A DNA stretch of 64,000 bases from Gammaproteobacteria bacterium. GTDB lineage: Bacteria; Pseudomonadota; Gammaproteobacteria; Burkholderiales; Nitrosomonadaceae. A model generated the notes under the pieces. It made no database searches. It was not told where the DNA came from and worked only from the letters and a program-made list of their open reading frames with translations. Positions 1 through 64,000 of the stretch are shown here, in pieces. A program made the position numbers and the translations under genes. The DNA lies in the NCBI GenBank assembly GCA_030431985.1, contig JAUIIB010000010.1, positions 1 to 64,000 of the forward strand, given 5' to 3'. The first letter of the stretch is position 1, and every line of letters starts with the position of its first letter.

Positions 1-1
1 G

Positions 2-70
2 GACGAAGAAGGCAATCGTTATATTAACAGTATTGCTGGAGCAGTAATCCCAGTATTCACCCGACTCTAA
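2..70 (+). CDS. 3' end of an unidentified protein (partial)
   Basis: An open frame enters from the left edge and ends at TAA (68-70). It gives 22 residues ending in PVFTRL. It is followed directly by a hairpin terminator, which supports a real gene end. The fragment is too short to assign to a family. The tail is hydrophobic with a basic/aromatic end, and no function can be claimed. Confidence 0.5.
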   Translation, partial: DEEGNRYINSIAGAVIPVFTRL

Positions 71-88
71 GAAGCAGTCAGGTAGTAG

Positions 89-134
89 AAAAGCCGGTAC
101 ATACTGTCGCAAGACAGCCGTGTCGGCTTTTTTA
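89..134 (+). terminator. Rho-independent terminator, probably bidirectional
   Basis: AAAAGCCG (89-96) pairs with CGGCTTTT (124-131), and six T follow on the plus strand. An internal CTGTC/GACAG pair can extend the structure. The A-run on the left arm makes it usable from the minus strand too. The stop codon of the small minus-strand gene lies inside the T-run, so the hairpin may serve both converging transcripts. Confidence 0.8.
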
Positions 135-413
135 TGTCAGATTTAAAACGTCAGAGAATTCGTTGCCAGCGATATGTTCTAGAAGTAGCTTCGCACGTCG
201 ACTTACACCTGCGCCATGTTTGAGGTAGGCGCGTGCAGCTTGACTGGCTGAATAACTGCACACTGAATAGCCCTGTGTTTCGATTTGAGTGGCCGATAAC
301 GATGTGACTTTAAGACGGCCTTGAATCAATTTTATCATTTGAAATTTTTTACCATGTTGGGCCACGATAATAGCAGTTTGGCGATGATGGTTAACGATCA
401 CAGTGGGTTGCAT
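132..413 (-). CDS. Small hypothetical protein, 93 aa
   Basis: I do not recognise this protein. It is basic, has no signal peptide or membrane segment, and contains one plausible helical stretch (about residues 55-80, SASQAARAYLKHGAG). It lies 33 bp downstream of the deacetylase gene on the same strand and ends inside a terminator, so it would be the last cistron of the glycan operon. The candidate start is ATG at 413. An ORF antisense to it (321-539, plus strand) is weaker. It could be a conserved small protein or a chance frame; its position argues for a gene. Confidence 0.5.
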   Translation of the reverse strand: MQPTVIVNHHRQTAIIVAQHGKKFQMIKLIQGRLKVTSLSATQIETQGYSVCSYSASQAARAYLKHGAGVSRRAKLLLEHIAGNEFSDVLNLT

Positions 414-446
414 GGTGATATTGTGACTTTTCAGAAAGTTGATTTA

Positions 447-1439
447 CTACGACACGGTATGAATAGTTCTGAACATGTTTTGCATCATACGGAGCATAAA
501 GCGGCTGTAGCTGTTATCCCAAGGTGTAAATCTCGGTAGTTGGTATGGGTCTGTACCTGTTTTTGCAGCACCCCAGGCTGTTGAAACAGCAGCGTCAAAA
601 CCAATTTCTTTAAGTATGGCGACATGTTCAGCTGAGTAGTCTTGGCTTGGTTTGCCATTGGGGTATGCGAAAAGACGCACAGGCGCCTTAATGATGTCTT
701 CAAGAATCTTTTTGCCATTTGCAATTTCTGTATACGCCGCTTCATGATCGAGACGCGTTAAGATTGGATGGTTTACCGTATGACCGCCAATTTCCATACC
801 GGCCTGATAGAGATGTTTGATTTGTTCTGTAGTCATCATGACATTCTGTGGTAGTGTAACGGGTATCAGATGACACAATTGCTCAAGTCGTGCATGTCTT
901 TCCTCAGGCGGTAGATATTTAAACTTTTTAATGACAGAAAACAAGGTTTCCTGGCGTTGTCTAAGTGTACCGATATCGAATTTTCCAAAATTGATCTCGC
1001 TAAGATCCAGAACGGAGCCGGGTGAACGGCGAATAAGCTCTATCAATTTGTCATTCCACATCATACCGCCGTTAATAAAACCTGCGGCGATAAAGAATGT
1101 TGCCACAACACCATGTTTTTGTAGAATCGGTAGGGCAACCTCTGCATTGTTGGCGTAACCATCATCAAATGTAATACAAGCGGCCCGACTCGGCAAAGTA
1201 TTTTCGCGTAATCGTTGAACTGCCTCATGAAGTGGAAGTACATTAAAATTTTTGGACAGATAGCGTATCTGTGTATCGAAAACACGCGCGTCTTTCAGGT
1301 CGTACAATAATGTGTCAGGTTCTTGTGGAATACTGTGATAAAGCAGAATAGATAATCGTGCAAGTTTACCCGATGGCGAAACAAATGATGCTAGCGTGTT
1401 GATCGAGGTTGTTCTCAGGCTTGTAAACAGATTAGGCAT
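447..1439 (-). CDS. Polysaccharide deacetylase (NodB / carbohydrate esterase 4)
   Basis: This is a predicted metal-dependent N- or O-deacetylase of a cell-surface glycan, 330 aa. The NodB fold shows motif 1 TFDDG (residues 90-94, Asp92 and Asp93) and motif 2 HTVNH (220-224), the usual metal ligands, followed by an AYPNG segment. No clear signal peptide is visible, so it may act on the cytoplasmic side on lipid-linked oligosaccharides. Its start overlaps the methyltransferase end by 8 bp, which implies translational coupling in the glycan operon. XrtA/EPS loci commonly carry such a deacetylase; the exact substrate is not shown. Confidence 0.88.
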   Translation of the reverse strand: MPNLFTSLRTTSINTLASFVSPSGKLARLSILLYHSIPQEPDTLLYDLKDARVFDTQIRYLSKNFNVLPLHEAVQRLRENTLPSRAACITFDDGYANNAEVALPILQKHGVVATFFIAAGFINGGMMWNDKLIELIRRSPGSVLDLSEINFGKFDIGTLRQRQETLFSVIKKFKYLPPEERHARLEQLCHLIPVTLPQNVMMTTEQIKHLYQAGMEIGGHTVNHPILTRLDHEAAYTEIANGKKILEDIIKAPVRLFAYPNGKPSQDYSAEHVAILKEIGFDAAVSTAWGAAKTGTDPYQLPRFTPWDNSYSRFMLRMMQNMFRTIHTVS

Positions 1440-2184
1440 TGTGCATTTGTCCGGTCATAATGAATGCATGGCTAAATAGACTTCCAAGTAGTGGAATGTT
1501 ATGGAAAAGCCATCGAGTTAAGCGCAATTCAACGATCCACTGATAGCGGTACCAGCGAGTGGGTAAAATGGGTAGCCAATGTAATTGAATATTAATGAAG
1601 CCATTCTGTTGCATTAAGTCACGCAGATTGCTTGTCGTTTCATAACGCAAGTGCATGGGTTTATTGAGAATTCTACGAGAAAACTGTTCCCAAAGATGAG
1701 GCAAGCACCTGCTATTTAATGCGTCAATACAGAGATGCCCGCCGGGCCTGGTCATCCGGGACAGCTCATTAACCGCATGCATCGATTCGTTTAAAGCCTG
1801 GGTTACGCCAAAGCAAATGGCACCATCGAAGTAATCTGATTTAAAGGGCATTTTGTTAATGTCGGCGACACACCATAAAATAGATTCTTCCGTTACCTTT
1901 GATTTGGCTTTTTGTAAAGATGGTAACGAATAATCCAACCCAATGACAGAAATCTGGTGTTGTGTGATAAATCTCGAATACGTTCCTGCGCCGCAGCCTG
2001 CATCTAACCACAATTTTTTTTCAAAAGTGTGCGTTTCGTTATGCCATATTTCTTTAAATTTACGCAAACGTGCATCCAAACCTGTTGGCGACCATCCTGC
2101 TATACCGGCATCGTCCTCTGCATTTTCGGCGAAATTTTCAAACCGTTTCCGCCATAACTTTTCAAATGTTTTGGGTTTTTTCAC
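1432..2184 (-). CDS. Class I SAM-dependent methyltransferase
   Basis: The protein is 250 aa with a Rossmann-like SAM-binding motif LDAGCGAGTYSR at about residues 60-71. An Asp-containing second strand (VIGLDYS), ADINKMPF and ARTRPGGHL-like (MTRPGGHL) segments follow, typical of the Methyltransf_11 family. It lies between a glycosyltransferase and a deacetylase in the XrtA-associated block, so a sugar or glycolipid methylation role is likely (inference). The gap to the upstream glycosyltransferase is 12 bp. The C-terminal third is rich in aromatic and basic residues and could contact the membrane. Confidence 0.8.
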   Translation of the reverse strand: MKKPKTFEKLWRKRFENFAENAEDDAGIAGWSPTGLDARLRKFKEIWHNETHTFEKKLWLDAGCGAGTYSRFITQHQISVIGLDYSLPSLQKAKSKVTEESILWCVADINKMPFKSDYFDGAICFGVTQALNESMHAVNELSRMTRPGGHLCIDALNSRCLPHLWEQFSRRILNKPMHLRYETTSNLRDLMQQNGFINIQLHWLPILPTRWYRYQWIVELRLTRWLFHNIPLLGSLFSHAFIMTGQMHNA

Positions 2185-2196
2185 GTTGAAATCTTT

Positions 2197-3429
2197 TTAT
2201 GAATGATAAGCGCTAGTTTCAGCCAATGTCAGATAGATCGATTGATAGGGCGCGACACAGGTAGCCCAGTTTCGCTTCTCAATAACTTTTTTTCGTCCGT
2301 TCTCAATTAGCATAGATAGATCGGAGTGTTGATAAACGGATTTTAGCAGTGAGGCTAAGCTATCCAGATTACCGGCTTTAAATAGCATGCCATCTACATG
2401 ATCGATAATAAGTTCCCTATGTCCTCCCACATCTGATGCAATACAAGGTTTTCCCATTGCCATGGCTTCCAGCGGTTTTAGGGGAGTAACAAGGTCGGTC
2501 AGGCGCATGGGTAATCTTGGATAAACAAGAATATCAATCATGCTGTAGTATTTCATTACTTCACTATGATTGACTCGGCCGGTAAAAGTGACTCGGTCTG
2601 AAATACCCAGCTCAGTGACAATTGCTTTAAGTTTATCTTCGGCTTGACCACCACCCACAAGTAAAAGATGAAAATCTGGGCATTCATATTTTAATTGGGC
2701 GACAGCTTTGACCAGTAACTCTAACCCTTCGTATTCATAAAACGAACCAATAAACCCCAGAATTCTTTTTTCGTGTAGATTTAATTGAGCGTTTAAGGTT
2801 TTATCTTTTTCCTGAACGGGCTGGAATTGATCTGTATTGACCGCATTAGGTATGACGGTGATTTTTGTGGCAGAAATACCGCGAATCCGAATATCATTTT
2901 TTAACCCCTCGCAGATGGTTGTAATATGGTTTGCGCGTTTAAGGACGTAGGTTTCGAGGAATCTGGAAATTTTGTAACGCAAATCATTTTCTTGGCATGC
3001 ACCGTGACTGACTGCCGCGTCTTCCCATGAAGCGCGCATTTCATAGAGGACGGGAATCCGATTTTGTTTTCCGACAAATAGGGCAGCCAAACCATTTAAG
3101 CATGGTGAATGGACATGAATAATATCAGGTTTTTCGGCGGGGATAATTGACGCTATTCGTTTGGCTAACGTCAGCACAACATCGAGTTGATTGAGTATGG
3201 GTAGCTTACTGAGAATTGTCGGGTAGGTGCGATAAAAAGATAAGCCATCAACGTGTTCGATAGCTGATTTATTCTGACTGTTTTGGGCGTGTTTGCAACT
3301 GGTAACCAATGCCGTTTGTATGCCCATTTGATGTTGAATAGATAAAATAGAACGTGTCCGGAACGTATAGCCGCTATGCAGCGGCAAAGAATGATCAAGT
3401 ACATGCAGTACCTTGATGTCTTTATCCAT
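2197..3429 (-). CDS. Exosortase A-associated GT4-type glycosyltransferase
   Basis: The protein is 410 aa with a GT-B fold, family GT4. The N-terminus (LHVLDHSLPLHSGYTFRTR) matches, from memory, the XrtA-associated glycosyltransferase family first described from Dechloromonas (Daro_2409 type). Donor-site features are GFIGSFYEYEG (about 230), FTGRVNH (about 290) and the PLKPLEAMAMGKPCIASDVGG stretch (about 330-350) containing the E-x7-E-like element. It should transfer a nucleotide-activated sugar to a lipid-linked acceptor at the cytoplasmic face. The start overlaps the preceding gene by 8 bp. Confidence 0.85.
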   Translation of the reverse strand: MDKDIKVLHVLDHSLPLHSGYTFRTRSILSIQHQMGIQTALVTSCKHAQNSQNKSAIEHVDGLSFYRTYPTILSKLPILNQLDVVLTLAKRIASIIPAEKPDIIHVHSPCLNGLAALFVGKQNRIPVLYEMRASWEDAAVSHGACQENDLRYKISRFLETYVLKRANHITTICEGLKNDIRIRGISATKITVIPNAVNTDQFQPVQEKDKTLNAQLNLHEKRILGFIGSFYEYEGLELLVKAVAQLKYECPDFHLLLVGGGQAEDKLKAIVTELGISDRVTFTGRVNHSEVMKYYSMIDILVYPRLPMRLTDLVTPLKPLEAMAMGKPCIASDVGGHRELIIDHVDGMLFKAGNLDSLASLLKSVYQHSDLSMLIENGRKKVIEKRNWATCVAPYQSIYLTLAETSAYHS

Positions 3430-4420
3430 GGGAATTACGGTGTTTTGGTTTGCGAAAAAGAAGTAGTAGAAAAAGTATACCCAATACAGTATTTAACACA
3501 ATAATGAATATTACTTGCTGTTTGAGCGATAATAATTCTTTTTGTTGTTGTGTGCTGCTAGGATCCGGGTACAGCCGTATTTCTTGATTAATGCCAAGTA
3601 GAATTCCTGTAATCTGCTCTGCCATTCTTGATAATGAACCTGTTAACTGAATGAGTGGGTGGGCATCGTAACTGAACACATCGTTTGCCCAAATCATAAA
3701 TAATTGCGGCATACCGCGCTGATAGTAGTCGATTGCGGTTGCTGCGTCCTTGAAACCGAACCGGTCTTTATCTATTTTCTGAATGATCAGTTGATCTGGC
3801 GAACTGTTCAGGAACTGATGAAATTCTAAAACGGATAAAGGTTCATTATTTTGGTCTGTGACATAAAATGCATTAAAAGTGTCAATAAAGATCCATTTTC
3901 CCAATTTACTGTCATAGATTTCGTTAAAGGCATGACCGTTTCCATTATAGAAATTAAAGGACATTCCCCATTCCCGAACAGGTATGTTTAAAGCATGTGC
4001 GATACCATTAAATACTTGGGTATAGTCGGAGCACCATCCAATTCCCTCCGTTTGCATTTTTTTAAGGGTATCAACGGTATTGGATTGTATTGGCCCGCCG
4101 TGGCGTTCGCGATCCAGTATTGCTTCAGCTGCAAGTAGAAATTTATCCATTTCCGGCATATCTGGGTTGATCGGCAAGGAATTTACAAATTGTTGAAAAT
4201 ATTGGGGAGGGGTCTGTACCTCTACTCTGAAATCATCCGGAAATGAAGATGGTCCCCAAGTAAAATCACCAAGTTGACCAGGTTGATGCACTAAGGCGTT
4301 ACGTACCCGTGTTGCATTTTCTATAGGCGTAGCCAAGGAAATGAGGTAGGCGCAACTTACGGTTATGATGAGTGCAATCACGCCTAATTGCGGATAATAT
4401 TTTTTCGTCATTGCCAACAT
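3422..4420 (-). CDS. Membrane-anchored transglutaminase-fold protein
   Basis: The protein is 332 aa. One N-terminal membrane helix (about 12-30) and one C-terminal helix (about 300-322, followed by RKPKHRN) flank a soluble domain. That domain carries a full Cys-His-Asp triad of the transglutaminase/protease-like fold: GWCSDYT (Cys130), NGHAFNEI (His163) and WIFIDTF (Asp180). The domain is probably periplasmic. Members of this fold cleave or cross-link peptides, or act as amidases. The gene sits between the GDP-mannose dehydrogenase and a glycosyltransferase, with overlaps of 13 and 8 bp. Substrate unknown. Confidence 0.75.
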   Translation of the reverse strand: MLAMTKKYYPQLGVIALIITVSCAYLISLATPIENATRVRNALVHQPGQLGDFTWGPSSFPDDFRVEVQTPPQYFQQFVNSLPINPDMPEMDKFLLAAEAILDRERHGGPIQSNTVDTLKKMQTEGIGWCSDYTQVFNGIAHALNIPVREWGMSFNFYNGNGHAFNEIYDSKLGKWIFIDTFNAFYVTDQNNEPLSVLEFHQFLNSSPDQLIIQKIDKDRFGFKDAATAIDYYQRGMPQLFMIWANDVFSYDAHPLIQLTGSLSRMAEQITGILLGINQEIRLYPDPSSTQQQKELLSLKQQVIFIIVLNTVLGILFLLLLFRKPKHRNSHG

Positions 4421-5727
4421 ATTCCTATGTATTTCGCATTGATTTGATCTCTTTCTTTTATATTGACTAAGTCTAGAATAACTTGTTCATTCCGTGAAGT
4501 TTTAATTAATGTAGAAATTAAATTTGAGTCTGAGATACCAACAACAACGATCTCACTTGTCTGCAACAGATTTTCATAATCCGTTGTCATTAATGAGCCG
4601 ATATGCGGGATACTGGTTTCGATAAAATTTTTATTCGCGCCGATCAGTTTCGAAATATTGACTTCTGGATCGTAAATTTTGAGCGCATATCCTTTGCCAA
4701 TTAATTTTTCAGCTAAATCCACTAATGGACTCTCGCGTAAATCATCAGTTCCTGTTTTAAAGCTAAGTCCGATAAAGCCTATTTTTTTCAATCCTGATTG
4801 CACTATTTTTTGTAAGGCAAGATCTAAATGAACGCGATTTGAAGCCAGAACTGCTTTGAGCATAGGTATGTCAACATCATTTTGTTTTGCAATATAGTTG
4901 ATAGCTCTTAAATCTTTGGGTAGACAACTGCCACCAAAAGAAAATCCCGGCTTCATATAAGCACTGGAGATGTTGAGCTGTTTGTCTTTGCATATCAGAT
5001 CCATAACGGCGTGTGGATCGACCTGCACCGATTCGCACAAGCGCGCGACTTCGTTGGCGAAAGTAATTTTCAGTGCATGAAAAATATTGCAGAAATACTT
5101 CATTGTTTCAGCGGTGGCAATATCTGTGTAAATGATTTCTGCGGGCAAACCTGAAAACAGCTGTTCAAAGATTGCTTTGGGCTTGTCAGATGAGAGTCCG
5201 GCTACTGTAAAAGGCGGTTTGTAATAATCTTTGATCGATGTGCCTTCACGTAAGAACTCAGGCTGGAAGCACACGTCAAAATCAATGCCATTTGCTTTGC
5301 CGGAGTATTTTTCCAATATGGGTATCAGAGTATTAATTACGGTTCCGGGGATAAGTGTTGATCTGAAAACGATCGTGTGGCGATCGTTCTTTGATTTAAG
5401 TGCCTCGCCCAATTGTTCCGTCAATCTTAATACGGCGGTTTGATCCTGATTACCGTTCGATTGCGAAGGGGTGCCTACACAAACGAATGACAGGTTTGTT
5501 TGTGCAATGGCCTCTTGGGTGGAAGCAGTTAGTTTTACCCGTCCTGATTCGACAACTTCCTGGACCAGTTCCGGCATACCTGCTTCAATTACCGGTGATT
5601 TCCCTGATTCCAGAAGTGCTAGTTTGGTGCTATCGATATCTACACCGATTACTTGATGCCCTTCTTTTGCAAGACATGCCAAAGATACAGCGCCTACATA
5701 ACCCAAGCCAAATACACTAATATTCAT
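4408..5727 (-). CDS. algD: GDP-mannose 6-dehydrogenase-like nucleotide-sugar dehydrogenase
   Basis: The protein is 439 aa, the usual length for AlgD. The Rossmann motif FGLGYVGAV is at the N-terminus, and the catalytic cysteine lies in GGSCLPKD at Cys268, the same position as in AlgD; UDP-glucose dehydrogenases typically read GGSCFPKD. It would oxidise an NDP-hexose (probably GDP-mannose) to the uronate with two NAD+, supplying an acidic sugar for the surface glycan. A GAGGAG ribosome-binding site precedes ATG at 5727. Other NDP-sugar dehydrogenase specificities remain possible. Confidence 0.8.
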   Translation of the reverse strand: MNISVFGLGYVGAVSLACLAKEGHQVIGVDIDSTKLALLESGKSPVIEAGMPELVQEVVESGRVKLTASTQEAIAQTNLSFVCVGTPSQSNGNQDQTAVLRLTEQLGEALKSKNDRHTIVFRSTLIPGTVINTLIPILEKYSGKANGIDFDVCFQPEFLREGTSIKDYYKPPFTVAGLSSDKPKAIFEQLFSGLPAEIIYTDIATAETMKYFCNIFHALKITFANEVARLCESVQVDPHAVMDLICKDKQLNISSAYMKPGFSFGGSCLPKDLRAINYIAKQNDVDIPMLKAVLASNRVHLDLALQKIVQSGLKKIGFIGLSFKTGTDDLRESPLVDLAEKLIGKGYALKIYDPEVNISKLIGANKNFIETSIPHIGSLMTTDYENLLQTSEIVVVGISDSNLISTLIKTSRNEQVILDLVNIKERDQINAKYIGICWQ

Positions 5728-5801
5728 TCCAACTCCTCATTATGCTGAACCTGCAAATTGCAGAAATATTTTTTAATCATTAATCTGTATACGGGTAATA
5801 T

Positions 5802-6995
5802 TTAGTTGTCTTTTTTCACGCAATCCTGGATGAGCGACTCCATCTTTTCCATACTCTTGTGCCAGGCATGATGTGACAACATACGTTCTCGGCCTGCCAC
5901 GGCGTATTTTGTTCTAAACGGCTCTGATTCCATAAGATTGATTAGCTTAGACGCATATTCTGATGGGCTGTCCGCTGTTAGAAAATGCTCGCCGGGTATG
6001 GCGTCGATGCCGCCCGCGGCAAGAGAACTTGAAACGACAGGGACCCCCATTGCCATTGCTTCAAGAATTTTGTTCTGTGTGCCACGTGCAATTTTCAGCG
6101 GTGCAACCATTGCTGCGGTTTTTAAAATGAAAGGACGAACATCTTTAACGCTGCCGGTGACAATAACACCATTAATATTTTCCAAAGCTCTGATTTGTTT
6201 GGATGGATCTGCGCCAACAATGTAGAGCTTAGCGTCCGGTATTTTTTCTTGTATCAACGGCCAGGTTTCGTGGCAGAATTCAAGCATGCATTGCTGATTC
6301 GGAAAGTAATCCATACGGCCAATAAAAGAGATACTGTGGGGTTCGTAAGCAGTGTTATCCGGTTGAAAAAAATCGGTATCAACCCCATTGGGGAACCAGT
6401 CGGTTTTTATGGTGGTGCCATAGCTGTCGAGTGTTGCAAGTTCTGCTTTAGTTGTGCAGGTTGCCAAATCAAACTTCCGTGCTAGATTTTTCTCGGAAAA
6501 TTGCATTTTTATGCCTTCCAGCCAGTATCCCCAGCTAAACGGAAACGGTTTAAAGCTCCTGTAGGTTAGCCATTTTTGTGAGTCCATATCACCATAGTCC
6601 AGTATTTTAGGAATATGTTCCACATGATCAACATATTGAGCGACTGAAGAGCAATGCACAAAAATGAAATCGAAATTTTCTTCTTTAATCCAGTCATCAA
6701 TTTGTTTTTTTAGCGATTTACTATAGAAAAACGCTAATGAAGACGGTGTTGGTGTCAACAGGTACATAATCATACGTGCCCATTGTATAGCGTCATTGAC
6801 CAGACCGATTGTGTATCGATGACAATAAGCAGTAATCCCTGCGCACTCGTCAAATTCCTGTTGCGATCTGGCCAGTGAAGCAACCCACACTTGATGCCCC
6901 TGCTCAGACAAGTATTTAATCATATTGAACGGGCGGATTTTGCCGCCGCGTTTCGGTGGATATGGAAAACGATGGCAAATATATAAAATTTTCAT
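5802..6995 (-). CDS. Exosortase A-associated GT4-type glycosyltransferase (stp1 type)
   Basis: The protein is 397 aa. The N-terminus (ILYICHRFPYPPKRGGKIRP) matches, from memory, the PEP-CTERM/XrtA-linked sugar transferase family TIGR03087. The GT-B features are FIGRMDYFPN (about 225) and a C-terminal NKILEAMAMGVPVVSS donor-binding element (about 310-325). The start shares ATGA with the end of the amidotransferase gene, so the two are translationally coupled. It likely adds a sugar during assembly of the XrtA-associated polysaccharide. Confidence 0.85.
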   Translation of the reverse strand: MKILYICHRFPYPPKRGGKIRPFNMIKYLSEQGHQVWVASLARSQQEFDECAGITAYCHRYTIGLVNDAIQWARMIMYLLTPTPSSLAFFYSKSLKKQIDDWIKEENFDFIFVHCSSVAQYVDHVEHIPKILDYGDMDSQKWLTYRSFKPFPFSWGYWLEGIKMQFSEKNLARKFDLATCTTKAELATLDSYGTTIKTDWFPNGVDTDFFQPDNTAYEPHSISFIGRMDYFPNQQCMLEFCHETWPLIQEKIPDAKLYIVGADPSKQIRALENINGVIVTGSVKDVRPFILKTAAMVAPLKIARGTQNKILEAMAMGVPVVSSSLAAGGIDAIPGEHFLTADSPSEYASKLINLMESEPFRTKYAVAGRERMLSHHAWHKSMEKMESLIQDCVKKDN

Positions 6996-8923
6996 TGAAT
7001 CAATTGTTTTAATTCGTTTTCTAAAATCTCTGGCGGCGTTTGATCAAGCATGAGTCTCGACCAGATCTCAAAATTTAGCAGACCAATGAGAATGTCAGTG
7101 TGGTCATGTTTATTGTCGCGGTGCTCATTTATCATCGTTTGCACGACAGCCGGATTAAAAACGCCGCGCGCACTGATGACTTCGGGGCTTAATAATGTTT
7201 GTAAAAGTGGCAGCAGTTCCTTTTTTATCCATGCGCCCATAGGCGCACCAAAACCGCGTTTCTTGCGATAAAGAATTTCCTGAGGCAACAAATCAGACAG
7301 GCATGATTTCAAAATGTATTTAAGCTCACCACCTTTAATTTTAAGTTCGGGCGGCATGCTGCACGCCAGTTCAACTAATTCATGATCCAATAATGGCACA
7401 CGGCATTCCAGTGAGGTTGCCATTGTCATTTTATCTGTCAGCATCAACAAATCGTCCGGTAGTTGCGTTAAACGGTCAACTTCAAACAATCGGTGTAACG
7501 CTGGAATATTTTCGCAGGTTTGAAATGCATCGAGTATGACATTATGCGCTTTCCAGTCGATTGTATCGTTTAAGAGTTGGTTTCGTAGTTGTTCGTTTGT
7601 TGCTTCAATATAAGACAAATATCGCTTTTCAAAAGGCATTTCTGCTGTCAATAGAAAAGTTTTTGCCAGACGGCTGTAATTAAGCCATTTTGAGTGGCGG
7701 TCGCTGGGTAGGAGATGTGCCAGCGGTTGTACGACATGCTTTCGAATCCATGATGGAATTTTTTGGTAGTATTGGTTGTAATACTCGCCCTGATATCGCC
7801 GGTATCCGCCAAACAATTCATCACCACCGACCCCACTGAGAATGACTGTGACATCTTTTCTGGCGAATTCAGAAACCAGATAGGTCGTAATAAATGCAGT
7901 ATCTGCGATAGGTTCATCCATGTGCCACAATAATTTGGGCAGTAAGTGAATAATATCGGGTTTCACAATGATCTCATGGTGATCTGTGCCAAACAAGTCA
8001 GAGACTTGTTTGGCATAAGGCAGCTCATTGTAGATTTGTGCCGGACCCTGCATGTCAAAGCCGATGGCATATGTTCTGACTGGATTAGAAGTGTGCTTTG
8101 CCATCAGACCGACAACAAGGCTGGAATCGATCCCACCGGACAAAAATGCACCTATGGGGACATCACTGACCATTTGTGAGGCAACAGATTGTTCTAATTG
8201 CTCTCGTATTGCCAGTTTCCACTCGCTGGCAGTATAAGAGCGTTGTTCATAATCCGGCTTCCAGTACCGCTCTATAGAGAAAGTGCCCTGTCCTGCTTTA
8301 ATATATGAAGCAACCGGCAATTTTTGTATGCCTTCAAAAATTGAATAGGGTGCCGGAACATAGCCTAATTGTAGATACAAAGCCGCTGCAGTCTTGTTCA
8401 ATGTCGGTGCTAACCCCTGAAACTGAAAAAGCGCCTTTGCTTCCGTTGCGAACAATAGGGTGTTGTCGTTCAGATGATAATAGACAGGTTTAATGCCAAG
8501 TCTGTCACGTGCAACGATGAGTAATTCTTTGTTTGCATCCCATAGTGCTAAGGCATACATGCCATTTAGGTGCTGCAAAAATGCTTCGCCATATTGTTCG
8601 TAAAGGTGAACAATAACTTCCGAATCCGAATGCGTGGAAAACTGATGTCCGAGGCTAATGAGGTGTTCTCGGAGAGATCTGAAATTATAAATTTCACCAT
8701 TACAAACAACTACAATACTTTTATCTTCATTGAATAACGGCTGATGTCCTCCGGATAAATCAATAATCGACAGGCGGCGCATACCAATAGCAACGTGGTT
8801 GGATACAAAAAGACCTTCATCATCTGGGCCGCGGTGGGCTGTGACCTGCCCCATTCGATTCAGCAACGCAGCATCGAGTTTTGTATCTGCACGTGAAGCG
8901 ATACCACCGTATATTCCACACAT
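6992..8923 (-). CDS. Asparagine-synthase-type amidotransferase (exosortase A-associated)
   Basis: The protein is 643 aa. An N-terminal class II glutaminase domain begins MCGIYGG with Cys2 as nucleophile, and RGPDDEG and CNGEIYN are conserved. A C-terminal PP-loop synthetase domain carries SGGIDSS (about 258-264). It would transfer Gln-derived amide nitrogen to an adenylated carboxylate. In XrtA loci this subfamily is part of EPS biosynthesis, where amidation of uronic acids is plausible given the neighbouring NDP-sugar dehydrogenase (inference). Housekeeping AsnB is the alternative but is less likely in this context. Confidence 0.85.
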   Translation of the reverse strand: MCGIYGGIASRADTKLDAALLNRMGQVTAHRGPDDEGLFVSNHVAIGMRRLSIIDLSGGHQPLFNEDKSIVVVCNGEIYNFRSLREHLISLGHQFSTHSDSEVIVHLYEQYGEAFLQHLNGMYALALWDANKELLIVARDRLGIKPVYYHLNDNTLLFATEAKALFQFQGLAPTLNKTAAALYLQLGYVPAPYSIFEGIQKLPVASYIKAGQGTFSIERYWKPDYEQRSYTASEWKLAIREQLEQSVASQMVSDVPIGAFLSGGIDSSLVVGLMAKHTSNPVRTYAIGFDMQGPAQIYNELPYAKQVSDLFGTDHHEIIVKPDIIHLLPKLLWHMDEPIADTAFITTYLVSEFARKDVTVILSGVGGDELFGGYRRYQGEYYNQYYQKIPSWIRKHVVQPLAHLLPSDRHSKWLNYSRLAKTFLLTAEMPFEKRYLSYIEATNEQLRNQLLNDTIDWKAHNVILDAFQTCENIPALHRLFEVDRLTQLPDDLLMLTDKMTMATSLECRVPLLDHELVELACSMPPELKIKGGELKYILKSCLSDLLPQEILYRKKRGFGAPMGAWIKKELLPLLQTLLSPEVISARGVFNPAVVQTMINEHRDNKHDHTDILIGLLNFEIWSRLMLDQTPPEILENELKQLIQ

Positions 8924-9044
8924 AAGCCGGAAGTTATAAGTTGATTAAAAATGAGTGTGAGTGACAATTATAAATTTTGTCATGGCAAAATTTTGAGCCG
9001 AATAATTTCTTCTAAATATATCTATTGCTGGTAAAACAGCAGGT

Positions 9045-10337
9045 TTATGCTCCATTTGCCTCGGTTTCTGCCGCTATGGGCGTATTCATTTTATCTTCTA
9101 GGATTTTCAGTGTCATGATTAATATGGCTAGGTAATGATAGAAAAGATCAAAATAGGCTAAGCCTAAAAATGCACCGCCGACAACATAGCCGATAAATGA
9201 AACTTGTAGCATTGCTGCGAGATCAAGTGCCCATTTATTTTGGTCGGTAGACTTACTGATTTTAATAATTTTATTTGCTGTGCGCCAATACGAAATAAAC
9301 AGTACAAGAAAAAGAAACAACCCAACAAAACCATGCTCGGCAAGGATTTCAAAATAAATGCTGTGATAATCATGGAATGTTGCTACACCTTGTTCAATTT
9401 GGTGCGGTACATAGCGTTGGTAATTTTCTACCGTATGACTTTCAAAACCGCCGCCTGTAAAAGGACGGTCCAAAGCCATAGTATAACTAAACTCCCAGGC
9501 TTTTAGTCGTGACATCGCAGAACCGTCTTGTTCGTAGGATTGGATAGTAGACATTCGGTCATGCCAGGATTGGGGCATGATCATATAAAAAAATGGCGAC
9601 AACATTAACAGCGCGATAAAAATGACTCCTTTTCGTGAACTTTTTAACCACAAAAAAACTGAAACGGCTGAAATGGCTAAGAAAGCACCACGTGAACGTG
9701 TACCTAAGATTCCAATTGCTATAAGAAACATCGACAGTGCCAGGCCATATCGCAACCATTTGTTTGTTGTGTGCAAATATAAATACCAAACTAAGGGCAG
9801 GATCATTACTAGAGCCAAGCCGATTTCAGTATTTCCGGCAATGAACCCGCCACTTGGGCCGAGTACGTGTGATTCCCCACCGCCAGTCGTTAGCGTAAAA
9901 ATTCCACCTTTAAAACCGTAAAATCCGATTGAAATGACGATAACCCATATAAGAGCGTGTATCTTTTCCCGATCAAGTAATGCGAACAAGGTTAAGAAAA
10001 CTACAAACTGAATTTTAATAATCTTAAGCCATTGTTCCCATGCATCATCCGGGTACATTGCAAAAATGGTCGATATGAGCATCCAGATATTAAAAACGAT
10101 GATCCAACCCATAGTGGGGGACCAGAAGAAGGTGAGTTTTTTTGAAGAAACAATAAAAGAAATGAGTGTGACAATGGCGATAATTTGGGCAAAAGGAAAG
10201 TGGGTTGCGAAACCCCAGGCTAACCTATGTGGATTCATATAACCGATCCATGACCAGAGATAAATCCCCCAGTGCGGTCTTTTGAAAACAAAAGGTAAGG
10301 CTCCAAAAACAATAAGAAAAACAAATAAATCTCTCAA
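9045..10337 (-). CDS. Putative O-glycosylation ligase (O-antigen ligase/Wzy family), exosortase A-associated
   Basis: The protein is 430 aa with about ten hydrophobic segments, typical of the WaaL/Wzy_C family. The N-terminal PHWGIYLWSWIGYMNPHRL stretch is characteristic, from memory, of the XrtA-associated ligase family TIGR03097. A periplasmic loop contains GTRSRGAF and a later HDYHSIYFEILAEHG motif with the conserved His. It would transfer a finished glycan to a lipid or protein acceptor in the periplasm. A strong GGAGGT ribosome-binding site precedes ATG 10337. The gene is separated from the amidotransferase by 121 bp. Confidence 0.85.
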   Translation of the reverse strand: MRDLFVFLIVFGALPFVFKRPHWGIYLWSWIGYMNPHRLAWGFATHFPFAQIIAIVTLISFIVSSKKLTFFWSPTMGWIIVFNIWMLISTIFAMYPDDAWEQWLKIIKIQFVVFLTLFALLDREKIHALIWVIVISIGFYGFKGGIFTLTTGGGESHVLGPSGGFIAGNTEIGLALVMILPLVWYLYLHTTNKWLRYGLALSMFLIAIGILGTRSRGAFLAISAVSVFLWLKSSRKGVIFIALLMLSPFFYMIMPQSWHDRMSTIQSYEQDGSAMSRLKAWEFSYTMALDRPFTGGGFESHTVENYQRYVPHQIEQGVATFHDYHSIYFEILAEHGFVGLFLFLVLFISYWRTANKIIKISKSTDQNKWALDLAAMLQVSFIGYVVGGAFLGLAYFDLFYHYLAILIMTLKILEDKMNTPIAAETEANGA

Positions 10338-10686
10338 ACATTACCTCCGTAATGCTGCCCCGTTTGATTTAAGCAGGATGACGAAAAATTATTAATACAC
10401 ACGGTTAATTGATTCTTAGATTGTTATAACTTTTTGCCGTTGTGTCTACAATTAAGTGATACTGTAGCAACATTAAATATAATAATGATTACCGATATTA
10501 TAGGGTTGAATAAACAGCAGTATATTATTGCCCTTTTCCTCCAGTGAAGCATCTGATTGCGATAGAGACTGCGATCGATAAACCGAATGCTCCGAATGCT
10601 TTAATACTTGAGTTAAATCGTCTTAGAAAGCTAATGCCACTTAATTGACAATATGTTATGACCGCCAGATCGAGTCAGTCATTTAT
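10338..10686. other. Intergenic region, 349 bp, upstream of the O-ligase gene
   Basis: I see no convincing gene here. Short open frames exist on both strands (about 10.51-10.65 kb), but they lack a start codon with a ribosome-binding site and match nothing I know. The region is AT-rich and probably holds the promoter of the minus-strand glycan block, for which one sigma-70-like candidate is listed separately. No sigma-54 (GG-N10-GC) element was obvious, although some PEP-CTERM genes use one. Confidence 0.5.
10423..10451 (-). promoter_or_regulatory. Candidate sigma-70 promoter of the O-ligase/glycan block
   Basis: On the minus strand TTGTAG (10451-10446) is followed after exactly 17 nt by TATAAC (10428-10423). 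This lies about 85 bp upstream of the O-ligase start codon. It is a sequence match only, and the -35 element is imperfect. Confidence 0.35.
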
Positions 10687-11409
10687 TCAAAATGGTATCC
10701 GAACTTTGAAAAGCAAAGGCCAGCGCTTTCCCGTCAGGAAAAACGTGTCAGTTAATTTATCATAAGCAATGCCGTTAAACACGTTATCATCACCTGCCGG
10801 CTTAGCTTGTTGTATAAGCGCCGTGCCGTCAATAAGTCGTAGAATGCTTCCTGAATCGGGATCAATTTCATAAAGATAACGATCCCCATGCCGGTGAATC
10901 AACAAACGCCCGTGAACGTATTCAAGGTCATTAAGCCAGCGTAATGGCAGTCCCTTGCGTCTGGCAGTTACTGTTTTAACCAGCTCAAAATTCCGGTTGC
11001 GGAATTGTAGCGCTTTGCTCCCATTAGTCATTACGTAGCCATCGTTCGTCGCGGCAAGTCCCCATCCTTCACCAGTATACGACCATTTATTCACTATGGA
11101 AAAATTCGTAATGTCATAAACAAAGGCTGTGCAGGATTGCCAGGTGAGCTGTACCATGTGGTTTCCATGTATTGCTATGCCTTCTCCCCAGTGACCGATT
11201 AACGCTTTGAGCACGTCAATTTTTCCCGTGCTGGGGTCTAAGCGGCGTATGCTTGATGCGTCATTTGTCCCCGTACTTTCGTATAACATGTCTTGAGTGA
11301 ATGCCAGTCCTTGGGTAAATGCAGTAGTGTCATGGGGGAGTACATCAAGAATTTCAGGCTTTACAACATTTAAGCCAGCATTTAGCAGTTTTTGAGTGAA
11401 TGTGCTCAT
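10687..11409 (-). CDS. Glutaminyl-peptide cyclotransferase (glutamine cyclotransferase, plant/bacterial type)
   Basis: The protein is 240 aa with the five-bladed beta-propeller family fold. The conserved signatures are AFTQGLAF (about 31-38), LYESTG, GEGWGLA, LNDLEY (about 165) and FNGIAY near the C-terminus. The family converts N-terminal glutamine of peptides to pyroglutamate. No signal peptide is visible, which is unusual because many homologues are exported. The gene is 4 bp downstream of the acyltransferase gene and is likely co-transcribed with it and the unknown upstream gene. Confidence 0.85.
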   Translation of the reverse strand: MSTFTQKLLNAGLNVVKPEILDVLPHDTTAFTQGLAFTQDMLYESTGTNDASSIRRLDPSTGKIDVLKALIGHWGEGIAIHGNHMVQLTWQSCTAFVYDITNFSIVNKWSYTGEGWGLAATNDGYVMTNGSKALQFRNRNFELVKTVTARRKGLPLRWLNDLEYVHGRLLIHRHGDRYLYEIDPDSGSILRLIDGTALIQQAKPAGDDNVFNGIAYDKLTDTFFLTGKRWPLLFKVRIPF

Positions 11410-11413
11410 AGTA

Positions 11414-12559
11414 TCAATGTGACGATTTATTTCCGATAATCGTCTTGGCTATACGACGCAGTCGGTGATCCAGTTTGCGTAAATTAAGTTTCATTAGAAC
11501 CCAATACCCAGCCAGGCCGTTTGGTCTGATGAATGTTAATCCCCAGCGTTCCCGTCTATTTTGGACCCATATTTTTTTGTACGCGTCATCGTCAACACCG
11601 AAATCTATACTTTTTACCTGATCAATATTAATTAAGTGCTCAACTGTCGTGAGTATAGCAATTGAGCCGACCGAGAGTTTTTTATACGCTTCAATGTATG
11701 CTGTTCGAATCATAGTAGCCTTAGATCCGCATACGGCAACAAATTCAAAGGCAACGGGTTTGTTCTCGACGCTGACAAGACAAAAGCGTAAGCTTTTCTG
11801 GCGTGCACACGCAACAAGTAAGCCCTCTGCAAAATTTGGATAAAAATCATTTTCCTTCCAGCTCATTTGATATATGGCATGGTAGGCGTTCAAAATTTCT
11901 GAAAGGTTATCATCTCCCGTCATTATCTTAACGCTCATGTTATTTTCTTTAGTAAACTTTCTGAGTTTACGCTGAAAATTTTTAAGCGCATTTTGAGATG
12001 ATTTACTACGGCCGGACAAGTAGTCAGAAAAAGCAGGCGAGTTTAAATCTTCATACCAGTTTGCTTTATAGAGATATGGGTGAGGTAAGAAGCCTTCTGT
12101 CTTAAACGCATCTAAAAGTACTTGATATAACTGTGATTGAGGATCCATCAGATTTAAGTCAATAAAATAATAAGATTTTGATTCGGTCGCGATGCCGTGT
12201 GCCAGGCACTGGCATGCTGCAACAAGATCGGTTTGACTTAAATCGGCGACTATTGGGGCGTAGAAGCCACTTTGAAAATTAGTTAAGCTTGCCAAAGAGC
12301 CATTTTTTAAATTCCATTTAGAATACACAGAACCATTCTGACTGGCAGGTTCACGTGCGACTAGCATTAGCAGTACCTGGGAGCTATTGTCATCCTCAAT
12401 AGCAAAAATTCGATATTTGTCATCTGGGGTGAAGCATGTGTTTATTAAGTTTTCAAACCAATACTTGGTGAGGTACAGGCTCACATGCTTTTGCCGCTCG
12501 AATAGAGAATCGTAATGAGGAGGTAGCTCAGAGAAGTTGGTATAAGTGACAAATTTCAT
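11414..12559 (-). CDS. GNAT/FemAB-like acyltransferase (BioF2/CelD-BcsL-like domain)
   Basis: The frame can be extended to 12748, but that part overlaps the upstream gene, so I place the start at ATG 12559 (MKFVTYTNF), 13 bp after that gene ends; this gives 381 aa. The middle of the protein has a long basic stretch (RSKSSQNALKNFQRKLRKF). The C-terminal half resembles the GNAT_6/FemX domain: KPVAFEFVAVCGSKATMIRTAY, then IDFGVDDDAYKKIW and W.LTFIRP. Relatives transfer acyl or aminoacyl groups in polysaccharide or peptide modification. The substrate cannot be told. Confidence 0.65.
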   Translation of the reverse strand: MKFVTYTNFSELPPHYDSLFERQKHVSLYLTKYWFENLINTCFTPDDKYRIFAIEDDNSSQVLLMLVAREPASQNGSVYSKWNLKNGSLASLTNFQSGFYAPIVADLSQTDLVAACQCLAHGIATESKSYYFIDLNLMDPQSQLYQVLLDAFKTEGFLPHPYLYKANWYEDLNSPAFSDYLSGRSKSSQNALKNFQRKLRKFTKENNMSVKIMTGDDNLSEILNAYHAIYQMSWKENDFYPNFAEGLLVACARQKSLRFCLVSVENKPVAFEFVAVCGSKATMIRTAYIEAYKKLSVGSIAILTTVEHLINIDQVKSIDFGVDDDAYKKIWVQNRRERWGLTFIRPNGLAGYWVLMKLNLRKLDHRLRRIAKTIIGNKSSH

Positions 12560-12572
12560 TGTAATTAAAAGA

Positions 12573-13526
12573 TTATGTTCCGGTTTTAAGACGCATGGAC
12601 CATTCAAGCATGTCATTTCTTTGCCAAACCAGCATATAGACGTGAGGAAAATACTGTCCTGAATCGTACAGTTTTTTTCTCTCGCTTGAAAATTTAATGG
12701 CATCAGAAATGGCATTTTCATTGGATCCGACAAGAAATAATTTTGCACCGTTTTCTTCCGGTACAGTACGTAAAAAAGATAATTCAGGTGAAATTGTCTC
12801 TAACTGAGGGTCAAACCACCAGCTTGAACTAAACATGCCCAGTACTTGGGGATTTTTTCTGAGTAGATCGGCAATTCTGGCGTAGCAGGCGTCATATTCA
12901 TTTCTTGAGAAAAATTTAATTAACCGTCTGTCCCAGTGACTTTCATAATACGGTTTAAATCCTTTCGCTTTAGTGATGAAGAAATGGACTGCATTTGTAA
13001 ACTGTGAAATACCGCCTTGAAAAAGGACGTGCCTTGGAATGCCTGATTGAAGATCAATAAGCTCTGAACCACAAGGAATCAGCTTCAATCGGCAGATGCC
13101 AAAATCTTTTGCAAATAAATCGTTTTCATGGAAGTAGAAGCCTTCGCGGTTTTTCCGAATACCATTTATGATGCGATTAAACTCATCGGGCATTAATATT
13201 TGTATTGATTCGGGAATGTTCCGTTGACTGATTCTATTCTCATAGCTGCAAATGAGAGAAACGAGAACCAATCTATGGTATAAATCCAGATGATGCCTGC
13301 CAAATTTTGCTACTATTTGTTGGCAAAGTAATGCTGCATCATTAGGAATAAAACGATATCCATGTAACGATTCAGAAGCATCAAAAAGTTTGATATAGGT
13401 ATTGACGGGAAATTCCTGCAAAAGCCAGGGTGTGTTCTCAGTTATCTCTGTTATTAGAGCACTGTGAATTATTTTAGCGTTCAGCAATTGTTCAATTTTG
13501 AATTTATGCTTATACACTTGCAGCAT
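12573..13526 (-). CDS. Hypothetical protein, 317 aa
   Basis: I do not recognise this family. It is a soluble, mixed alpha/beta-looking protein without signal peptide or membrane helix. It has an aromatic-rich motif around residues 228-240 (MFSSSWWFDPQLE) followed by SPELSFLRTVPEENGAKLF and a C-terminal PHVYMLVWQRNDMLEWS. It is the first gene of a three-gene minus-strand run with the acyltransferase (13-bp gap) and glutaminyl cyclotransferase, so a shared modification role is possible (inference from position only). The start is ATG 13526; no overlapping gene competes. Confidence 0.65.
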   Translation of the reverse strand: MLQVYKHKFKIEQLLNAKIIHSALITEITENTPWLLQEFPVNTYIKLFDASESLHGYRFIPNDAALLCQQIVAKFGRHHLDLYHRLVLVSLICSYENRISQRNIPESIQILMPDEFNRIINGIRKNREGFYFHENDLFAKDFGICRLKLIPCGSELIDLQSGIPRHVLFQGGISQFTNAVHFFITKAKGFKPYYESHWDRRLIKFFSRNEYDACYARIADLLRKNPQVLGMFSSSWWFDPQLETISPELSFLRTVPEENGAKLFLVGSNENAISDAIKFSSERKKLYDSGQYFPHVYMLVWQRNDMLEWSMRLKTGT

Positions 13527-13753
13527 TACTCCGACTAAAATCTATAAATTTTGAGACAAATCATTTTTATTCGAGGCGTTAAACCCGTTATACCAAAAAT
13601 GAACTCATCTGATACGCTTGTTGATCAAAGAATATCAGACAAAATGATTTTTAAAGTTGAACAAAAAATGTTTTTTTAAGGCTTTTTCCAGTAATTAGTT
13701 GTCTTATCTTTGAAAGTAACCTAGGTTTATTGGATTGCCTGAAAAATTGCATT

Positions 13754-14365
13754 TCAAATAATTTCAATGCCTTCATTGGCAAGCATAGTAATTAAAGTAA
13801 TTAGCGGTAAGCCAATTAATGCATTAGGATCATCGCCTGACATGCGTTCGATGAGTGCTATTCCCAAACCTTCCGACTTAGCGCTGCCGGCACAGTGGTA
13901 AGGTTGTTCTCTACTCAAGTAATTTCTAATTTGTTGATCGCTTATCTGCCTGAATTTAACGTGATAGGGTACGACTTTAGATTGCATTTGGTTAGTGTCG
14001 CTGTTCAATAAACATAAAGCCGTAAAAAAGGTAACCTCATTCCCGCGTATCAATTGTAATTGTTTGACTGCATTGGCATAATTTAGTGGCTTTCCAAGTT
14101 GTGTGCTGTTGAGAACAGCTACTTGGTCTGAACCAATAATCAGTGCTTGAGTGTAATGTTTTGCGACATTGCGCGCCTTAGTCTCGGCTAAGCGTTTTGC
14201 GGCTTCTGCAGGTGTTTCGTTAGGTAATACCGATTCGTCAATTTCAGGACTGAGTGTTTCAAATGGCACTTGCAGTCGTTTGAGTAGTTCCTGGCGATAA
14301 ATGGAGCTGGAACCCAGAACAATTTTGGATGTTTTTTTTTGAGTTTTCAAAGTGAATTTTTGCAT
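13754..14365 (-). CDS. yceF: Maf-family nucleotide pyrophosphatase, YceF type
   Basis: The protein is 203 aa, about the family length. The signature [11 protein letters not shown] is near the N-terminus (about 19-29), with [11 protein letters not shown], the ETKARNVA helix and the metal/catalytic SDQVAVL (about 99-105). The YceF subgroup hydrolyses m7GTP and related modified nucleotides in E. coli. The gene is divergent from yceD, as in E. coli where yceF abuts yceD-rpmF-plsX-fab, and that context supports YceF over the Maf/YhdE subgroup. Only 41 bp separate it from yceD, so the promoters must overlap coding ends. Confidence 0.9.
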
Positions 14366-14368
14366 TTT

Positions 14369-14395
14369 TTGACACTGAAAGATAAAAAATATAAC
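14369..14395 (+). promoter_or_regulatory. Candidate promoter for yceD-rpmF
   Basis: TTGACA (14369-14374) is followed by an AT-rich spacer and TATAAC (14390-14395), a 15-nt spacing that is shorter than ideal. It lies just before ATG 14407, so the transcript would be almost leaderless from this site. A weak call. Confidence 0.3.
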
Positions 14396-14406
14396 ATGCG
14401 CCCCTT

Positions 14407-14925
14407 ATGTCTGTGCGATTTGTAATCGATGCCCTTGATTTTGTGCGCAAAGCAAGGAAGCATCGTGCTAAAATATGGGTTACTGATTTGTCGCGTTTGC
14501 AAGTTTTTCTTTATGAAAGTAAAGGGGAAATTGAATATCAAATCAATGGTGTGATTGATCGGAGTGGCAGGCCTTATCTGCAAATTCGCATTGAAGGTGA
14601 AATACAGTTGTGTTGTCAGCGATGTTTAGGTTGTTTGCCACATACCCTGAGTATACAAACTTCCCTGTTGTTAGTCGAAACTGAAAACGAGTTGACACAT
14701 GCAGATGAAGATGAATCTGTTGATGTATTATTGGCTGCTGTTGATATGGATGTGCAAGATTTGATCGAGGATGAAATTATACTGAGCTTGTCAATATCGT
14801 CTCGGCACAGGGAAGGTGAATGTGACATTTTTGATGCCGATCAGTACAAGTACAAGGCGACGGAGCATGTGAAACCTGGGAATCCGAATCCGTTTTCAGC
14901 TTTGAAAAAAATCAAAAAGACATAG
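14407..14925 (+). CDS. yceD: YceD family 23S rRNA accumulation protein (DUF177)
   Basis: The protein is 172 aa. The family signature is the LCCQRCLGCLPH segment (about 60-71), with the acidic DEDESVDVLLA and DLIEDEIILSLSIS regions after it. In E. coli YceD affects 23S rRNA levels and is co-transcribed with rpmF. Here rpmF follows 24 bp downstream. The C-terminus PNPFSALKKIKK (residues 160-171 approx.) is also typical of the family ('NPF..L..LK'). Confidence 0.92.
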   Translation: MSVRFVIDALDFVRKARKHRAKIWVTDLSRLQVFLYESKGEIEYQINGVIDRSGRPYLQIRIEGEIQLCCQRCLGCLPHTLSIQTSLLLVETENELTHADEDESVDVLLAAVDMDVQDLIEDEIILSLSISSRHREGECDIFDADQYKYKATEHVKPGNPNPFSALKKIKKT

Positions 14926-14949
14926 TGTTTTAATTAGGAGTTATAGTGA

Positions 14950-15132
14950 ATGGCTGTTCAGCAAAATAAAAAATCTCCCTCTAAAAGAGGGATGCATCGA
15001 TCGCATGATGCATTGAAAAACCCCCCATTAGCAATAGAGCCAAGCACTGGCGAAGTGCATTTGCGTCATCATATCAGCCCCAATGGATATTATCGCGGCA
15101 AAAAGGTAGTTAGCACTAAATCTGAAGATTGA
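14950..15132 (+). CDS. rpmF: 50S ribosomal protein L32
   Basis: The protein is 60 aa and matches L32 throughout: [20 protein letters not shown] at the start, [14 protein letters not shown] at the end. It lacks the four zinc-binding cysteines, so it is the C-minus form. AGGAG (14936-14940) precedes the start. It is followed by plsX as in most gamma- and betaproteobacteria. Confidence 0.97.
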
Positions 15133-15226
15133 TTAATTCGTTCCTTCGAGTAAAGGATTGGGATTATGTTTTGTGTTTCTCTAGATTTTAAGTGTTCATT
15201 AACAATTTGCCAGAAAGGCTTCAGAA

Positions 15227-16240
15227 TTGGAAATCACGGTAGCGATAGATTGCATGGGTGGCGATCATGGTCCTCATGTGACAGTACCTTCCGCAATTGA
15301 GTATCTCAGCCGAGACCCAGAAGCTACAATTATTTTGGTTGGTATCCCGGATGCGATAAAGGCGGAGTTAGAGGCAAAAAACTTCACATCACTTACGCGA
15401 ATCCGTATACATCCAGCCAGTGAAGTTGTCGGTATGGATGAGTCTCCGGCTCTGGCATTGCGTAATAAAAAAGATTCATCAATGCGTGTTGCGGTGAATC
15501 TTGTTAAAACAGGAGAAGCGCAAGCGTGTATCAGTGCGGGCAATACAGGTGCTTTGCTTGCTACCTCGCGTTTTGTTCTAAAAACTATTCCTGGAATTGA
15601 TCGTCCGGCATTGGCGGTAATTTTACCGACTATTACGGGACATACTTATATGCTCGATCTGGGGGCTAATGTTAATTGTACAGCTGAGCACTTGTTGCAG
15701 TTTGGTGTGATGGGTGCATCATTGGTCTCGTCAGTTGAAAATAAGGCTGCACCGAGTATCGGACTCTTGAACATCGGCGAGGAAGAGATTAAGGGTAACG
15801 ACGTTGTAAAACAGGCGGCAGACCTGCTTCGCAATAGCGGACTTAATTTTTATGGTAATGTAGAGGGCGATGATATATACAAAGGAACTACAGATGTTGT
15901 TGTTTGTGACGGTTTTGTCGGGAATGTTACGCTGAAAACATCTGAGGGATTAGCGCAAATGCTGGCAACTTATTTACGTGAGGAATTTAAACGCAATCTA
16001 TTGACTAAAGTTGCTGGTGCTTTTGCTATGCCAATAATCAATGCCTTTAAACAGCGTGTAGACCATCGTCGATATAATGGTGCGAGCTTTCTGGGGTTAA
16101 GGGGGATTGTGATAAAAAGCCATGGATCTGCGGATACTATGGCATTCGGCGCAGCAATTGCACGTGCGGCTGATGAAGTTAGAGGTGGTATGTTGCGGCA
16201 TATCAGTGAACGGGTATCTGAGCTTTCAAAATCGTCCTGA
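15227..16240 (+). CDS. plsX: Phosphate acyltransferase PlsX
   Basis: The protein is 337 aa. It makes acyl-phosphate from acyl-ACP for phosphatidic acid synthesis. Signatures are [11 protein letters not shown] at the N-terminus, [10 protein letters not shown] (about 102-111), LDLGANVNC and GFVGNVTLK (about 228). The start is TTG at 15227, with AGAAAGG about 9 nt upstream and no better ATG in frame. It connects ribosomal rpmF with the fab genes in one plus-strand operon. Confidence 0.95.
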
Positions 16241-16270
16241 TAGATTTTTAATTTCTAAAAACTGTATAAC

Positions 16271-17227
16271 ATGTATTCGCGAATCACTGGTACCGGAAGC
16301 TATTTGCCTGAAAAGATTTTGACCAATCATGACTTGGAAAAAATGGTGGAGACAAGTGATGAGTGGATACGATCAAGGACAGGCATAACGCAGCGTCACA
16401 TAGCAAACACCGACCAAAAAGCAAGCGATCTTGCTCTGTTTGCAAGTCAAGAGGCCATTAAAGCGGCAAATATTACCAGCAAGGATCTTGATTTAATTAT
16501 TGTCGCGACTACTACGCCTGATATGACTTTTCCGAGTACGGCGTGTATTTTACAAGACAAGCTGGGAGTGGATAATTGCCCAGCATTCGATGTACAGGCG
16601 GTCTGCAGTGGTTTTGTTTATGCGCTGGCTACTGCGGACAAGTTTGTCAGCTCTGGTAAATGCAGAAATGCGTTGGTTGTTGGCAGCGAGATATACTCTA
16701 AAATACTTGATTGGAATGACCGCAATACTTGTGTGTTATTTGGTGATGGTGCGGGTGCCGTGGTGCTTTCTCAAAGCGAGGCGCCTGGTATTTTATCCAG
16801 TCACTTGCATGCCAGTGGCAGGTATAAAGACGTGCTGTCAGTATCTGGCAGTATTGGTGATGGTGCTATCCAGGGAAGTCCGTACATCAATATGGATGGT
16901 GGCGCGGTATTTAAATTTGCGGTTAAAGTACTTGAAGACGTGGTGCGCGAGGCCACGGAAGAAAATAAATTGCAGCCTTCCGATATCGATTGGTTAATTC
17001 CGCATCAGGCTAACGTCCGCATCATTCGTTCAACAGCCCAGAAATTGGGTATTCCTTTGGATAAGGTAGTTGTTACCGTTGACAAGCATGGCAATACCTC
17101 GGCTGCTTCAATACCACTGGCTTTGGATATTGCCGTTAAGGATGGCCGTATTTGTAAAGATCAACTTGTTTTGTTGGAAGGTGTCGGCGGTGGATTTACA
17201 TGGGGAGCAGTTTTGCTGCGCTGGTAA
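16271..17227 (+). CDS. fabH: 3-oxoacyl-ACP synthase III
   Basis: The protein is 318 aa and initiates fatty acid synthesis from acetyl-CoA and malonyl-ACP. The catalytic triad is visible: Cys112 (AVCSGF), His245 (PHQANVR) and Asn275 (GNTSAAS). The C-terminus [13 protein letters not shown] is diagnostic. fabD follows after 3 bp. Confidence 0.97.
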
Positions 17228-17230
17228 TTT

Positions 17231-18169
17231 ATGACATTAGCTTTTGTTTTTCCTGGTCAGGGGTCGCAGTCGGTTGGTATGATAAAACGTTATGAAGCTT
17301 TGCCGATTATACGAGAGGCTTTTGCTGAAGCATCGGATGTACTCGGGCAGGATTTTTGGGCGCTAGTTAATGATGGTCCGGCCGAAGAATTAAATTTAAC
17401 GATTAATACACAGCCATTAATGTTGATGAGTGGGGTGGCTGTATATAGGGCTTGGGAGGAATTGGGTGGTGGTCAGCCAAAATTTCTTGCGGGTCACAGT
17501 TTAGGCGAATATACAGCATTGGTTGTTTCAGGAGCGCTGAGTTTGGCTAATGCGCTTAGGTTGGTACGCTTTCGTGCACAAATCATGCAAGATGCGGTGC
17601 CGGACGGTGTTGGTGGTATGGCGGCTATACTGGGGCTAGAGGATCAGATGGTTGAGTCCATTTGTGAGGAAATAGCGGCGATTAACAATCAAGAATCTCT
17701 GGAGCCGGCCAATTACAATTCGCCTGGACAAATTGTTATTGCAGGGCATAAAAATGCAGTTTTAAAAGGTATCGATTTAGCCAAAGAAAAGGGAGCTAAA
17801 CGAGCCGTGATGTTGCCTATGAGTATTCCCTCACATTGTCGGCTTATGAAACCCGCTGCTGATCAAATGCAGCAACAGCTCGCACAGACGACACTGCAAT
17901 TACCCACTATTCCAATTATACATAATGTTGACGTTCAAATTCAAAATGATGTTGATAGTATTAAAAAAGTATTAACGCAGCAATTGTATAGTCCGGTTCG
18001 CTGGGTAGACACGGTAAAAAAATTTGCAACAGAGGGTGTTACACATATTGCAGAATGTGGTCCGGGTAACGTGTTGATCGGTTTGAATAAGCGTATTGAT
18101 CGCAATTTGCAACATTTGTCATTTCCAAGTGGTGACACGATTAAGCAAGCGTTGGAAACACTTAAGTGA
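17231..18169 (+). CDS. fabD: Malonyl-CoA:ACP transacylase
   Basis: The protein is 312 aa. The FPGQGSQ motif is at residues 7-13 and the nucleophile elbow GHSLGEY has Ser90. The conserved Arg region is FRAQIMQ, and the C-terminal catalytic His region follows (SIPSHCRLM, about 198). It charges ACP with malonate for the FAS II cycle. It belongs to the plsX-fabH-fabD-fabG-acpP-fabF operon, with a 42-bp gap to fabG. Confidence 0.97.
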   Translation: MTLAFVFPGQGSQSVGMIKRYEALPIIREAFAEASDVLGQDFWALVNDGPAEELNLTINTQPLMLMSGVAVYRAWEELGGGQPKFLAGHSLGEYTALVVSGALSLANALRLVRFRAQIMQDAVPDGVGGMAAILGLEDQMVESICEEIAAINNQESLEPANYNSPGQIVIAGHKNAVLKGIDLAKEKGAKRAVMLPMSIPSHCRLMKPAADQMQQQLAQTTLQLPTIPIIHNVDVQIQNDVDSIKKVLTQQLYSPVRWVDTVKKFATEGVTHIAECGPGNVLIGLNKRIDRNLQHLSFPSGDTIKQALETLK

Positions 18170-18211
18170 CAAAATATAACCAAGATTCAAGGAAAGCGAG
18201 TCACGTTATGT

Positions 18212-18964
18212 ATGTGGAGATATGATTTGGAAAATAGGATCGCATTAATAACCGGTGCCAGTCGTGGTATAGGAAAGGCAATAGCGCTGAAATTAGGAGA
18301 GCAGAACGCGGTAGTAATTGGCACTGCAACTACACAGAACGGGGCAGAAGCTATCGATCAGTACATGAGAAGTGCTGGTGTTAGGGGTATGGGGGTTATA
18401 TTGGATGTTAATAATCCGGATGAAATTACCGGGGCCATGGAAGTCATTCGCGAGAAATTTGGTGAAATTGAGATTCTGGTCAATAATGCTGGCATTACAC
18501 GCGATAATCTTCTGGTGCGTATGAAGGATGAAGAGTGGGATAGCATCTTGGAAACAAACCTGAAGTCGGCTTTCCGACTCTGCCGGATAGTTTTGCGTTC
18601 AATGATGAAAGCCCGTTATGGGCGTGTTATCAATGTATCTTCCGTAGTAGGTGCAATCGGGAATATAGGACAAGCAAATTACGCAGCCGCAAAAGCGGGT
18701 TTGTTCGGTTTCAGTAAATCGTTGGCGCGAGAAGTAGGTAGCCGTAATATTACGGTCAATTGTATTGCGCCGGGTTTTATCGATACCGATATGACCCGAG
18801 CGCTTAGCGAAGCGCAACAAAGGGCCTTGATTCAGCATGTACCCCTAGGCAGGCTTGGTCAGGCGGATGAAATTGCCGCAGCAGTGGCATTTCTTGCTTC
18901 AGCTTCAGCCGGTTATATTACGGGTACGACATTGCACGTAAATGGTGGTATGTATATGGACTGA
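18212..18964 (+). CDS. fabG: 3-oxoacyl-ACP reductase
   Basis: The protein is 250 aa, a classical short-chain dehydrogenase with the NADPH-binding TGASRGIG (about 14-21) and the NNAG motif. The catalytic Ser is in NVSSVVG, with Tyr and Lys in NYAAAKAG (about 156-163). It ends HVNGGMYMD as in other FabG proteins. Two ATG codons (18208 and 18212) lie after GGAAAG; only 18212 is in frame. The next ATG is out of frame. Confidence 0.96.
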   Translation: MWRYDLENRIALITGASRGIGKAIALKLGEQNAVVIGTATTQNGAEAIDQYMRSAGVRGMGVILDVNNPDEITGAMEVIREKFGEIEILVNNAGITRDNLLVRMKDEEWDSILETNLKSAFRLCRIVLRSMMKARYGRVINVSSVVGAIGNIGQANYAAAKAGLFGFSKSLAREVGSRNITVNCIAPGFIDTDMTRALSEAQQRALIQHVPLGRLGQADEIAAAVAFLASASAGYITGTTLHVNGGMYMD

Positions 18965-19063
18965 TGAGAGCAGGGATTACGATCACAACGATTGTGTTCG
19001 GCCCTTATCTAAATCTACGTTCGCTTTCTGATAGAAATCATCTGTACCATCCACTCTATTCTT

Positions 19064-19099
19064 GTTTTGCAGTATTTTAAAGTTTTGCTGCATTTTAAA
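19064..19099 (+). repeat. Tandem 18-bp direct repeat upstream of acpP
   Basis: GTTTTGCAGTATTTTAAA (19064-19081) is immediately followed by GTTTTGCTGCATTTTAAA (19082-19099), two mismatches in 18. It lies 51-86 bp before the acpP start, inside the 185-bp fabG-acpP gap, the only large gap of the operon. It could hold an acpP promoter or a two-site operator, or be simple slippage. Confidence 0.5.
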
Positions 19100-19149
19100 A
19101 TTTGTTAATATACCGAAATCTTTTTCTTACCTTAGAAGGAAGCATTTAA

Positions 19150-19389
19150 ATGGAAAACATAGAGCAGCGCATTAAAAAAATCGTAGCTGAGCAACTTGGT
19201 GTAAAAGAAGAGGAAGTTAAGAACGAATCATCATTTGTGAACGATTTGGGTGCAGATTCTCTGGATACAGTGGAACTTGTGATGGCGCTTGAGGAAGAAT
19301 TTGAATGCGAAATTCCGGACGAGCAGGCTGAAAAGATCAATACCGTCCAGGAAGCGATTGACTATGTCAGTGAAAACGCAAGTAGCTAA
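19150..19389 (+). CDS. acpP: Acyl carrier protein
   Basis: The protein is 79 aa and acidic. The phosphopantetheine attachment site is Ser37 in [10 protein letters not shown]. Sequence and length are those of FAS II ACP. AGAAGGAAG lies about 8 nt upstream of ATG. The long gap before it suggests extra independent transcription, which would fit the high cellular demand for ACP. Confidence 0.97.
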
Positions 19390-19417
19390 TTTGTTCAGTT
19401 AATTTAACGGAGTTATT

Positions 19418-20665
19418 TTGTTCAAACGCAGGGTGGTTGTAACCGGGTTAGGAATTATTTCACCCGTTGGCAACACTATTTCAGAAGCGTGGAAAAATAT
19501 TGTGGCAGGACGATCCGGTATTTCCCGAATTACGCGATTTGATGCCTCAGCTTTTTCCTCTCAGATTGCGGGAGAAGTCGATGGTTTTGATGTCAGCGAA
19601 TATATTCCTGCAAAAGAAGCGCGTCGTATGGATGTGTTTATCCATTACGGCATAGCAGCCGCGATACAGTCGATACAGGATGCTGGTGTAGACGATGTCT
19701 CTAATTTTGATGCTGAGCGTATAGGCGTCAATATCGGATCGGGTATTGGTGGTTTGCCTATGATTGAGAATACCAACGCTGCTTACCATCAAGGCGGACC
19801 AAAGAAAATTTCACCTTTTTTTATACCCAGTACAATTATTAACATGATTTCGGGTAATTTATCCATAAAATATGGTTATAAAGGGCCCAATATCTCTATT
19901 GTGACAGCTTGTACAACGGCAACACACAGTATTGGCCATTCCGCACGTATGATTGAATACGATGATGCTGATGTCATGATTTGTGGCGGTGCTGAATCAT
20001 GTGTTACGCCACTGGCAATTGGTGGTTTTTCGTCAGCAAAAGCGCTGTCAGTGAGCAATAGTGATCCAATATCGGCAAGTCGTCCATGGGATTTGGCGCG
20101 TGACGGTTTCGTACTTGGTGAAGGTGCCGGTGTATTGGTATTGGAAGAAATGGAACATGCTAAGCGTAGGGGAGCAACAATTTACGCCGAGCTTGCGGGT
20201 TTCGGCATGAGCGCGGATGCCTACCATATGACCGCTCCCAGCGAGGATGGAGAAGGTGCGGCGCGGTGTATGGTGAACGCACTTAAGAATGCTGAAATTG
20301 ATCCGATCAAAGTAGACTATGTGAACGCACATGGAACGTCGACACCGCTAGGGGATATAGCAGAGACAGTTGCAATAAAGCGTTGTTTTGGTGATCATGC
20401 TAAAAATTTGGCAGTAAATTCTACCAAGTCTATGACAGGCCATTTACTGGGTGCCGCAGGCGGTGTCGAAGCTATTTTCTCTGCTCTGGCTGTTCATCAC
20501 CAGATTTCGCCGCCTACGATTAATTTAAATAATCAGGATCCTCAATGTGATCTTGATTATGTTCCTAACGACGCGCGTGATATGGATATCAATGTCGCAT
20601 TGTCAAATTCTTTCGGATTTGGTGGTACAAATGGAACACTAGTGTTTCGTAAAATGTCAAATTAA
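19418..20665 (+). CDS. fabF: 3-oxoacyl-ACP synthase II
   Basis: The protein is 415 aa. The KAS II elongation enzyme residues are Cys165 in TACTTATH, His in [11 protein letters not shown] (about 305) and His in [12 protein letters not shown] (about 342), with a C-terminal [10 protein letters not shown] loop. The start is TTG at 19418 with GGAG (19409-19412) close upstream; the protein starts [11 protein letters not shown] right after it, as in other FabF proteins. Confidence 0.96.
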
Positions 20666-20677
20666 ATTTGACGGCGC

Positions 20678-21685
20678 ATGCAGACGCTAAAACGCCTTTT
20701 CATTCTTTTACTGGGTTTTCTTTTTATAGCGGCTCTTGTTGCAGGATGGTTCTATCATTACTACCATCTTAAAATAGTACTTCCAGTTATTCCCTATGAA
20801 TTTTCAGTTGAGTCAGGTAGTAATGTAAAACAAATTACACGCCAATTGGCAAATGACAATGTGCTTCCTGATACGTGGTCGTTTGTCCTGTTATCATATT
20901 TGCTTAGCAAAGAATCTGTTCTTAAAGCGGGAGACTACCGCTTGACCGAGAATATCTCGCAAATTGCATTGTTGGATTACTTGGTTAAGGGAGATGTCCG
21001 GCAGAATGAGGTTAGATTTGTTGAGGGGTGGACTTTTTCGCAATTTAGAGATGCACTGTATAGTCACCCGGATATACGAAAAACTACCACCGGGATGAGT
21101 GAAAGGGAAATATTACGGCTTGTCGGTGTATCGGAATTATCTGCAGAGGGTGTTTTCTTCCCTGATACTTATTACTTCATAAAAAATAGCACCGATGTAG
21201 AAATTCTGCAGCGTGCTTATCAGACAATGCAAAACCATGTACAAAAGGCCTGGGCGCAGCGTATTGAAACATTACCGCTTGAATCACCTTATGAAGCTTT
21301 GATTTTAGCCTCGATTGTTGAAAAGGAAACCGGCCTGGATAGTGATCGGTTAGAAATTGCTGGGGTTTTTATTAACCGTTTGCGAATGGGGATGCCCTTG
21401 CAAACGGATCCAACAGTAATTTACGGTTTAGGCGATAAATTTGACGGTAATTTACGCAAAAAGGATCTGAGAACTGATCAAGAATATAATACTTATACAC
21501 GTACCGGCTTGCCGCCTACTCCGATTGCAATGCCTGGGCTTGCATCAATTCATGCAGCTGTTAAACCGGCAAAGACTGATTCATTATATTTCGTAGCAAA
21601 AGGTAACGGTGAATCCGTTTTTTCAACTAACCTATCGGATCACAATCGTGCTGTAATGCGTTATCAAAAACAACAAAAAAAATAA
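20678..21685 (+). CDS. mltG: Endolytic murein transglycosylase
   Basis: The protein is 335 aa (YceG). One N-terminal membrane helix (about 5-28) is followed by a periplasmic LysM-like region and the catalytic domain with ASIVEKETG (Glu215 is the likely catalytic acid), FINRLRMGMPLQTDPTVIYG and LPPTPIAMPG. It cleaves nascent glycan strands and sets glycan length. In E. coli pabC lies between fabF and mltG and tmk-holB follows. Here pabC is missing and a glycosyltransferase follows. Confidence 0.95.
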   Translation: MQTLKRLFILLLGFLFIAALVAGWFYHYYHLKIVLPVIPYEFSVESGSNVKQITRQLANDNVLPDTWSFVLLSYLLSKESVLKAGDYRLTENISQIALLDYLVKGDVRQNEVRFVEGWTFSQFRDALYSHPDIRKTTTGMSEREILRLVGVSELSAEGVFFPDTYYFIKNSTDVEILQRAYQTMQNHVQKAWAQRIETLPLESPYEALILASIVEKETGLDSDRLEIAGVFINRLRMGMPLQTDPTVIYGLGDKFDGNLRKKDLRTDQEYNTYTRTGLPPTPIAMPGLASIHAAVKPAKTDSLYFVAKGNGESVFSTNLSDHNRAVMRYQKQQKK

Positions 21686-21731
21686 ATATGTTCTTATATA
21701 GAAATCATAAATCTTAATTCAGTGAATCTGC

Positions 21732-24332
21732 ATGACACAATTTACGATCGTAGTGCCAACACTGAATGAATCAGATAATATTGATTTGCTGTTATCCCGG
21801 ATTTTTGAATTAGATATTCCATCCAACAACTTTGAGGTCATTTTTGTTGATGACAGTTCAGATGACGGTACACGGGAAAAGATACGTGCATGGCAAGAAT
21901 GCACCAACGTACATCTAATTGAAAGAACTGGAAAGCCTGATTTAACAGCGTCGATTTTGGCGGGGACAGATGCCGCGCGCAGCAATGTTATTGTGGTCAT
22001 GGACGCCGATCTAAGTCATCCCCATGAACAGCTGGAAGCGCTGGTTACACCATTACTGCGGGGTGAATATGATGTCGTAATCGGCAGTCGTTATATCAAT
22101 GGTGGCGATACTCATAATTGGCCATTTTACAGACGTATGTTGTCTCGTATCGGTGGCTGGATGGCTCGCCCGTTTTGTGATGTAAGTGATGCGACTTCAG
22201 GTTTCTTTGCGTTTAGACGAGAACTTGCAGCGACTGTTTCTGAACAGGCGCACGGTTACAAGATATTGCTTGAGATTTTGATGGTGAATGACGGTAATCT
22301 GCGTATTAAAGAAATTCCTATTTGTTTTCGTGACCGGGCGCATGGCACCTCAAAACTTTCATTGTCTCATCAGCTAGTTTACTTGCAACGTTTAATGGCG
22401 TTAGCAGGCGGTGCAGTGTCTGTTGGTACGGCCGGCCGATTTGCGGTAGTTGGTTTGCTGGGCATGATAGTTGATGCAATTGTATTCCAGTGGGCGATTA
22501 GTCGGGACGCAGGTCTGGCATTGGCGCATTTTGTCAGTTTCTTCGTCGCTGTGAGTGTCAATTTTGGCTTAAATGCTACATGGTCGTTTCGTCAGCAAGA
22601 CATACACCAGTTGCAGTTATATCGGTTTGGACGTTACTTGATAGTTGGTGCGTTGGCACTTTTGTTGCGTGGTGGCGTGTTGGCGTTGTGTGTTTATATC
22701 TGGCACGTTCCACCATCACTCGCTATTTTTCCGGCTATCGCCGCAACAGCATTGATTAATTATTTCGGTTCGGCTTTTTATGTATTTCCAGATGAGAAGC
22801 GATTGCCGTCACTCAATATGCGTTGGCGTGTTGCTGCCGTTGGAGTGGTTCTGTTTTGCATCTTGTTGCGATTGATTTATCTCGGGCTTGCACAATTGAT
22901 TCCAGATGAAGCGTATTACTGGCAATACGCACAGCATATGGATTTAAGTTTTTATGACCATCCACCGATGGTGGCATGGTTAATTTGGCTGGGTACAGCA
23001 GTATTGGGGGACAACGAGGCTGGCGTGCGTGCGGGGGCATTCGTTTGTAATCTGATTGCGATGGGGTTTCTATATGCTTATGCGCATAATTTATATAATA
23101 AATCGACGGCATTACGCGCATTGCTACTGTTTTCGGTGTTGCCATTGGGTTTTTTGTCCGGTTTTTTGATGACACCGGATGTACCGTTAGCGGCAACTTG
23201 GATGGCCATGCTTTATTTCATGGAACGTGCATTAGTTGCCGGTCAACGTTCGGCTTGGTTGGGCGTTGGGGTTGCACTCGGTCTTGGGCTGCTTTCCAAG
23301 TATACAATTGCTTTACTAGGGCTGGCAGCGCTGTTTTTTGTACTGGCAGACAAAGCGGCTCGTCACTGGTTCAGGGATCCACGACCCTATTGGTCGGTTA
23401 TTCTGGCAATATTGATTTTTTCACCGGTTTTGATTTGGAATCATCAGCATGATTGGGCTTCTTTTGTGTTCCAATCGACTCGGCATGTGGCGAATGACAA
23501 TCAGTTCTCAGTGCACTTTTTACTGTTGTATATCATGATTCTGCTGACGCCAATTGGGTTTTTTACCGCGTTACTGGCGTTGGTAGGTAACGGTGAAAAT
23601 AATCATAAGGTTCGGCAAGATAGGGAACTGGATAAAAGAAAACGCGTTTTTGTGCAAATTGTCGCTGGCGTTCCGTTTCTGGTTTTTTTGGTATTTAGTA
23701 TGTTCGACCATCCGAAATTTCACTGGACAGGGCCTGTCTGGCTGGGAGTGTTACCTACACTCGCATGGATGATTGGTCAAACGGAAGGTACGGATAAATT
23801 CATTCAATGGTTGCAACGAGCATGGCAGCCGACTATAGCTGCGTGTTTATTGGCCTATGCCTTTACACTGCATTACGTTGTTCTGGGCATTCCTGGAGTA
23901 CCTTACAGCTGGTTTACTGAACATTATTTCTGGCGTGAAACAACTCGCGAGGTTGAATTGATTGCTGACGAGGTTCGACAACAAGCAGGACTGGAGCCAA
24001 TTATCGTGGGTATGAGCAAATGGTCTGTTGCAAGCAGTTTATATTTTTATAATCATGCCCACCGTAATCTTGATATTCGTTCCCGGGATTTATTCGGAGA
24101 CAACGGTGCAATGTACAATTTCTGGTTTCCGGCGCAGCCGCCGACTAACAGACCGATTGTTCAGATTGGTATGAAACCACGTCATATAGAACAGATTCGT
24201 CCGGGAGATAATCTGGAACAAATGCTGGTTCAGCCCGGTGAAATTCATTATCGCGTTATCCAAAACGATAGAAAACAGTTAAAACGGATTTACTATCGTA
24301 TTGCCAGAGGGTTCAAAGGCACTTCTGTCTAA
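21732..24332 (+). CDS. Three-domain glycosyltransferase: GT2 (DPM-like) + GtrA + GT39 (PMT/ArnT-like)
   Basis: The protein is 866 aa. Residues about 1-225 form a dolichyl-phosphate-mannose-synthase-like GT2 domain (VVPTLNESDNI, VDDSSDDGT, MDADLSHP, GSRYINGG). Residues about 235-355 form a GtrA-like four-helix membrane domain (FAVVGLLGMIVDAIVF). From about 365 onward is a GT39/PMT domain with many helices and the acidic loop motif PDEAYYWQY then YDHPPMVAWL (about 394-420). It could build a polyprenyl-phosphate sugar, flip it and transfer it to an acceptor, all in one chain (inference). Acceptor unknown. Confidence 0.88.
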   Translation: MTQFTIVVPTLNESDNIDLLLSRIFELDIPSNNFEVIFVDDSSDDGTREKIRAWQECTNVHLIERTGKPDLTASILAGTDAARSNVIVVMDADLSHPHEQLEALVTPLLRGEYDVVIGSRYINGGDTHNWPFYRRMLSRIGGWMARPFCDVSDATSGFFAFRRELAATVSEQAHGYKILLEILMVNDGNLRIKEIPICFRDRAHGTSKLSLSHQLVYLQRLMALAGGAVSVGTAGRFAVVGLLGMIVDAIVFQWAISRDAGLALAHFVSFFVAVSVNFGLNATWSFRQQDIHQLQLYRFGRYLIVGALALLLRGGVLALCVYIWHVPPSLAIFPAIAATALINYFGSAFYVFPDEKRLPSLNMRWRVAAVGVVLFCILLRLIYLGLAQLIPDEAYYWQYAQHMDLSFYDHPPMVAWLIWLGTAVLGDNEAGVRAGAFVCNLIAMGFLYAYAHNLYNKSTALRALLLFSVLPLGFLSGFLMTPDVPLAATWMAMLYFMERALVAGQRSAWLGVGVALGLGLLSKYTIALLGLAALFFVLADKAARHWFRDPRPYWSVILAILIFSPVLIWNHQHDWASFVFQSTRHVANDNQFSVHFLLLYIMILLTPIGFFTALLALVGNGENNHKVRQDRELDKRKRVFVQIVAGVPFLVFLVFSMFDHPKFHWTGPVWLGVLPTLAWMIGQTEGTDKFIQWLQRAWQPTIAACLLAYAFTLHYVVLGIPGVPYSWFTEHYFWRETTREVELIADEVRQQAGLEPIIVGMSKWSVASSLYFYNHAHRNLDIRSRDLFGDNGAMYNFWFPAQPPTNRPIVQIGMKPRHIEQIRPGDNLEQMLVQPGEIHYRVIQNDRKQLKRIYYRIARGFKGTSV

Positions 24333-24431
24333 ATGGCTTGAGATAGCATAGTTGTTATTATGGTATGACTCATTGTGCCTTAGCACAACTGCCTAAAATT
24401 TCAATATCTGTTACTTGTGGATTGATATGCT

Positions 24432-25520
24432 TTACAGGTAACGTCGAATCGTTTTATATATTAAATGGGGAAGTAGAATATAAAGCGGCATTCGGATTAA
24501 ATGACTGCGAAGGTATAGCAGTCGTCGGGCCCAGGATGCGGACCGTAAAGAGTGATCAGGATGTTGTGGAAACAAGGCAAGTGGAACCAGTCGGTGCATA
24601 ATACGATGTTTTAACTTGCCAGGTTTTGAATTTAGGCGGGTGACTGTTTTTTCCGGGATTGATGTACTGAAAATGAGCTGACTAAAATATAAACCATAAA
24701 ATAAGATGTGTGATATTTTTAATTGATTGGCGCGATCTGTTAACTGTATCCAGAAGTCTTCATCTTGTTGGCTGAAATGAGTCATGAGGTCATGCAAATC
24801 CAGCAGATCTCTCAGATCATTTGCAATTTCATTATTCTGAAACAGATTTATTGCACAGTGAATGACCATATCAACTGGGCTCAATAGTTTTATTTTCGGA
24901 TGCCCGGCGGCGGGTATGGCTGTATCAAAAAGTAGTGCTGTGTCTATTTTTAATTGAGTAGTTACGGGTATAAGCGCATGATGGATATCCACCTCGGTTT
25001 CACGTTCAGTATGAACAAGAGGAGGAATTTCGTGGCTCCAGGAACGGTAATAGTGTTCATCGTAAGCTGAAATCGGGCGATGTTTCCAGCCTTTTATCAT
25101 TAGTAATGACTCAATATCTGCCAAATCCGCTTCTCGAACCAGCAAGTCAAGATCTACTGACAATCGTCCTTTAGCATAAGGTAGATCAATCAATTTATAG
25201 GCGATACCTTTAAGGGCAATAATGTGTGTGTCGAAATCTTCTAATACCCATAGAATCCTGTTCAATTCCCAGCTACATAGCTGCTGCAGTTTTTCAGCTT
25301 GTACAAATCCTGAGATGAGTTGGTTAGCAACTCTTGGGGGTACTGTGTCCCAAAGGTGGTGTTCTTTTAGCAATAAAGTCAGGCGACCGAGTAGCTTTAC
25401 GCGCCTAGCCTGTCTGATAAGCAGTTCCCATTCGATGTCGGTGTATTGAACGAGGCATGAGGGGGTGGTTATTGCTTGCAGCAATAGCTGGTTGTGTCGG
25501 GGTAATTCAAGTTTCATCAA
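24432..25520 (-). CDS. Nucleotidyltransferase-fold protein (NTP_transf_5), HPr-rel-A cassette
   Basis: The protein is 362 aa. The nucleotidyltransferase core shows GIAYKL, then GRLSVDLDLLV (118-128, Asp123 and Asp125) and EVDIHHAL (Asp178), the three expected metal-binding acids. The family, NTP_transf_5 (PF14907), also occurs in some lasso-peptide and XrtA-type gene sets beside an HprK-like kinase. Its start overlaps the kinase gene end by 14 bp. The C-terminal 100 residues are basic and partly hydrophobic. It converges on the GT2-GtrA-GT39 gene with a 99-bp gap. Substrate unknown. Confidence 0.8.
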   Translation of the reverse strand: MMKLELPRHNQLLLQAITTPSCLVQYTDIEWELLIRQARRVKLLGRLTLLLKEHHLWDTVPPRVANQLISGFVQAEKLQQLCSWELNRILWVLEDFDTHIIALKGIAYKLIDLPYAKGRLSVDLDLLVREADLADIESLLMIKGWKHRPISAYDEHYYRSWSHEIPPLVHTERETEVDIHHALIPVTTQLKIDTALLFDTAIPAAGHPKIKLLSPVDMVIHCAINLFQNNEIANDLRDLLDLHDLMTHFSQQDEDFWIQLTDRANQLKISHILFYGLYFSQLIFSTSIPEKTVTRLNSKPGKLKHRIMHRLVPLALFPQHPDHSLRSASWARRLLYLRSHLIRMPLYILLPHLIYKTIRRYL

Positions 25521-26412
25521 TCAATCGCTGCAGAGTTGCCATGACATCTTCAAAATCGGAGTAAACAAGTTTATAGCAGTTGCAAGTGCGAATGAGATAT
25601 GCAACTGCCTGAAACCCTTTTGCGCCGAGTACCTCGTAATTAAATGCATTGCTTGCCAGTAACATAAATGCTTCTGAATCAGAAATGGTTTCAATTTTGG
25701 TAGTAGAGTCGGCGATCCATTTTGGAAAAAAAATCCATTTAGCTTTTGCTGTTAGTGTTGACTGTTGAATACTTTCTTCGGGAGGGCAGGCATGCGCAAC
25801 CGTCCCTTTTTGCGTATTGGGTATCGATTTTCCGATAGTAATTTCAGGCAGGTAATTTCGAATAACGGCAATGGACTCATTTTTAAGTGGCATCAAACGG
25901 GGGATAGGGTAAAAAGTACCTTGTTGTGGATCCATCAAACCGAATTCATCAGAAAATAAACGAAAACCTCGGTAGGATAAAACTGTACAAAGTGTTGTTT
26001 TGCCGCTACCTGGCCAGGCAGGAAATAAAATGACGTGATTATTTTTCTCGACGACGGCTGAATGAAGCAACAACAAATGGCTGACTCGTACCGCTATGGC
26101 TAGATTAATGCCCCATTCGAGAGCGGCGAGGGCTTGCGCTTGTGGAAAACTCTCAAATGGTGATTGTCCATCGAGTAAAAAGCGTACGTTCTTTTCAAAT
26201 GGATTTTTATTGGAACGTTCCGTTACGATACGAACGTGAAATTCTGCAATTTCATTCTGTGCTGTTCGATAATGTCGGTACAGCTGATAGAGTTGCTCTG
26301 CAAGTGGTTTGTATGTGGTTTGAATGCAGACATTGAAGGGGCCGATGGCGACTCTTAATCCCTGATTTAGCAACAGATGAAATTCCTTAAACGGAATCTG
26401 ATTAACCATCAT
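25507..26412 (-). CDS. HprK-related kinase (HPr-rel-A system)
   Basis: The protein is 301 aa. The P-loop PAWPGSGKTT is at residues 131-140, and LLLHSAVVE lies just before it as in HPr kinase. LFSDEFGLMD (152-161) provides the acidic metal-binding residues. There is no N-terminal HPrK regulatory domain. The closest family I know is the HprK-related kinase A group found with a PqqD-like protein and a nucleotidyltransferase. Homologous kinases phosphorylate the C-terminal serine of some lasso precursors. It overlaps both neighbours (11 and 14 bp), so the three genes are translationally coupled. Confidence 0.82.
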   Translation of the reverse strand: MMVNQIPFKEFHLLLNQGLRVAIGPFNVCIQTTYKPLAEQLYQLYRHYRTAQNEIAEFHVRIVTERSNKNPFEKNVRFLLDGQSPFESFPQAQALAALEWGINLAIAVRVSHLLLLHSAVVEKNNHVILFPAWPGSGKTTLCTVLSYRGFRLFSDEFGLMDPQQGTFYPIPRLMPLKNESIAVIRNYLPEITIGKSIPNTQKGTVAHACPPEESIQQSTLTAKAKWIFFPKWIADSTTKIETISDSEAFMLLASNAFNYEVLGAKGFQAVAYLIRTCNCYKLVYSDFEDVMATLQRLIDET

Positions 26413-26701
26413 GTGGATTGCCCTGATTTCTTTTTTTTACTAAGCCTAAGGTTTCAAAATGATGAAGAATCTTTTCAATATTCTGTGTGAATTCTTTGTC
26501 CGGGTTTTGTTGAAATTGCTTTGCAAGGACAGTACAAATTTGTTCTATTGTGGCCGGATGTTGACTGAGAAAAATCAGGATTTGTATGCTGATTTGATTA
26601 AAAAAATGGGTCTTACCGGAATCAGGCTGAAAGACAGTGTATTCATCACCCCAGTCTTCAATCAGCAATGTGTGAAAATGTTCGGTATGCCAATACATCA
26701 T
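26402..26701 (-). CDS. PqqD-family protein, HPr-rel-A system
   Basis: The protein is 99 aa. It has the winged-helix PqqD layout: a beta-rich N-terminus (LLIEDWGDEYTVFQPDSGKTH) then three helices (NQISIQILIFL, TIEQICTVLAKQF, IEKILHHFETLGLVKK). PqqD proteins bind the leader of a precursor peptide and present it to modifying enzymes. It is the first gene of a three-gene overlapping cassette, with about 230 bp upstream that probably holds the promoter. No leader peptide gene is obvious in that gap on either strand. Confidence 0.8.
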   Translation of the reverse strand: MMYWHTEHFHTLLIEDWGDEYTVFQPDSGKTHFFNQISIQILIFLSQHPATIEQICTVLAKQFQQNPDKEFTQNIEKILHHFETLGLVKKRNQGNPHDG

Positions 26702-26932
26702 TACTGTTAATAATTTTAGGGCAAATATTAGTTTGCGGGATGAACTAAATTAGACGAACTTACATTTTAATCGGTTTAGGCCGTCAAGCCTAGACTCCAG
26801 GATGCGACGATTTTACATGTTTACTGTATTGGTTAGATGGAGACAAGGATTGCAGATTGAAGAATAAAGCCTAACTGTCCGTATGGAAGCGCACCGCGAG
26901 GTTGTTATCTGAAAATTTACAGCGTGTATTTG

Positions 26933-27409
26933 CTATAAAGTCGTTGAGTTTATAGTAATACCGGTTTTATCCATGATCGACGAATATGCCACTGCTGAAA
27001 TCATAATGCCACCCTGTGCATGGCATGCGTCCAACTGCTCTAATTTTTTCTTATCAGCGCTTGCGGCAATAGGGTTTATTTTAGGATCTTGAATAAGTGT
27101 GGCCTGCGGTGCGGCTCCAAGATCATAAGTGTCGCCTGATATTTGCTGCTGTGCCGCATCGGGAAAAACGCATAATAACTGTGGGCCGTTACTGGTATCC
27201 ATAAAAACAGCAGTATCTATATTGGCGGCCTCTCCCGTAATATTGCTTGTACGGGCAAGTGCGGCACCACTGTACAATGTCATGACAACCGGTATTGTCG
27301 CTGCACCTTTTAACAGCTTTCTTCTTGTGTGCTGCGGTGTTTCTAATGTAGAAACGGTCGATTCCCGGTTACTGGTTTCTGTTGTTTTCTGTGGTTTTTC
27401 TGCAGTCAT
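26933..27409 (-). CDS. Tat-exported protein of unknown function, 158 aa
   Basis: Residues 1-52 form a long twin-arginine signal: a hydrophilic Thr/Glu-rich n-region, RRKLLKG (29-35), a hydrophobic stretch (AATIPVVMTLYSGAA) and an A-L-A cleavage site at about 50-52. The mature part is about 105 residues with two cysteines (LLCVFP, DACHAQ). I cannot assign a family. It lies on the same strand 231 bp upstream of the PqqD/HprK/nucleotidyltransferase cassette, so it could be the cassette's target or partner (inference). ATG 27409 is the start. Confidence 0.7.
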   Translation of the reverse strand: MTAEKPQKTTETSNRESTVSTLETPQHTRRKLLKGAATIPVVMTLYSGAALARTSNITGEAANIDTAVFMDTSNGPQLLCVFPDAAQQQISGDTYDLGAAPQATLIQDPKINPIAASADKKKLEQLDACHAQGGIMISAVAYSSIMDKTGITINSTTL

Positions 27410-27621
27410 ACTTGATTGATCTCTAAGGTAGAAGCGTTTTTATTATTATAATGCCGATACATTATCGTTTCATTGATATTTAAGCAAATTTTGGGCCAGA
27501 ATGATGGGGGTATATTTTCATCAATTAATACAATCAATTATAAGATGCTAAAAAAATTGAATAGAAAGAAGAAAAGATAAGTGTAAGATTTTCCGACTTC
27601 TGCCAGGGGATTTTTTTCCGT

Positions 27622-30600
27622 TTATTTGATTCTTTTCCGGTAAGCGATCTGATATAAAGCGGGCAATACCAGCATTGTTAAGACGGTTGATGTCAAGATG
27701 CCGCCAATGACTACAGTTGCCAGGGGGCGCTGTACTTCTGCCCCGATGCTGACTGCCAGTGCCATAGGTACGAAACCGATAGCGTCTGTCAGGCCGGTCA
27801 TGAGTACGGGGCGCAATCGAGTCAGTGCGCCGATTTTTATCGCGTCTTCCAGGCGGTTACCCTGATCAAGGAGATTGCGTATAAATGTTAACAAAACCAG
27901 CCCGTTGAGCACAGCGATACCGGACAGGGCGATAAATCCGACGGCTGCGGATATTGACATCGGGATATCACGTAACCAGAGTGCAAGAATGCCACCTGAC
28001 AGTGCAAACGGCACACCGGTAAATACTAACAAGCCATCTTTCATATTCCCAAACATCAGGTACAGTAAAATGAAGATCAGACCTAATGCGATAGGTACGA
28101 CTATCATCAGGCGTTCTGTAGCGGATATCAGTTGTTCATACTGTCCCCCCCATGTCATCCAATAGCCGGGTGGGATTTTTATTGCTTCATCAATGCGTGA
28201 TTGCGCCTCGTTTACAAATGTGCCTAGATCGGTGCCGCGCACATTTGCACTGACAACAACTCTGCGTTTTCCGTTTTCACGGCTGATCTGGTTGGGTCCG
28301 GAGATAATCTCAAAATTTGCGACATCGTCAAGGGCTATGTAAGCAGGTGGCGGTGTTAAGGGATTGTCTGTTAAATTTAGAACTGTGTCGGGTAATTGAA
28401 TGGGTAGACGCCTGAGCGCCTCAATATCGCCGCGGAGTTGCTCCGGTAGACGGACAATCAGGTCAAAACGCCGGTCGCCTTCGTAGACAAGGCCAGTTGC
28501 TTTTCCGCCAATAGCAATAGCAATGATATCTTGTACATCGTTTGTATTTAAACCATAGCGTGCCATCTTTTGGCGATCCATTTGGATCGATAGCATGGGC
28601 AAACCGGTCAGTTGCTCGATTTTTGTATCGGCGGCTCCGGGGATTGTTTCCATAATATCCAAGACGCGGTCGCCAAGCGTATGCAGGACATCCATGTCAT
28701 CACCGAAAATCTTTACAGCCACGTCAGCGCGTACTCCCGATATTAATTCATTAAAGCGCATTTGGATTGGTTGAGTGAATTCATAATTGTTGCCAGATAC
28801 ATCTTGAACCGCTTTCTCCATAGCCTGAATCAGTTCGGGCTTAGTTGTGTATGCGTCAGTCCATTCCGCTGTATCTTTTAGGATAATAAAAATATCGGCG
28901 ACGCTAGGTGGCATAGGGTCAGTTGCAATCTCAGGTGTGCCGATTTTAGAGAAAACACGTTCGACTTCTGCAAATGATTTGATTGTTTCTTCAAGCTCAT
29001 TCTGCATATTGATTGCGGTAGTCAAACTCGTACCCGGTATACGGATTGCATGGAGCGCAATATCGCCCTCATTCAGACTTGGTACAAATTCGCTACCTAA
29101 ACGTGTGGTGAGGAGTCCGGTAAGCACCATGATGGTTACTGCTAATGTGATTGTCAGTGCTTTGTTGCCCATTACCCAGGTCAACATGGGTAGATAAGTC
29201 TGTTTGGCGTATGTGACAGCCTTACTTTCTTTATCTTCAATAGGGCCTGCCAGGAAAAGAGCAACGGCAGCAGGAACAAACGTAATGGATAACATAATTG
29301 CGCCAAACAGTGCAGTGACGACGGTAAAAGCCATCGGATGGAACATTTTTCCTTCCACCCCAGTCAGTGCAAAAATTGGAATATAGACGATTAGAATAAT
29401 CGTTTGGCCAAACAGGAGTGCTCGGCGGGTTTCTTTACTTGCCGAGAAAACAATTGCAAGCCGTTCCGCTAATGTGAGTTGTCGTCCCAAACGGGTTTGT
29501 TCTTGTGCCAGGTGGCGAATACAGTTTTCGATAATCACAATGGCGCCGTCTACAATAATGCCGAAATCCAATGCGCCAAGGCTCATAAGATTTGCACTGA
29601 CATTATTAGCGACCATGCCGGTTAGTGTGAACAGCATGGATAGCGGAATTACCAGTGCGGTAATGATTGCCGCCCGTAAGTTGCCAAGAAACATGAACAG
29701 TACTACGATAACCAGAATTGCGCCTTCGGTTAGATTTGAAGCCACGGTTTGAACTGTTTTATCGACTAGCGTTGTGCGATCATAGACTGGCGTCGCAAGG
29801 ATGCCTGCAGGGAGGTTGCGGTTGATTTCCTGTAATTTCTTAGCAACGGCCTTGGAAACGATTTGACTGTTTTCGCCAATTAGCATGTGTACGGTACCCA
29901 ATACCGTTTCGACACCGTTATGTGTCGCGGCGCCGCTGCGCAGTTCTTTGCCGATGATGACATTGGCTATATCTTTAATACGAATGGGAACGCCGAGATG
30001 ATTTCCCAGGATAACGTTGCTGATTTCGTCTAGATCGGCTACTTGCCCGGGGACTCTGACTAGATATTGTTCTCCGCTTTTCTCAATGTAACCGGCGCCA
30101 ATATTCATGTTGTTACGTGCTAAGGCAGTGACTACATCCTGCATGGTAAGCCCTACCGACATTAATTTTTCTGGATATGGTGTTACATGAAATTGTTTGA
30201 CGTAACCGCCTATTGCATTGACCTCTGTAACGCCTCTAACAGTTAATAGCTGTGGCCGGATAATCCAGTCCTGGATTTCTCGCAAATCAATTGTGGTGTA
30301 CAGACTACCATCTGGTTTTCTGGTTCCTGCTTCAACGTCTATTGTCCACATAAAGATTTCGCCTAAACCTGTTGAGATTGGGCCCATATGCGGCTCAATC
30401 CCTGCCGGAAGACGCTCTTTTACTTGCTGTATGCGTTGACTCACTAGTTGGCGTGCAAAATAAATATCGGTGCCTTCTTTAAAGACCACTGTGACCTGTG
30501 AAAGTCCGTAACGGGATAATGAGCGGGTGTAATCAAGGTGGGGAAGCCCCATCATAATGGTTTCGATCGGGTAAGTAAGGCGTTGTTCGGTTTCCAACGG

Positions 30601-30771
30601 CGAATAGCCGGGTGCCTCCGTGTTGATTTGCACCTGTACATTGGTAATGTCGGGTACGGCATCAATAGGGATTTTTTGATAACTGTAAATGCCCAGTAAA
30701 GCCATGGCCAGTACCGCCACTAGGACTAAGCCGCGATAGTGTATAGAGAGGTAGAGTATTCGTTCAAACAA
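27622..30771 (-). CDS. czcA: Heavy-metal efflux RND transporter, CzcA type
   Basis: The protein is 1049 aa, full length for the HME-RND family, with twelve predicted helices and two large periplasmic loops. The fourth-helix motif DFGIIVDGAIVIIEN places Asp402, Asp408 and Glu415 exactly where CzcA needs them for proton-driven Zn/Co/Cd transport (HME1-type). The metal-binding Met triad of CusA is therefore not the expected signature, which argues against Cu/Ag. It is the last gene of the czcI-C-B-A run. The neighbouring gap to czcB is 63 bp. Confidence 0.93.
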   Translation of the reverse strand: MFERILYLSIHYRGLVLVAVLAMALLGIYSYQKIPIDAVPDITNVQVQINTEAPGYSPLETEQRLTYPIETIMMGLPHLDYTRSLSRYGLSQVTVVFKEGTDIYFARQLVSQRIQQVKERLPAGIEPHMGPISTGLGEIFMWTIDVEAGTRKPDGSLYTTIDLREIQDWIIRPQLLTVRGVTEVNAIGGYVKQFHVTPYPEKLMSVGLTMQDVVTALARNNMNIGAGYIEKSGEQYLVRVPGQVADLDEISNVILGNHLGVPIRIKDIANVIIGKELRSGAATHNGVETVLGTVHMLIGENSQIVSKAVAKKLQEINRNLPAGILATPVYDRTTLVDKTVQTVASNLTEGAILVIVVLFMFLGNLRAAIITALVIPLSMLFTLTGMVANNVSANLMSLGALDFGIIVDGAIVIIENCIRHLAQEQTRLGRQLTLAERLAIVFSASKETRRALLFGQTIILIVYIPIFALTGVEGKMFHPMAFTVVTALFGAIMLSITFVPAAVALFLAGPIEDKESKAVTYAKQTYLPMLTWVMGNKALTITLAVTIMVLTGLLTTRLGSEFVPSLNEGDIALHAIRIPGTSLTTAINMQNELEETIKSFAEVERVFSKIGTPEIATDPMPPSVADIFIILKDTAEWTDAYTTKPELIQAMEKAVQDVSGNNYEFTQPIQMRFNELISGVRADVAVKIFGDDMDVLHTLGDRVLDIMETIPGAADTKIEQLTGLPMLSIQMDRQKMARYGLNTNDVQDIIAIAIGGKATGLVYEGDRRFDLIVRLPEQLRGDIEALRRLPIQLPDTVLNLTDNPLTPPPAYIALDDVANFEIISGPNQISRENGKRRVVVSANVRGTDLGTFVNEAQSRIDEAIKIPPGYWMTWGGQYEQLISATERLMIVVPIALGLIFILLYLMFGNMKDGLLVFTGVPFALSGGILALWLRDIPMSISAAVGFIALSGIAVLNGLVLLTFIRNLLDQGNRLEDAIKIGALTRLRPVLMTGLTDAIGFVPMALAVSIGAEVQRPLATVVIGGILTSTVLTMLVLPALYQIAYRKRIK

Positions 30772-30834
30772 AATGTTGGCTCACAAATATTGATTTTCAG
30801 TTTTTTTAGACGTCATTAAATCTGTCGTTAATTG

Positions 30835-32346
30835 CTAATGATCGTGCTCAGCCTCTGATTTTCCGAGTTCGGCTTTAATGGCAAAACTATTGCCTGCGGC
30901 ATATTGCTCCCCGGGTTGCAATCCGTCGAGCACCTCGATCATCTCGCCGTCATTTTGTCCCAGTTCAAGTGGACGTGCTTCAAAGTAGTCGCCGTAACGA
31001 CCAAAAACAACTGTCCAGTCGAAGAGCGTTTGTAACGCATCCATACTGACGGCAATCGGGACCTCGATGGTTTCTGTACTGATTGCTCCGTTTATAAACA
31101 TGCCGTCACGCCAGAGACCCGAAGAGTTGTCGAGCGTTACGCGCGCTGTTGCAGTACGGGTCTGAGGGTTTAGCATAGCGCTGATATAGGTAATTTCACC
31201 TTCACCTTCAATATGGGTTGCAGTTGATCGAATAATGGCTTTTTGTCCGAGGCGAATTATATCTAGATCTTTGGGATACACTGTTAAGTGAACATACATG
31301 TCGCTTGTATCGACCACTGTAAAAATTTTCGTGTCTGCCTTGATAACCTGACCGCGTGCGATGGATTCAGTTGTGATTAAGCCAGCAATAGGCGAGCGAA
31401 TTTCATATTGCGTCAGGTTGTCTATGGTGCTTGCTGTTTTTGGCTTGTCACCTATTGCACGTAGTTTTGCAGCAGCTAGTCCTAGTTCAATTTCGGCTTC
31501 ACTTTGTAGTTGCTGTGTGGTCAGATAATCCTGTTTAGCTGTGATTTTTTCTTCCCAGAGCTGTTTTTCACGTTTAAAGTTGGTGTTGGCTAATACCAGT
31601 CTTTTTTGTGCCGCAAGGTATTGACTACGCAAATCGGCCAGTAGTTGGCTTTCAACGACAGCTAAAACAGCACCTTCTTCGACGTATTCGCCCTTATGAC
31701 GGGGAACTTTGGTAACGATGCCCGGTGCTCTTGGCACGATTTCCACGATATTATGGTGATTGAATACAACCGTGCCGGGCAGTTGAAGCTTGGGGTTAAT
31801 TGTTGCAGGTCCAGCTGTTTTAATTTCGATACCGGTGTTGGCGAGTGTCTCATCCGGCATTTCAACGCGCGTTTCAATCTGGCTATATCCCCATTGATAG
31901 ACTTCATTTTTCCATTCGATAGCAATAGCCACATCGAATGAGTGTGGTTCTCTAACAATCTGATCGCCTAGCAAGTAGTCGCCAGCTGGGTTAAAGCTGA
32001 TGAGTTGCGCAGGCCTGCCCAGTCGAGACAAAGTTATGGCTACCTTTGCGTCAGTGGGTGAAACCGGTTTGCCGTTTTTGTAAAGAAAAATGCGAAATTG
32101 TGGTTCAACACCTTCCTCATAAATAGTGATTTCAACGCTGAAATGATTTTTGGTAAAGATTCTACCGCCTCTGGGACCTATTTTTACCGGAGCTGCCTTG
32201 TCGGAGAGCTCTGTTCCAGCAGGGAATTGATTGTCATGAGAATCAAGATCGGCTGCTTTTTTTTTGTCGAGGTTAAGAATTAATACGCCCAGCACTATGC
32301 CTGCAGTGATCACAATGAGAATTGGCTTCAGATTGGTTTTGTTCAT
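30835..32346 (-). CDS. czcB: Metal efflux membrane-fusion protein, CzcB type
   Basis: The protein is 503 aa. An N-terminal membrane anchor (about 8-25) is followed by an extra N-terminal beta domain (about 50-150). Then come the lipoyl halves (IVEIVPRAPGIVTKVPRHKGEYVEEG and YEIRSPIAGLITTESIARGQVI), an alpha-hairpin (LRSQYLAAQKRLVLANTN) and beta-barrel parts. The C-terminus ends in EHDH, a possible metal site. It links CzcA to the outer membrane channel. The gene order matches CzcCBA operons. Confidence 0.92.
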   Translation of the reverse strand: MNKTNLKPILIVITAGIVLGVLILNLDKKKAADLDSHDNQFPAGTELSDKAAPVKIGPRGGRIFTKNHFSVEITIYEEGVEPQFRIFLYKNGKPVSPTDAKVAITLSRLGRPAQLISFNPAGDYLLGDQIVREPHSFDVAIAIEWKNEVYQWGYSQIETRVEMPDETLANTGIEIKTAGPATINPKLQLPGTVVFNHHNIVEIVPRAPGIVTKVPRHKGEYVEEGAVLAVVESQLLADLRSQYLAAQKRLVLANTNFKREKQLWEEKITAKQDYLTTQQLQSEAEIELGLAAAKLRAIGDKPKTASTIDNLTQYEIRSPIAGLITTESIARGQVIKADTKIFTVVDTSDMYVHLTVYPKDLDIIRLGQKAIIRSTATHIEGEGEITYISAMLNPQTRTATARVTLDNSSGLWRDGMFINGAISTETIEVPIAVSMDALQTLFDWTVVFGRYGDYFEARPLELGQNDGEMIEVLDGLQPGEQYAAGNSFAIKAELGKSEAEHDH

Positions 32347-32381
32347 AAATCTTTCCTAAGTGCATAAGTCTATATGCGTTT

Positions 32382-33725
32382 TTATCCTTTTGGTTCGTTA
32401 AAATTTTCGATGGATTGCGCAATTAAACGTTCTATTTCATTGATCAGTCGTTGATAGTTGGATAATGCTTGTAAATAGAGTGTCTGATTCTGAAAGAGTG
32501 TGCGTTGCGCATCGAGTAATTCTAGAAAACCGAATCTGCCTAATTCATACCCACGCTTAGCCATTCGAAATGTTTCCCGCGCTCCCGGTAAAATTTCCTC
32601 ACGTAGCTGATTGATTTCATTATCTGCAGAAATCAAGGATTCATAGGCTTGTGTCAACAGGGCCTTGAGTTGTAAGTCAATCGCTACTTGCTCATCCAAT
32701 GCTTTATTTAAGCGTTGTTGGGCTGCGATAAGATTACCTTGGTTGCGGTCAAATAGCGGCAATGGTACCGAAACACCGAATAACGCTGTTGTATCATTGG
32801 GGATGTCATGACCGAATCGTCTGATCCCGGCGCTAATTGTAATATCAGGAATTCTTCGCGCTTTTTCCAATGTCACTATGGCTTCACGTTGTTGAAGGTT
32901 TTTAAGGCTACGCTTCGCAAGTGGGTTTTGTTGTAGGCGCAATTCGAGTGACTGAAAATTGGGGATGGCGACGAACGCCTCCAGGTTGCCTTGAACACGT
33001 TCAAATTGTGGTTCGGAATTGCCCCATAGTAAAGCCAGCTGCTTGCGAAATGAAGCCAGGTTGCGCTGCGCCTGATTGATTTCAATATTGGCGGTTGCCA
33101 GTGCTATTTGTGCTCGAGTTTCTTCAATCGGTGGTGCTTTTCCGGCTTTTACCCGTTTGATAGCCGCGTCAGTTACTTTTTGTGCCAGTTCTTGTCTGGA
33201 GCGCGAAAGCTGAAGGCGTTCCTGTCCAGTTAAAACTTCAAGAAACATATTGGCAACCCGGGCAACCAGATCCAGTTGCCTGGCTGCATAATCCAGTTGT
33301 GCGCTTTCATGCTCGAGTAGTGCGGCTTGTTTTCGCGCTGAACGTTTTCCTCCTGTTTCGAATAACTGGCTGATGCGAATGGATTCAAATCTTGCTGCTG
33401 GACTGTTTGATCTGGAACTGACATCTTCCATGTCGAACTGTAGTATCGGGTTAGGTAGTAATCCCGCTTGTATTGTTAAACCGTGAAGTGCGCGTATTTC
33501 CTTAGCAAAAGCAGCTAATTCGGGGTTAAAGTATAACGCGAGTTGAACAGCGTCGTGTAATGTAAGCGTTCGGATTTCTACAGGTGCATTGGCAACAGGA
33601 CTTGTTCTCGCAGATTCGGTAAAAGAATTTTGAGTCTCAGCAATTGAAGCCGAGGGTAATCCAGGAGTAAGAATAAATACTAGGATCAGTCTGGTCAAAA
33701 ATGGGCGTGTTGGTCCTGCTAGCAT
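32382..33725 (-). CDS. czcC: Outer membrane efflux channel, CzcC/TolC family
   Basis: The protein is 447 aa. A signal peptide (about 1-28, ending SIA) is followed by two TolC-like repeats with long helices (LYFNPELAAFAKEIRALHG; GYELGRFGFLELLDAQRTLF). VPLPLFDRNQGN in the middle is a hallmark of the OEP family. It completes the tripartite system with czcB and czcA (35-bp gap to czcB). Confidence 0.92.
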   Translation of the reverse strand: MLAGPTRPFLTRLILVFILTPGLPSASIAETQNSFTESARTSPVANAPVEIRTLTLHDAVQLALYFNPELAAFAKEIRALHGLTIQAGLLPNPILQFDMEDVSSRSNSPAARFESIRISQLFETGGKRSARKQAALLEHESAQLDYAARQLDLVARVANMFLEVLTGQERLQLSRSRQELAQKVTDAAIKRVKAGKAPPIEETRAQIALATANIEINQAQRNLASFRKQLALLWGNSEPQFERVQGNLEAFVAIPNFQSLELRLQQNPLAKRSLKNLQQREAIVTLEKARRIPDITISAGIRRFGHDIPNDTTALFGVSVPLPLFDRNQGNLIAAQQRLNKALDEQVAIDLQLKALLTQAYESLISADNEINQLREEILPGARETFRMAKRGYELGRFGFLELLDAQRTLFQNQTLYLQALSNYQRLINEIERLIAQSIENFNEPKG

Positions 33726-33843
33726 ACGATTAACTGTTCATGTATAGCAACATGCTTGAAAAAACAAAATCTACCGAATTTGCATGAGCAATTTTGTTAA
33801 AAAACGATATGAGAAGCTGTGTAATTGCTTCTTTTCAATCAAA

Positions 33844-34233
33844 TTATACGAGTTGGCGCCAAGTGATGCGGGGTGGGTGGTATGGTGATTCGAGAATTGA
33901 GTCGAGTACGATTAAGGGTATGTATGTAGACAGCGTTGCAGTGCTTTCAAATTGGGGTGGTGCAATAGATAGGCGAATCATGTAAAAGGGTTGATATTGG
34001 CTTGCTGTATGCAGGCATAAATGGGTGGTAGCATCCTGTTCTGAGTTGTTTTTAAAAAAACCGTTATGATGTGCCTCGAGATGAGCGTCCCTGTTAGATG
34101 GCATCGTTTGGTGCATGTGATCCAACGCATGCGCGAAAAATTCCGCCTTGAATACGATGGATAGGCCAATGCCATTCATCAATAATGCAGTGATCAGTAA
34201 TGACGTGATGGCGTAAAAGGAACATTTCCGCAT
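33844..34233 (-). CDS. czcI: CzcI-like small exported histidine-containing protein
   Basis: The protein is about 129 aa from ATG 34233. A TTG at 34257 gives 137 aa, but its AAGG is too close. The N-terminal helix (about 3-28) is a likely signal peptide. The mature part is His-rich (HALDHMHQTM, HLEAHHNGF, HLCLH) and ends near ESPYHPPRITW. Small proteins of this type precede czcCBA in Cupriavidus (CzcI) and may bind metal or regulate the operon. The assignment rests on position and composition more than on sequence identity. Confidence 0.6.
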   Translation of the reverse strand: MRKCSFYAITSLLITALLMNGIGLSIVFKAEFFAHALDHMHQTMPSNRDAHLEAHHNGFFKNNSEQDATTHLCLHTASQYQPFYMIRLSIAPPQFESTATLSTYIPLIVLDSILESPYHPPRITWRQLV

Positions 34234-34257
34234 GAGGGTATTTTTTCTAGATAACAA

Positions 34258-34733
34258 CCTTATTCATTTCATTCTTAGTTTCTGATATTCCTTCCATATT
34301 AAATCATTCCATACAATGATCTAATTTGCAACGTATAAACTCTATTTTCTTCCTTTAATTCGGTCTGTTGTAACGCTTGTTCCTCGATATAGCAGATCGT
34401 CGTCTCTGTTGTGTGGCCGTTGATGAGCGTTTCTATGTGGTGACTTTCTATAATTCAAATCAATACGTTTCGTGGATCTGGTTGCATGGCGGTGTGGATA
34501 ATCTCTACTTATACATTCAAAACACGGCCTATCTATCTATTTTTTTTATGTATTTTAATGTGCCATATAGATCAAAACCGTTGCTGTTTAAGTCTTTGAC
34601 AAATAAATAAAATATCTTGTAAATCTACTTGACGAATTATTATTTTTTCATTAAAGTGGGGCAAAGTAGTAAAAAGGTGGTGAGTTGTGGATAAAAGTGT
34701 GAATTGATTATTCCTGGGAAAATAAAAAACGAT
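34258..34733. other. Divergent intergenic region, 476 bp, between czcI and mraZ
   Basis: I see no convincing gene. A 77-codon plus-strand frame (34377-34610) starts at TTG without a ribosome-binding site and resembles nothing known. The right end carries the mraZ promoter and operator-like repeats listed separately. The left part should contain the czc promoter. No clear MerR- or CzcR-type palindrome stood out. Confidence 0.5.
34629..34700 (+). promoter_or_regulatory. mraZ promoter and MraZ-type operator repeats
   Basis: TTGACG (34629-34634) and TAAAGT (34652-34657, 17-nt spacer) form a sigma-70-like promoter. Downstream, GTGG occurs at 34677 and 34687 and GTGT at 34697, a strict 10-bp period, with another GTGGGG at 34656. 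In E. coli MraZ binds three TGGGN repeats spaced 10 bp apart before its own gene. The arrangement fits autoregulation of the dcw cluster, but the core (GTGG) is looser than TGGGN. A stronger -35 (TTGACA, 34596) lacks a good -10. Confidence 0.5.
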
Positions 34734-35183
34734 ATGTTCCGCGGAGTTTCGCACCTTAGTTTGGATGCAAAAGGCAGGATTTCGATACCCGCGCGATATC
34801 GGGATGAGCTGGTGTCTGAATGCTCCGGGCAACTGATCGTAACCACCGATCCTTCAAAATGTCTGTTGATCTATCCCCAGCCGGTATGGGGGCCAATTGA
34901 AGAAAAATTAAGTGGTCTCTCCAGCTTCAACCATAAAGTGCGTAGCTTGCAGCGCTTGCTCATTGGTAACGCATGCGACGTAGAGATGGATAATGTAGGG
35001 CGGATTCTGGTTGCTCCATCGTTACGTCGCTACGCTGGTTTGGTGAATAAAGAAGTGGTTTTGGTTGGTCAGGGTGAAAAGTTCGAGCTTTGGGATGAGA
35101 AGCAGTGGGATATGCAGATGGAAAGTGCGATGGCATTAAGTGAGGATGATATGCCCGAAGAGCTCGATGGTTTTTCTTTGTGA
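34734..35183 (+). CDS. mraZ: Transcriptional regulator / division protein MraZ
   Basis: The protein is 149 aa from ATG 34734 (MFRGVSHLSLDAKGR). The open frame extends to TTG 34704, but MraZ proteins normally begin MFRG. Two AbrB-like SpoVT domains carry DAKGRISIPARYRD and the second-copy DNVGRILVAPSLRR. It is an autorepressor of the mra/dcw operon in enterobacteria. It ends 15 bp before rsmH. Confidence 0.95.
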   Translation: MFRGVSHLSLDAKGRISIPARYRDELVSECSGQLIVTTDPSKCLLIYPQPVWGPIEEKLSGLSSFNHKVRSLQRLLIGNACDVEMDNVGRILVAPSLRRYAGLVNKEVVLVGQGEKFELWDEKQWDMQMESAMALSEDDMPEELDGFSL

Positions 35184-35198
35184 CGAAATGGTGATGCG

Positions 35199-36155
35199 TT
35201 GTCCGAACATATTACTGTGTTGCGGTATGAGGCCGTGGAAGCGTTGGCGATTAAGCCGGGCGGTGTCTATGTTGACGGAACATATGGGCGTGGTGGTCAC
35301 AGCCGGCTCATTTTGTCGCGTTTGGGACAGCAGGGTCGGCTGATTGCTTTTGACAAAGACATGGCTGCAGTGGAATCGGGCAGGCAGTTGATGCGGGAGC
35401 GACCGGCGGGAATGGGGCCGAAGTTTGAGATTAGGCACATTGCTTTTTCGAGGATACGGGAAATGTTGTTTGAAATGGGCGTTCACAAAGTGGATGGAAT
35501 TCTGCTGGATCTCGGGATTTCATCACCGCAACTGGATGCAGAGCGTGGTTTCAGCTTACGCGAGGAAGGTCCATTGGATATGCGTATGGATGTGACGCAG
35601 GGAATAACAGCAGCGCAGTGGGTTGAATCAGTTTCAGAAACAGAGTTAGAAAAGGTGATTTGGGAATATGGCGAAGAACGGTATGCTCGGCAGATTGCAA
35701 GAGCGATTGTTATGGCAAGAGCGAGGCAGCCTATTGTTACCACACGGCAACTTGCTCAGATCGTCACAGCGGTTGTCCGCGCTCATGAGCGTAAGCGGGA
35801 GGGTGGGCAGAGTCCGGCGACGCGCACTTTTCAGGCGATCCGGATTGTTGTCAATCAGGAGCTTGAAGAGCTGGCGCTAGTGCTGAATCAATGCGTCGAT
35901 TTGCTTAATCCGAGCGGACGTCTGGCTGTGATCAGTTTTCATTCGCTTGAAGACAGAATGGTGAAGCGTTATATGCGTGCATCTGCAGGGGTGGACAAAG
36001 TGCCGCGCAATATTCCGTTGCGAGAAACCGAATTAAAACGGTTTAATCCGCAACAGTTAAAGGTGGTGGGTAAAGCGGTACGCCCAAGACGGCAGGAGGT
36101 CATGGCGAATAGCCGGTCGAGAAGTGCAATTATGCGCGTTGCGGAGCGTGTCTAA
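35199..36155 (+). CDS. rsmH: 16S rRNA m4C1402 methyltransferase
   Basis: The protein is 318 aa (MraW). SAM-binding VDGTYGRGGHS (about 25-35), DKDMAAV, LDLGISSPQLD and FHSLEDRMVK signatures are all present. The C-terminus RSRSAIMRVAER is typical. The start is TTG 35199 (Ser-Glu-His follows) with GGTGATG close upstream; no in-frame ATG offers a family-like N-terminus. Confidence 0.96.
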   Translation: MSEHITVLRYEAVEALAIKPGGVYVDGTYGRGGHSRLILSRLGQQGRLIAFDKDMAAVESGRQLMRERPAGMGPKFEIRHIAFSRIREMLFEMGVHKVDGILLDLGISSPQLDAERGFSLREEGPLDMRMDVTQGITAAQWVESVSETELEKVIWEYGEERYARQIARAIVMARARQPIVTTRQLAQIVTAVVRAHERKREGGQSPATRTFQAIRIVVNQELEELALVLNQCVDLLNPSGRLAVISFHSLEDRMVKRYMRASAGVDKVPRNIPLRETELKRFNPQQLKVVGKAVRPRRQEVMANSRSRSAIMRVAERV

Positions 36156-36172
36156 GAGGTGGTACTAAGCTA

Positions 36173-36484
36173 ATGTTTAAACTCAATTTGTTATTAATTG
36201 TTGTATTAGTGGCCTGTGCGCTCGGTGTTGTCACGCTACAGCATCAAACGCGTGTGCTGAATATGGCCTTGGAAAACGAAAGCGGGATATCGCGGGAGTT
36301 GCAAATTGAATGGGGGAAATTGCAGTTAGAGCAAAGCACATTGATCGCGCGTCGGCAAATAGAAAATGCAGCCAGGACTCAATTGAATATGGTGGTGCCT
36401 GCAGCCGATCGTATTCAAATTATTTCTGCTAAGAAATTGAATGAATCACGCTGGATGGTAATTGAGGATGCTCGAGGGGATTAA
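36173..36484 (+). CDS. ftsL: Cell division protein FtsL
   Basis: The protein is 103 aa. A short cytoplasmic tail and one membrane helix (about 3-24) are followed by a periplasmic coiled-coil-like segment (about 25-75, heptad-like LQIEWGKLQLEQSTLIARRQIE). Size and position between rsmH and ftsI identify it. It forms the FtsQLB complex. Its end overlaps ftsI by 17 bp. Confidence 0.93.
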   Translation: MFKLNLLLIVVLVACALGVVTLQHQTRVLNMALENESGISRELQIEWGKLQLEQSTLIARRQIENAARTQLNMVVPAADRIQIISAKKLNESRWMVIEDARGD

Positions 36485-38216
36485 TCCAATCACGGCCGTA
36501 CGTCCAAAGTTGCATGTTGGGCGTTCGTGGGTATTGTTGGGTTTCGTGATAGCTGGGTTTATGTGTTTGATGGTACGTGCAGTTTATTTGCAGGTAATAG
36601 AAGACGATTTCCTACGGGAGAAGGGTGAGGCACGTTATAGTCGAATTGTTGAAATGAGTGCTGACCGGGGCATGATTACTGATCGAAATGGTGAAGTGTT
36701 GGCGATTAGTTCGCCGGTAATGTCGGTATATATTGATCCGCAGACTGTTGCGATAACACCCGATCAGCTGGCGCAATTGTCGGCATTACTGGAAATGAAA
36801 GCGCCTGAAGTTGAGCGCCGTGTTAACCGCAGGCAGGGACGTTTTATTTATCTGAAGCGGCAGGTTGTGCCAGAAATTGCTGAACAGATTCGGGAATTGG
36901 GAATTCCGGGATTAGCGTTCAAAACAGAGTTCAAACGTTATTACCCCGAAGGTGAGGGTGCGGCGCATGTTGTCGGTTTTACTGATATCAATGATCAGGG
37001 CCAGGAAGGTATCGAGCGGGGATGGAATGATGTGCTTGCAGGTGAATTGGGTAGTCGGCGTGTTATCAAGGATAATAAAGGGCGTATTGTCGAGGCTGTG
37101 GAAAGTATCCGATCTCCGAAACCGGGTCAGGATGTCGTATTGTCAATAGACAGAAGAATTCAGCATGTTGTGCATCGTGAGTTAAGAAAGGCGATGGCAA
37201 TACATAAAGCCAAATCCGGTAGTATCGTTGCGCTGGATGCGCAAACAGGCGAGGTCCTGGCATTAACGAATTTCCCGGTTTTTAATCCGAATTCCCGGAA
37301 GAGTATCAAAGCTGGTATTGAGAATGAAAGTATTCGTAATCGTGCCCTAACCGATACTTTCGAGCTTGGTTCTACATTGAAACCGTTTCCAGTGGCAATT
37401 GCGATTGAAACGGGGCGCGTTAATTCAGACACGCAATTACAGACCTCGCCGGGTACATACAAAATCGGTCGTTCCACAATACGGGATGTTAAGGATAAAG
37501 GTATGCTTTCCGTGGCAGAAATCATCCAAGTATCCAGTAATGTCGGTGTAGTTAAGATTGCTTTATCGCTGCAGCCTCAAACATTGTGGGAAATGTTTAA
37601 CAATGTTGGTTTTGGCGTGGCAACCGGTTCGGGTTTTCCAGGTGAGGCGACTGGATTGTTGCGCTCCTATAATCGATGGCGTCCTATAGAGCAGGCGACC
37701 ATGTCTTTCGGTCATGGTCTGTCAGTTTCATTAATGCAGTTGGCGCGTGCCTACACAATTTTTACAACGGGAGGCGAGCTAAAACCCATTTCGCTTGAAA
37801 AAAAACGATTGCCGGTTATGGGGCAACGAATTATTTCCAGTGAAACAGCGCTGGCCGTTAACAGAATGTTGGAAATGGTGACCGAGCCTGAGGGAACTGC
37901 CCCGCTTGCGAGAATAATTGGTTATCGTGTTGCAGGAAAGACTGGAACGGCGCATAAATCGATTGATGGGAAATATGTCAAAGACCGGTATATCTCGTCA
38001 TTTATTGGGTTCGCCCCTGTCTCGAAACCTCGTTTGATTATGGCTGTCATGATAGATGAGCCTTCGGCGGGTAAGCATTTCGGCGGTGCTGTGGCTGCTC
38101 CGGTATTTAGGCAGGTTATGTCTGAGTCATTGCGTATTTTGAATGTGCCGCATGATGCTTCGCTAAACAACGTTGCGAAGTTTCGGGAAAAGTCTGCAAT
38201 GGGCAGTGAAGGATGA
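36468..38216 (+). CDS. ftsI: Peptidoglycan D,D-transpeptidase FtsI (PBP3)
   Basis: The protein is 582 aa from ATG 36468; a TTG two codons earlier (36462) is possible. The N-terminal membrane helix is at about 25-45. The PBP dimerisation region contains SADRGMITDRNGEVLA. The transpeptidase has the SxxK motif GSTLKPF (nucleophile Ser about 299), SSN and KTGTAHK (about 490). It is the septal transpeptidase working with FtsW. murE overlaps by ATGA. Confidence 0.96.
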   Translation: MLEGINPITAVRPKLHVGRSWVLLGFVIAGFMCLMVRAVYLQVIEDDFLREKGEARYSRIVEMSADRGMITDRNGEVLAISSPVMSVYIDPQTVAITPDQLAQLSALLEMKAPEVERRVNRRQGRFIYLKRQVVPEIAEQIRELGIPGLAFKTEFKRYYPEGEGAAHVVGFTDINDQGQEGIERGWNDVLAGELGSRRVIKDNKGRIVEAVESIRSPKPGQDVVLSIDRRIQHVVHRELRKAMAIHKAKSGSIVALDAQTGEVLALTNFPVFNPNSRKSIKAGIENESIRNRALTDTFELGSTLKPFPVAIAIETGRVNSDTQLQTSPGTYKIGRSTIRDVKDKGMLSVAEIIQVSSNVGVVKIALSLQPQTLWEMFNNVGFGVATGSGFPGEATGLLRSYNRWRPIEQATMSFGHGLSVSLMQLARAYTIFTTGGELKPISLEKKRLPVMGQRIISSETALAVNRMLEMVTEPEGTAPLARIIGYRVAGKTGTAHKSIDGKYVKDRYISSFIGFAPVSKPRLIMAVMIDEPSAGKHFGGAVAAPVFRQVMSESLRILNVPHDASLNNVAKFREKSAMGSEG

Positions 38217-39757
38217 GTCTGGGGGTGAGTGAGAAAGCAGACAAACTATTTGATTATCATCAGCTGAGCAAATTGGGTATATCTATAGATAATCTTGTGA
38301 CTGATAGCCGCTGTGTCCGGCCGGGTGATACGTTTCTCGCTTATGCAGGAGAAAAAAATGATGCGCGTAAATGGATATCGCAAGCCATCGAATCCGGCGC
38401 AAATGCCGTGATATGGGATCCAAATGGGTTTGCTTGGAACTCCGAATGGCGAGTGCCCTCTTTAGCTGTTGCAAATTTAAGAGAGAAAGTTGGATTGATT
38501 GCGGGTCATGTTTATGGACATCCGTCACAAAAAATGCAAGTGATAGGTTTTACCGGAACAAACGGTAAAACCTCATGCAGTCACTGGTACGCGCAAGCTA
38601 TGGGTGTTTTGCGAAAAAAGACGGCGATTATCGGTACGCTTGGTAATGGATTTATGAATGCGCTGGAAGCTACTGCAAACACAACGCCTGATCCAATATT
38701 AATACAAAAACATTTAGCTCAATTTCTTCATTATGGCGCTAAAAATGTTGCCATGGAAGTGTCTTCGCATGGCATCCAACAAGGGCGTATTAATGGTGTC
38801 AAGTTAACCGCTGCCGTTCTGACAAATCTATCGCATGATCATCTAGATTATCACAAAGATATGGATGCTTATGCGGCGACAAAGGCGAGGCTCTTTTTCT
38901 GGCCGGGTTTGAAATGTGCGGTGCTTAATCTGGATGATGTATTGGGCGTCGAATTATTGCAACAGCTGGCAGGAAAATCGATCCAGGTTATTGGGTACAG
39001 TTTTAAAGAGGATGTCGTCAGAACTGTCTCGCGGCAGTGCGAAGTGGTCTATGCCTCTAATCTTAAATTTGATTTGCGGGGCCTCGAGTTCGATATCGAT
39101 TATCAAGGCAATCGGGAACGGTTGAAAGTTGATCTAATTGGAAAATTTAACGCAGCAAACTTACTTGCGGTAACAGCTGCGTTGTTGGCGAGTGGCGTGG
39201 ATTTTTCAGAGGCTGTACATGCTTTGCAGGCTGTACAGCCCGTCGCCGGACGTATGGAGAAATTTGGTGGTGAGGATCAGCCGGATGTGATAGTGGATTA
39301 TGCGCATACACCGGATGCATTAGAGAAAGTATTGATGACATTGCGTGAAATACTGCAATCATCCCGTGTAGGAAAAAAATCTAAACGTTTGCACTGTGTA
39401 TTGGGTTGTGGTGGCGATAGAGATAAAGGCAAGCGTAAATTGATCGGGGAGATAGTTGCGCGTTATGCCGACGAGGTTGTTTTTACCAGTGACAATCCGC
39501 GCAATGAAGACCCTCATGCCATTATTAACGATATGATTGCCGGGCTCAAGCAGTGTCGCTATCAGATCGAGGTAAATCGTGAGCTGGCTATTTATCAAGT
39601 AATCAGTGGTGCGTCGCCGGGTGATATCGTGTTGGTGGCAGGTAAAGGGCACGAGGCATTTCAGGAGATTGCGGGGCAGAAATTTCCAATGAACGATGCA
39701 GTGATCGTGCAGCAGGTCTTGGGTGATTTCTGGGATAAAAAAAGAGGGCGGGCATGA
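38213..39757 (+). CDS. murE: UDP-MurNAc-tripeptide synthetase (meso-DAP ligase)
   Basis: The protein is 514 aa. The Mur ligase ATP site GFTGTNGKTSC is at about 116. The DNPRNEDP motif (about 424) specifies meso-diaminopimelate rather than lysine. SSHGI and NLSHDHLDYH are also conserved. The start and stop overlap ftsI and murF by ATGA each, implying coupled translation. Confidence 0.95.
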   Translation: MSLGVSEKADKLFDYHQLSKLGISIDNLVTDSRCVRPGDTFLAYAGEKNDARKWISQAIESGANAVIWDPNGFAWNSEWRVPSLAVANLREKVGLIAGHVYGHPSQKMQVIGFTGTNGKTSCSHWYAQAMGVLRKKTAIIGTLGNGFMNALEATANTTPDPILIQKHLAQFLHYGAKNVAMEVSSHGIQQGRINGVKLTAAVLTNLSHDHLDYHKDMDAYAATKARLFFWPGLKCAVLNLDDVLGVELLQQLAGKSIQVIGYSFKEDVVRTVSRQCEVVYASNLKFDLRGLEFDIDYQGNRERLKVDLIGKFNAANLLAVTAALLASGVDFSEAVHALQAVQPVAGRMEKFGGEDQPDVIVDYAHTPDALEKVLMTLREILQSSRVGKKSKRLHCVLGCGGDRDKGKRKLIGEIVARYADEVVFTSDNPRNEDPHAIINDMIAGLKQCRYQIEVNRELAIYQVISGASPGDIVLVAGKGHEAFQEIAGQKFPMNDAVIVQQVLGDFWDKKRGRA

Positions 39758-41166
39758 TGTTGTTGCAGGAAGCCGCTCAAGCGTTGAGAGCGCATCGGCA
39801 CGGTGAAGATGTTTGGTTTACCGGCGTCAGTACGGATAGCAGAACACTAAACGAAGGTGATTTATTTGTGGCTTTGTCGGGTGAACGATTTGATGGTTCT
39901 CGTTTCGTACAAGCAGCGCAGGATAATGGTGCCGTTGGTGCTATGGTTAAGTCAAGTGCAGAAGTGAATATATTGCCTACAACACTTCCCTGTGTGGTGG
40001 TTGACGACACGCGTAAGGGATTGGGGCGCCTGGCAGGGTATTGGCGCGAACGGTTCTCAATACCGTTTATTGCAGTAACCGGCAGTAACGGTAAAACCAC
40101 AGTAAAAGAAATGCTTGCCGCGATTCTGCGCAAGGCCGTCGATGCTGCAAATGATACAAAACAGCATATTACGCAGCGACAGCTTCTGGTTACTGAAGGC
40201 AACTTGAATAACGATATCGGTTTGCCTTTGATGCTGTTGCGTTTACGGGAGACGCATCAATATGCTGTGCTTGAAATGGGTATGAATCATATGGGTGAGA
40301 TTGCCTATTTGAGTCAGTTAGCGGTACCGGATGTGGCTGTGATTACCAATGCAGGTCTCGCGCATATCCAAGGTCTGGGTTCAGTCGAAGCGGTCGCTCG
40401 CGCAAAAGGTGAAATTTTTTCCGGTCTTAATATGCACGGTACTGCAGTCATTAACGCTGACGATCAGTACGCTCAATTGTGGCGTGGGCTTGCTGGGCAG
40501 CGCAGAATAATTGATTTTGGATTGAACGCTCAGAACCGGCGTACACAAATTTCTGCTGAATATCAGATGGATGCGTTTGGCAGTGAGTTGAAATTGCGTC
40601 TTCCCGGAGGAAACGTGGATACCAATTTACAGGTGCCGGGAATGCATAATGTCCGCAATGCCCTCGCAGCCACTGCTGCCGCAGTAGCTGTCGATATTGA
40701 TGAAAAAGCAATTGCTGCCGGATTGCAAAGTTTTGAAGGTGTGCGGGGGCGCTTGCAACGAAAAGCAGGTCGCCAAGGTGCTGTGCTTATTGACGATACT
40801 TATAACGCAAATCCTGACTCGGTGCGTGCAGCACTGTCAGTACTGTCCGCCGCAAAAGGTAAGAAAATTCTGATTTTGGGTGATATGGGCGAACTGGGTC
40901 AGGCATCGATTGAATTGCATCAAGCTATAGGACAGGAAGCGCAATGCGCCGGATTAGATCAATTGTTAGCGTTGGGCGAATTGAGTGTGTACGCGTGCAA
41001 AGCCTTTGGAAAGGGTGCTCAGCATTTCACTGATACGGATGAATTGCTGAATGCTCTGGAAAATCTGTTGAAGCCGAATATGACGATTCTGGTTAAAGGG
41101 TCCCGTTTTATGCGTATGGAACGAGTTGTTGAAGGATTGGCTGCGTCCAATCAGATAAGCGAGTAA
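39754..41166 (+). CDS. murF: UDP-MurNAc-tripeptide:D-Ala-D-Ala ligase
   Basis: The protein is 470 aa. Signatures are FTGVSTDSRTL, AVTGSNGKTTVKEM (about 108-121), EMGMNHMGEI and DDTYNANPDSV (about 345). It adds D-Ala-D-Ala to the cytoplasmic precursor. A short insertion (KQHITQRQLLV) lies after the ATP motif region, as in several betaproteobacteria. A 91-bp gap precedes mraY. Confidence 0.95.
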   Translation: MMLLQEAAQALRAHRHGEDVWFTGVSTDSRTLNEGDLFVALSGERFDGSRFVQAAQDNGAVGAMVKSSAEVNILPTTLPCVVVDDTRKGLGRLAGYWRERFSIPFIAVTGSNGKTTVKEMLAAILRKAVDAANDTKQHITQRQLLVTEGNLNNDIGLPLMLLRLRETHQYAVLEMGMNHMGEIAYLSQLAVPDVAVITNAGLAHIQGLGSVEAVARAKGEIFSGLNMHGTAVINADDQYAQLWRGLAGQRRIIDFGLNAQNRRTQISAEYQMDAFGSELKLRLPGGNVDTNLQVPGMHNVRNALAATAAAVAVDIDEKAIAAGLQSFEGVRGRLQRKAGRQGAVLIDDTYNANPDSVRAALSVLSAAKGKKILILGDMGELGQASIELHQAIGQEAQCAGLDQLLALGELSVYACKAFGKGAQHFTDTDELLNALENLLKPNMTILVKGSRFMRMERVVEGLAASNQISE

Positions 41167-41257
41167 GACATTTGAATACGGTTAGCACACAATGGATCGA
41201 GGCAATGTGGATTCAATCGAGTATGCGGGATAAATCAGTACAGCTAGAGGTATTGTT

Positions 41258-42343
41258 ATGCTGCTAGAATTTTTTCAGTGGCTGGCTCAGGATATTCGTG
41301 CATTTAACGTGTTCAGTTATATTACATTGCGCACCATGTTGGCGGCGCTTACAGCGCTGGCGCTGTCTTTTCTGATTGGTCCAACGATGATTCGCAAGTT
41401 GACCGCATACAAAATCGGTCAATCGGTTCGTGATGATGGGCCGCAAACGCATTTGGTCAAGGCGGGTACACCGACTATGGGTGGGGCTTTGATTTTAGTG
41501 GCGATTATGTTGACCACATTGTTATGGGCAGATTTAAGCAATCGTTATATCTGGGTCGTGTTATTGACCACATTGGGTTTTGGCGTTATCGGATGGATTG
41601 ACGATTACCGTAAAGTGGTTCACCGCAATCCAAAAGGACTATCCGCAGGTAAAAAGTTTTTCTGGCAGTCGGTAATTGCTTTTGTTGTGGTGCTTTATCT
41701 GGCATTTACGGCCGAATTGCCTGCGCAAATAGACATGATCGTGCCTTTTTTCAAAGAGATTGCCGTTCCGTTGGGGATGATCGGTTTTATTGTGTTGAGT
41801 TATCTGGTGATTGTTGGCACCAGTAATGCTGTGAATCTTACAGATGGATTGGATGGTCTGGCGATTATGCCGACTGTGATGGTCGGCGGCGCTTTAGCTA
41901 TTTTTTCATATGTGGCTGGTCATGTTGTTTTTGCAAACTATTTGGGTCTTCCCTATATTCCCAACGCCGGAGAATTATCAGTGTTTTGTGGTGCGCTGGC
42001 AGGTGCTGGGCTTGCTTTTTTATGGTTTAACACATACCCGGCGGAGGTGTTTATGGGGGATGTTGGCGCTTTATCGTTAGGTGCCGCACTCGGCGTAATT
42101 ACCGTCATTATTCGTCAAGAAGTTGTCTTGATTATCATGGGTGGTGTGTTTGTCATGGAAGCGCTCTCGGTCATGGTTCAGGTTGCGTCATTTAAACTGA
42201 CGGGGCGGCGAGTTTTTCGAATGGCGCCGCTGCATCACCACTTTGAATTAAAAGGGTGGAAGGAAAATCAGGTGGTTGTGCGATTTTGGATTATTACCAT
42301 TATTCTGGTTTTGGTGGGCTTGTCGACATTGAAACTGAGATGA
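41258..42343 (+). CDS. mraY: Phospho-MurNAc-pentapeptide translocase
   Basis: The protein is 361 aa with ten membrane helices, and it makes lipid I. Conserved loops are [16 protein letters not shown] (Asp-Asp), [24 protein letters not shown] and the [12 protein letters not shown] end. Length and order are typical. Its TGA overlaps the murD ATG. Confidence 0.97.
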
Positions 42344-43755
42344 ATTTAAAGGGGAGGCGTGTGTTGGTGTTGGGTATGGGTGAAACGGGACTATCGATAG
42401 CAAAATGGTTGACACGTGAACATGCCAGGGTGCGCGTGGCTGATAGTCGCACTAATCCGCCAAATGATACCGAAATTGAAGAGCTGCACCCGGGAGTGGA
42501 AATATTCAAAGGGGTGTTCAATGACAAAGTATTTGAGGATGTTGAACTGATTGCAATGAGTCCGGGAATACCTGTGACTGAACTGCCTATTCAAAAAGCC
42601 GTTGCACGTGGTGTTCCAGTAGTCGGAGATATCGCTTTATTTCGAAAGGCGCTTGAGAAATCTGCAGCGTCTAGTCCCAAAATAATTGCGATTACCGGCA
42701 CAAATGGCAAAACAACAGTGACCGCAATGGTGGGTGCAATGCTGCAGAAATCGGGGTTTGATGTGGAGGTTGCGGGGAATATAGGACCGGCCGTTCTTGA
42801 TGCTTTGATGCATCGGCTAGACAGTGGGAAACTACCGCAGATATGGGTACTGGAAGTTTCCAGTTTTCAACTGGAAATAACGGAGAGTTTGAATGCCGAC
42901 GCATCAACGGTGCTGAATCTGAGCGAAGATCATCTCGATCGATATGCCAACATGCATGATTATGCCAGTGCAAAGGCCAGGGTGTTTAGACATGACAAAC
43001 CTGATATGGGTGTACAGATACTAAACCGGGACGATGCCGAATCCATGGCAATGGCGATTGCTGGAAAAAGATATGTAACTTTTGGTTTAAGTGAACCGCA
43101 GACAGCGACTGATTTCGGTATTGTGCGCGAACAGCGTGATGTCTGGTTAGTCGAAGGGCAAAAGCGGTTGATGAAGGCCGACGAACTGAATGTGACAGGT
43201 TTGCATAATGTTGCCAATGCTCTTGCGGCACTGGCATTGTGTCGCACTTTGCATGTGCCAGCTAAGTCTTTGTTATCAGCATTGCGAGAATTTAACGGAC
43301 TGCCGCACCGAATGGAAAAGGTTGCAGTTATTGATTCTGTCATGTTCATCAATGATTCCAAAAGTACTAATGTAGGGGCAACGGTCGCGGCACTGAAAGG
43401 GTTGCAGCAAAAAGTAGTGCTGATAGCGGGTGGCGATGGAAAAGGTCAGGATTTTTCGGTATTGCGGGATGTATTGGCAGAACATGTTCGTGCAATTGTT
43501 TTGATTGGTCGCGATGCCGGCAAGATGGCCGAGCATATTGAGGGTTGCGGCGTACAGATGCAGTTTGCTAACACAATGTCTGAAGCGGTACAAAAAAGCT
43601 TTTTGTTAGTACAAAAAAATGATGCGGTATTATTGTCGCCGGCATGTGCCAGTTTTGACATGTTTAGGAACTATATCCATCGTGCAGAAATGTTTGTTGA
43701 GGCGGTTAAAGATATCGAAGTCAAATTGTTTCATTCCGGAGAGAAAAAGCATTAG
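42340..43755 (+). CDS. murD: UDP-MurNAc-L-alanine:D-glutamate ligase
   Basis: The protein is 471 aa from ATG 42340 ([17 protein letters not shown]), which overlaps the mraY stop by ATGA. The open frame extends further upstream to 42256, but that part lies inside mraY in another frame. The ATP motif [11 protein letters not shown] is at about 118, with SSFQLE and [10 protein letters not shown] following. It adds D-Glu in the cytoplasm. Confidence 0.96.
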
Positions 43756-43758
43756 CAA

Positions 43759-44919
43759 ATGATTTATCAACCTACTCATATCCAGTCATATAGCCAACAG
43801 TTATTCGATCAGGGGTTGATCTGGTCTACATTGTTTCTGATGGGTATAGGGCTGGTCATGGTTTACTCATCGTCTGTAGCTATTGCTGAAGCACAGTTTG
43901 GCATCGATCATTCCGGTCATTATCTGGGTCGACATGCAGCTTATCTGATGGTGGGCATATTACTGGGGTTGGTGACGTTCCAGATACCGATATATCTATG
44001 GCAAAAATATGCCATCTTTTTATTCCTGACAGGGGCTTTGTTGCTGATGTTGGTGTTGGTGCCCGGTGTCGGGCGCGAGGTGAATGGCAGTCAACGCTGG
44101 ATATCGTTGTATGTAATGAATTTTCAGCCTTCAGAATTTGTGAAGTTTTTTATGATTATTTATGCGGCCGATAATGTAGTACGCAAAGCTTCAGGGTTGA
44201 GCAATTTTTATAAGGGCTCCCTGCCATTGCTGATTATGCTGGTGTTTATCGGTTTCTTATTGTTACAGCAACCGGATTTTGGCGCTTTGGTGGTGATTGC
44301 AGTATTGGTGATGGGCATTATGTTTCTTGGCGGTATTAGCTTAAAAGTGTTTGCCGGATTAATAGGTCTGGCAGCCGCAGGCATGCTGGCACTTATTTAT
44401 GTTGCCAACTACCGCATAGATCGCATTATCGGTTTCTTGGATCCTTGGGAGGATCCGTTAGGCAGGGGCTATCAGCTCAGTCACGCATTAATTGCCTTTG
44501 GCCGTGGTGAGTGGTTTGGCGTAGGGCTAGGGGGTAGTGTGGAAAAATTGTTCTATCTGCCGGAAGCGCACACTGACTTTTTGTTGGCCGTGCTGGCTGA
44601 AGAACTGGGGCTTGCGTGGGTGGCGATTGTTATTGTGTTGTTTGCTGTCTTGGTTGTCCGGGCATTTGCAATCGGTCGCTTGGCTGCCAAACTGGATTGT
44701 CCCTTTGCTGCTTTGGTTGCGCAAGGTATTGGGCTTTGGATTGGTATTCAGGCATTGATCAATATGGGTGTCAATATGGGAGTTTTGCCGACTAAAGGGC
44801 TAACGTTGCCTTTAATGAGTTTTGGCGGCAGCAGTATCGCAGCTGTGTGTTTTGCGCTGGCTGTACTCATACGGATTGATTGGGAAAACCGGCAGCGTTT
44901 GCGTGGGGTGACGATCTAA
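43759..44919 (+). CDS. ftsW: Peptidoglycan glycosyltransferase FtsW
   Basis: The protein is 386 aa, a SEDS-family protein with about ten helices. Conserved features are [11 protein letters not shown] (helix 1), [32 protein letters not shown] (about 275-291) and the C-terminal PLMSFGGSS. It polymerises septal glycan together with FtsI, encoded in the same run. Confidence 0.96.
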
Positions 44920-44959
44920 TGACACGTATTTGGGTTGATATCATGCGGGAAGTGGAAAA

Positions 44960-46042
44960 ATGGCGCAAACCATTTTAATCATGGCAGGCGGTACTGGCGG
45001 GCATGTTTTTCCAGGCTTGGCTGTAGCCGATTGCATGAAAACTGAAGGCTGGCGGATTATATGGTTGGGTACAAAAACGGGCATGGAGAATAAATGGGTT
45101 GTACAACATGGGTACGATTTTGAAGCAATCGATTTCTCAGCTTTGCGTGGTAAATCTGTGACCAGGTGGCTAATGCTGCCATTCCAACTGCTGCGTGCGT
45201 TTATGCAAAGTTTAAAGATTTTGCGTCGCGTTCAGCCGGATGTAGTACTCGGTATGGGAGGTTATCCCGCGTTTCCGGGCGGCATGATGGCGGCGCTATT
45301 GAATAAGCCACTAGTCGTACACGAACAAAATTCTGTGCCGGGTCTAACCAACAAAGTCTTGATGCAGCTGGCTGATAAAGTACTGCTGGGCTTTCCGGAT
45401 GCGATTAAAGCAGATTCTGCCAAGGTGATTTTCTCGGGTAATCCTGTGCGGGACAGCATATCGTGTCTGAAAGGACCCGAACATCGTTTCACAGGCCGGG
45501 GTGGGCCATTGAAGATGCTTGTGGTTGGGGGAAGCAGGGGTGCGCAGATTCTGAATACGGTAGTGCCTCAGGCAATTCAGTTGATGCCGGAAGACCAGCG
45601 TCCGGTTGTTATACATCAAGCCGGGGAAAATAATCTCGATACGCTGCGCAATCATTACGCAAGTCTTGGTGTGGCAGCGGAATTGAAGAGTTTTATCGAT
45701 GACATGGCGGCGCAATATGCAACGTGTGATCTGGTGTTGTGCCGTGCTGGCGCTTTGACAGTGTCAGAGTTGGCGGCGGCAGGAGTGGCAAGTATCTTGG
45801 TGCCGTATCCCTATGCTGTTGATGATCATCAAACTGTTAATGCGTTATTTTTGAGCCAATGTCATGCGGCAATTTTGTTACATCAAACTGAGCTGAGCCC
45901 GCAAAGCCTGATGGCGATTCTGCGCGACTTAACGCGTGAGAAGCTTCTGGCTATGGCTATTGCCGCGCGCAAACAGGCGAAGCCGGATGCAACCCGTCGT
46001 GTTGCACTGGCATGTATTGAAGCAAGCGGAGTATCAATATGA
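44960..46042 (+). CDS. murG: Lipid II synthase (GlcNAc transferase) MurG
   Basis: The protein is 360 aa, GT28. The N-terminal glycine loop [14 protein letters not shown] is at about 8-21, with GMGGYPAFP (about 97), HEQNSVPG and the donor-site [16 protein letters not shown] (about 260-275). It adds GlcNAc to lipid I at the membrane inner face. It overlaps murC by ATGA. Confidence 0.97.
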
Positions 46043-47457
46043 GACATAAAGTAAAGCATATTCATTTTGTAGGGATCTGCGGCTCTGGGATGAGCGGTAT
46101 AGCCGAGGTGTTACTGAATTTGCAGTATAAGATCAGTGGGTCGGATTTGTCTGATGGCTGGGTAGCCCAACGTTTACGAAGCCTCGGTGTTACGGTATAT
46201 AGCGGTCATGCCGCCGAGCAGATTGCGGATGCCGATGTGGTTGTCACATCAACGGCGGTTAAGTCGGATAATCCGGAAATGGTTGCGGCACATGCGAAAA
46301 ACATTCCGGTTGTGCCGCGGGCAATGATGTTGGCAGAATTGCTGCGTTTGCGTCGCGGTATCGCGATTGCGGGTACCCACGGAAAAACAACGACAACCAG
46401 CTTGGTGGCCAGTATTTTGGCTGAGGCGGAAATGGATCCGACATTCGTTATCGGCGGTAGACTGAAAGCCGCTGGTTGCCACGCCAAGCTTGGCACTGGT
46501 GAGTTTATTGTTGTTGAAGCGGATGAATCGGATGCGTCATTTCTGTACTTGCAGCCTGTTTTAGCAGTGGTGACCAATGTGGATACAGATCATATGGAAA
46601 CATATGGTCATGATTTTACCCGACTCAAACAGACTTTTATTGAATTCATGGGGCATCTGCCTTTTTACGGCATGGCGGTGTTGTGTATCGATGATGCTAA
46701 TGTGCGTGCGCTGATGCCCGAAATTACCAAACCGATTACAACCTATGGATTTGCTGATGATGCACAAGTTCGCGCTGTGGATATCACCCACCATCATGGC
46801 CAAATGCATTTTTCCGCCATTATTGGCGTGAACGGATCAGCACGTAAATTATCGATTCAGCTTAATTTGCCTGGCTTGCATAATGTTCAGAATGCGCTAG
46901 CAGCAATTGCGGCAGCCAATGAAATCGGGGTTCCGGATAAAGCAATAGTCAAGGCGTTATCGGAATTTAAGGGAGTAGAGCGCCGTTTTCAGTCGTATGG
47001 TCAGATTTGTTTATCCAAGCAGAGGCGTTTTACATTGATCGATGATTATGGCCATCATCCGGCAGAGCTACTGGCTACCATGAATGCTGCACGAGGTGCT
47101 TTTCCCGGTTGCCGTTTGGTGCTGGCTTTTCAGCCGCATCGTTATTCGAGAACCCGTAATCTGTTTGAAGATTTCGTCAGAGTACTTTCACAAGCAGATG
47201 TCCTTTTACTCGCTGAAGTTTATTCGGCGGGAGAGGAGCCAATAGTCGCGGCCGATAGTAAATCGCTGGCACGATCGGTGCGTGTGCAGGGTAAGGTCGA
47301 ACCCATTTATGTTTCTACAGTGGAGGAGTTAACTGCTGCGGTTCTGGATGTGGTCGAAGATGGCGATTTAGTGCTGGTAATGGGTGCAGGCTCGGTATCG
47401 AAGGTGGCACCTGAAATTGTAAAGAAGCAGCAGGTGTTAACGGTTGTTAGTGCTTAA
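46039..47457 (+). CDS. murC: UDP-MurNAc-L-alanine ligase
   Basis: The protein is 472 aa. The Rossmann start [17 protein letters not shown] is followed by ATP motif [10 protein letters not shown] (about 113), EADESDASF and [10 protein letters not shown] (about 335). It adds the first L-Ala to UDP-MurNAc. It is followed by murB after 30 bp. Confidence 0.97.
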
Positions 47458-47487
47458 TTATAAAGGAATAACAGGGAATTATAACTG

Positions 47488-48474
47488 ATGTTTCCGGTGT
47501 TTCAAATGAATAGAGAGAAATCCAGACATATATCCGGTGTCAGTGAAGTTAATCTCTATGGCGTACGTGGAGAAATCAGGATAAATGAGCCCATGAGTCG
47601 ACATACATCGTGGCGGGCTGGAGGTGCGGCGCGGCGTTTTTATCTTCCGGCAGACGTAGAGGATATGGGTGTGTTTCTAAGGGGACTGCCTGTTGATGAA
47701 CCGGTTTACACGATTGGATTAGGCAGCAATCTGTTAGTCAGAGATGGCGGCTTGCCGGGAACAACAGTTGCAGTACATGCCCGGTTGAATGATTTGCAGC
47801 TGTTACACCGGGATCACGATGGCGGACTGATTTATGCCGGGGCAGGGGTTGCATGTCCCAAAGTGGCTCGGTTTGCGACCAAGCACCAGTTGAGTGGTGC
47901 AGAATTTTTAGCGGGTATTCCCGGTACTGTTGGTGGCGCGTTAGCCATGAATGCAGGTTGTTATGGTGCGGAAACCTGGGAACGGGTTGAGAAAGTTCAG
48001 GTTATCAATCGTCATGGTGAAATCCTATCACGAGAGCCTAAAGACTATGCAGTAGGTTACCGTAGTGTGCAATCCGTAGTGGGCCCGGATAACGCTACAG
48101 AGTGGTTTACAGGTGGGTATTTCAGGTTCCGATCTGGCGATGCAATCGCATCGCGCGAAAAAATAAAGCAATTGTTAATCCATCGTGTATCGAGCCAGCC
48201 TTTGAATAAGCCGAATGCTGGATCGGTGTTTAGAAATCCTCCTGGAGATCATGCGGCGCGATTGATTGAAACATGTGGACTTAAAGGTAAGCGAATAGGC
48301 GGGGCAATGGTTTCGGAAAAACACGCGAATTTTATCATCAATACCGGAAGAGCATCGGCTGCAGATATTGAAATGCTGATAATGATGGTACAAGAAACGG
48401 TTGAGCGTAAATCAGGTGTGGCGTTAATACAGGAGGTTCGCATTATTGGTGAAACCGGGAGGCAGGCGCAGTGA
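47488..48474 (+). CDS. murB: UDP-N-acetylenolpyruvoylglucosamine reductase
   Basis: The protein is 328 aa, a type II MurB of about 300 residues plus an N-terminal extension. FAD-binding features are [13 protein letters not shown] (about 36), [12 protein letters not shown] and [14 protein letters not shown] (about 143). The catalytic region [16 protein letters not shown] (Ser about 244) follows. The start is ATG 47488 with AGGGA about 11 nt upstream; ATG six codons later is an alternative. It overlaps ddl by ATGA. Confidence 0.95.
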
Positions 48475-49388
48475 CAGAACGTAATTTTGGAAAAGTTGCG
48501 GTTTTGTTGGGTGGGCGTTCGGCGGAACGTGAGATTTCATTGCAGAGTGGACAGGCAGTTCTGGCAGCCTTGAAACAGTGTGGTGTGGATGCGCATCCAT
48601 TTGATCCCGGTGAAAAGCCGTTGGCGGTATTGGCAGATGAGCAATTTGATAGAGCGTATATCGCGCTGCACGGCCGGTTTGGTGAGGATGGTACGGTGCA
48701 AGGTGCGCTGGAATTAATGCATATTCCATATACGGGTAGCGGTGTACTTGCCAGCGCGTTGGCAATGGATAAATGGCGGACAAAATTGTTATGGCAGGCG
48801 GTAGGAATCGATTCTCCGCGCAGCATGTTGCTAACGCCGCAATGTAATTTCGAAGAAGTGATACAGGCGCTGGGTTTACCGCTAATCGTTAAACCGGCGC
48901 GTGAAGGTTCAACCATCGGTTTGAGCAAAATCGACAAACCGGAGGATCTATCTGAAGCCTATCGTATTGCGGCTGAACATGATGCGTTGGTTTTGGCCGA
49001 GGAATATATCCAAGGCGTGGAATTAACAGCCGCGATTTTGGGTGATACAACGTTACCGCTGGTAAGAATTGAGGTTCCTGGTGAGCTCTATGATTATGAA
49101 GCTAAATATTTGTCTGACGAGACGCAATACTTTTGCCCTAGCGGTTTGGCGGAAGACCAAGTCCGGCTGATTCAGGCCAAGGCGCTACAGGCTTATCAAA
49201 CGATCGGCTGTGAAGGGTGGGGGCGGGTCGATTTGATTTTAAGTCAGGATGGGCGGTTTTATTTTCTTGAGGCGAATACGTCGCCGGGTATGACGAGTCA
49301 TAGTCTGGTACCGATGGCGGCAGGTGCTGCCGGTATCAGCTTTGAAGAACTGGTTTTAAAAATACTGAGTTTGTCGCATGTGGGATAG
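48471..49388 (+). CDS. ddl: D-alanine-D-alanine ligase
   Basis: The protein is 305 aa with an ATP-grasp fold. Signatures are [38 protein letters not shown] (about 142-154), GRVDLI and [14 protein letters not shown] (about 266-279). This is the DdlB position of dcw clusters. It supplies D-Ala-D-Ala for MurF. It overlaps the ftsQ start by 11 bp. Confidence 0.96.
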
Positions 49389-50145
49389 CTGTCGACTATT
49401 AAATTTTGTGTCCAATGTACTTTTTATGCTGGTGGCGGCAGCTGTAATTGGTGCTTTTGCTCAGTATTATGGATTGCCGCGTTTTTTACCATTGAAAACG
49501 GTGCAGATTCATAAAATGCAGCCTGCTCACTCTGCATTCAAGCATATTACTCGCGAGCAAATTGAGCAAATTGTTAAGCATGACGTGTATGGAAACTTTT
49601 TATCGGTGAATTTGATTTCGGTTCGTGACGCGTTTGTACGATTGCCCTGGGTACGTCAAGCCAAGGTTGAGAGAGTTTGGCCGCTGGGATTGAAGATAAG
49701 CATAGAAGAACAACAGGCTTTAGCACACTGGGGCAGCCATGCGCTGGTTAATACCTATGGAGAAGTTTTTCGCGCGTCATCAGATAAGCGGATGCCCGTT
49801 TTTAGAGCGCCGATGGAGGCCAATGCTCAGGAAGTAACGCGTAACTACCGACGATTCAGCACTATGCTGAGTCCGTTAAATCAATCCATTTCAGCGATTC
49901 GTTTGTCGTCGCGGCGTGCCTGGCAGATACGGTTGAATTCAGGAACGCTTCTTGAATTAGGGCGGCAAGAGATAGAAAAGCGGTTGCTGCGGTATGTTTC
50001 GATTTATGACCACAGCATTGCGCATTTAAATCAGGACGAACCATTGGCTTATGTGGATTTGCGTTATCCCAGCGGGTTTGCAGTTTCGCTGCCGAAAGCC
50101 GGGGATTCGTTAAAAGACAAACGTAACACAAATAAAGAAACGTGA
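49378..50145 (+). CDS. ftsQ: Cell division protein FtsQ
   Basis: The protein is 255 aa. A short N-terminal tail and one membrane helix (about 12-32) are followed by a POTRA domain (about 40-110, [22 protein letters not shown]) and the FtsQ beta domain ending [15 protein letters not shown]. It sits between ddl and ftsA, the usual position. It scaffolds FtsL and FtsB. Confidence 0.94.
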
Positions 50146-50165
50146 AATCAGGGGGATGTAACTAG

Positions 50166-51404
50166 ATGGGTAAAGCTAGGGAAAGTAGAAATCTGATTGC
50201 CGGGCTTGATATTGGTACCTCAAAGATTGTAGCGATAATTGCGGAAGTATTTCCTGAGGGTGATTTTGAAATTATCGGATTAGGCAGTCATCCATCCCGT
50301 GGCTTGAGAAAAGGTGTGGTTGCTAACATTGAAACCACTGTCAACGCGATTCAACGTGCGTTGGAAGAAGCTGAATCAATGGCTGATTGCAAAATTAATG
50401 AAGTATTTACTGGGATAGCAGGCAGTCATATTAAGGGTATCAATTCAGACGGGATGGTGCCAATCCGGGATAAGGAAGTTACCGAGGCAGATGTAGAACG
50501 TGTGATGGAAGCAGCCAAAGCGGTTAACATTCCGGCCGATCAGCAAATTCTGCATATCCTAAATCAGGAATTTATCATCGATGGACAAGAAGATGTGCGG
50601 GAACCTGTCGGTATGAGTGGTATTCGGCTCGAGGTCAAAGTCCATATCGTAACGGGTGCCGTTTCGGCTGCTCAAAATATTGTTAAATGCGTTCATCGAT
50701 GCGGTTTAGACGTACGCGATTTAATTTTGCAGCCATTGGCGTCAGCTACATCTGTGCTTACCGAGGATGAGAGAGATCTTGGTGTCTGTCTGGTTGATAT
50801 CGGTGGTGGTACGACCGATATTGCGGTATTTACTAACGGTGCAATTCGCCATACCGCGGTGATTCCGATTGCAGGTGATCAGATTACCAATGATATAGCT
50901 ATGGCATTACGTACGCCAACCAAAAATGCGGAAGACCTGAAATGCCGTTACGGTCACGCACTGAGGAGTTTGGCGGATACACGTGAAATGATTGAAGTAC
51001 CTGATGTGGGCAACAGAGGCGCGCGTCAACTTTCTGTACAGACGCTGGCTGAAGTTATCGAACCACGTGCTGAAGAACTGTATACGTTGGTTCAGTCGGA
51101 GCTAAGGCGCAGTGGTTTTGAAGAGCTTCTATCGTCAGGCATTGTGATTACCGGTGGCTGTGCTTCGTTACGTGGCATGGTAGAACTTGGCGAAGAGATT
51201 TTTCACATGCCGGTGCGTTTAGGAGTGCCCGATTACAAAGGAAATTTACAGGACGTTGTGCATACGCCGCGGTTTTCAACGGGTATCGGACTGGTTATGA
51301 CGGGTATTGATCAGATTAAACAGCAGCAGCACATGCGGTTGCAGGGAGGGTCGGCAAGACAAATTTTTGCAAGGATGAGGAGCTGGTTTCAGAGGAATTT
51401 CTAG
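50166..51404 (+). CDS. ftsA: Cell division protein FtsA
   Basis: The protein is 412 aa with an actin/ASKHA fold. AGLDIGTSKIVAII is phosphate loop 1, LVDIGGGTTDIAVF is loop 2 (about 215), and VITGGCASLRGM is the adenosine motif. The C-terminal amphipathic helix (RQIFARMRSWFQRNF) is the membrane target sequence. It tethers FtsZ to the membrane. Confidence 0.97.
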   Translation: MGKARESRNLIAGLDIGTSKIVAIIAEVFPEGDFEIIGLGSHPSRGLRKGVVANIETTVNAIQRALEEAESMADCKINEVFTGIAGSHIKGINSDGMVPIRDKEVTEADVERVMEAAKAVNIPADQQILHILNQEFIIDGQEDVREPVGMSGIRLEVKVHIVTGAVSAAQNIVKCVHRCGLDVRDLILQPLASATSVLTEDERDLGVCLVDIGGGTTDIAVFTNGAIRHTAVIPIAGDQITNDIAMALRTPTKNAEDLKCRYGHALRSLADTREMIEVPDVGNRGARQLSVQTLAEVIEPRAEELYTLVQSELRRSGFEELLSSGIVITGGCASLRGMVELGEEIFHMPVRLGVPDYKGNLQDVVHTPRFSTGIGLVMTGIDQIKQQQHMRLQGGSARQIFARMRSWFQRNF

Positions 51405-51464
51405 GTGAATGTCGGGTTGTCTTTGGTAAGGTATTTATTGTATTGACTAAAAAGGAGGGGCGTT

Positions 51465-52613
51465 ATGTTTGAAATCATGAATAATGAAACACAGGAAGCG
51501 ATTATTAAAGTTGTCGGTGTAGGCGGATGCGGGTGTAATGCTGTCGATCATATGATCCAGAATGAAATGAAAGGTGTGGAATTCATTAGCATGAATACCG
51601 ATGCGCAGGCATTGAAGAATTCCAGGGCAGATATTGTATTGCAGCTGGGTGCAGGTGTTACGCGTGGCCTTGGTGCAGGTGCCAATCCTGATATCGGTCG
51701 AGAATCTGCAATGGAAGATCGTGACCGTATTGCGGAATTGATTCAGGGCTCCGATATGTTGTTTGTGACGGCCGGAATGGGTGGCGGAACGGGTACGGGC
51801 GCGGCGCCTGTTGTTGCACAAGTGGCTAAGGAAATGGGTATTTTGACGGTGGCTGTTGTAAGCAAGCCATTTAATTTCGAAGGAAAACGTCTTAAAGCAG
51901 CGCAAATGGGCATGGAAGAATTAGCGCAGCATGTCGATTCATTGATTGTGATACCCAATGATAAACTCATGTCAGTTCTGGGTAACGATATTAGCATGTT
52001 GGATGCATTTAAAGCCGCCAACGATGTATTGCACGGTGCTGTAGCTGGAATTGCGGAAGTGATCAATTGTCCTGGATTGGTGAACGTTGATTTTGCCGAT
52101 GTTAAAACGGTTATGTCGGAAATGGGAATGGCAATGATGGGTTCGGCTATTGCGACCGGTATTGATCGCGCCCGGCTTGCAGCGGAACAGGCCGTGGCAA
52201 GTCCATTACTTGAGGATATTTCACTAGCTGGAGCGCGGGGCGTATTAGTTAACATCACCGCTAGTTCATCGTTGAAAATGCGTGAAGTTCATGAAGTAAT
52301 GGGAACAATTAAAGAAATGACAGCCGAGGATGCGACGATTATCATCGGTACGGTCATTGATGAAAGTATTAACGAAGATTTGCGTGTTACCATGGTGGCG
52401 ACTGGCTTGGGTAATGTTCAGAATCAGAGTAAAAATCCATTGTCCGTTGTTCATTCGCGGACTGGCACGGACGATCGTGAAGCCTTTGCATCGACGGATG
52501 ATCCTGCGGTCATTCGTACGGGTAGAAGAAACGATGCGACAGTGGCTGCGATGCGTCAATCTGGTATAGACCCGATGGATATACCTGCTTTTCTGAGAAG
52601 ACAAGCAGACTAA
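51465..52613 (+). CDS. ftsZ: Cell division GTPase FtsZ
   Basis: The protein is 382 aa. The tubulin-type G-box GGGTGTG is at residues 106-112, with NTDAQAL at the N-domain and NVDFADVK as the T7 loop. The C-terminal conserved peptide DIPAFLRRQ (residues about 372-380) is intact. AAGGAGGGG precedes ATG 51465. The last 114 bp (from 52500) are the left copy of a direct repeat whose right copy at 60693 is a broken ftsZ end. Confidence 0.97.
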   Translation: MFEIMNNETQEAIIKVVGVGGCGCNAVDHMIQNEMKGVEFISMNTDAQALKNSRADIVLQLGAGVTRGLGAGANPDIGRESAMEDRDRIAELIQGSDMLFVTAGMGGGTGTGAAPVVAQVAKEMGILTVAVVSKPFNFEGKRLKAAQMGMEELAQHVDSLIVIPNDKLMSVLGNDISMLDAFKAANDVLHGAVAGIAEVINCPGLVNVDFADVKTVMSEMGMAMMGSAIATGIDRARLAAEQAVASPLLEDISLAGARGVLVNITASSSLKMREVHEVMGTIKEMTAEDATIIIGTVIDESINEDLRVTMVATGLGNVQNQSKNPLSVVHSRTGTDDREAFASTDDPAVIRTGRRNDATVAAMRQSGIDPMDIPAFLRRQAD

Positions 52614-52626
52614 GCATAATGAATTT

Positions 52627-52690
52627 AAAATGTAACGGGGTAGCGCGGATAGGCTCATATCAATGAGTAACGTGCTTCCCGTACATTTTT
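52627..52690. terminator. Long hairpin terminator after ftsZ (left copy)
   Basis: AAAATGTAACGGG (52627-52639) pairs with CCCGTACATTTT (52678-52689) with one bulged A. An inner CTCAT/ATGAG hairpin lies inside. A-tracts and T-tracts on both ends let it stop transcription from both directions, as expected at an originally convergent ftsZ/channel junction. Confidence 0.65.
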
Positions 52691-52696
52691 AGACAA

Positions 52697-52833
52697 TTTG
52701 TCGTCGGATTTTGAATCAGATTCGTGTAACGGATACGGTCAGAAACGCTTCATGGCAAAAAAAGTAAATGAAGCAGACTAAGCTGTCATCGCCAGTTTAA
52801 CCAGTCCTTCAGCCGTGCTTAGCATGCGCGCGG
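52697..52833 (-). pseudogene. Truncated 3' remnant of the potassium-channel gene
   Basis: The minus-strand translation reads LVKLAMTA*SASFTFFAMKRF*, closely matching the C-terminus of the intact channel gene at 60877-61347. It carries in-frame TAG (rc of 52778-52780) and TGA (rc of 52739-52741). The original stop TAA has become AAA (52697-52699). Only about 45 codons remain, and the match ends abruptly at 52833. It is not expressed as a functional protein. Confidence 0.88.
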
Positions 52834-52980
52834 TATACTAACACTTATGGGGCGTGTCGCCCGATAGCAAATTTCCCTGATTTTTGAGGTAATTTCTACC
52901 AAATATCAGCAGTTAGCATCTTGTATAAAAAAGAAGTCAGGAAGACTTTAGGGTGATATTTGCAGTCAACTTAGAAAGTC

Positions 52981-53799
52981 TTAGTTATCGTATTCGATAT
53001 TTAAAGAAAAATTATTTAATAATCTAGCGGTTTTAATGAGTTGATTTGTATATGAGTTTGTACAACTGGTTATTATCTGTTTACGGTACCCTTCCTCAAT
53101 TATTTTTCCATGTTTCATGACGCCGATATGAGTACATATATAATTGAGAACAGCAAGGTCGTGTGAAATTAGCAGATATGTCAGACCATGCTGTTTCTGT
53201 AGATTTTTCAGAAGATTTAATATGTTAATTTGCGTTGATTTGTCGAGCGCTGAAGTCGGTTCATCTAGGATTATTAGCTTAGGATGAATTGCGAGGGCTC
53301 GAGCAATACATACTCGTTGTTTTTCTCCACCACTGAGTTGATGAGGATAAGCATTCATCAATCGTTCAGGTAATTGGACCTGTTTGAGTAATTCAAGCAC
53401 CTGTTGCGTTCTGGCAGAATGTTTCATGTTGGTAAAATTGAGCAGCGGTTCCGTAATGGCTTTTTCGACTGTTTGGGAGGGATCAAGTGCAGATGTGGGG
53501 TCCTGGAAAATCATCTGAACTTTGCTTCGTAAAGCCCGTAGTAATTTTCCAGAAATAGCATTGATGTCTTGTCCGTTAATTATAATTTTTCCGCTATCTG
53601 GTTTTTCTAGTACTAAGATTAATCTGGCCAAAGTACTTTTTCCGGAACCGCTTTCTCCAACTAATCCATATATCTGACCTGGTTGAATCGTCAAACTTAT
53701 ATTATCGACGGCTGTAACATAGTGCGGCTCGCCTAGCCAATTTCCCACTGAACGATAAGATTTACTGACATTTTCTAGAACTAGAATACTATTTGACAT
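52981..53799 (-). CDS. ABC transporter ATPase, OppF/DppF type
   Basis: The protein is 272 aa. Walker A GESGSGKST (about 48-56), Q-loop MIFQDP, signature LSGGEKQR and Walker B LIILDEPTSALD are all intact, followed by LISHDL. It is a peptide/nickel-type importer ATPase pairing with the preceding OppD-like ATPase (12-bp gap). The C-terminus lacks the usual long oligopeptide-binding extension and iron-sulfur cysteines of OppF. Substrate inferred only from the linked TonB receptor. Confidence 0.9.
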   Translation of the reverse strand: MSNSILVLENVSKSYRSVGNWLGEPHYVTAVDNISLTIQPGQIYGLVGESGSGKSTLARLILVLEKPDSGKIIINGQDINAISGKLLRALRSKVQMIFQDPTSALDPSQTVEKAITEPLLNFTNMKHSARTQQVLELLKQVQLPERLMNAYPHQLSGGEKQRVCIARALAIHPKLIILDEPTSALDKSTQINILNLLKNLQKQHGLTYLLISHDLAVLNYICTHIGVMKHGKIIEEGYRKQIITSCTNSYTNQLIKTARLLNNFSLNIEYDN

Positions 53800-53811
53800 G
53801 AATATTGGGTG

Positions 53812-54609
53812 TTAATTGATATCAAAAGGGGGCATTGAAGTTAGCAAACTTTTGGTGTAATCATGTGATGGGCTAGTAAGTATTTGTTCCGTCGTTGACA
53901 TTTCCAATATTTTTCCATCAGCCATGACTGCGATTTTATCCGCAAGGCGTGCGACCAATCCTAAATCGTGACTGATAATGACCATTGTCAGACCGAATTG
54001 TTCCCGCAAATTATTCAATAGCAGAACAATTTCTGATTGAGCAACAATGTCCAGTGAAGCGGTCGGTTCGTCGGCTATTAATAGTTGAGGCTGCAATGAC
54101 ATAGCTAAGGCTAGAGCAGCTCGTTGGCACATGCCGCCGCTGAGCTCAAATGGATAACACTGCATTATTTTGTCTGGATTTGGCATGCCAACCATCTTCA
54201 ATGAATTGATAGCATGTAACCTGGCATTCTGTCGGTTACACTGTTGATGAATCAGCAAGGCCTCGACGATATGTTGACCAATAGTCATTGTCGGGTTGAA
54301 AGAAGCTTCTGCAGATTGAAAAATTATACCGATGTGACGGCCACGCAATTGTTGCCAATCCTTCTCAGAGAACGTTTTGATACTCCGGTCTTTAAATAAA
54401 ATATTTCCCTCACAAATTTGTGTGAAACTATTTAATTGCCCTATGAGTGAGTGAGCTAGAGTACTCTTTCCTGATCCACTTTCACCAATGATTCCTAGTA
54501 TTTCATTAGGAAATAAATCAAAGCTTACGCCATCAACTGCTCTTATAGTATGATGCCTCGTTAAATAGTGACAATGCAGCTCTTGAACGGAAAGTATTGG
54601 CTGTGACAT
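53812..54609 (-). CDS. ABC transporter ATPase, OppD/DppD type
   Basis: The protein is 265 aa. Walker A GESGSGKST, Q-loop IIFQSAEASFNP, a signature written LSGGMCQRA, and Walker B LLIADEPTASLD are present. The Cys in the signature region (GGMCQR for the more common GGMRQR) is unusual. Its start overlaps the permease stop by one base. It is shorter than E. coli OppD (337 aa), lacking the C-terminal extension. Confidence 0.9.
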   Translation of the reverse strand: MSQPILSVQELHCHYLTRHHTIRAVDGVSFDLFPNEILGIIGESGSGKSTLAHSLIGQLNSFTQICEGNILFKDRSIKTFSEKDWQQLRGRHIGIIFQSAEASFNPTMTIGQHIVEALLIHQQCNRQNARLHAINSLKMVGMPNPDKIMQCYPFELSGGMCQRAALALAMSLQPQLLIADEPTASLDIVAQSEIVLLLNNLREQFGLTMVIISHDLGLVARLADKIAVMADGKILEMSTTEQILTSPSHDYTKSLLTSMPPFDIN

Positions 54610-55484
54610 TATGTGCGGCTTTCCCGTTGCACTGGATTAACTATGTCGCGTAAACCGTCACCGATAAGGTTAATGCTCAGTACAGTGATTACGATCATTA
54701 AGCCGGGGAACACGACAATCCACCATGATCCACTAAGCAACGCTGACATACCGTTGCTCATGATATTACCCCAGCTGGGATAACTCGTACTTGGTATGCC
54801 TAGGTTCAAAAAACTGAGCGTAGTCTCTAGAAGAATTGCATTTCCTACGCCTACCGTCACAACCACGATTAAAGGTGAAAGTAAATTGGGTAATAAGTGT
54901 CTAATAATAATTTGAAATGGTGTGCATCCAATAGTAATTGCAGCTTGAATGAAAGTAGTTTGCAGTAATCGACAACTCTCGGTTCGTACAAGGCGCGCAA
55001 TATTAGCCCAACTGGTTAAACCAATGACCAGAATTACTTTGATCATACTCGACTCACCAAGTGCTTGTACGACGATGACAATGAGTAACATAGGTATTGC
55101 TAGAATAATATCCAGTATATACAACAGAATACGATCAACCCAATTTCCCATGAGGGCACTTATGATGCCATAGCTACAACCAATGACTGTAGCCAGAAGT
55201 GTTGCTATTAACCCTACCCAAAGTGAAATACGGCCCCCTGACATTATCTGCCAGAGCAAATCTCGCCCGAGCCGGTCAGTACCCAACAAATATTCGTTGG
55301 AAGGAGCGGCTAGCATATTTTCGAGATTAAATTGCTGCGTGTTGCCGTCTAGAAAAAATGGACCTGCTATAGAAAAAAATGAGATTACAACAAGGCCAAA
55401 CAAACCAATACAAGCTAATCGATGCTTGCCAAAAGTATGCAGCCATTCGGGTACTAACATTTGTGGCACCTTAGTCATTGTCAT
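54609..55484 (-). CDS. ABC permease, DppC/OppC type
   Basis: The protein is 291 aa. An N-terminal helix (about 20-42) is followed by GTDRLGRDLLWQIMSGGRISL (about 70-90), the OppC-family entry motif. Five or so helices follow, and the EAA-like loop AAITIGCTPFQIIIRHLLPNL (about 185-205) contacts the ATPase. It overlaps the DppB-like gene by 14 bp. Confidence 0.9.
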   Translation of the reverse strand: MTMTKVPQMLVPEWLHTFGKHRLACIGLFGLVVISFFSIAGPFFLDGNTQQFNLENMLAAPSNEYLLGTDRLGRDLLWQIMSGGRISLWVGLIATLLATVIGCSYGIISALMGNWVDRILLYILDIILAIPMLLIVIVVQALGESSMIKVILVIGLTSWANIARLVRTESCRLLQTTFIQAAITIGCTPFQIIIRHLLPNLLSPLIVVVTVGVGNAILLETTLSFLNLGIPSTSYPSWGNIMSNGMSALLSGSWWIVVFPGLMIVITVLSINLIGDGLRDIVNPVQRESRT

Positions 55485-56451
55485 TGGTGGAAGAAGTCTT
55501 TCTGCGCAATCTAGGGTTTAGCCACAAAACTAAAAAGTCGGCCAAGAGATTACCTATAATAACGAGCACACTTGTTGCAATAACGATTCCCATTATCATT
55601 GGATAGTCCCGTGCCATAGATACTTGTAAAAAAAGTCTTCCAATCCCGGGCCAACCAAATACCCATTCAACAATGAATGTTCCGCCAACCAATAATGGGA
55701 ATGTTAATCCAATCCAAACGGTGAATGGCGTCAGAGCGTTCGGTAAAATATAGTTCTTGATTAATACAAGCTTTGGTAACCCACGCGCCTGAGCTGCACG
55801 GTAATAATCGGTAGTGAGAACATCCTGAACGCTACCGCGAACTAAGCGTATATATGGTCCAATGTGTGTGAGTACAATGCAGGAAACAGGTAATGTGAGA
55901 TGCACCAAATAATCTGATAATGCGCCATCCGAGCCGATCGGTAGTTGTCCTGACGAAGGAAACCAGTTAAGAGACACTGAAAATAATAAAATAAGTAGCA
56001 ATCCTAACCAAAATGCCGGTGTGGCAGAACTAATCAGCGATAAGCTGCTGATAATATAATCAATGTTAGTTCTCGCCCGGAGTCCTGCCCAGCAGCCTAC
56101 AAAAACTGCTATTCCGATCATGAAGAAACAAGATATGCCAATCAATATGAGCGTTGCATTGATACATTCCAGTATCGTGGTGCTTACAAATCGCCCATCT
56201 CGGATGGAATGTCCCCAATCACCTTGAAAAATATTGACTAACCAAGTGCCGTATTGAAGCGCAATAGGTCGGTCGAGCCCCAGATTATGGGCGACACGTT
56301 GGTAATCATGATCGGTCATGAATTCTCGTCCACCGACCAGGCTTGCAATTGGATCACCTGGCGCGCTTTTCACAATTAGAAATGCTATTAAGCTAGTCAA
56401 TAGCAATTGAAAGAATGCCTTAAAAAAACGTATTAGAATAAAACGCCACAT
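55471..56451 (-). CDS. ABC permease, DppB/OppB type
   Basis: The protein is 326 aa from ATG 56451 (MWRFILIRFF). The open frame extends further upstream but then runs antisense-frame through the solute-binding gene, so the later start is chosen, 4 bp after that gene ends. It has APGDP (about 28), GLDRPIALQYGTW and the EAA loop YRAAQARGLPKLVLIKNYILPNAL (about 222-245). It forms the heterodimeric channel with the DppC-like partner. Confidence 0.9.
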   Translation of the reverse strand: MWRFILIRFFKAFFQLLLTSLIAFLIVKSAPGDPIASLVGGREFMTDHDYQRVAHNLGLDRPIALQYGTWLVNIFQGDWGHSIRDGRFVSTTILECINATLILIGISCFFMIGIAVFVGCWAGLRARTNIDYIISSLSLISSATPAFWLGLLLILLFSVSLNWFPSSGQLPIGSDGALSDYLVHLTLPVSCIVLTHIGPYIRLVRGSVQDVLTTDYYRAAQARGLPKLVLIKNYILPNALTPFTVWIGLTFPLLVGGTFIVEWVFGWPGIGRLFLQVSMARDYPMIMGIVIATSVLVIIGNLLADFLVLWLNPRLRRKTSSTNDND

Positions 56452-56455
56452 GATT

Positions 56456-58072
56456 TTAAGGATTCTGCGTAACAGACCACTGTTCGATATTCCACAATGG
56501 AGATGTTCCGTGTCCAAATACTTTATGAGCAAACCCGTTTGCCCGATCTCGCACGCCATAGACGTGTTTAAGATAGACCAAATAATTATACGGTGGATTT
56601 TTTATTAGTTCTGTTTGTAGTTTCTGGTAAATGGTTTGCTGTTCCTGGGCATTTAGAGTTGCGCGACCTTGCTCAAGCAACTTATCTACCTCAGGGTTGT
56701 TATACCCGCTAAAATTACTGCCGTGCTTGGCATTACTGCTCAAAAAATACGGGTATACGTCTTCATCGGGTTCCCCAGGTAGACCGCCACCAAGGATAAA
56801 TGCAGGGACTTGTTTAATTTTAAAGGTTGAATAATCGCGAACTTGGACGGGTGCATCTATACCTGCTTTTCGTAACTGTTGTGAGAGCAGTACAGCTAAA
56901 TCCTGACGTATCGGATCATTGGCCATGACAAAAATTGGAAAAGACATTTTTTGACCATTTTTCTGCATTAACCCGTCTTGCCCAATTTCCCATCCTGCAT
57001 CGGCTAACAGCGTGCGTGATAGCTCGAGATTGTTATTACAAGATCCCAGTTCTGGTTTGGAAACTGTATTAAACTGAAGAGGTCCATGGGCAGGATAGCC
57101 ATAGCCCATCAACGCTCCTTGAACTAAAGCGTTACGGTCCGTAGCACATTGAATGGCACGCCTGATTCGTACATCTTGAAATAACTTTTCACGAAAGTTA
57201 AACATCATAACCAAATAATCTGCAGTATCAACTACTTCAGTACGAATGCCATCTTCAGGTTTGATTGCAGCCAATTGTTTTGGATTCAATCGAGCAACAT
57301 CGATTTCTCCCTTCTTTAGCTGTAATAAACGAACATTTGGATCGGGCAAGAATTTATAAATCACTCGCTGGAGCTTAGGTGCGCCATCATAAAAATCCTT
57401 ATTTGCTTCTAAAATAAGATATTCTCCCCGACGGTATTCTTTCAACTTAAAAGGTCCCGTTCCAACTGGGCGGGCATTATTAAACTCATCAGTGTTGAAG
57501 TCTTTGCCATCTAGCACATGTTTTGGAATAAGCCCCAAAGTCAGCTTGCTTAGTAGTGATGACAATGGTTTGGTAAGATTGATGCGTACCGTTAAGGGAT
57601 CTACTATTTCGATGGATTCTATATAAAGAAAATCTTTCCTTTTATTGCTATGGTTCTTAGGGTTAAGGATAGTTTCCAGTGTAAATTGCACATCTTCTGC
57701 AGTAAAAGGAGCTCCATCGTGCCAACGAATATTAGGGCGCAGCGATATGGTATAAGTCCTTCCATCCTGATCAATTTGCCAGTCGTCTGCCATATCGCCG
57801 ACTATTATATTGTTGCGGTCACGTTTGAATAAACCGCGAAATATAGCAATGTCGGAATCTGCATGCTGGTGCCCCGCGACTGGATTTAACCATTCAGGTT
57901 CACTGGCGCGTGCGACAATCAGTGTGCCTTGGCTTTGATACTTGTTGCTTTTTTCGTAATCATTAGAAGATACATTTGGACTTTCTGTTGAATTCTGTGA
58001 AGTGTTTTGTATGTCGCACGCAATCAGACTAATTACTGAAAACGCAAGTATTATAATAGAGAGCTGTTTCAT
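56456..58072 (-). CDS. Peptide/nickel-type solute-binding lipoprotein (SBP_bac_5)
   Basis: The protein is 538 aa. The N-terminal lipobox LIAC puts the lipidated Cys at 19, followed by a low-complexity Asn/Ser linker (about 20-48). The family-5 signature is in GTLIVARASEPEWLNP, IRWHDGAPFTAEDVQFTLE and VGTGPFKLKEYRRGEY. It captures the substrate in the periplasm for the DppBCDF-like transporter. Coupling to the upstream TonB receptor suggests a siderophore-like or metallophore peptide rather than a nutrient peptide (inference). Confidence 0.88.
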   Translation of the reverse strand: MKQLSIIILAFSVISLIACDIQNTSQNSTESPNVSSNDYEKSNKYQSQGTLIVARASEPEWLNPVAGHQHADSDIAIFRGLFKRDRNNIIVGDMADDWQIDQDGRTYTISLRPNIRWHDGAPFTAEDVQFTLETILNPKNHSNKRKDFLYIESIEIVDPLTVRINLTKPLSSLLSKLTLGLIPKHVLDGKDFNTDEFNNARPVGTGPFKLKEYRRGEYLILEANKDFYDGAPKLQRVIYKFLPDPNVRLLQLKKGEIDVARLNPKQLAAIKPEDGIRTEVVDTADYLVMMFNFREKLFQDVRIRRAIQCATDRNALVQGALMGYGYPAHGPLQFNTVSKPELGSCNNNLELSRTLLADAGWEIGQDGLMQKNGQKMSFPIFVMANDPIRQDLAVLLSQQLRKAGIDAPVQVRDYSTFKIKQVPAFILGGGLPGEPDEDVYPYFLSSNAKHGSNFSGYNNPEVDKLLEQGRATLNAQEQQTIYQKLQTELIKNPPYNYLVYLKHVYGVRDRANGFAHKVFGHGTSPLWNIEQWSVTQNP

Positions 58073-58099
58073 TAATCTGTACTATTTGATTTGTAGGTT

Positions 58100-60406
58100 T
58101 CAGAATGGAATTGCAATAGTAAAAGTTCCTTTGACTCTGGGCGAAGGCGATACGCCTATGGCTCCACCGCCAAAATCAAAAGCCACTTCTTCAAATTGAC
58201 GGGTATAGCCAATAACATTTGCAGTAATAACAGCATTGTACAAAGAACGAGGGAGTTGATAAGCAGCGCGTAATGTGTAACGATGATAGGATTTGGTATG
58301 CAAGCTATTATCGGTGGATATAGGCATTCTCCCAACATAATTGTTAGCTAACGTCAGTGTCAGGGGATTGCCGGCAACGTGAACTACCGATTCCACGCCG
58401 AAAATAACGGTATGTTTGGGAACTAGCGGTATAAAAACCTGGCTCGCATCAAGAGGATTTTTAATGCGTGCTTTCACCTGACTGAAACTTGCAAAAATCC
58501 GTGTTGAGGGGAGAACATTCCAACTTCCTTCCACATCAAAACCGTCGCGTCGGGTCTTCTGGAAACTTTGAACAAAACCTGCTGGATTTCTTGAAGATTC
58601 TTGATCTTGAAGCGTGTTCCAGAAACCAATACGAAAATTGTAACTCCCATCATTTGCGCCTGCCTTCAATCCATATTCGTAACTCCACAATGATGAAATA
58701 GACAGTCTAGGTATGTTTGGATTAGAAACGCCATCAACATTGGAATAAAAATCAGAAAATGAATAGGGGCTTTTTAACCCTCTGGCAATATTTCCATAGA
58801 CTTCCGCCTGATGACGTTCGCTTTGATAAAGTGACAACACTGCACCCACTTTGGGACTGAATTGACTGGCAGACCGCTTGATTGCCGTTGGTAAACCGCT
58901 ATCGATAGCACTTGCAAATACATCGTCTTGTTCATTCAGTTTTGTTCTGAATTGCATCCAATCATAGCGAAACCCAGCCGTTAGTTTGATTCTGGATAGC
59001 GGTCGGACTTGCAAGTTGTTATAGAATGCTTGCATGTCGGTATGTACTTTGCGGTTAACACTGACTACATCCAAAAATAAATCATTTGGAATAATGCCGT
59101 TTCTACGGCTGTCTGTTTGTCGCCTGGATGCGTGTATTTCTTCACGATTAAACTGGAATCCGGTAACAAATTGTGACGGTATCTCGCCGCCTATATTGAA
59201 TGAAGTGGTTTTTCGGACATCCAAACCGACTTGATGTAATTCATCTCGTTCGCGGTTTAATGGATCATTGGAATCAGGTGGCAATGAAAGGTCAAAATTT
59301 GTCCAGCGGCGGCGTATGTCGTGGGCATAATAGGCGCTAGCAAACCAGCCGCTTCCCCATCCACTGGCGCCTTCGATATCATTGCTGCGATAATTTAATA
59401 CTATATTTTGATGTGTTTTCGCATCTCCGATGCCATTGTTCAATATGGAACGCCTACTGATTTCGCCCGATAAGATCCTTGCTTTATCTAAATAACCTGG
59501 AGAATTCGCATCCGCAACGTATGATTGAACACGTATTGATGCTTCACCCTCACCCAATGGCATTGAGTATCGAGAGAAGAAATTTACGCGTTTGGCATTA
59601 CTTTGTTGGGTATATCCATTGCCAATAAGTGCATCCAGAGCCATTACTAAATTGCCCGGGCCAAGCTTAAATGATGCCATGGGTACAAATCGAGAACGGC
59701 CGAAATTATCAATTTGATATTTGAATTGAGATGGAACAGTAGAAGCGGTATGAAATTGTACCGATGCACCAACTGCATGGTTTCCTGCAAGAACTGAAAA
59801 AGGTCCGCGGGTGATTTCTACGCGTTCTAATAGTTCTGGGATAACTAGTGATTGATCTGCATAACCATTGGTATGCTGGGAACCAGTAACGTTTAATGGC
59901 ATACCATCGTGATAAATGGCGGCGTTACGTCCATGACCTTCATCGAACCCACGGACGGTAAAACCATACGCAACCAACCCTTGATTGTATTGTATAACGT
60001 TGATACCCACTTGATTGCGAAATATGTCTCCATAGGTATTAAAAGTAATTCTGTCTAGTTGTTTTTTCTCTAGAATGGTGGTGCCGGCGGGTGCCGCTGC
60101 TGCGTCTTCGGTAATACTTAACAAAGGAACAGCACTACTTCCCTTAACTACTATTTCTTTCATTTTCTTGATGGGATGATCCTGGGGAAAAATTGTATTT
60201 GTTTCATCGATTGATTTCTTTTCAGGGTTATTCTCTGTCACTTTTGCCTTAGGTTCAGGCGATCTTTCGGGAGGGGTGCGCTGTGCCGCTATCTGAGGCG
60301 ATAGTAGCAATATGAAAACAGAGCCACAAAATAATACAATGCCAGTGTAAGCTTTGTATGACAATAATATATATATACAAAAAGAGCTTATCCTATTTTT
60401 TATCAT
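58100..60406 (-). CDS. TonB-dependent outer membrane receptor
   Basis: The protein is 768 aa. The signal peptide is about 1-42, with a TonB-box-like EIVVKG at about 88-93. The plug domain (about 105-230) has GDIFRNQVGINV, FTVRGFDEGHGRN and VEITRGPFSVLAG. A 22-strand-type barrel follows, ending in aromatic FTIAIPF as required for outer membrane insertion. The layout resembles FecA/FhuE-like siderophore receptors without the N-terminal signalling domain. The gene starts the island operon and has a 27-bp gap to the lipoprotein. Confidence 0.9.
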   Translation of the reverse strand: MIKNRISSFCIYILLSYKAYTGIVLFCGSVFILLLSPQIAAQRTPPERSPEPKAKVTENNPEKKSIDETNTIFPQDHPIKKMKEIVVKGSSAVPLLSITEDAAAAPAGTTILEKKQLDRITFNTYGDIFRNQVGINVIQYNQGLVAYGFTVRGFDEGHGRNAAIYHDGMPLNVTGSQHTNGYADQSLVIPELLERVEITRGPFSVLAGNHAVGASVQFHTASTVPSQFKYQIDNFGRSRFVPMASFKLGPGNLVMALDALIGNGYTQQSNAKRVNFFSRYSMPLGEGEASIRVQSYVADANSPGYLDKARILSGEISRRSILNNGIGDAKTHQNIVLNYRSNDIEGASGWGSGWFASAYYAHDIRRRWTNFDLSLPPDSNDPLNRERDELHQVGLDVRKTTSFNIGGEIPSQFVTGFQFNREEIHASRRQTDSRRNGIIPNDLFLDVVSVNRKVHTDMQAFYNNLQVRPLSRIKLTAGFRYDWMQFRTKLNEQDDVFASAIDSGLPTAIKRSASQFSPKVGAVLSLYQSERHQAEVYGNIARGLKSPYSFSDFYSNVDGVSNPNIPRLSISSLWSYEYGLKAGANDGSYNFRIGFWNTLQDQESSRNPAGFVQSFQKTRRDGFDVEGSWNVLPSTRIFASFSQVKARIKNPLDASQVFIPLVPKHTVIFGVESVVHVAGNPLTLTLANNYVGRMPISTDNSLHTKSYHRYTLRAAYQLPRSLYNAVITANVIGYTRQFEEVAFDFGGGAIGVSPSPRVKGTFTIAIPF

Positions 60407-60692
60407 TTCTTTTCTTATATGTATCTGATTTTGTATGAATAAATATGATAATATACAGTTATATTAAGAAATATTATTAATTTGTAATACTTCATACTGT
60501 GGCAGTATACATGATTTCGTATGAAGTAGTAAATTTTTTTCATACAAAATGGTTGGTACTTTTTGGAGTAAGAGAAAAAATATTTTTAAGGCTGGATAGA
60601 TTTCTTTTCTGATAAATTTAGAGTGGGGATTTGCATAACCAGTTAACGCTTGAGTAAACGTTAGAAACTTAAAGGCTATGCCAATTACATTT
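60407..60692. other. AT-rich promoter region of the TonB operon
   Basis: No gene is supported here. An 80-codon minus-strand frame (60464-60706) begins inside the broken ftsZ remnant and lacks a ribosome-binding site. The stretch contains the operator-like repeats described separately and many TATAAT-like hexamers, so a precise promoter cannot be chosen. Confidence 0.5.
60428..60550. promoter_or_regulatory. Repeated ATTTTGTATGAA operator-like motifs upstream of the TonB receptor
   Basis: ATTTTGTATGAA at 60428-60439, ATTTCGTATGAA at 60514-60525 and the inverse TTCATACAAAAT at 60539-60550 are 12-bp copies with one mismatch. The last two form an inverted repeat with a 13-nt spacer. A separate perfect palindrome ATACTG-TGG-CAGTAT lies at 60494-60508. 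They lie 22-144 bp upstream of the receptor start in AT-rich DNA. The site does not look like a canonical Fur box, so another repressor or an activator is likely. Confidence 0.5.
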
Positions 60693-60793
60693 GATCCTGC
60701 GGTCATTCACAGGTAAAAAAAACGATGCGACAGTGGTTGCGTGGCACAAACCCGATGGATATACCTGCTTTTCTGAGAAGACAAGCAGACTAA
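60693..60793 (+). pseudogene. Remnant of the ftsZ 3' end
   Basis: The remnant matches the last 114 bp of the intact ftsZ (from GATCCTGCGGTCATTC) but has net deletions of 2 and 11 bp plus substitutions, giving a frameshift. The end CCCGATGGATATACC...CAGACTAA is perfectly retained. It has no start or upstream coding region, so it is a leftover of duplication rather than a gene. Confidence 0.88.
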
Positions 60794-60807
60794 GCACAAT
60801 GAGTTTT

Positions 60808-60870
60808 AAAATGTAACGGGTAGCGTGGACAGACTCATATCAATGAGTAACGTGCTTTCCGTGCATTTTT
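60808..60870. terminator. Long hairpin terminator (right copy)
   Basis: AAAATGTAACGG (60808-60819) pairs with CCGTGCATTTT (about 60859-60869), with the same inner CTCAT/ATGAG hairpin as at 52627-52690. It now terminates the channel gene only, because the converging ftsZ is a remnant. One arm substitution (GTAC to GTGC) slightly weakens the stem. Confidence 0.6.
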
Positions 60871-60876
60871 AGACAA

Positions 60877-61347
60877 TTAGTCGTCGGATTTTGAATCAGA
60901 TTCGCGTAACGGATTCGGCCAAAAATGCTTCATAGCAAGAAAAGTAAATGAAGCAGACCAAGTAATCATCGCCAGTCCGACCAGTCCTTCAGCCGCGCTC
61001 AACATGCGTGTGGCGCCAATCGGCAACAGATCGCCAAAACCTACGGTTGTGTAGACAACGGATGAATAGTAGATATAATCAAAAGGGTTGGCCTTATCAA
61101 GATGAGTAATGCTTCCTAAGCCTAGCGAGTGCTGCATGATCATGTAACCCAGAGCAAATAATATGATTTCAATCATATGAACAGCTAACAGGCCGAGCAT
61201 CACAATGAGCATTCCAATCCTTTTGTGCACGTGTGCGCCAATTGAATGGCCCAAAAGGCGCAGGGCTTCGTAGTGTAAAATCACACAACAAATAACTATA
61301 GTGCTAGAGATTATGAGAGCGCTTAAATGATTTGTGTATTCGTTCAT
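60877..61347 (-). CDS. Two-helix potassium-channel-like membrane protein
   Basis: The protein is 156 aa from ATG 61347 (MNEYTNHLS); the frame opens earlier to 61509 but would overlap the divergent DoxX gene. Helices are at about 8-24, 44-70 and 112-135. The selectivity-filter-like TVGFGD is at residues 101-106, preceded by a pore helix (FDYIYYSSVVYT). No RCK/TrkA-N domain follows, so it is a minimal Ion_trans_2 protein. Its 3' end was duplicated at 52697-52833. Confidence 0.82.
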   Translation of the reverse strand: MNEYTNHLSALIISSTIVICCVILHYEALRLLGHSIGAHVHKRIGMLIVMLGLLAVHMIEIILFALGYMIMQHSLGLGSITHLDKANPFDYIYYSSVVYTTVGFGDLLPIGATRMLSAAEGLVGLAMITWSASFTFLAMKHFWPNPLRESDSKSDD

Positions 61348-61419
61348 GCTGGGAAAACTAATTGTGATTACGCTTGTCTGGTTAATATAACTATTTGAAG
61401 CCACTGAAAGAGGCAGAAA

Positions 61420-62223
61420 ATGAACTATCGCATGTGCTACGCCTATCGTTTGGCATGTGCTTATTCTGCTATTTTTAGTCTGTCTGTAGAATTTTATATT
61501 AGCAAACATTTTTTTACTGGAGTCGATACATTGCCAACAATTTCTGAAAAAGGCGGGTCTTTTTTTTCTGTACTTGAATGTTTCTCTGGATTACCGCCAC
61601 TGTTATTCCGAATGATTTTGGCGCCGGTTTTGATCATCGCCGGTTATAGCAAGCTGGGCCTAAGCAGAGAATGGGAAACGCTGACGCAGGCTGTGTTGGC
61701 TGATCCAGGCGTCGTTTCCTGGTTTGGCAATTCAGATTGGGGGCTGGGCTTGCCTGTTCCAGGCGTATTGGCTTTTTTGGTTGGATGGATAGAGTTTGTG
61801 GGCGGTTGGTTGCTGTTAATCGGTTTGGGTACGCGTGTGGTTGCCGTCCCGTTACTCTGTATTATGCTGGGTGCGGCGTGTATGGTTCATTGGGAAAATG
61901 GCTGGTTTGCTATAACGCCGACGGATTCTGAAACCAGTGCGGCGCGTGTGCTGGAGTGGGTAAATATTCCGGGCGCACGGGAGAGCCTGGAGAATAGCGA
62001 ACAAGCTGGCGAGCGTTTGGGTCGGATGCGGTCGATTTTGGAGGAAAACGGTCTTCCTGATTATTTATATGCGACAGGTAAACCTGTTATTCTGAATAAC
62101 GGTATTGAATTTGCCGCCGTTTATTTTGCAATGTTACTAAGCCTGGTATTTACTGGTGGTGGACGATTTACAAGTATTGACGACTATATTAAACGTGTTG
62201 CTTCCAGGTATCATATCGAATGA
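61420..62223 (+). CDS. DoxX-family membrane protein
   Basis: The protein is 267 aa. After an atypical N-terminus (about 1-50), helices at about 62-82, 108-145 and 222-245 carry the DoxX pattern: RMILAPVLIIAGYSKLG, VGWIEFVGGWLLLIGLGTRVVAVPL, MVHWENGWF. A hydrophilic insertion (about 160-215, with residues TDSETSAARVLEWVNIPG) separates helices 3 and 4, which is longer than in most DoxX proteins. AGAGGC precedes ATG 61420. Function in this family is mostly unknown; some members act with thiosulfate or redox systems. Confidence 0.78.
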   Translation: MNYRMCYAYRLACAYSAIFSLSVEFYISKHFFTGVDTLPTISEKGGSFFSVLECFSGLPPLLFRMILAPVLIIAGYSKLGLSREWETLTQAVLADPGVVSWFGNSDWGLGLPVPGVLAFLVGWIEFVGGWLLLIGLGTRVVAVPLLCIMLGAACMVHWENGWFAITPTDSETSAARVLEWVNIPGARESLENSEQAGERLGRMRSILEENGLPDYLYATGKPVILNNGIEFAAVYFAMLLSLVFTGGGRFTSIDDYIKRVASRYHIE

Positions 62224-62259
62224 TGCGAAGATGATGGGAAGTATGGGGCTGCCTGGATA

Positions 62260-63612
62260 ATGTGTGCTGACCAGGTATTTACAGACTCTTCCAAAAAGGT
62301 ACTGGTCGAAGAAACCGGACGTTGCGTGTCGTGCGGTCTTTGTTTGCCACACTGTCCGACTTATCGCTTATTGAAATCGGAAGCGGATTCGCCGCGCGGC
62401 CGCATTGCAATGATAAGTGGCGTTGCAACCGGCCAAATTCCTCTAAATGGTAAATTTAAACTGCACCTCGATCGATGTTTGACGTGTCGTGCGTGCGAAG
62501 CTGCGTGTCCTAACCATGTGGCGTATGGCCGGATTATCGATGAAGCGCGTCATATGATACGAACGACTGATGCCGGTCAAAGCGAAAAGGCGCCTGCAAA
62601 ACTCAGGCAGCGGTCGCTGTTGTGGATGTTGAATATACTGGTTGCTCGACCGTGGTGGATTGATCGTTTACGTCGTGTGACCAGATATGCTCAGAGAAGT
62701 GGCGTGTGGCGCGTGCTGAATCGATCCCAGCAACGTGATTCCCAGAATCGAACCGGCTTGCATCAACTGTTAAGACAATTGCCGCCTGTTGAATTTCCTT
62801 ATGCAGATAATCAAAAAGCAAAAACATGTTCAAATACCTGGCAAACGTATTATCCTGCCAAAGGTGATGTTAGTGGAACCGTGGGATTGTTTCTGGGTTG
62901 TATTGCGCGGCTTACTGATGCGGCAACATTGAATGCCAGTATCCAGGTGCTGAACTACCTTGGTTACAACGTATATGTACCTGAGGAACAAACCTGCTGT
63001 GGTGCATTACAGCAACATGCCGGTGAATTTGATAAGGCAGCTCAACTAAGGCAAATGAATAGGCAGGCATTCCAAGTGCCGGATCTCCTCGCTATTATTA
63101 ATACCGCGTCCGGTTGTGGTGTGCAATTGAGCGACTACGCATCCCATGATGCAACAAAATCTGCCGGTGAAACGCGTGAAGCATTGACGAGCGTGTTCGA
63201 CATCAGTCAATTTCTTGTTGACGTACAAAGCTGGGATCGTGTTTCAATACACCCGTTGAGTCAAAAAATCGCCGTGCATGACCCATGTAGCCTGCGTCAT
63301 GTTCTGCGAAGCCATCATTACCCCTATCAATTGATACAAAAAATTCCGGGTGCGCAGATGATTGTTTTGGCGGATAATGATCAATGTTGCGGTGCGGCGG
63401 GCAGCTATTTTCTCAAACAGCCAGATCTGGCAGGCAGATTGCTGGATGGTAAAATTGATGTAATTATGCAAAGTGGAGCACAAATATTGGTGACATCTAA
63501 TGTGGGTTGCGCAATGCATATTGCCGGACGGTTGCGTGAAATGGGGTCTGAAATTGAAGTCATGCACCCGGTAACATTACTGGCACGTCAAATGCAACTG
63601 AGTACTTCGTGA
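62260..63612 (+). CDS. Glycolate-oxidase-like iron-sulfur protein (GlcF/CCG domain)
   Basis: The protein is 450 aa. Two 4Fe-4S motifs of the CxxCxxCxxxCP type lie at Cys22, 25, 28, 32 and Cys73, 76, 79, 83. Two cysteine-rich CCG domains follow (GCIARLTD ... CCGALQQHAG; DPCSLRHVL ... CCGAAGSYF). This is the layout of GlcF, LutA and heterodisulfide-reductase-D-like proteins. No glcD/glcE oxidase partner is beside it here, so the electron donor is unknown. It lies 36 bp after doxX and may be co-transcribed. Confidence 0.85.
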   Translation: MCADQVFTDSSKKVLVEETGRCVSCGLCLPHCPTYRLLKSEADSPRGRIAMISGVATGQIPLNGKFKLHLDRCLTCRACEAACPNHVAYGRIIDEARHMIRTTDAGQSEKAPAKLRQRSLLWMLNILVARPWWIDRLRRVTRYAQRSGVWRVLNRSQQRDSQNRTGLHQLLRQLPPVEFPYADNQKAKTCSNTWQTYYPAKGDVSGTVGLFLGCIARLTDAATLNASIQVLNYLGYNVYVPEEQTCCGALQQHAGEFDKAAQLRQMNRQAFQVPDLLAIINTASGCGVQLSDYASHDATKSAGETREALTSVFDISQFLVDVQSWDRVSIHPLSQKIAVHDPCSLRHVLRSHHYPYQLIQKIPGAQMIVLADNDQCCGAAGSYFLKQPDLAGRLLDGKIDVIMQSGAQILVTSNVGCAMHIAGRLREMGSEIEVMHPVTLLARQMQLSTS

Positions 63613-63660
63613 AAATGTTGCTAATTTGAATGTCTACTAGTCTACTATATAAAGAAAACA

Positions 63661-64000
63661 ATGACGCATATCGATAAACTGATTATTGGCTTTGATAGTG
63701 CATTGCGCACATTATTTGCATCGGCTCAGTCTGCCAGAGAGATACCGGGGCGTGATTTATCCGACACGGATCTGACTGCTTCTGAGAAAGATTTATCGTC
63801 GGCTTTAATGCGCGTTAATCATGTCGGCGAAGTTTGTGCGCAAGCGCTATATCAAGGGCAGGGTTTGACTGCGCGTAATGAAACAGTGCAGCAAACACTG
63901 ATGAAGGCAGCGCGTGAGGAAACTGAACATCTTGCATGGACCGAGTCCCGTATCAAGGAGTTAGGCGGTCGTAAAAGCATATTAAACCCGATATGGTACG
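63661..64000 (+). CDS. coq7: Demethoxyubiquinone hydroxylase Coq7 (partial, 5' end)
   Basis: The window cuts the gene at residue 113. The start ATG 63661 gives MTHIDKLIIGFDSALR. The di-iron ferritin-like motifs NHVGEVCAQALYQGQ (Glu57) and EETEHL (Glu87, His90) are clear. It hydroxylates a late intermediate of ubiquinone synthesis. The enzyme is the Coq7 type used by many betaproteobacteria instead of UbiF. Confidence 0.95.
   Translation, partial: MTHIDKLIIGFDSALRTLFASAQSAREIPGRDLSDTDLTASEKDLSSALMRVNHVGEVCAQALYQGQGLTARNETVQQTLMKAAREETEHLAWTESRIKELGGRKSILNPIWY

Follow-up and report, generated by a model that had tools for sequence, protein, structure and literature searches.

A Tat-like exported protein as near-constant partner, and probable client, of the HPr-rel-A enzymes in a member of the Nitrosomonadaceae

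Lasso-peptide clusters are characterized by an asparagine-synthase-like lasso cyclase and a leader protease nearby. For the lasso sets with the tailoring enzymes PadeK, ThcoK, PsmK and PsmN, a PqqD-like leader binder, a kinase that targets a C-terminal Ser and an annotated nucleotidyltransferase that follows the kinase are described (PMC9266682, PMC5067487). NCBIfam describes an enzyme set named the HPr-rel-A system (TIGR04352 and TIGR04353), which comprises an HprK-related kinase and a PqqD-like protein; the adjoining NTP_transf_5 gene is considered a defining feature here on the basis of the loci examined, and not of NCBIfam's own notes. These names cover the enzymes only, the Tat-like partner being an addition of the present analysis, and our literature search recovered no paper on such a system. 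A third described system is that of PEP-CTERM/exosortase A with PrsK-PrsR-sigma-54 control, for which PMC1569441 reports a composite cis-element, consisting of a 17-nt motif ending in TTTACA and a sigma-54 -24/-12 motif 32-92 nt further on. Finally, the SynChlorMet proteins (ScmC/ScmD) show a weak similarity to the set studied here (PqqD-like protein 26.3 bits, kinase 16.4 bits; cut-offs 100 and 125 bits).

The window, i.e. the whole stretch of 64,000 nucleotides that was analyzed, contains the following features:

24432..25520, minus strand: NTP_transf_5 nucleotidyltransferase-like protein (PF14907), 362 aa; PF14907 match, D123/D125/D178
25507..26412, minus strand: HprK-related kinase A (TIGR04352), 301 aa; H117, K138, D155 and E156 conserved, PEPCK/HprK fold
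26402..26701, minus strand: PqqD-like peptide chaperone (TIGR04353), 99 aa; profile match and alignment
26933..27409, minus strand: Tat-like exported protein, 158 aa; proposed dedicated client/substrate, member of no family
26975..26998, minus strand: C-terminal motif, residues 138-145 (SAVAYSSI); Ser144 codon (26978-26980) as candidate acceptor
27251..27325, minus strand: conserved signal region, residues 29-53 (RRKLLKGAATIPVVMTLYSGAALAR); proposed export signal and putative PqqD-binding site
27483..27498, minus strand: sigma-54 type -24/-12 site TGGCCCAAAATTTGCT, predicted from sequence
27582..27599, minus strand: TGTCG-N6-TTTACA-type box (here AAGTCGGAAAATCTTACA), 83 nt before the sigma-54 site

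The enzyme set (24432-26701) corresponds to the HPr-rel-A system: kinase and PqqD_rel_X protein are adjacent and score over the curated cut-offs (332.4 bits with HprK_rel_A TIGR04352, cut-off 200, and 62.8 bits with PqqD_rel TIGR04353, cut-off 35), and the NTP_transf_5 gene adjoins the pair (160.5 bits with PF14907, cut-off 31.2). Overlaps of 11 and 14 bases join the three enzyme genes, the NTP_transf_5 ORF starts with a TTG that is followed by an ATG codon, and a gap of 231 bases separates the enzyme genes from the Tat gene. Three overlapping genes of these types, preceded by a 158-aa Tat-like gene without a family, had been proposed in an initial annotation of this DNA, and both proposals were confirmed; as to the suggestion of a possibly undescribed system, the enzymes already carry NCBIfam names. 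The same PqqD-kinase-NTP_transf_5 order was found again in most of the best 80 of 116 confirmed candidate loci. Five flanking proteins were scanned, of which two lie on the convergent and three on the upstream side. They represent MltG, a fusion protein with a glycosyltransferase and an efflux set of the CusA type; neither a lasso cyclase nor a leader protease was recognized among the five, in line with the initial annotation. Scans of the window with Rfam (gathering threshold) and for tRNAs yielded no match, nor did a comparison of three proteins with PHROGs. The sole PADLOC match for four proteins was a weak one of mad8 to the kinase (E 0.0027), which was read as a shared P-loop.

Like the lasso tailoring sets, the window set combines a PqqD-like protein, a kinase and a nucleotidyltransferase. 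The client differs, being a 158-aa Tat-like exported protein instead of a lasso peptide, and the kinase motif may differ in its fourth residue, with H-K-D-D given in PMC9266682 and H-K-D-E here. Because the pattern scan that yielded the best 80 of 116 loci requires the P-loop and SDE motifs, residue conservation was assessed on a profile-found set. Within that set H117, K138 and D155 of the kinase are conserved and the residue following D155 is Glu in 58/58 sequences. The three conserved acids originally noted in the nucleotidyltransferase recurred in an independent set, with D123 and D125 in 37/37 sequences and D178 in all 36 that have a letter at that position (one gap). The predicted catalytic residues of both enzymes are thus intact. 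The structure model of the kinase (pLDDT 96.6) adopts the PEPCK/HprK fold, with Z 16.0 and rmsd 4.9 over 282 aligned residues for PEPCK, and E values of 1e-3 and weaker for HPr kinase chains (Foldseek); the structure alignment (A6) took in 45 of the 70 listed kinases. When sequences were compared to those of solved structures, the best match of the kinase was a PEPCK at E 0.11, with HPr kinases at E 0.5, and the nucleotidyltransferase matched nothing below E 0.3; designed-repeat chains recovered with the PqqD-like protein were judged spurious.

The association between the enzymes and the Tat-like protein is near-constant. Within the genus, 12 of 37 genomes encode the kinase, exactly these also encode the Tat protein, and Tat homologues were recovered from none of the 25 cassette-less genomes, several of which are incomplete assemblies. 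Among the best 80 of 116 loci, the Tat-like gene adjoins the cassette in 76 of the 77 that leave room for it, so that the same kind of protein, and not another conserved peptide, accompanies cassettes elsewhere too. Both findings that would have refuted the initial proposal were looked for in this way, and neither of them contradicted it. In a sample of 398 genomes, 60 of the 61 kinase carriers have a Tat-like protein (54 linked, 6 unlinked; one case unresolved), where the numbers are raw counts that ignore the kinship of the genomes. In four of the six carriers with an unlinked protein, a PqqD gene is located beside the Tat gene. By these counts the enzyme set has a near-constant fourth component, even when unlinked, in a predicted exported protein whose signal is of a special, Tat-like type. 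The initial proposal of the Tat protein as candidate substrate is therefore strongly supported as far as the partnership is concerned, and the constancy of the companion across bacteria suggests that it is probably this protein that the enzymes tag.

All body families of the client have the signal region in common, whereas the bodies differ. The window protein shows an RRxLLK sequence, a hydrophobic stretch and AxA, with the RR invariant across 18 aligned signals. As it scores 13.2 bits with the Tat-signal model TIGR01409, under the cut-off of 16.7, the label 'Tat' relies on this pattern and on the two TatC genes in the genome. A first signal HMM found 65/69 at E<0.01, which is not an independent figure, as its 54 training signals were taken from among the very loci tested (the best 80 of 116); at 39 of the 58 independent loci L135-L192 an adjacent match was found at E<0.01, and ten further loci of the 58 had weaker scores or were recognized by eye. 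A second profile (A5), built from 18 of 127 signals, matched 33 of the 398 genomes, of which 32 are kinase carriers, including four (G000, G168, G113 and G070) that contributed rows to it. The exception, G241, matched at E 7.9e-5. At E<=1e-4 this profile recovers only 32 of the 61 carriers. In a signal search of 26 genomes, 13 had a single strong match, every time at the cassette; in the same search the cassette signal was weak or unmatched in several carriers (G055, G079, G394, G374, G404, G428 and G105), with an off-cassette gene outscoring the cassette gene in G105 (E 6e-4 versus 0.07).

Most client bodies extend ~60-240 aa past the signal and are conserved within families. No described family claimed the Tat-like partner or its scanned relatives, and viral fusion-protein chains recovered among solved structures (E 0.01) were dismissed as weak. 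The initial annotation had pointed to the NSTTL end, with Ser/Thr near the C-terminus, and to a folded cargo. Of the 15 family-D members, the window protein (which ends in GITINSTTL) is the only one with the NSTTL end, whereas the internal Ser144 is kept in three of the four body families. The C-terminal Ser motif is present in 30/30 members of family B, 22/22 of family C (9 of which were taken into alignment A8) and 15/15 of family D, versus around one per family expected from shuffles, and in 4/48 of family A, where 2.2 were expected; these shuffles, like those for the sigma-54 site and the promoter pair, preserve composition and not dinucleotides. C-terminal conservation among homologues thus stands for families B, C and D and fails for A, and considering the near-shuffle level in the latter, the acceptor cannot be identical in all families. 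The folded state is not supported, the client model being poor (pLDDT 52.7).

The predicted promoter fits the layout described for PEP-CTERM/PrsR-type genes, motif 1 followed by sigma-54 motif 2: the box of the window ends in CTTACA and its spacer of 83 nt to the sigma-54 site lies inside the 32-92 nt given in PMC1569441. The combination was found in 11 of 12 genus genomes (duplicates L053-L055, from the genomes of L042, L047 and L044, were excluded here and included among the 127 of the sigma-54 site analysis) and in genome G351 also before a PepA PEP-CTERM gene. In the 398-genome sample it precedes 3 of the 15 Tat genes from genomes with exosortase A and 0 of 26 elsewhere; since 43 of the upstream regions counted had also served to build the box matrix, independent status applies to the finds at the PepA gene and at a 676-aa ORF. 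A scan with loose limits gave nine pairs versus 0.8 in composition-preserving shuffles, with box scores of at least 16 in four of them and weak ones in the others, including one at window position 56625. A sigma-70 scan remained near chance level. Within the genus, exosortase A and the cassette are found in identical sets of genomes (12 of 37, exosortase A being a split gene in one), far apart and unlinked, and XrtA-system genes lie beside some betaproteobacterial cassette loci. The window Tat protein is different from PEP-CTERM proteins in that it lacks the C-terminal PEP-TM-basic signal and matches no PEP-CTERM model. Of the 61 carriers in the 398-genome sample, 36 lack an exosortase A that scores over the cut-off (any exosortase in only 7 of those 36); G041 carries the cassette and lacks exosortase A, and in G051 it is the other way round. 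Together with the 3/15 count, this makes the matrix link lineage-specific. In this lineage, expression of the enzyme set appears to be coupled to that of genes for the slimy matrix by which bacterial flocs are held together. The exosortase-A/PrsR regulon connection was absent from the initial annotation.

Based on the above, we infer that the exported protein probably receives a phosphate-based tag from these enzymes before it leaves the cell. The PqqD-like protein would bind the conserved signal region as leader-recognition element and deliver the client to the PEPCK/HprK-fold kinase. The kinase would then phosphorylate a conserved Ser, for which Ser144 is the most likely candidate in the window protein and a Ser directly past the signal the alternative. 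Onto this phosphate the NTP_transf_5 protein would transfer a nucleotide or sugar, in the manner of PsmK and PsmN in pseudomycoidin. The tagged protein would be exported by Tat and work in the extracellular matrix alongside PEP-CTERM proteins. Acceptor and donor are guesses; for the whole, a four-gene, single-client protein-modification module with a tagged client exported to the matrix, we are inclined to say that it is correct.

The separation of kinase and nucleotidyltransferase genes from the PqqD and Tat genes in five genomes and the lone Tat gene of G272 imply that the kinase could have another substrate. Kinase and NTP_transf_5 protein might supply exopolysaccharide synthesis with an activated small molecule or a sugar phosphate, with PqqD-like and Tat protein forming a co-regulated, separate two-gene unit. 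The five kinases (of 61) without adjoining PqqD and Tat genes, one beside a glycosyltransferase (L154) and one beside nucleotide-sugar genes (L166) as judged by eye, a fold nearest to that of PEPCK, which acts on small molecules, and the exosortase/EPS association would agree with this. Yet in all five genomes the Tat gene is present at another site, in four of them next to PqqD, the three enzyme genes are in constant order in most of the best 80 of 116 loci, and PqqD-like proteins are leader binders according to PMC5067487, which makes this reading unlikely. If instead the PqqD-like protein were a dedicated Tat chaperone that merely delays export, and phosphorylation controlled export without tagging the product, the sharing of the signal region by all body families and the single strong signal matches at cassettes would be explained, but the nucleotidyltransferase and the C-terminal Ser of three body families would not; we regard this as decidedly unlikely.

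Conserved leaders in front of diverse bodies, along with a PqqD-like protein and tailoring enzymes that resemble lasso clusters, might also be taken for a RiPP cluster in which the Tat-like protein is the precursor and its C-terminal part a secreted bioactive peptide. The lack of a cyclase and leader peptidase among the five flanking proteins scanned, the length and within-family conservation of the bodies and the sigma-54/PEP-CTERM type of the promoter make this very unlikely. The 231-base gap could be ascribed to chance neighbours, with a Tat gene unrelated to the cassette, but the counts already contradict this (32 of the 33 signal matches are in kinase-positive genomes and six genomes show unlinked co-occurrence), leaving it practically no credibility.

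Within the preferred reading of a single-client modification module, a phosphodiester-linked sugar or nucleotide could enable the Tat-exported protein to anchor or prime the exopolysaccharide that is associated with exosortase A. This extension is doubtful; if true, it would represent a new type of protein-glycan linkage in the biofilm/floc matrix, in which lineage-specific client bodies are served by one conserved Tat/leader signal. More generally, HPr-rel-A, a widespread system that was named and had remained unexplained, is now given a concrete candidate client and a physiological setting. PqqD-type leader-guided modification is known from peptide natural products and would here target a Tat-exported protein, and the predicted sigma-54/PEP-CTERM-type promoter and the co-occurrence with exosortase connect the enzyme set to the formation of the floc/biofilm matrix.

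The client gene and the three genes of the cassette lie on the minus strand of the window, listed here in order of transcription:
26933-27409, minus strand, Tat-like protein of 158 aa (the client), first
26402-26701, minus strand, PqqD-like protein of 99 aa, second
25507-26412, minus strand, kinase of 301 aa, third
24432-25520, minus strand, NTP_transf_5 protein of 362 aa, fourth

The three cassette ORFs overlap, as the initial annotation had it. The PqqD-like protein scored over cut-off as a member of the NCBIfam "HPr-rel-A system" (62.8 bits) and the kinase as "HprK-related kinase A" (332.4 bits), and the fourth product matched PF14907 of Pfam (160.5 bits). No NCBIfam or Pfam model matched the Tat-like protein over cut-off, and the same was true of the relatives scanned (3 in NCBIfam, 10 in Pfam). 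Convergent with the cassette lies a gene for an 866-aa protein (21732-24332) in which a glycosyltransferase of family 2 is fused to a GtrA-type membrane domain and a PMT_2 domain; it had no partner among the clustered loci.

Within the genus Nitrosomonas, HprK_rel_A was found over cut-off in 12 of 37 genomes, and a homologue of the Tat-like protein in exactly the same 12 and in none of the others (p 5e-10 for identical sets by chance, without correction for kinship). The proposed co-occurrence of the 158-aa protein with the cassette is thus borne out, no cassette-less genome of the genus having a homologue. The gene order PqqD, kinase, NTP_transf_5 recurs among the best 80 of 116 candidate loci (79 from Pseudomonadota and one from a Phycisphaeraceae MAG), where the profile missed PqqD in 11 loci and NTP_transf_5 in one (L115). 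Three loci at a contig edge lacked room for a client (L100, L114 and L115); a Tat-like signal gene was present at the cassette in 76 of the 77 that remained. An HMM placed the signal directly upstream in 69 of the 77, 65 at E<0.01 and four at 0.08 to 1.3. Five more (L056, L083, L107, L122 and L129) also carried a signal, though outside the distance rule, which they failed because the PqqD ORF had been called too long. The RR signal of L085 was recognised by eye, and in L081 the signal gene lies downstream of the cassette rather than upstream. There, two signal-bearing ORFs were seen at 5668-7104, the first weak (E 0.07) and the second strong (E 2e-10). The sole locus of the 77 lacking a Tat-like signal gene was L065. 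This Phycisphaeraceae locus (4774-5613), the only one from outside the Pseudomonadota, has an upstream neighbour that by eye is transposase-like, and may therefore reflect horizontal transfer or a binning error. The gene order is rearranged in L048, with all four genes still together. An HprK-like gene on a Methylosinus plasmid (L134, 5374-6528) lies beside CusA, and its locus gave no match to PqqD, the Tat signal or NTP_transf_5.

In an independent sample of 398 genomes from across the phylum, the kinase was over cut-off in 61, of which 54 were linked to a client, 6 were unlinked and 1 was left unresolved at a contig end (G247). When the signal HMM trained on the earlier loci was applied to 58 newly fetched loci, a signal gene was found beside the kinase at E<0.01 in 39; ten others were weaker or recognised by eye (L137, L138, L139, L141, L145, L146, L164, L173, L175 and L179). 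The divergent client gene of L151 was counted as linked, client and kinase are linked in G000 (the window's genome), G006 and G055, and in G231 the signal is on the same contig as the kinase N-terminus. In G129, G141, G082, G184 and G326 the kinase adjoins neither PqqD nor a Tat gene; these genomes have the Tat gene at another place, next to PqqD except in G141. G272 has PqqD at the cassette; its Tat gene, around 160 kb away, has no PqqD neighbour. Conversely, at E<=1e-4 the profile of the client signal region (A5) gave matches in 33 genomes of the 398-genome sample, and the kinase is present in 32 of the 33 (Fisher p 4e-29, uncorrected). A signal search at E<=0.1 in 26 chosen genomes gave matches below 1e-6 in 13, one each and at the cassette; in six cassette-less genomes of the genus the best match was 9e-4. 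Clients of family C (see below) were absent from all 12 kinase-negative genomes checked, 10 of which have exosortase A, and carrier G360, whose client body differs, gave no family-C match either.

Across 127 loci the client bodies form separate families, unlinked by BLAST at E 1e-3: family A (48 members, pattern C-x-PSG-SGN-S...SPGYW), family B (30), family C (22, Sphingomonas loci among them), and a remainder of the window genus's group plus singletons; with the genus rows added, this group (D) has 15 members. Common to all of them is the signal region RRRLLK--A--PVxxTLxSxxALA. The initial annotation had pointed to the C-terminal NSTTL with its Ser/Thr, but this end is not common to the homologues, and what is kept is an internal Ser motif, [ST]x(1-3)[WFYL]xS[LFIV], within the last 50 residues. 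It occurs in all members of B (30/30), C (22/22) and D (15/15), versus 1.4, 0.9 and 0.9 expected from shuffles; family A does not share it (4/48 versus 2.2). In the window's client it reads SAVAYSSI (residues 138-145, with Ser144). The predicted structure of the client was poor (mean pLDDT 52.7) and therefore no fold is claimed.

In 48 of the 127 loci a predicted Sigma-54 site (score at least 10 of 12) precedes the Tat gene; shuffles gave 1.9 such loci and the opposite strand 3. A motif search recovered TGTCG-N6-TTTACA ahead of these sites. For PEP-CTERM genes of proteobacteria, a 2006 study (PMC1569441) described a motif of 17 nt with TTTACA at its end, followed after a spacer of 32-92 nt by a Sigma-54 motif, and proposed PrsR as the binding protein; the client promoters share this layout. 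Upstream of the window's Tat gene we predict:
27582-27599, minus strand, TGTCG-N6-TTTACA-type box, spacer 83
27483-27498, minus strand, Sigma-54 site

Box and site occur together in all of the 12 genus genomes except G021 (11 of 12) and, by body family, in 13/15 of D, 32/41 of A, 0/26 of B, 0/22 of C and 6/20 of the others. Before the Tat genes of the 398-genome sample it was found in 3/15 from exosortase-A genomes and 0/26 from elsewhere. In G351 the same element stands ahead of both the cassette and the gene for PepA, the flocculation-associated PEP-CTERM protein (191 bits, cut-off 80); for Aquincola, PMC9850573 reports that a pepA gene is transcribed in an RpoN-dependent manner and that its overexpression restored floc formation. 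The window's genome has the element before another ORF, around 18 kb from exosortase A:
L253 1422-3597 (G000 C26), PrsR-type box, Sigma-54 site and 676-aa ORF

This ORF, which had no match in NCBIfam or Pfam, may belong to the same regulon as well.

By TIGR03109 over cut-off, exosortase A is encoded in 11 genomes of the 37 in the genus. G017 carries the gene in two frames and brings the number to 12, and these coincide with the 12 genomes that have the cassette. The split in G017 (C16:19081-19849) reflects decay or sequencing error. The cassette and exosortase A lie far apart (3.12 versus 0.73 Mb in G006, 2.52 versus 0.76 Mb in G035). Among the 398 genomes, exosortase A occurs in 25 of the 61 kinase carriers versus 10 of the 337 others (p 2e-15, uncorrected). 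Every carrier in the window's class (13) and every carrier in families f63 and f96 (12 together) is among these 25; in the other 36 no exosortase A exceeded the cut-off, and an exosortase of any kind occurs in 7 of them. Cassette and exosortase A are less than 60 kb apart on one contig in 7 of the 25, and some loci have XrtA-system neighbours, namely the TIGR03027 export protein (L074, L096), PrsT (L050, L107) and PrsR (L050).

Among independently found sequences, the kinase residues H117 and K138 are kept in 57/57 (one gap each) and D155 and E156 in 58/58. The three nucleotidyltransferase acids named initially are likewise conserved (D123 and D125 in 37/37, D178 in 36/36 with one gap). The structure predicted for the kinase is of high confidence (pLDDT 96.6) and aligns along its full length with PEP carboxykinases (Z 16.0, rmsd 4.9, 282 aligned); the Foldseek matches to HPr kinases were weaker. 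Given these residues and this fold, phosphoryl transfer by the kinase and nucleotidyl or glycosyl transfer by the NTP_transf_5 protein are plausible. Precedents exist: PqqD-like proteins bind leader peptides (PadeB1 at ~5 nM; PMC5067487), and lasso-peptide clusters encode a kinase for phosphorylation of the C-terminal Ser. One or two hexoses are attached to this phospho-Ser in a step that requires PsmN, a protein with a nucleotidyltransferase annotation, possibly by way of a nucleotidylated intermediate (PMC9266682). By analogy, the PqqD-like protein would probably hold the signal region of the client, a conserved Ser would be phosphorylated, the NTP_transf_5 protein would extend that phosphate, and the client would then be exported. 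We infer modification, site and donor alike. Tat export is possible, as the window's genome has two TatC genes:
G000 C18:45083-45736, TatC gene (L247)
G000 C20:25457-26137, TatC gene (L248)

The literature searched, which covered a minority of subscription papers, contained no paper on HPr-rel-A, HprK-related kinase, TIGR04352 or TIGR04353. Judged by title or start of abstract, it also contained none on a system of this kind in connection with PqqD, exosortase, NTP_transf_5, twin-arginine signals or Nitrosomonas. The enzymes already have NCBIfam names, and we therefore count only the client and the regulation of this putative leader-guided modification as new, as far as our searches show.
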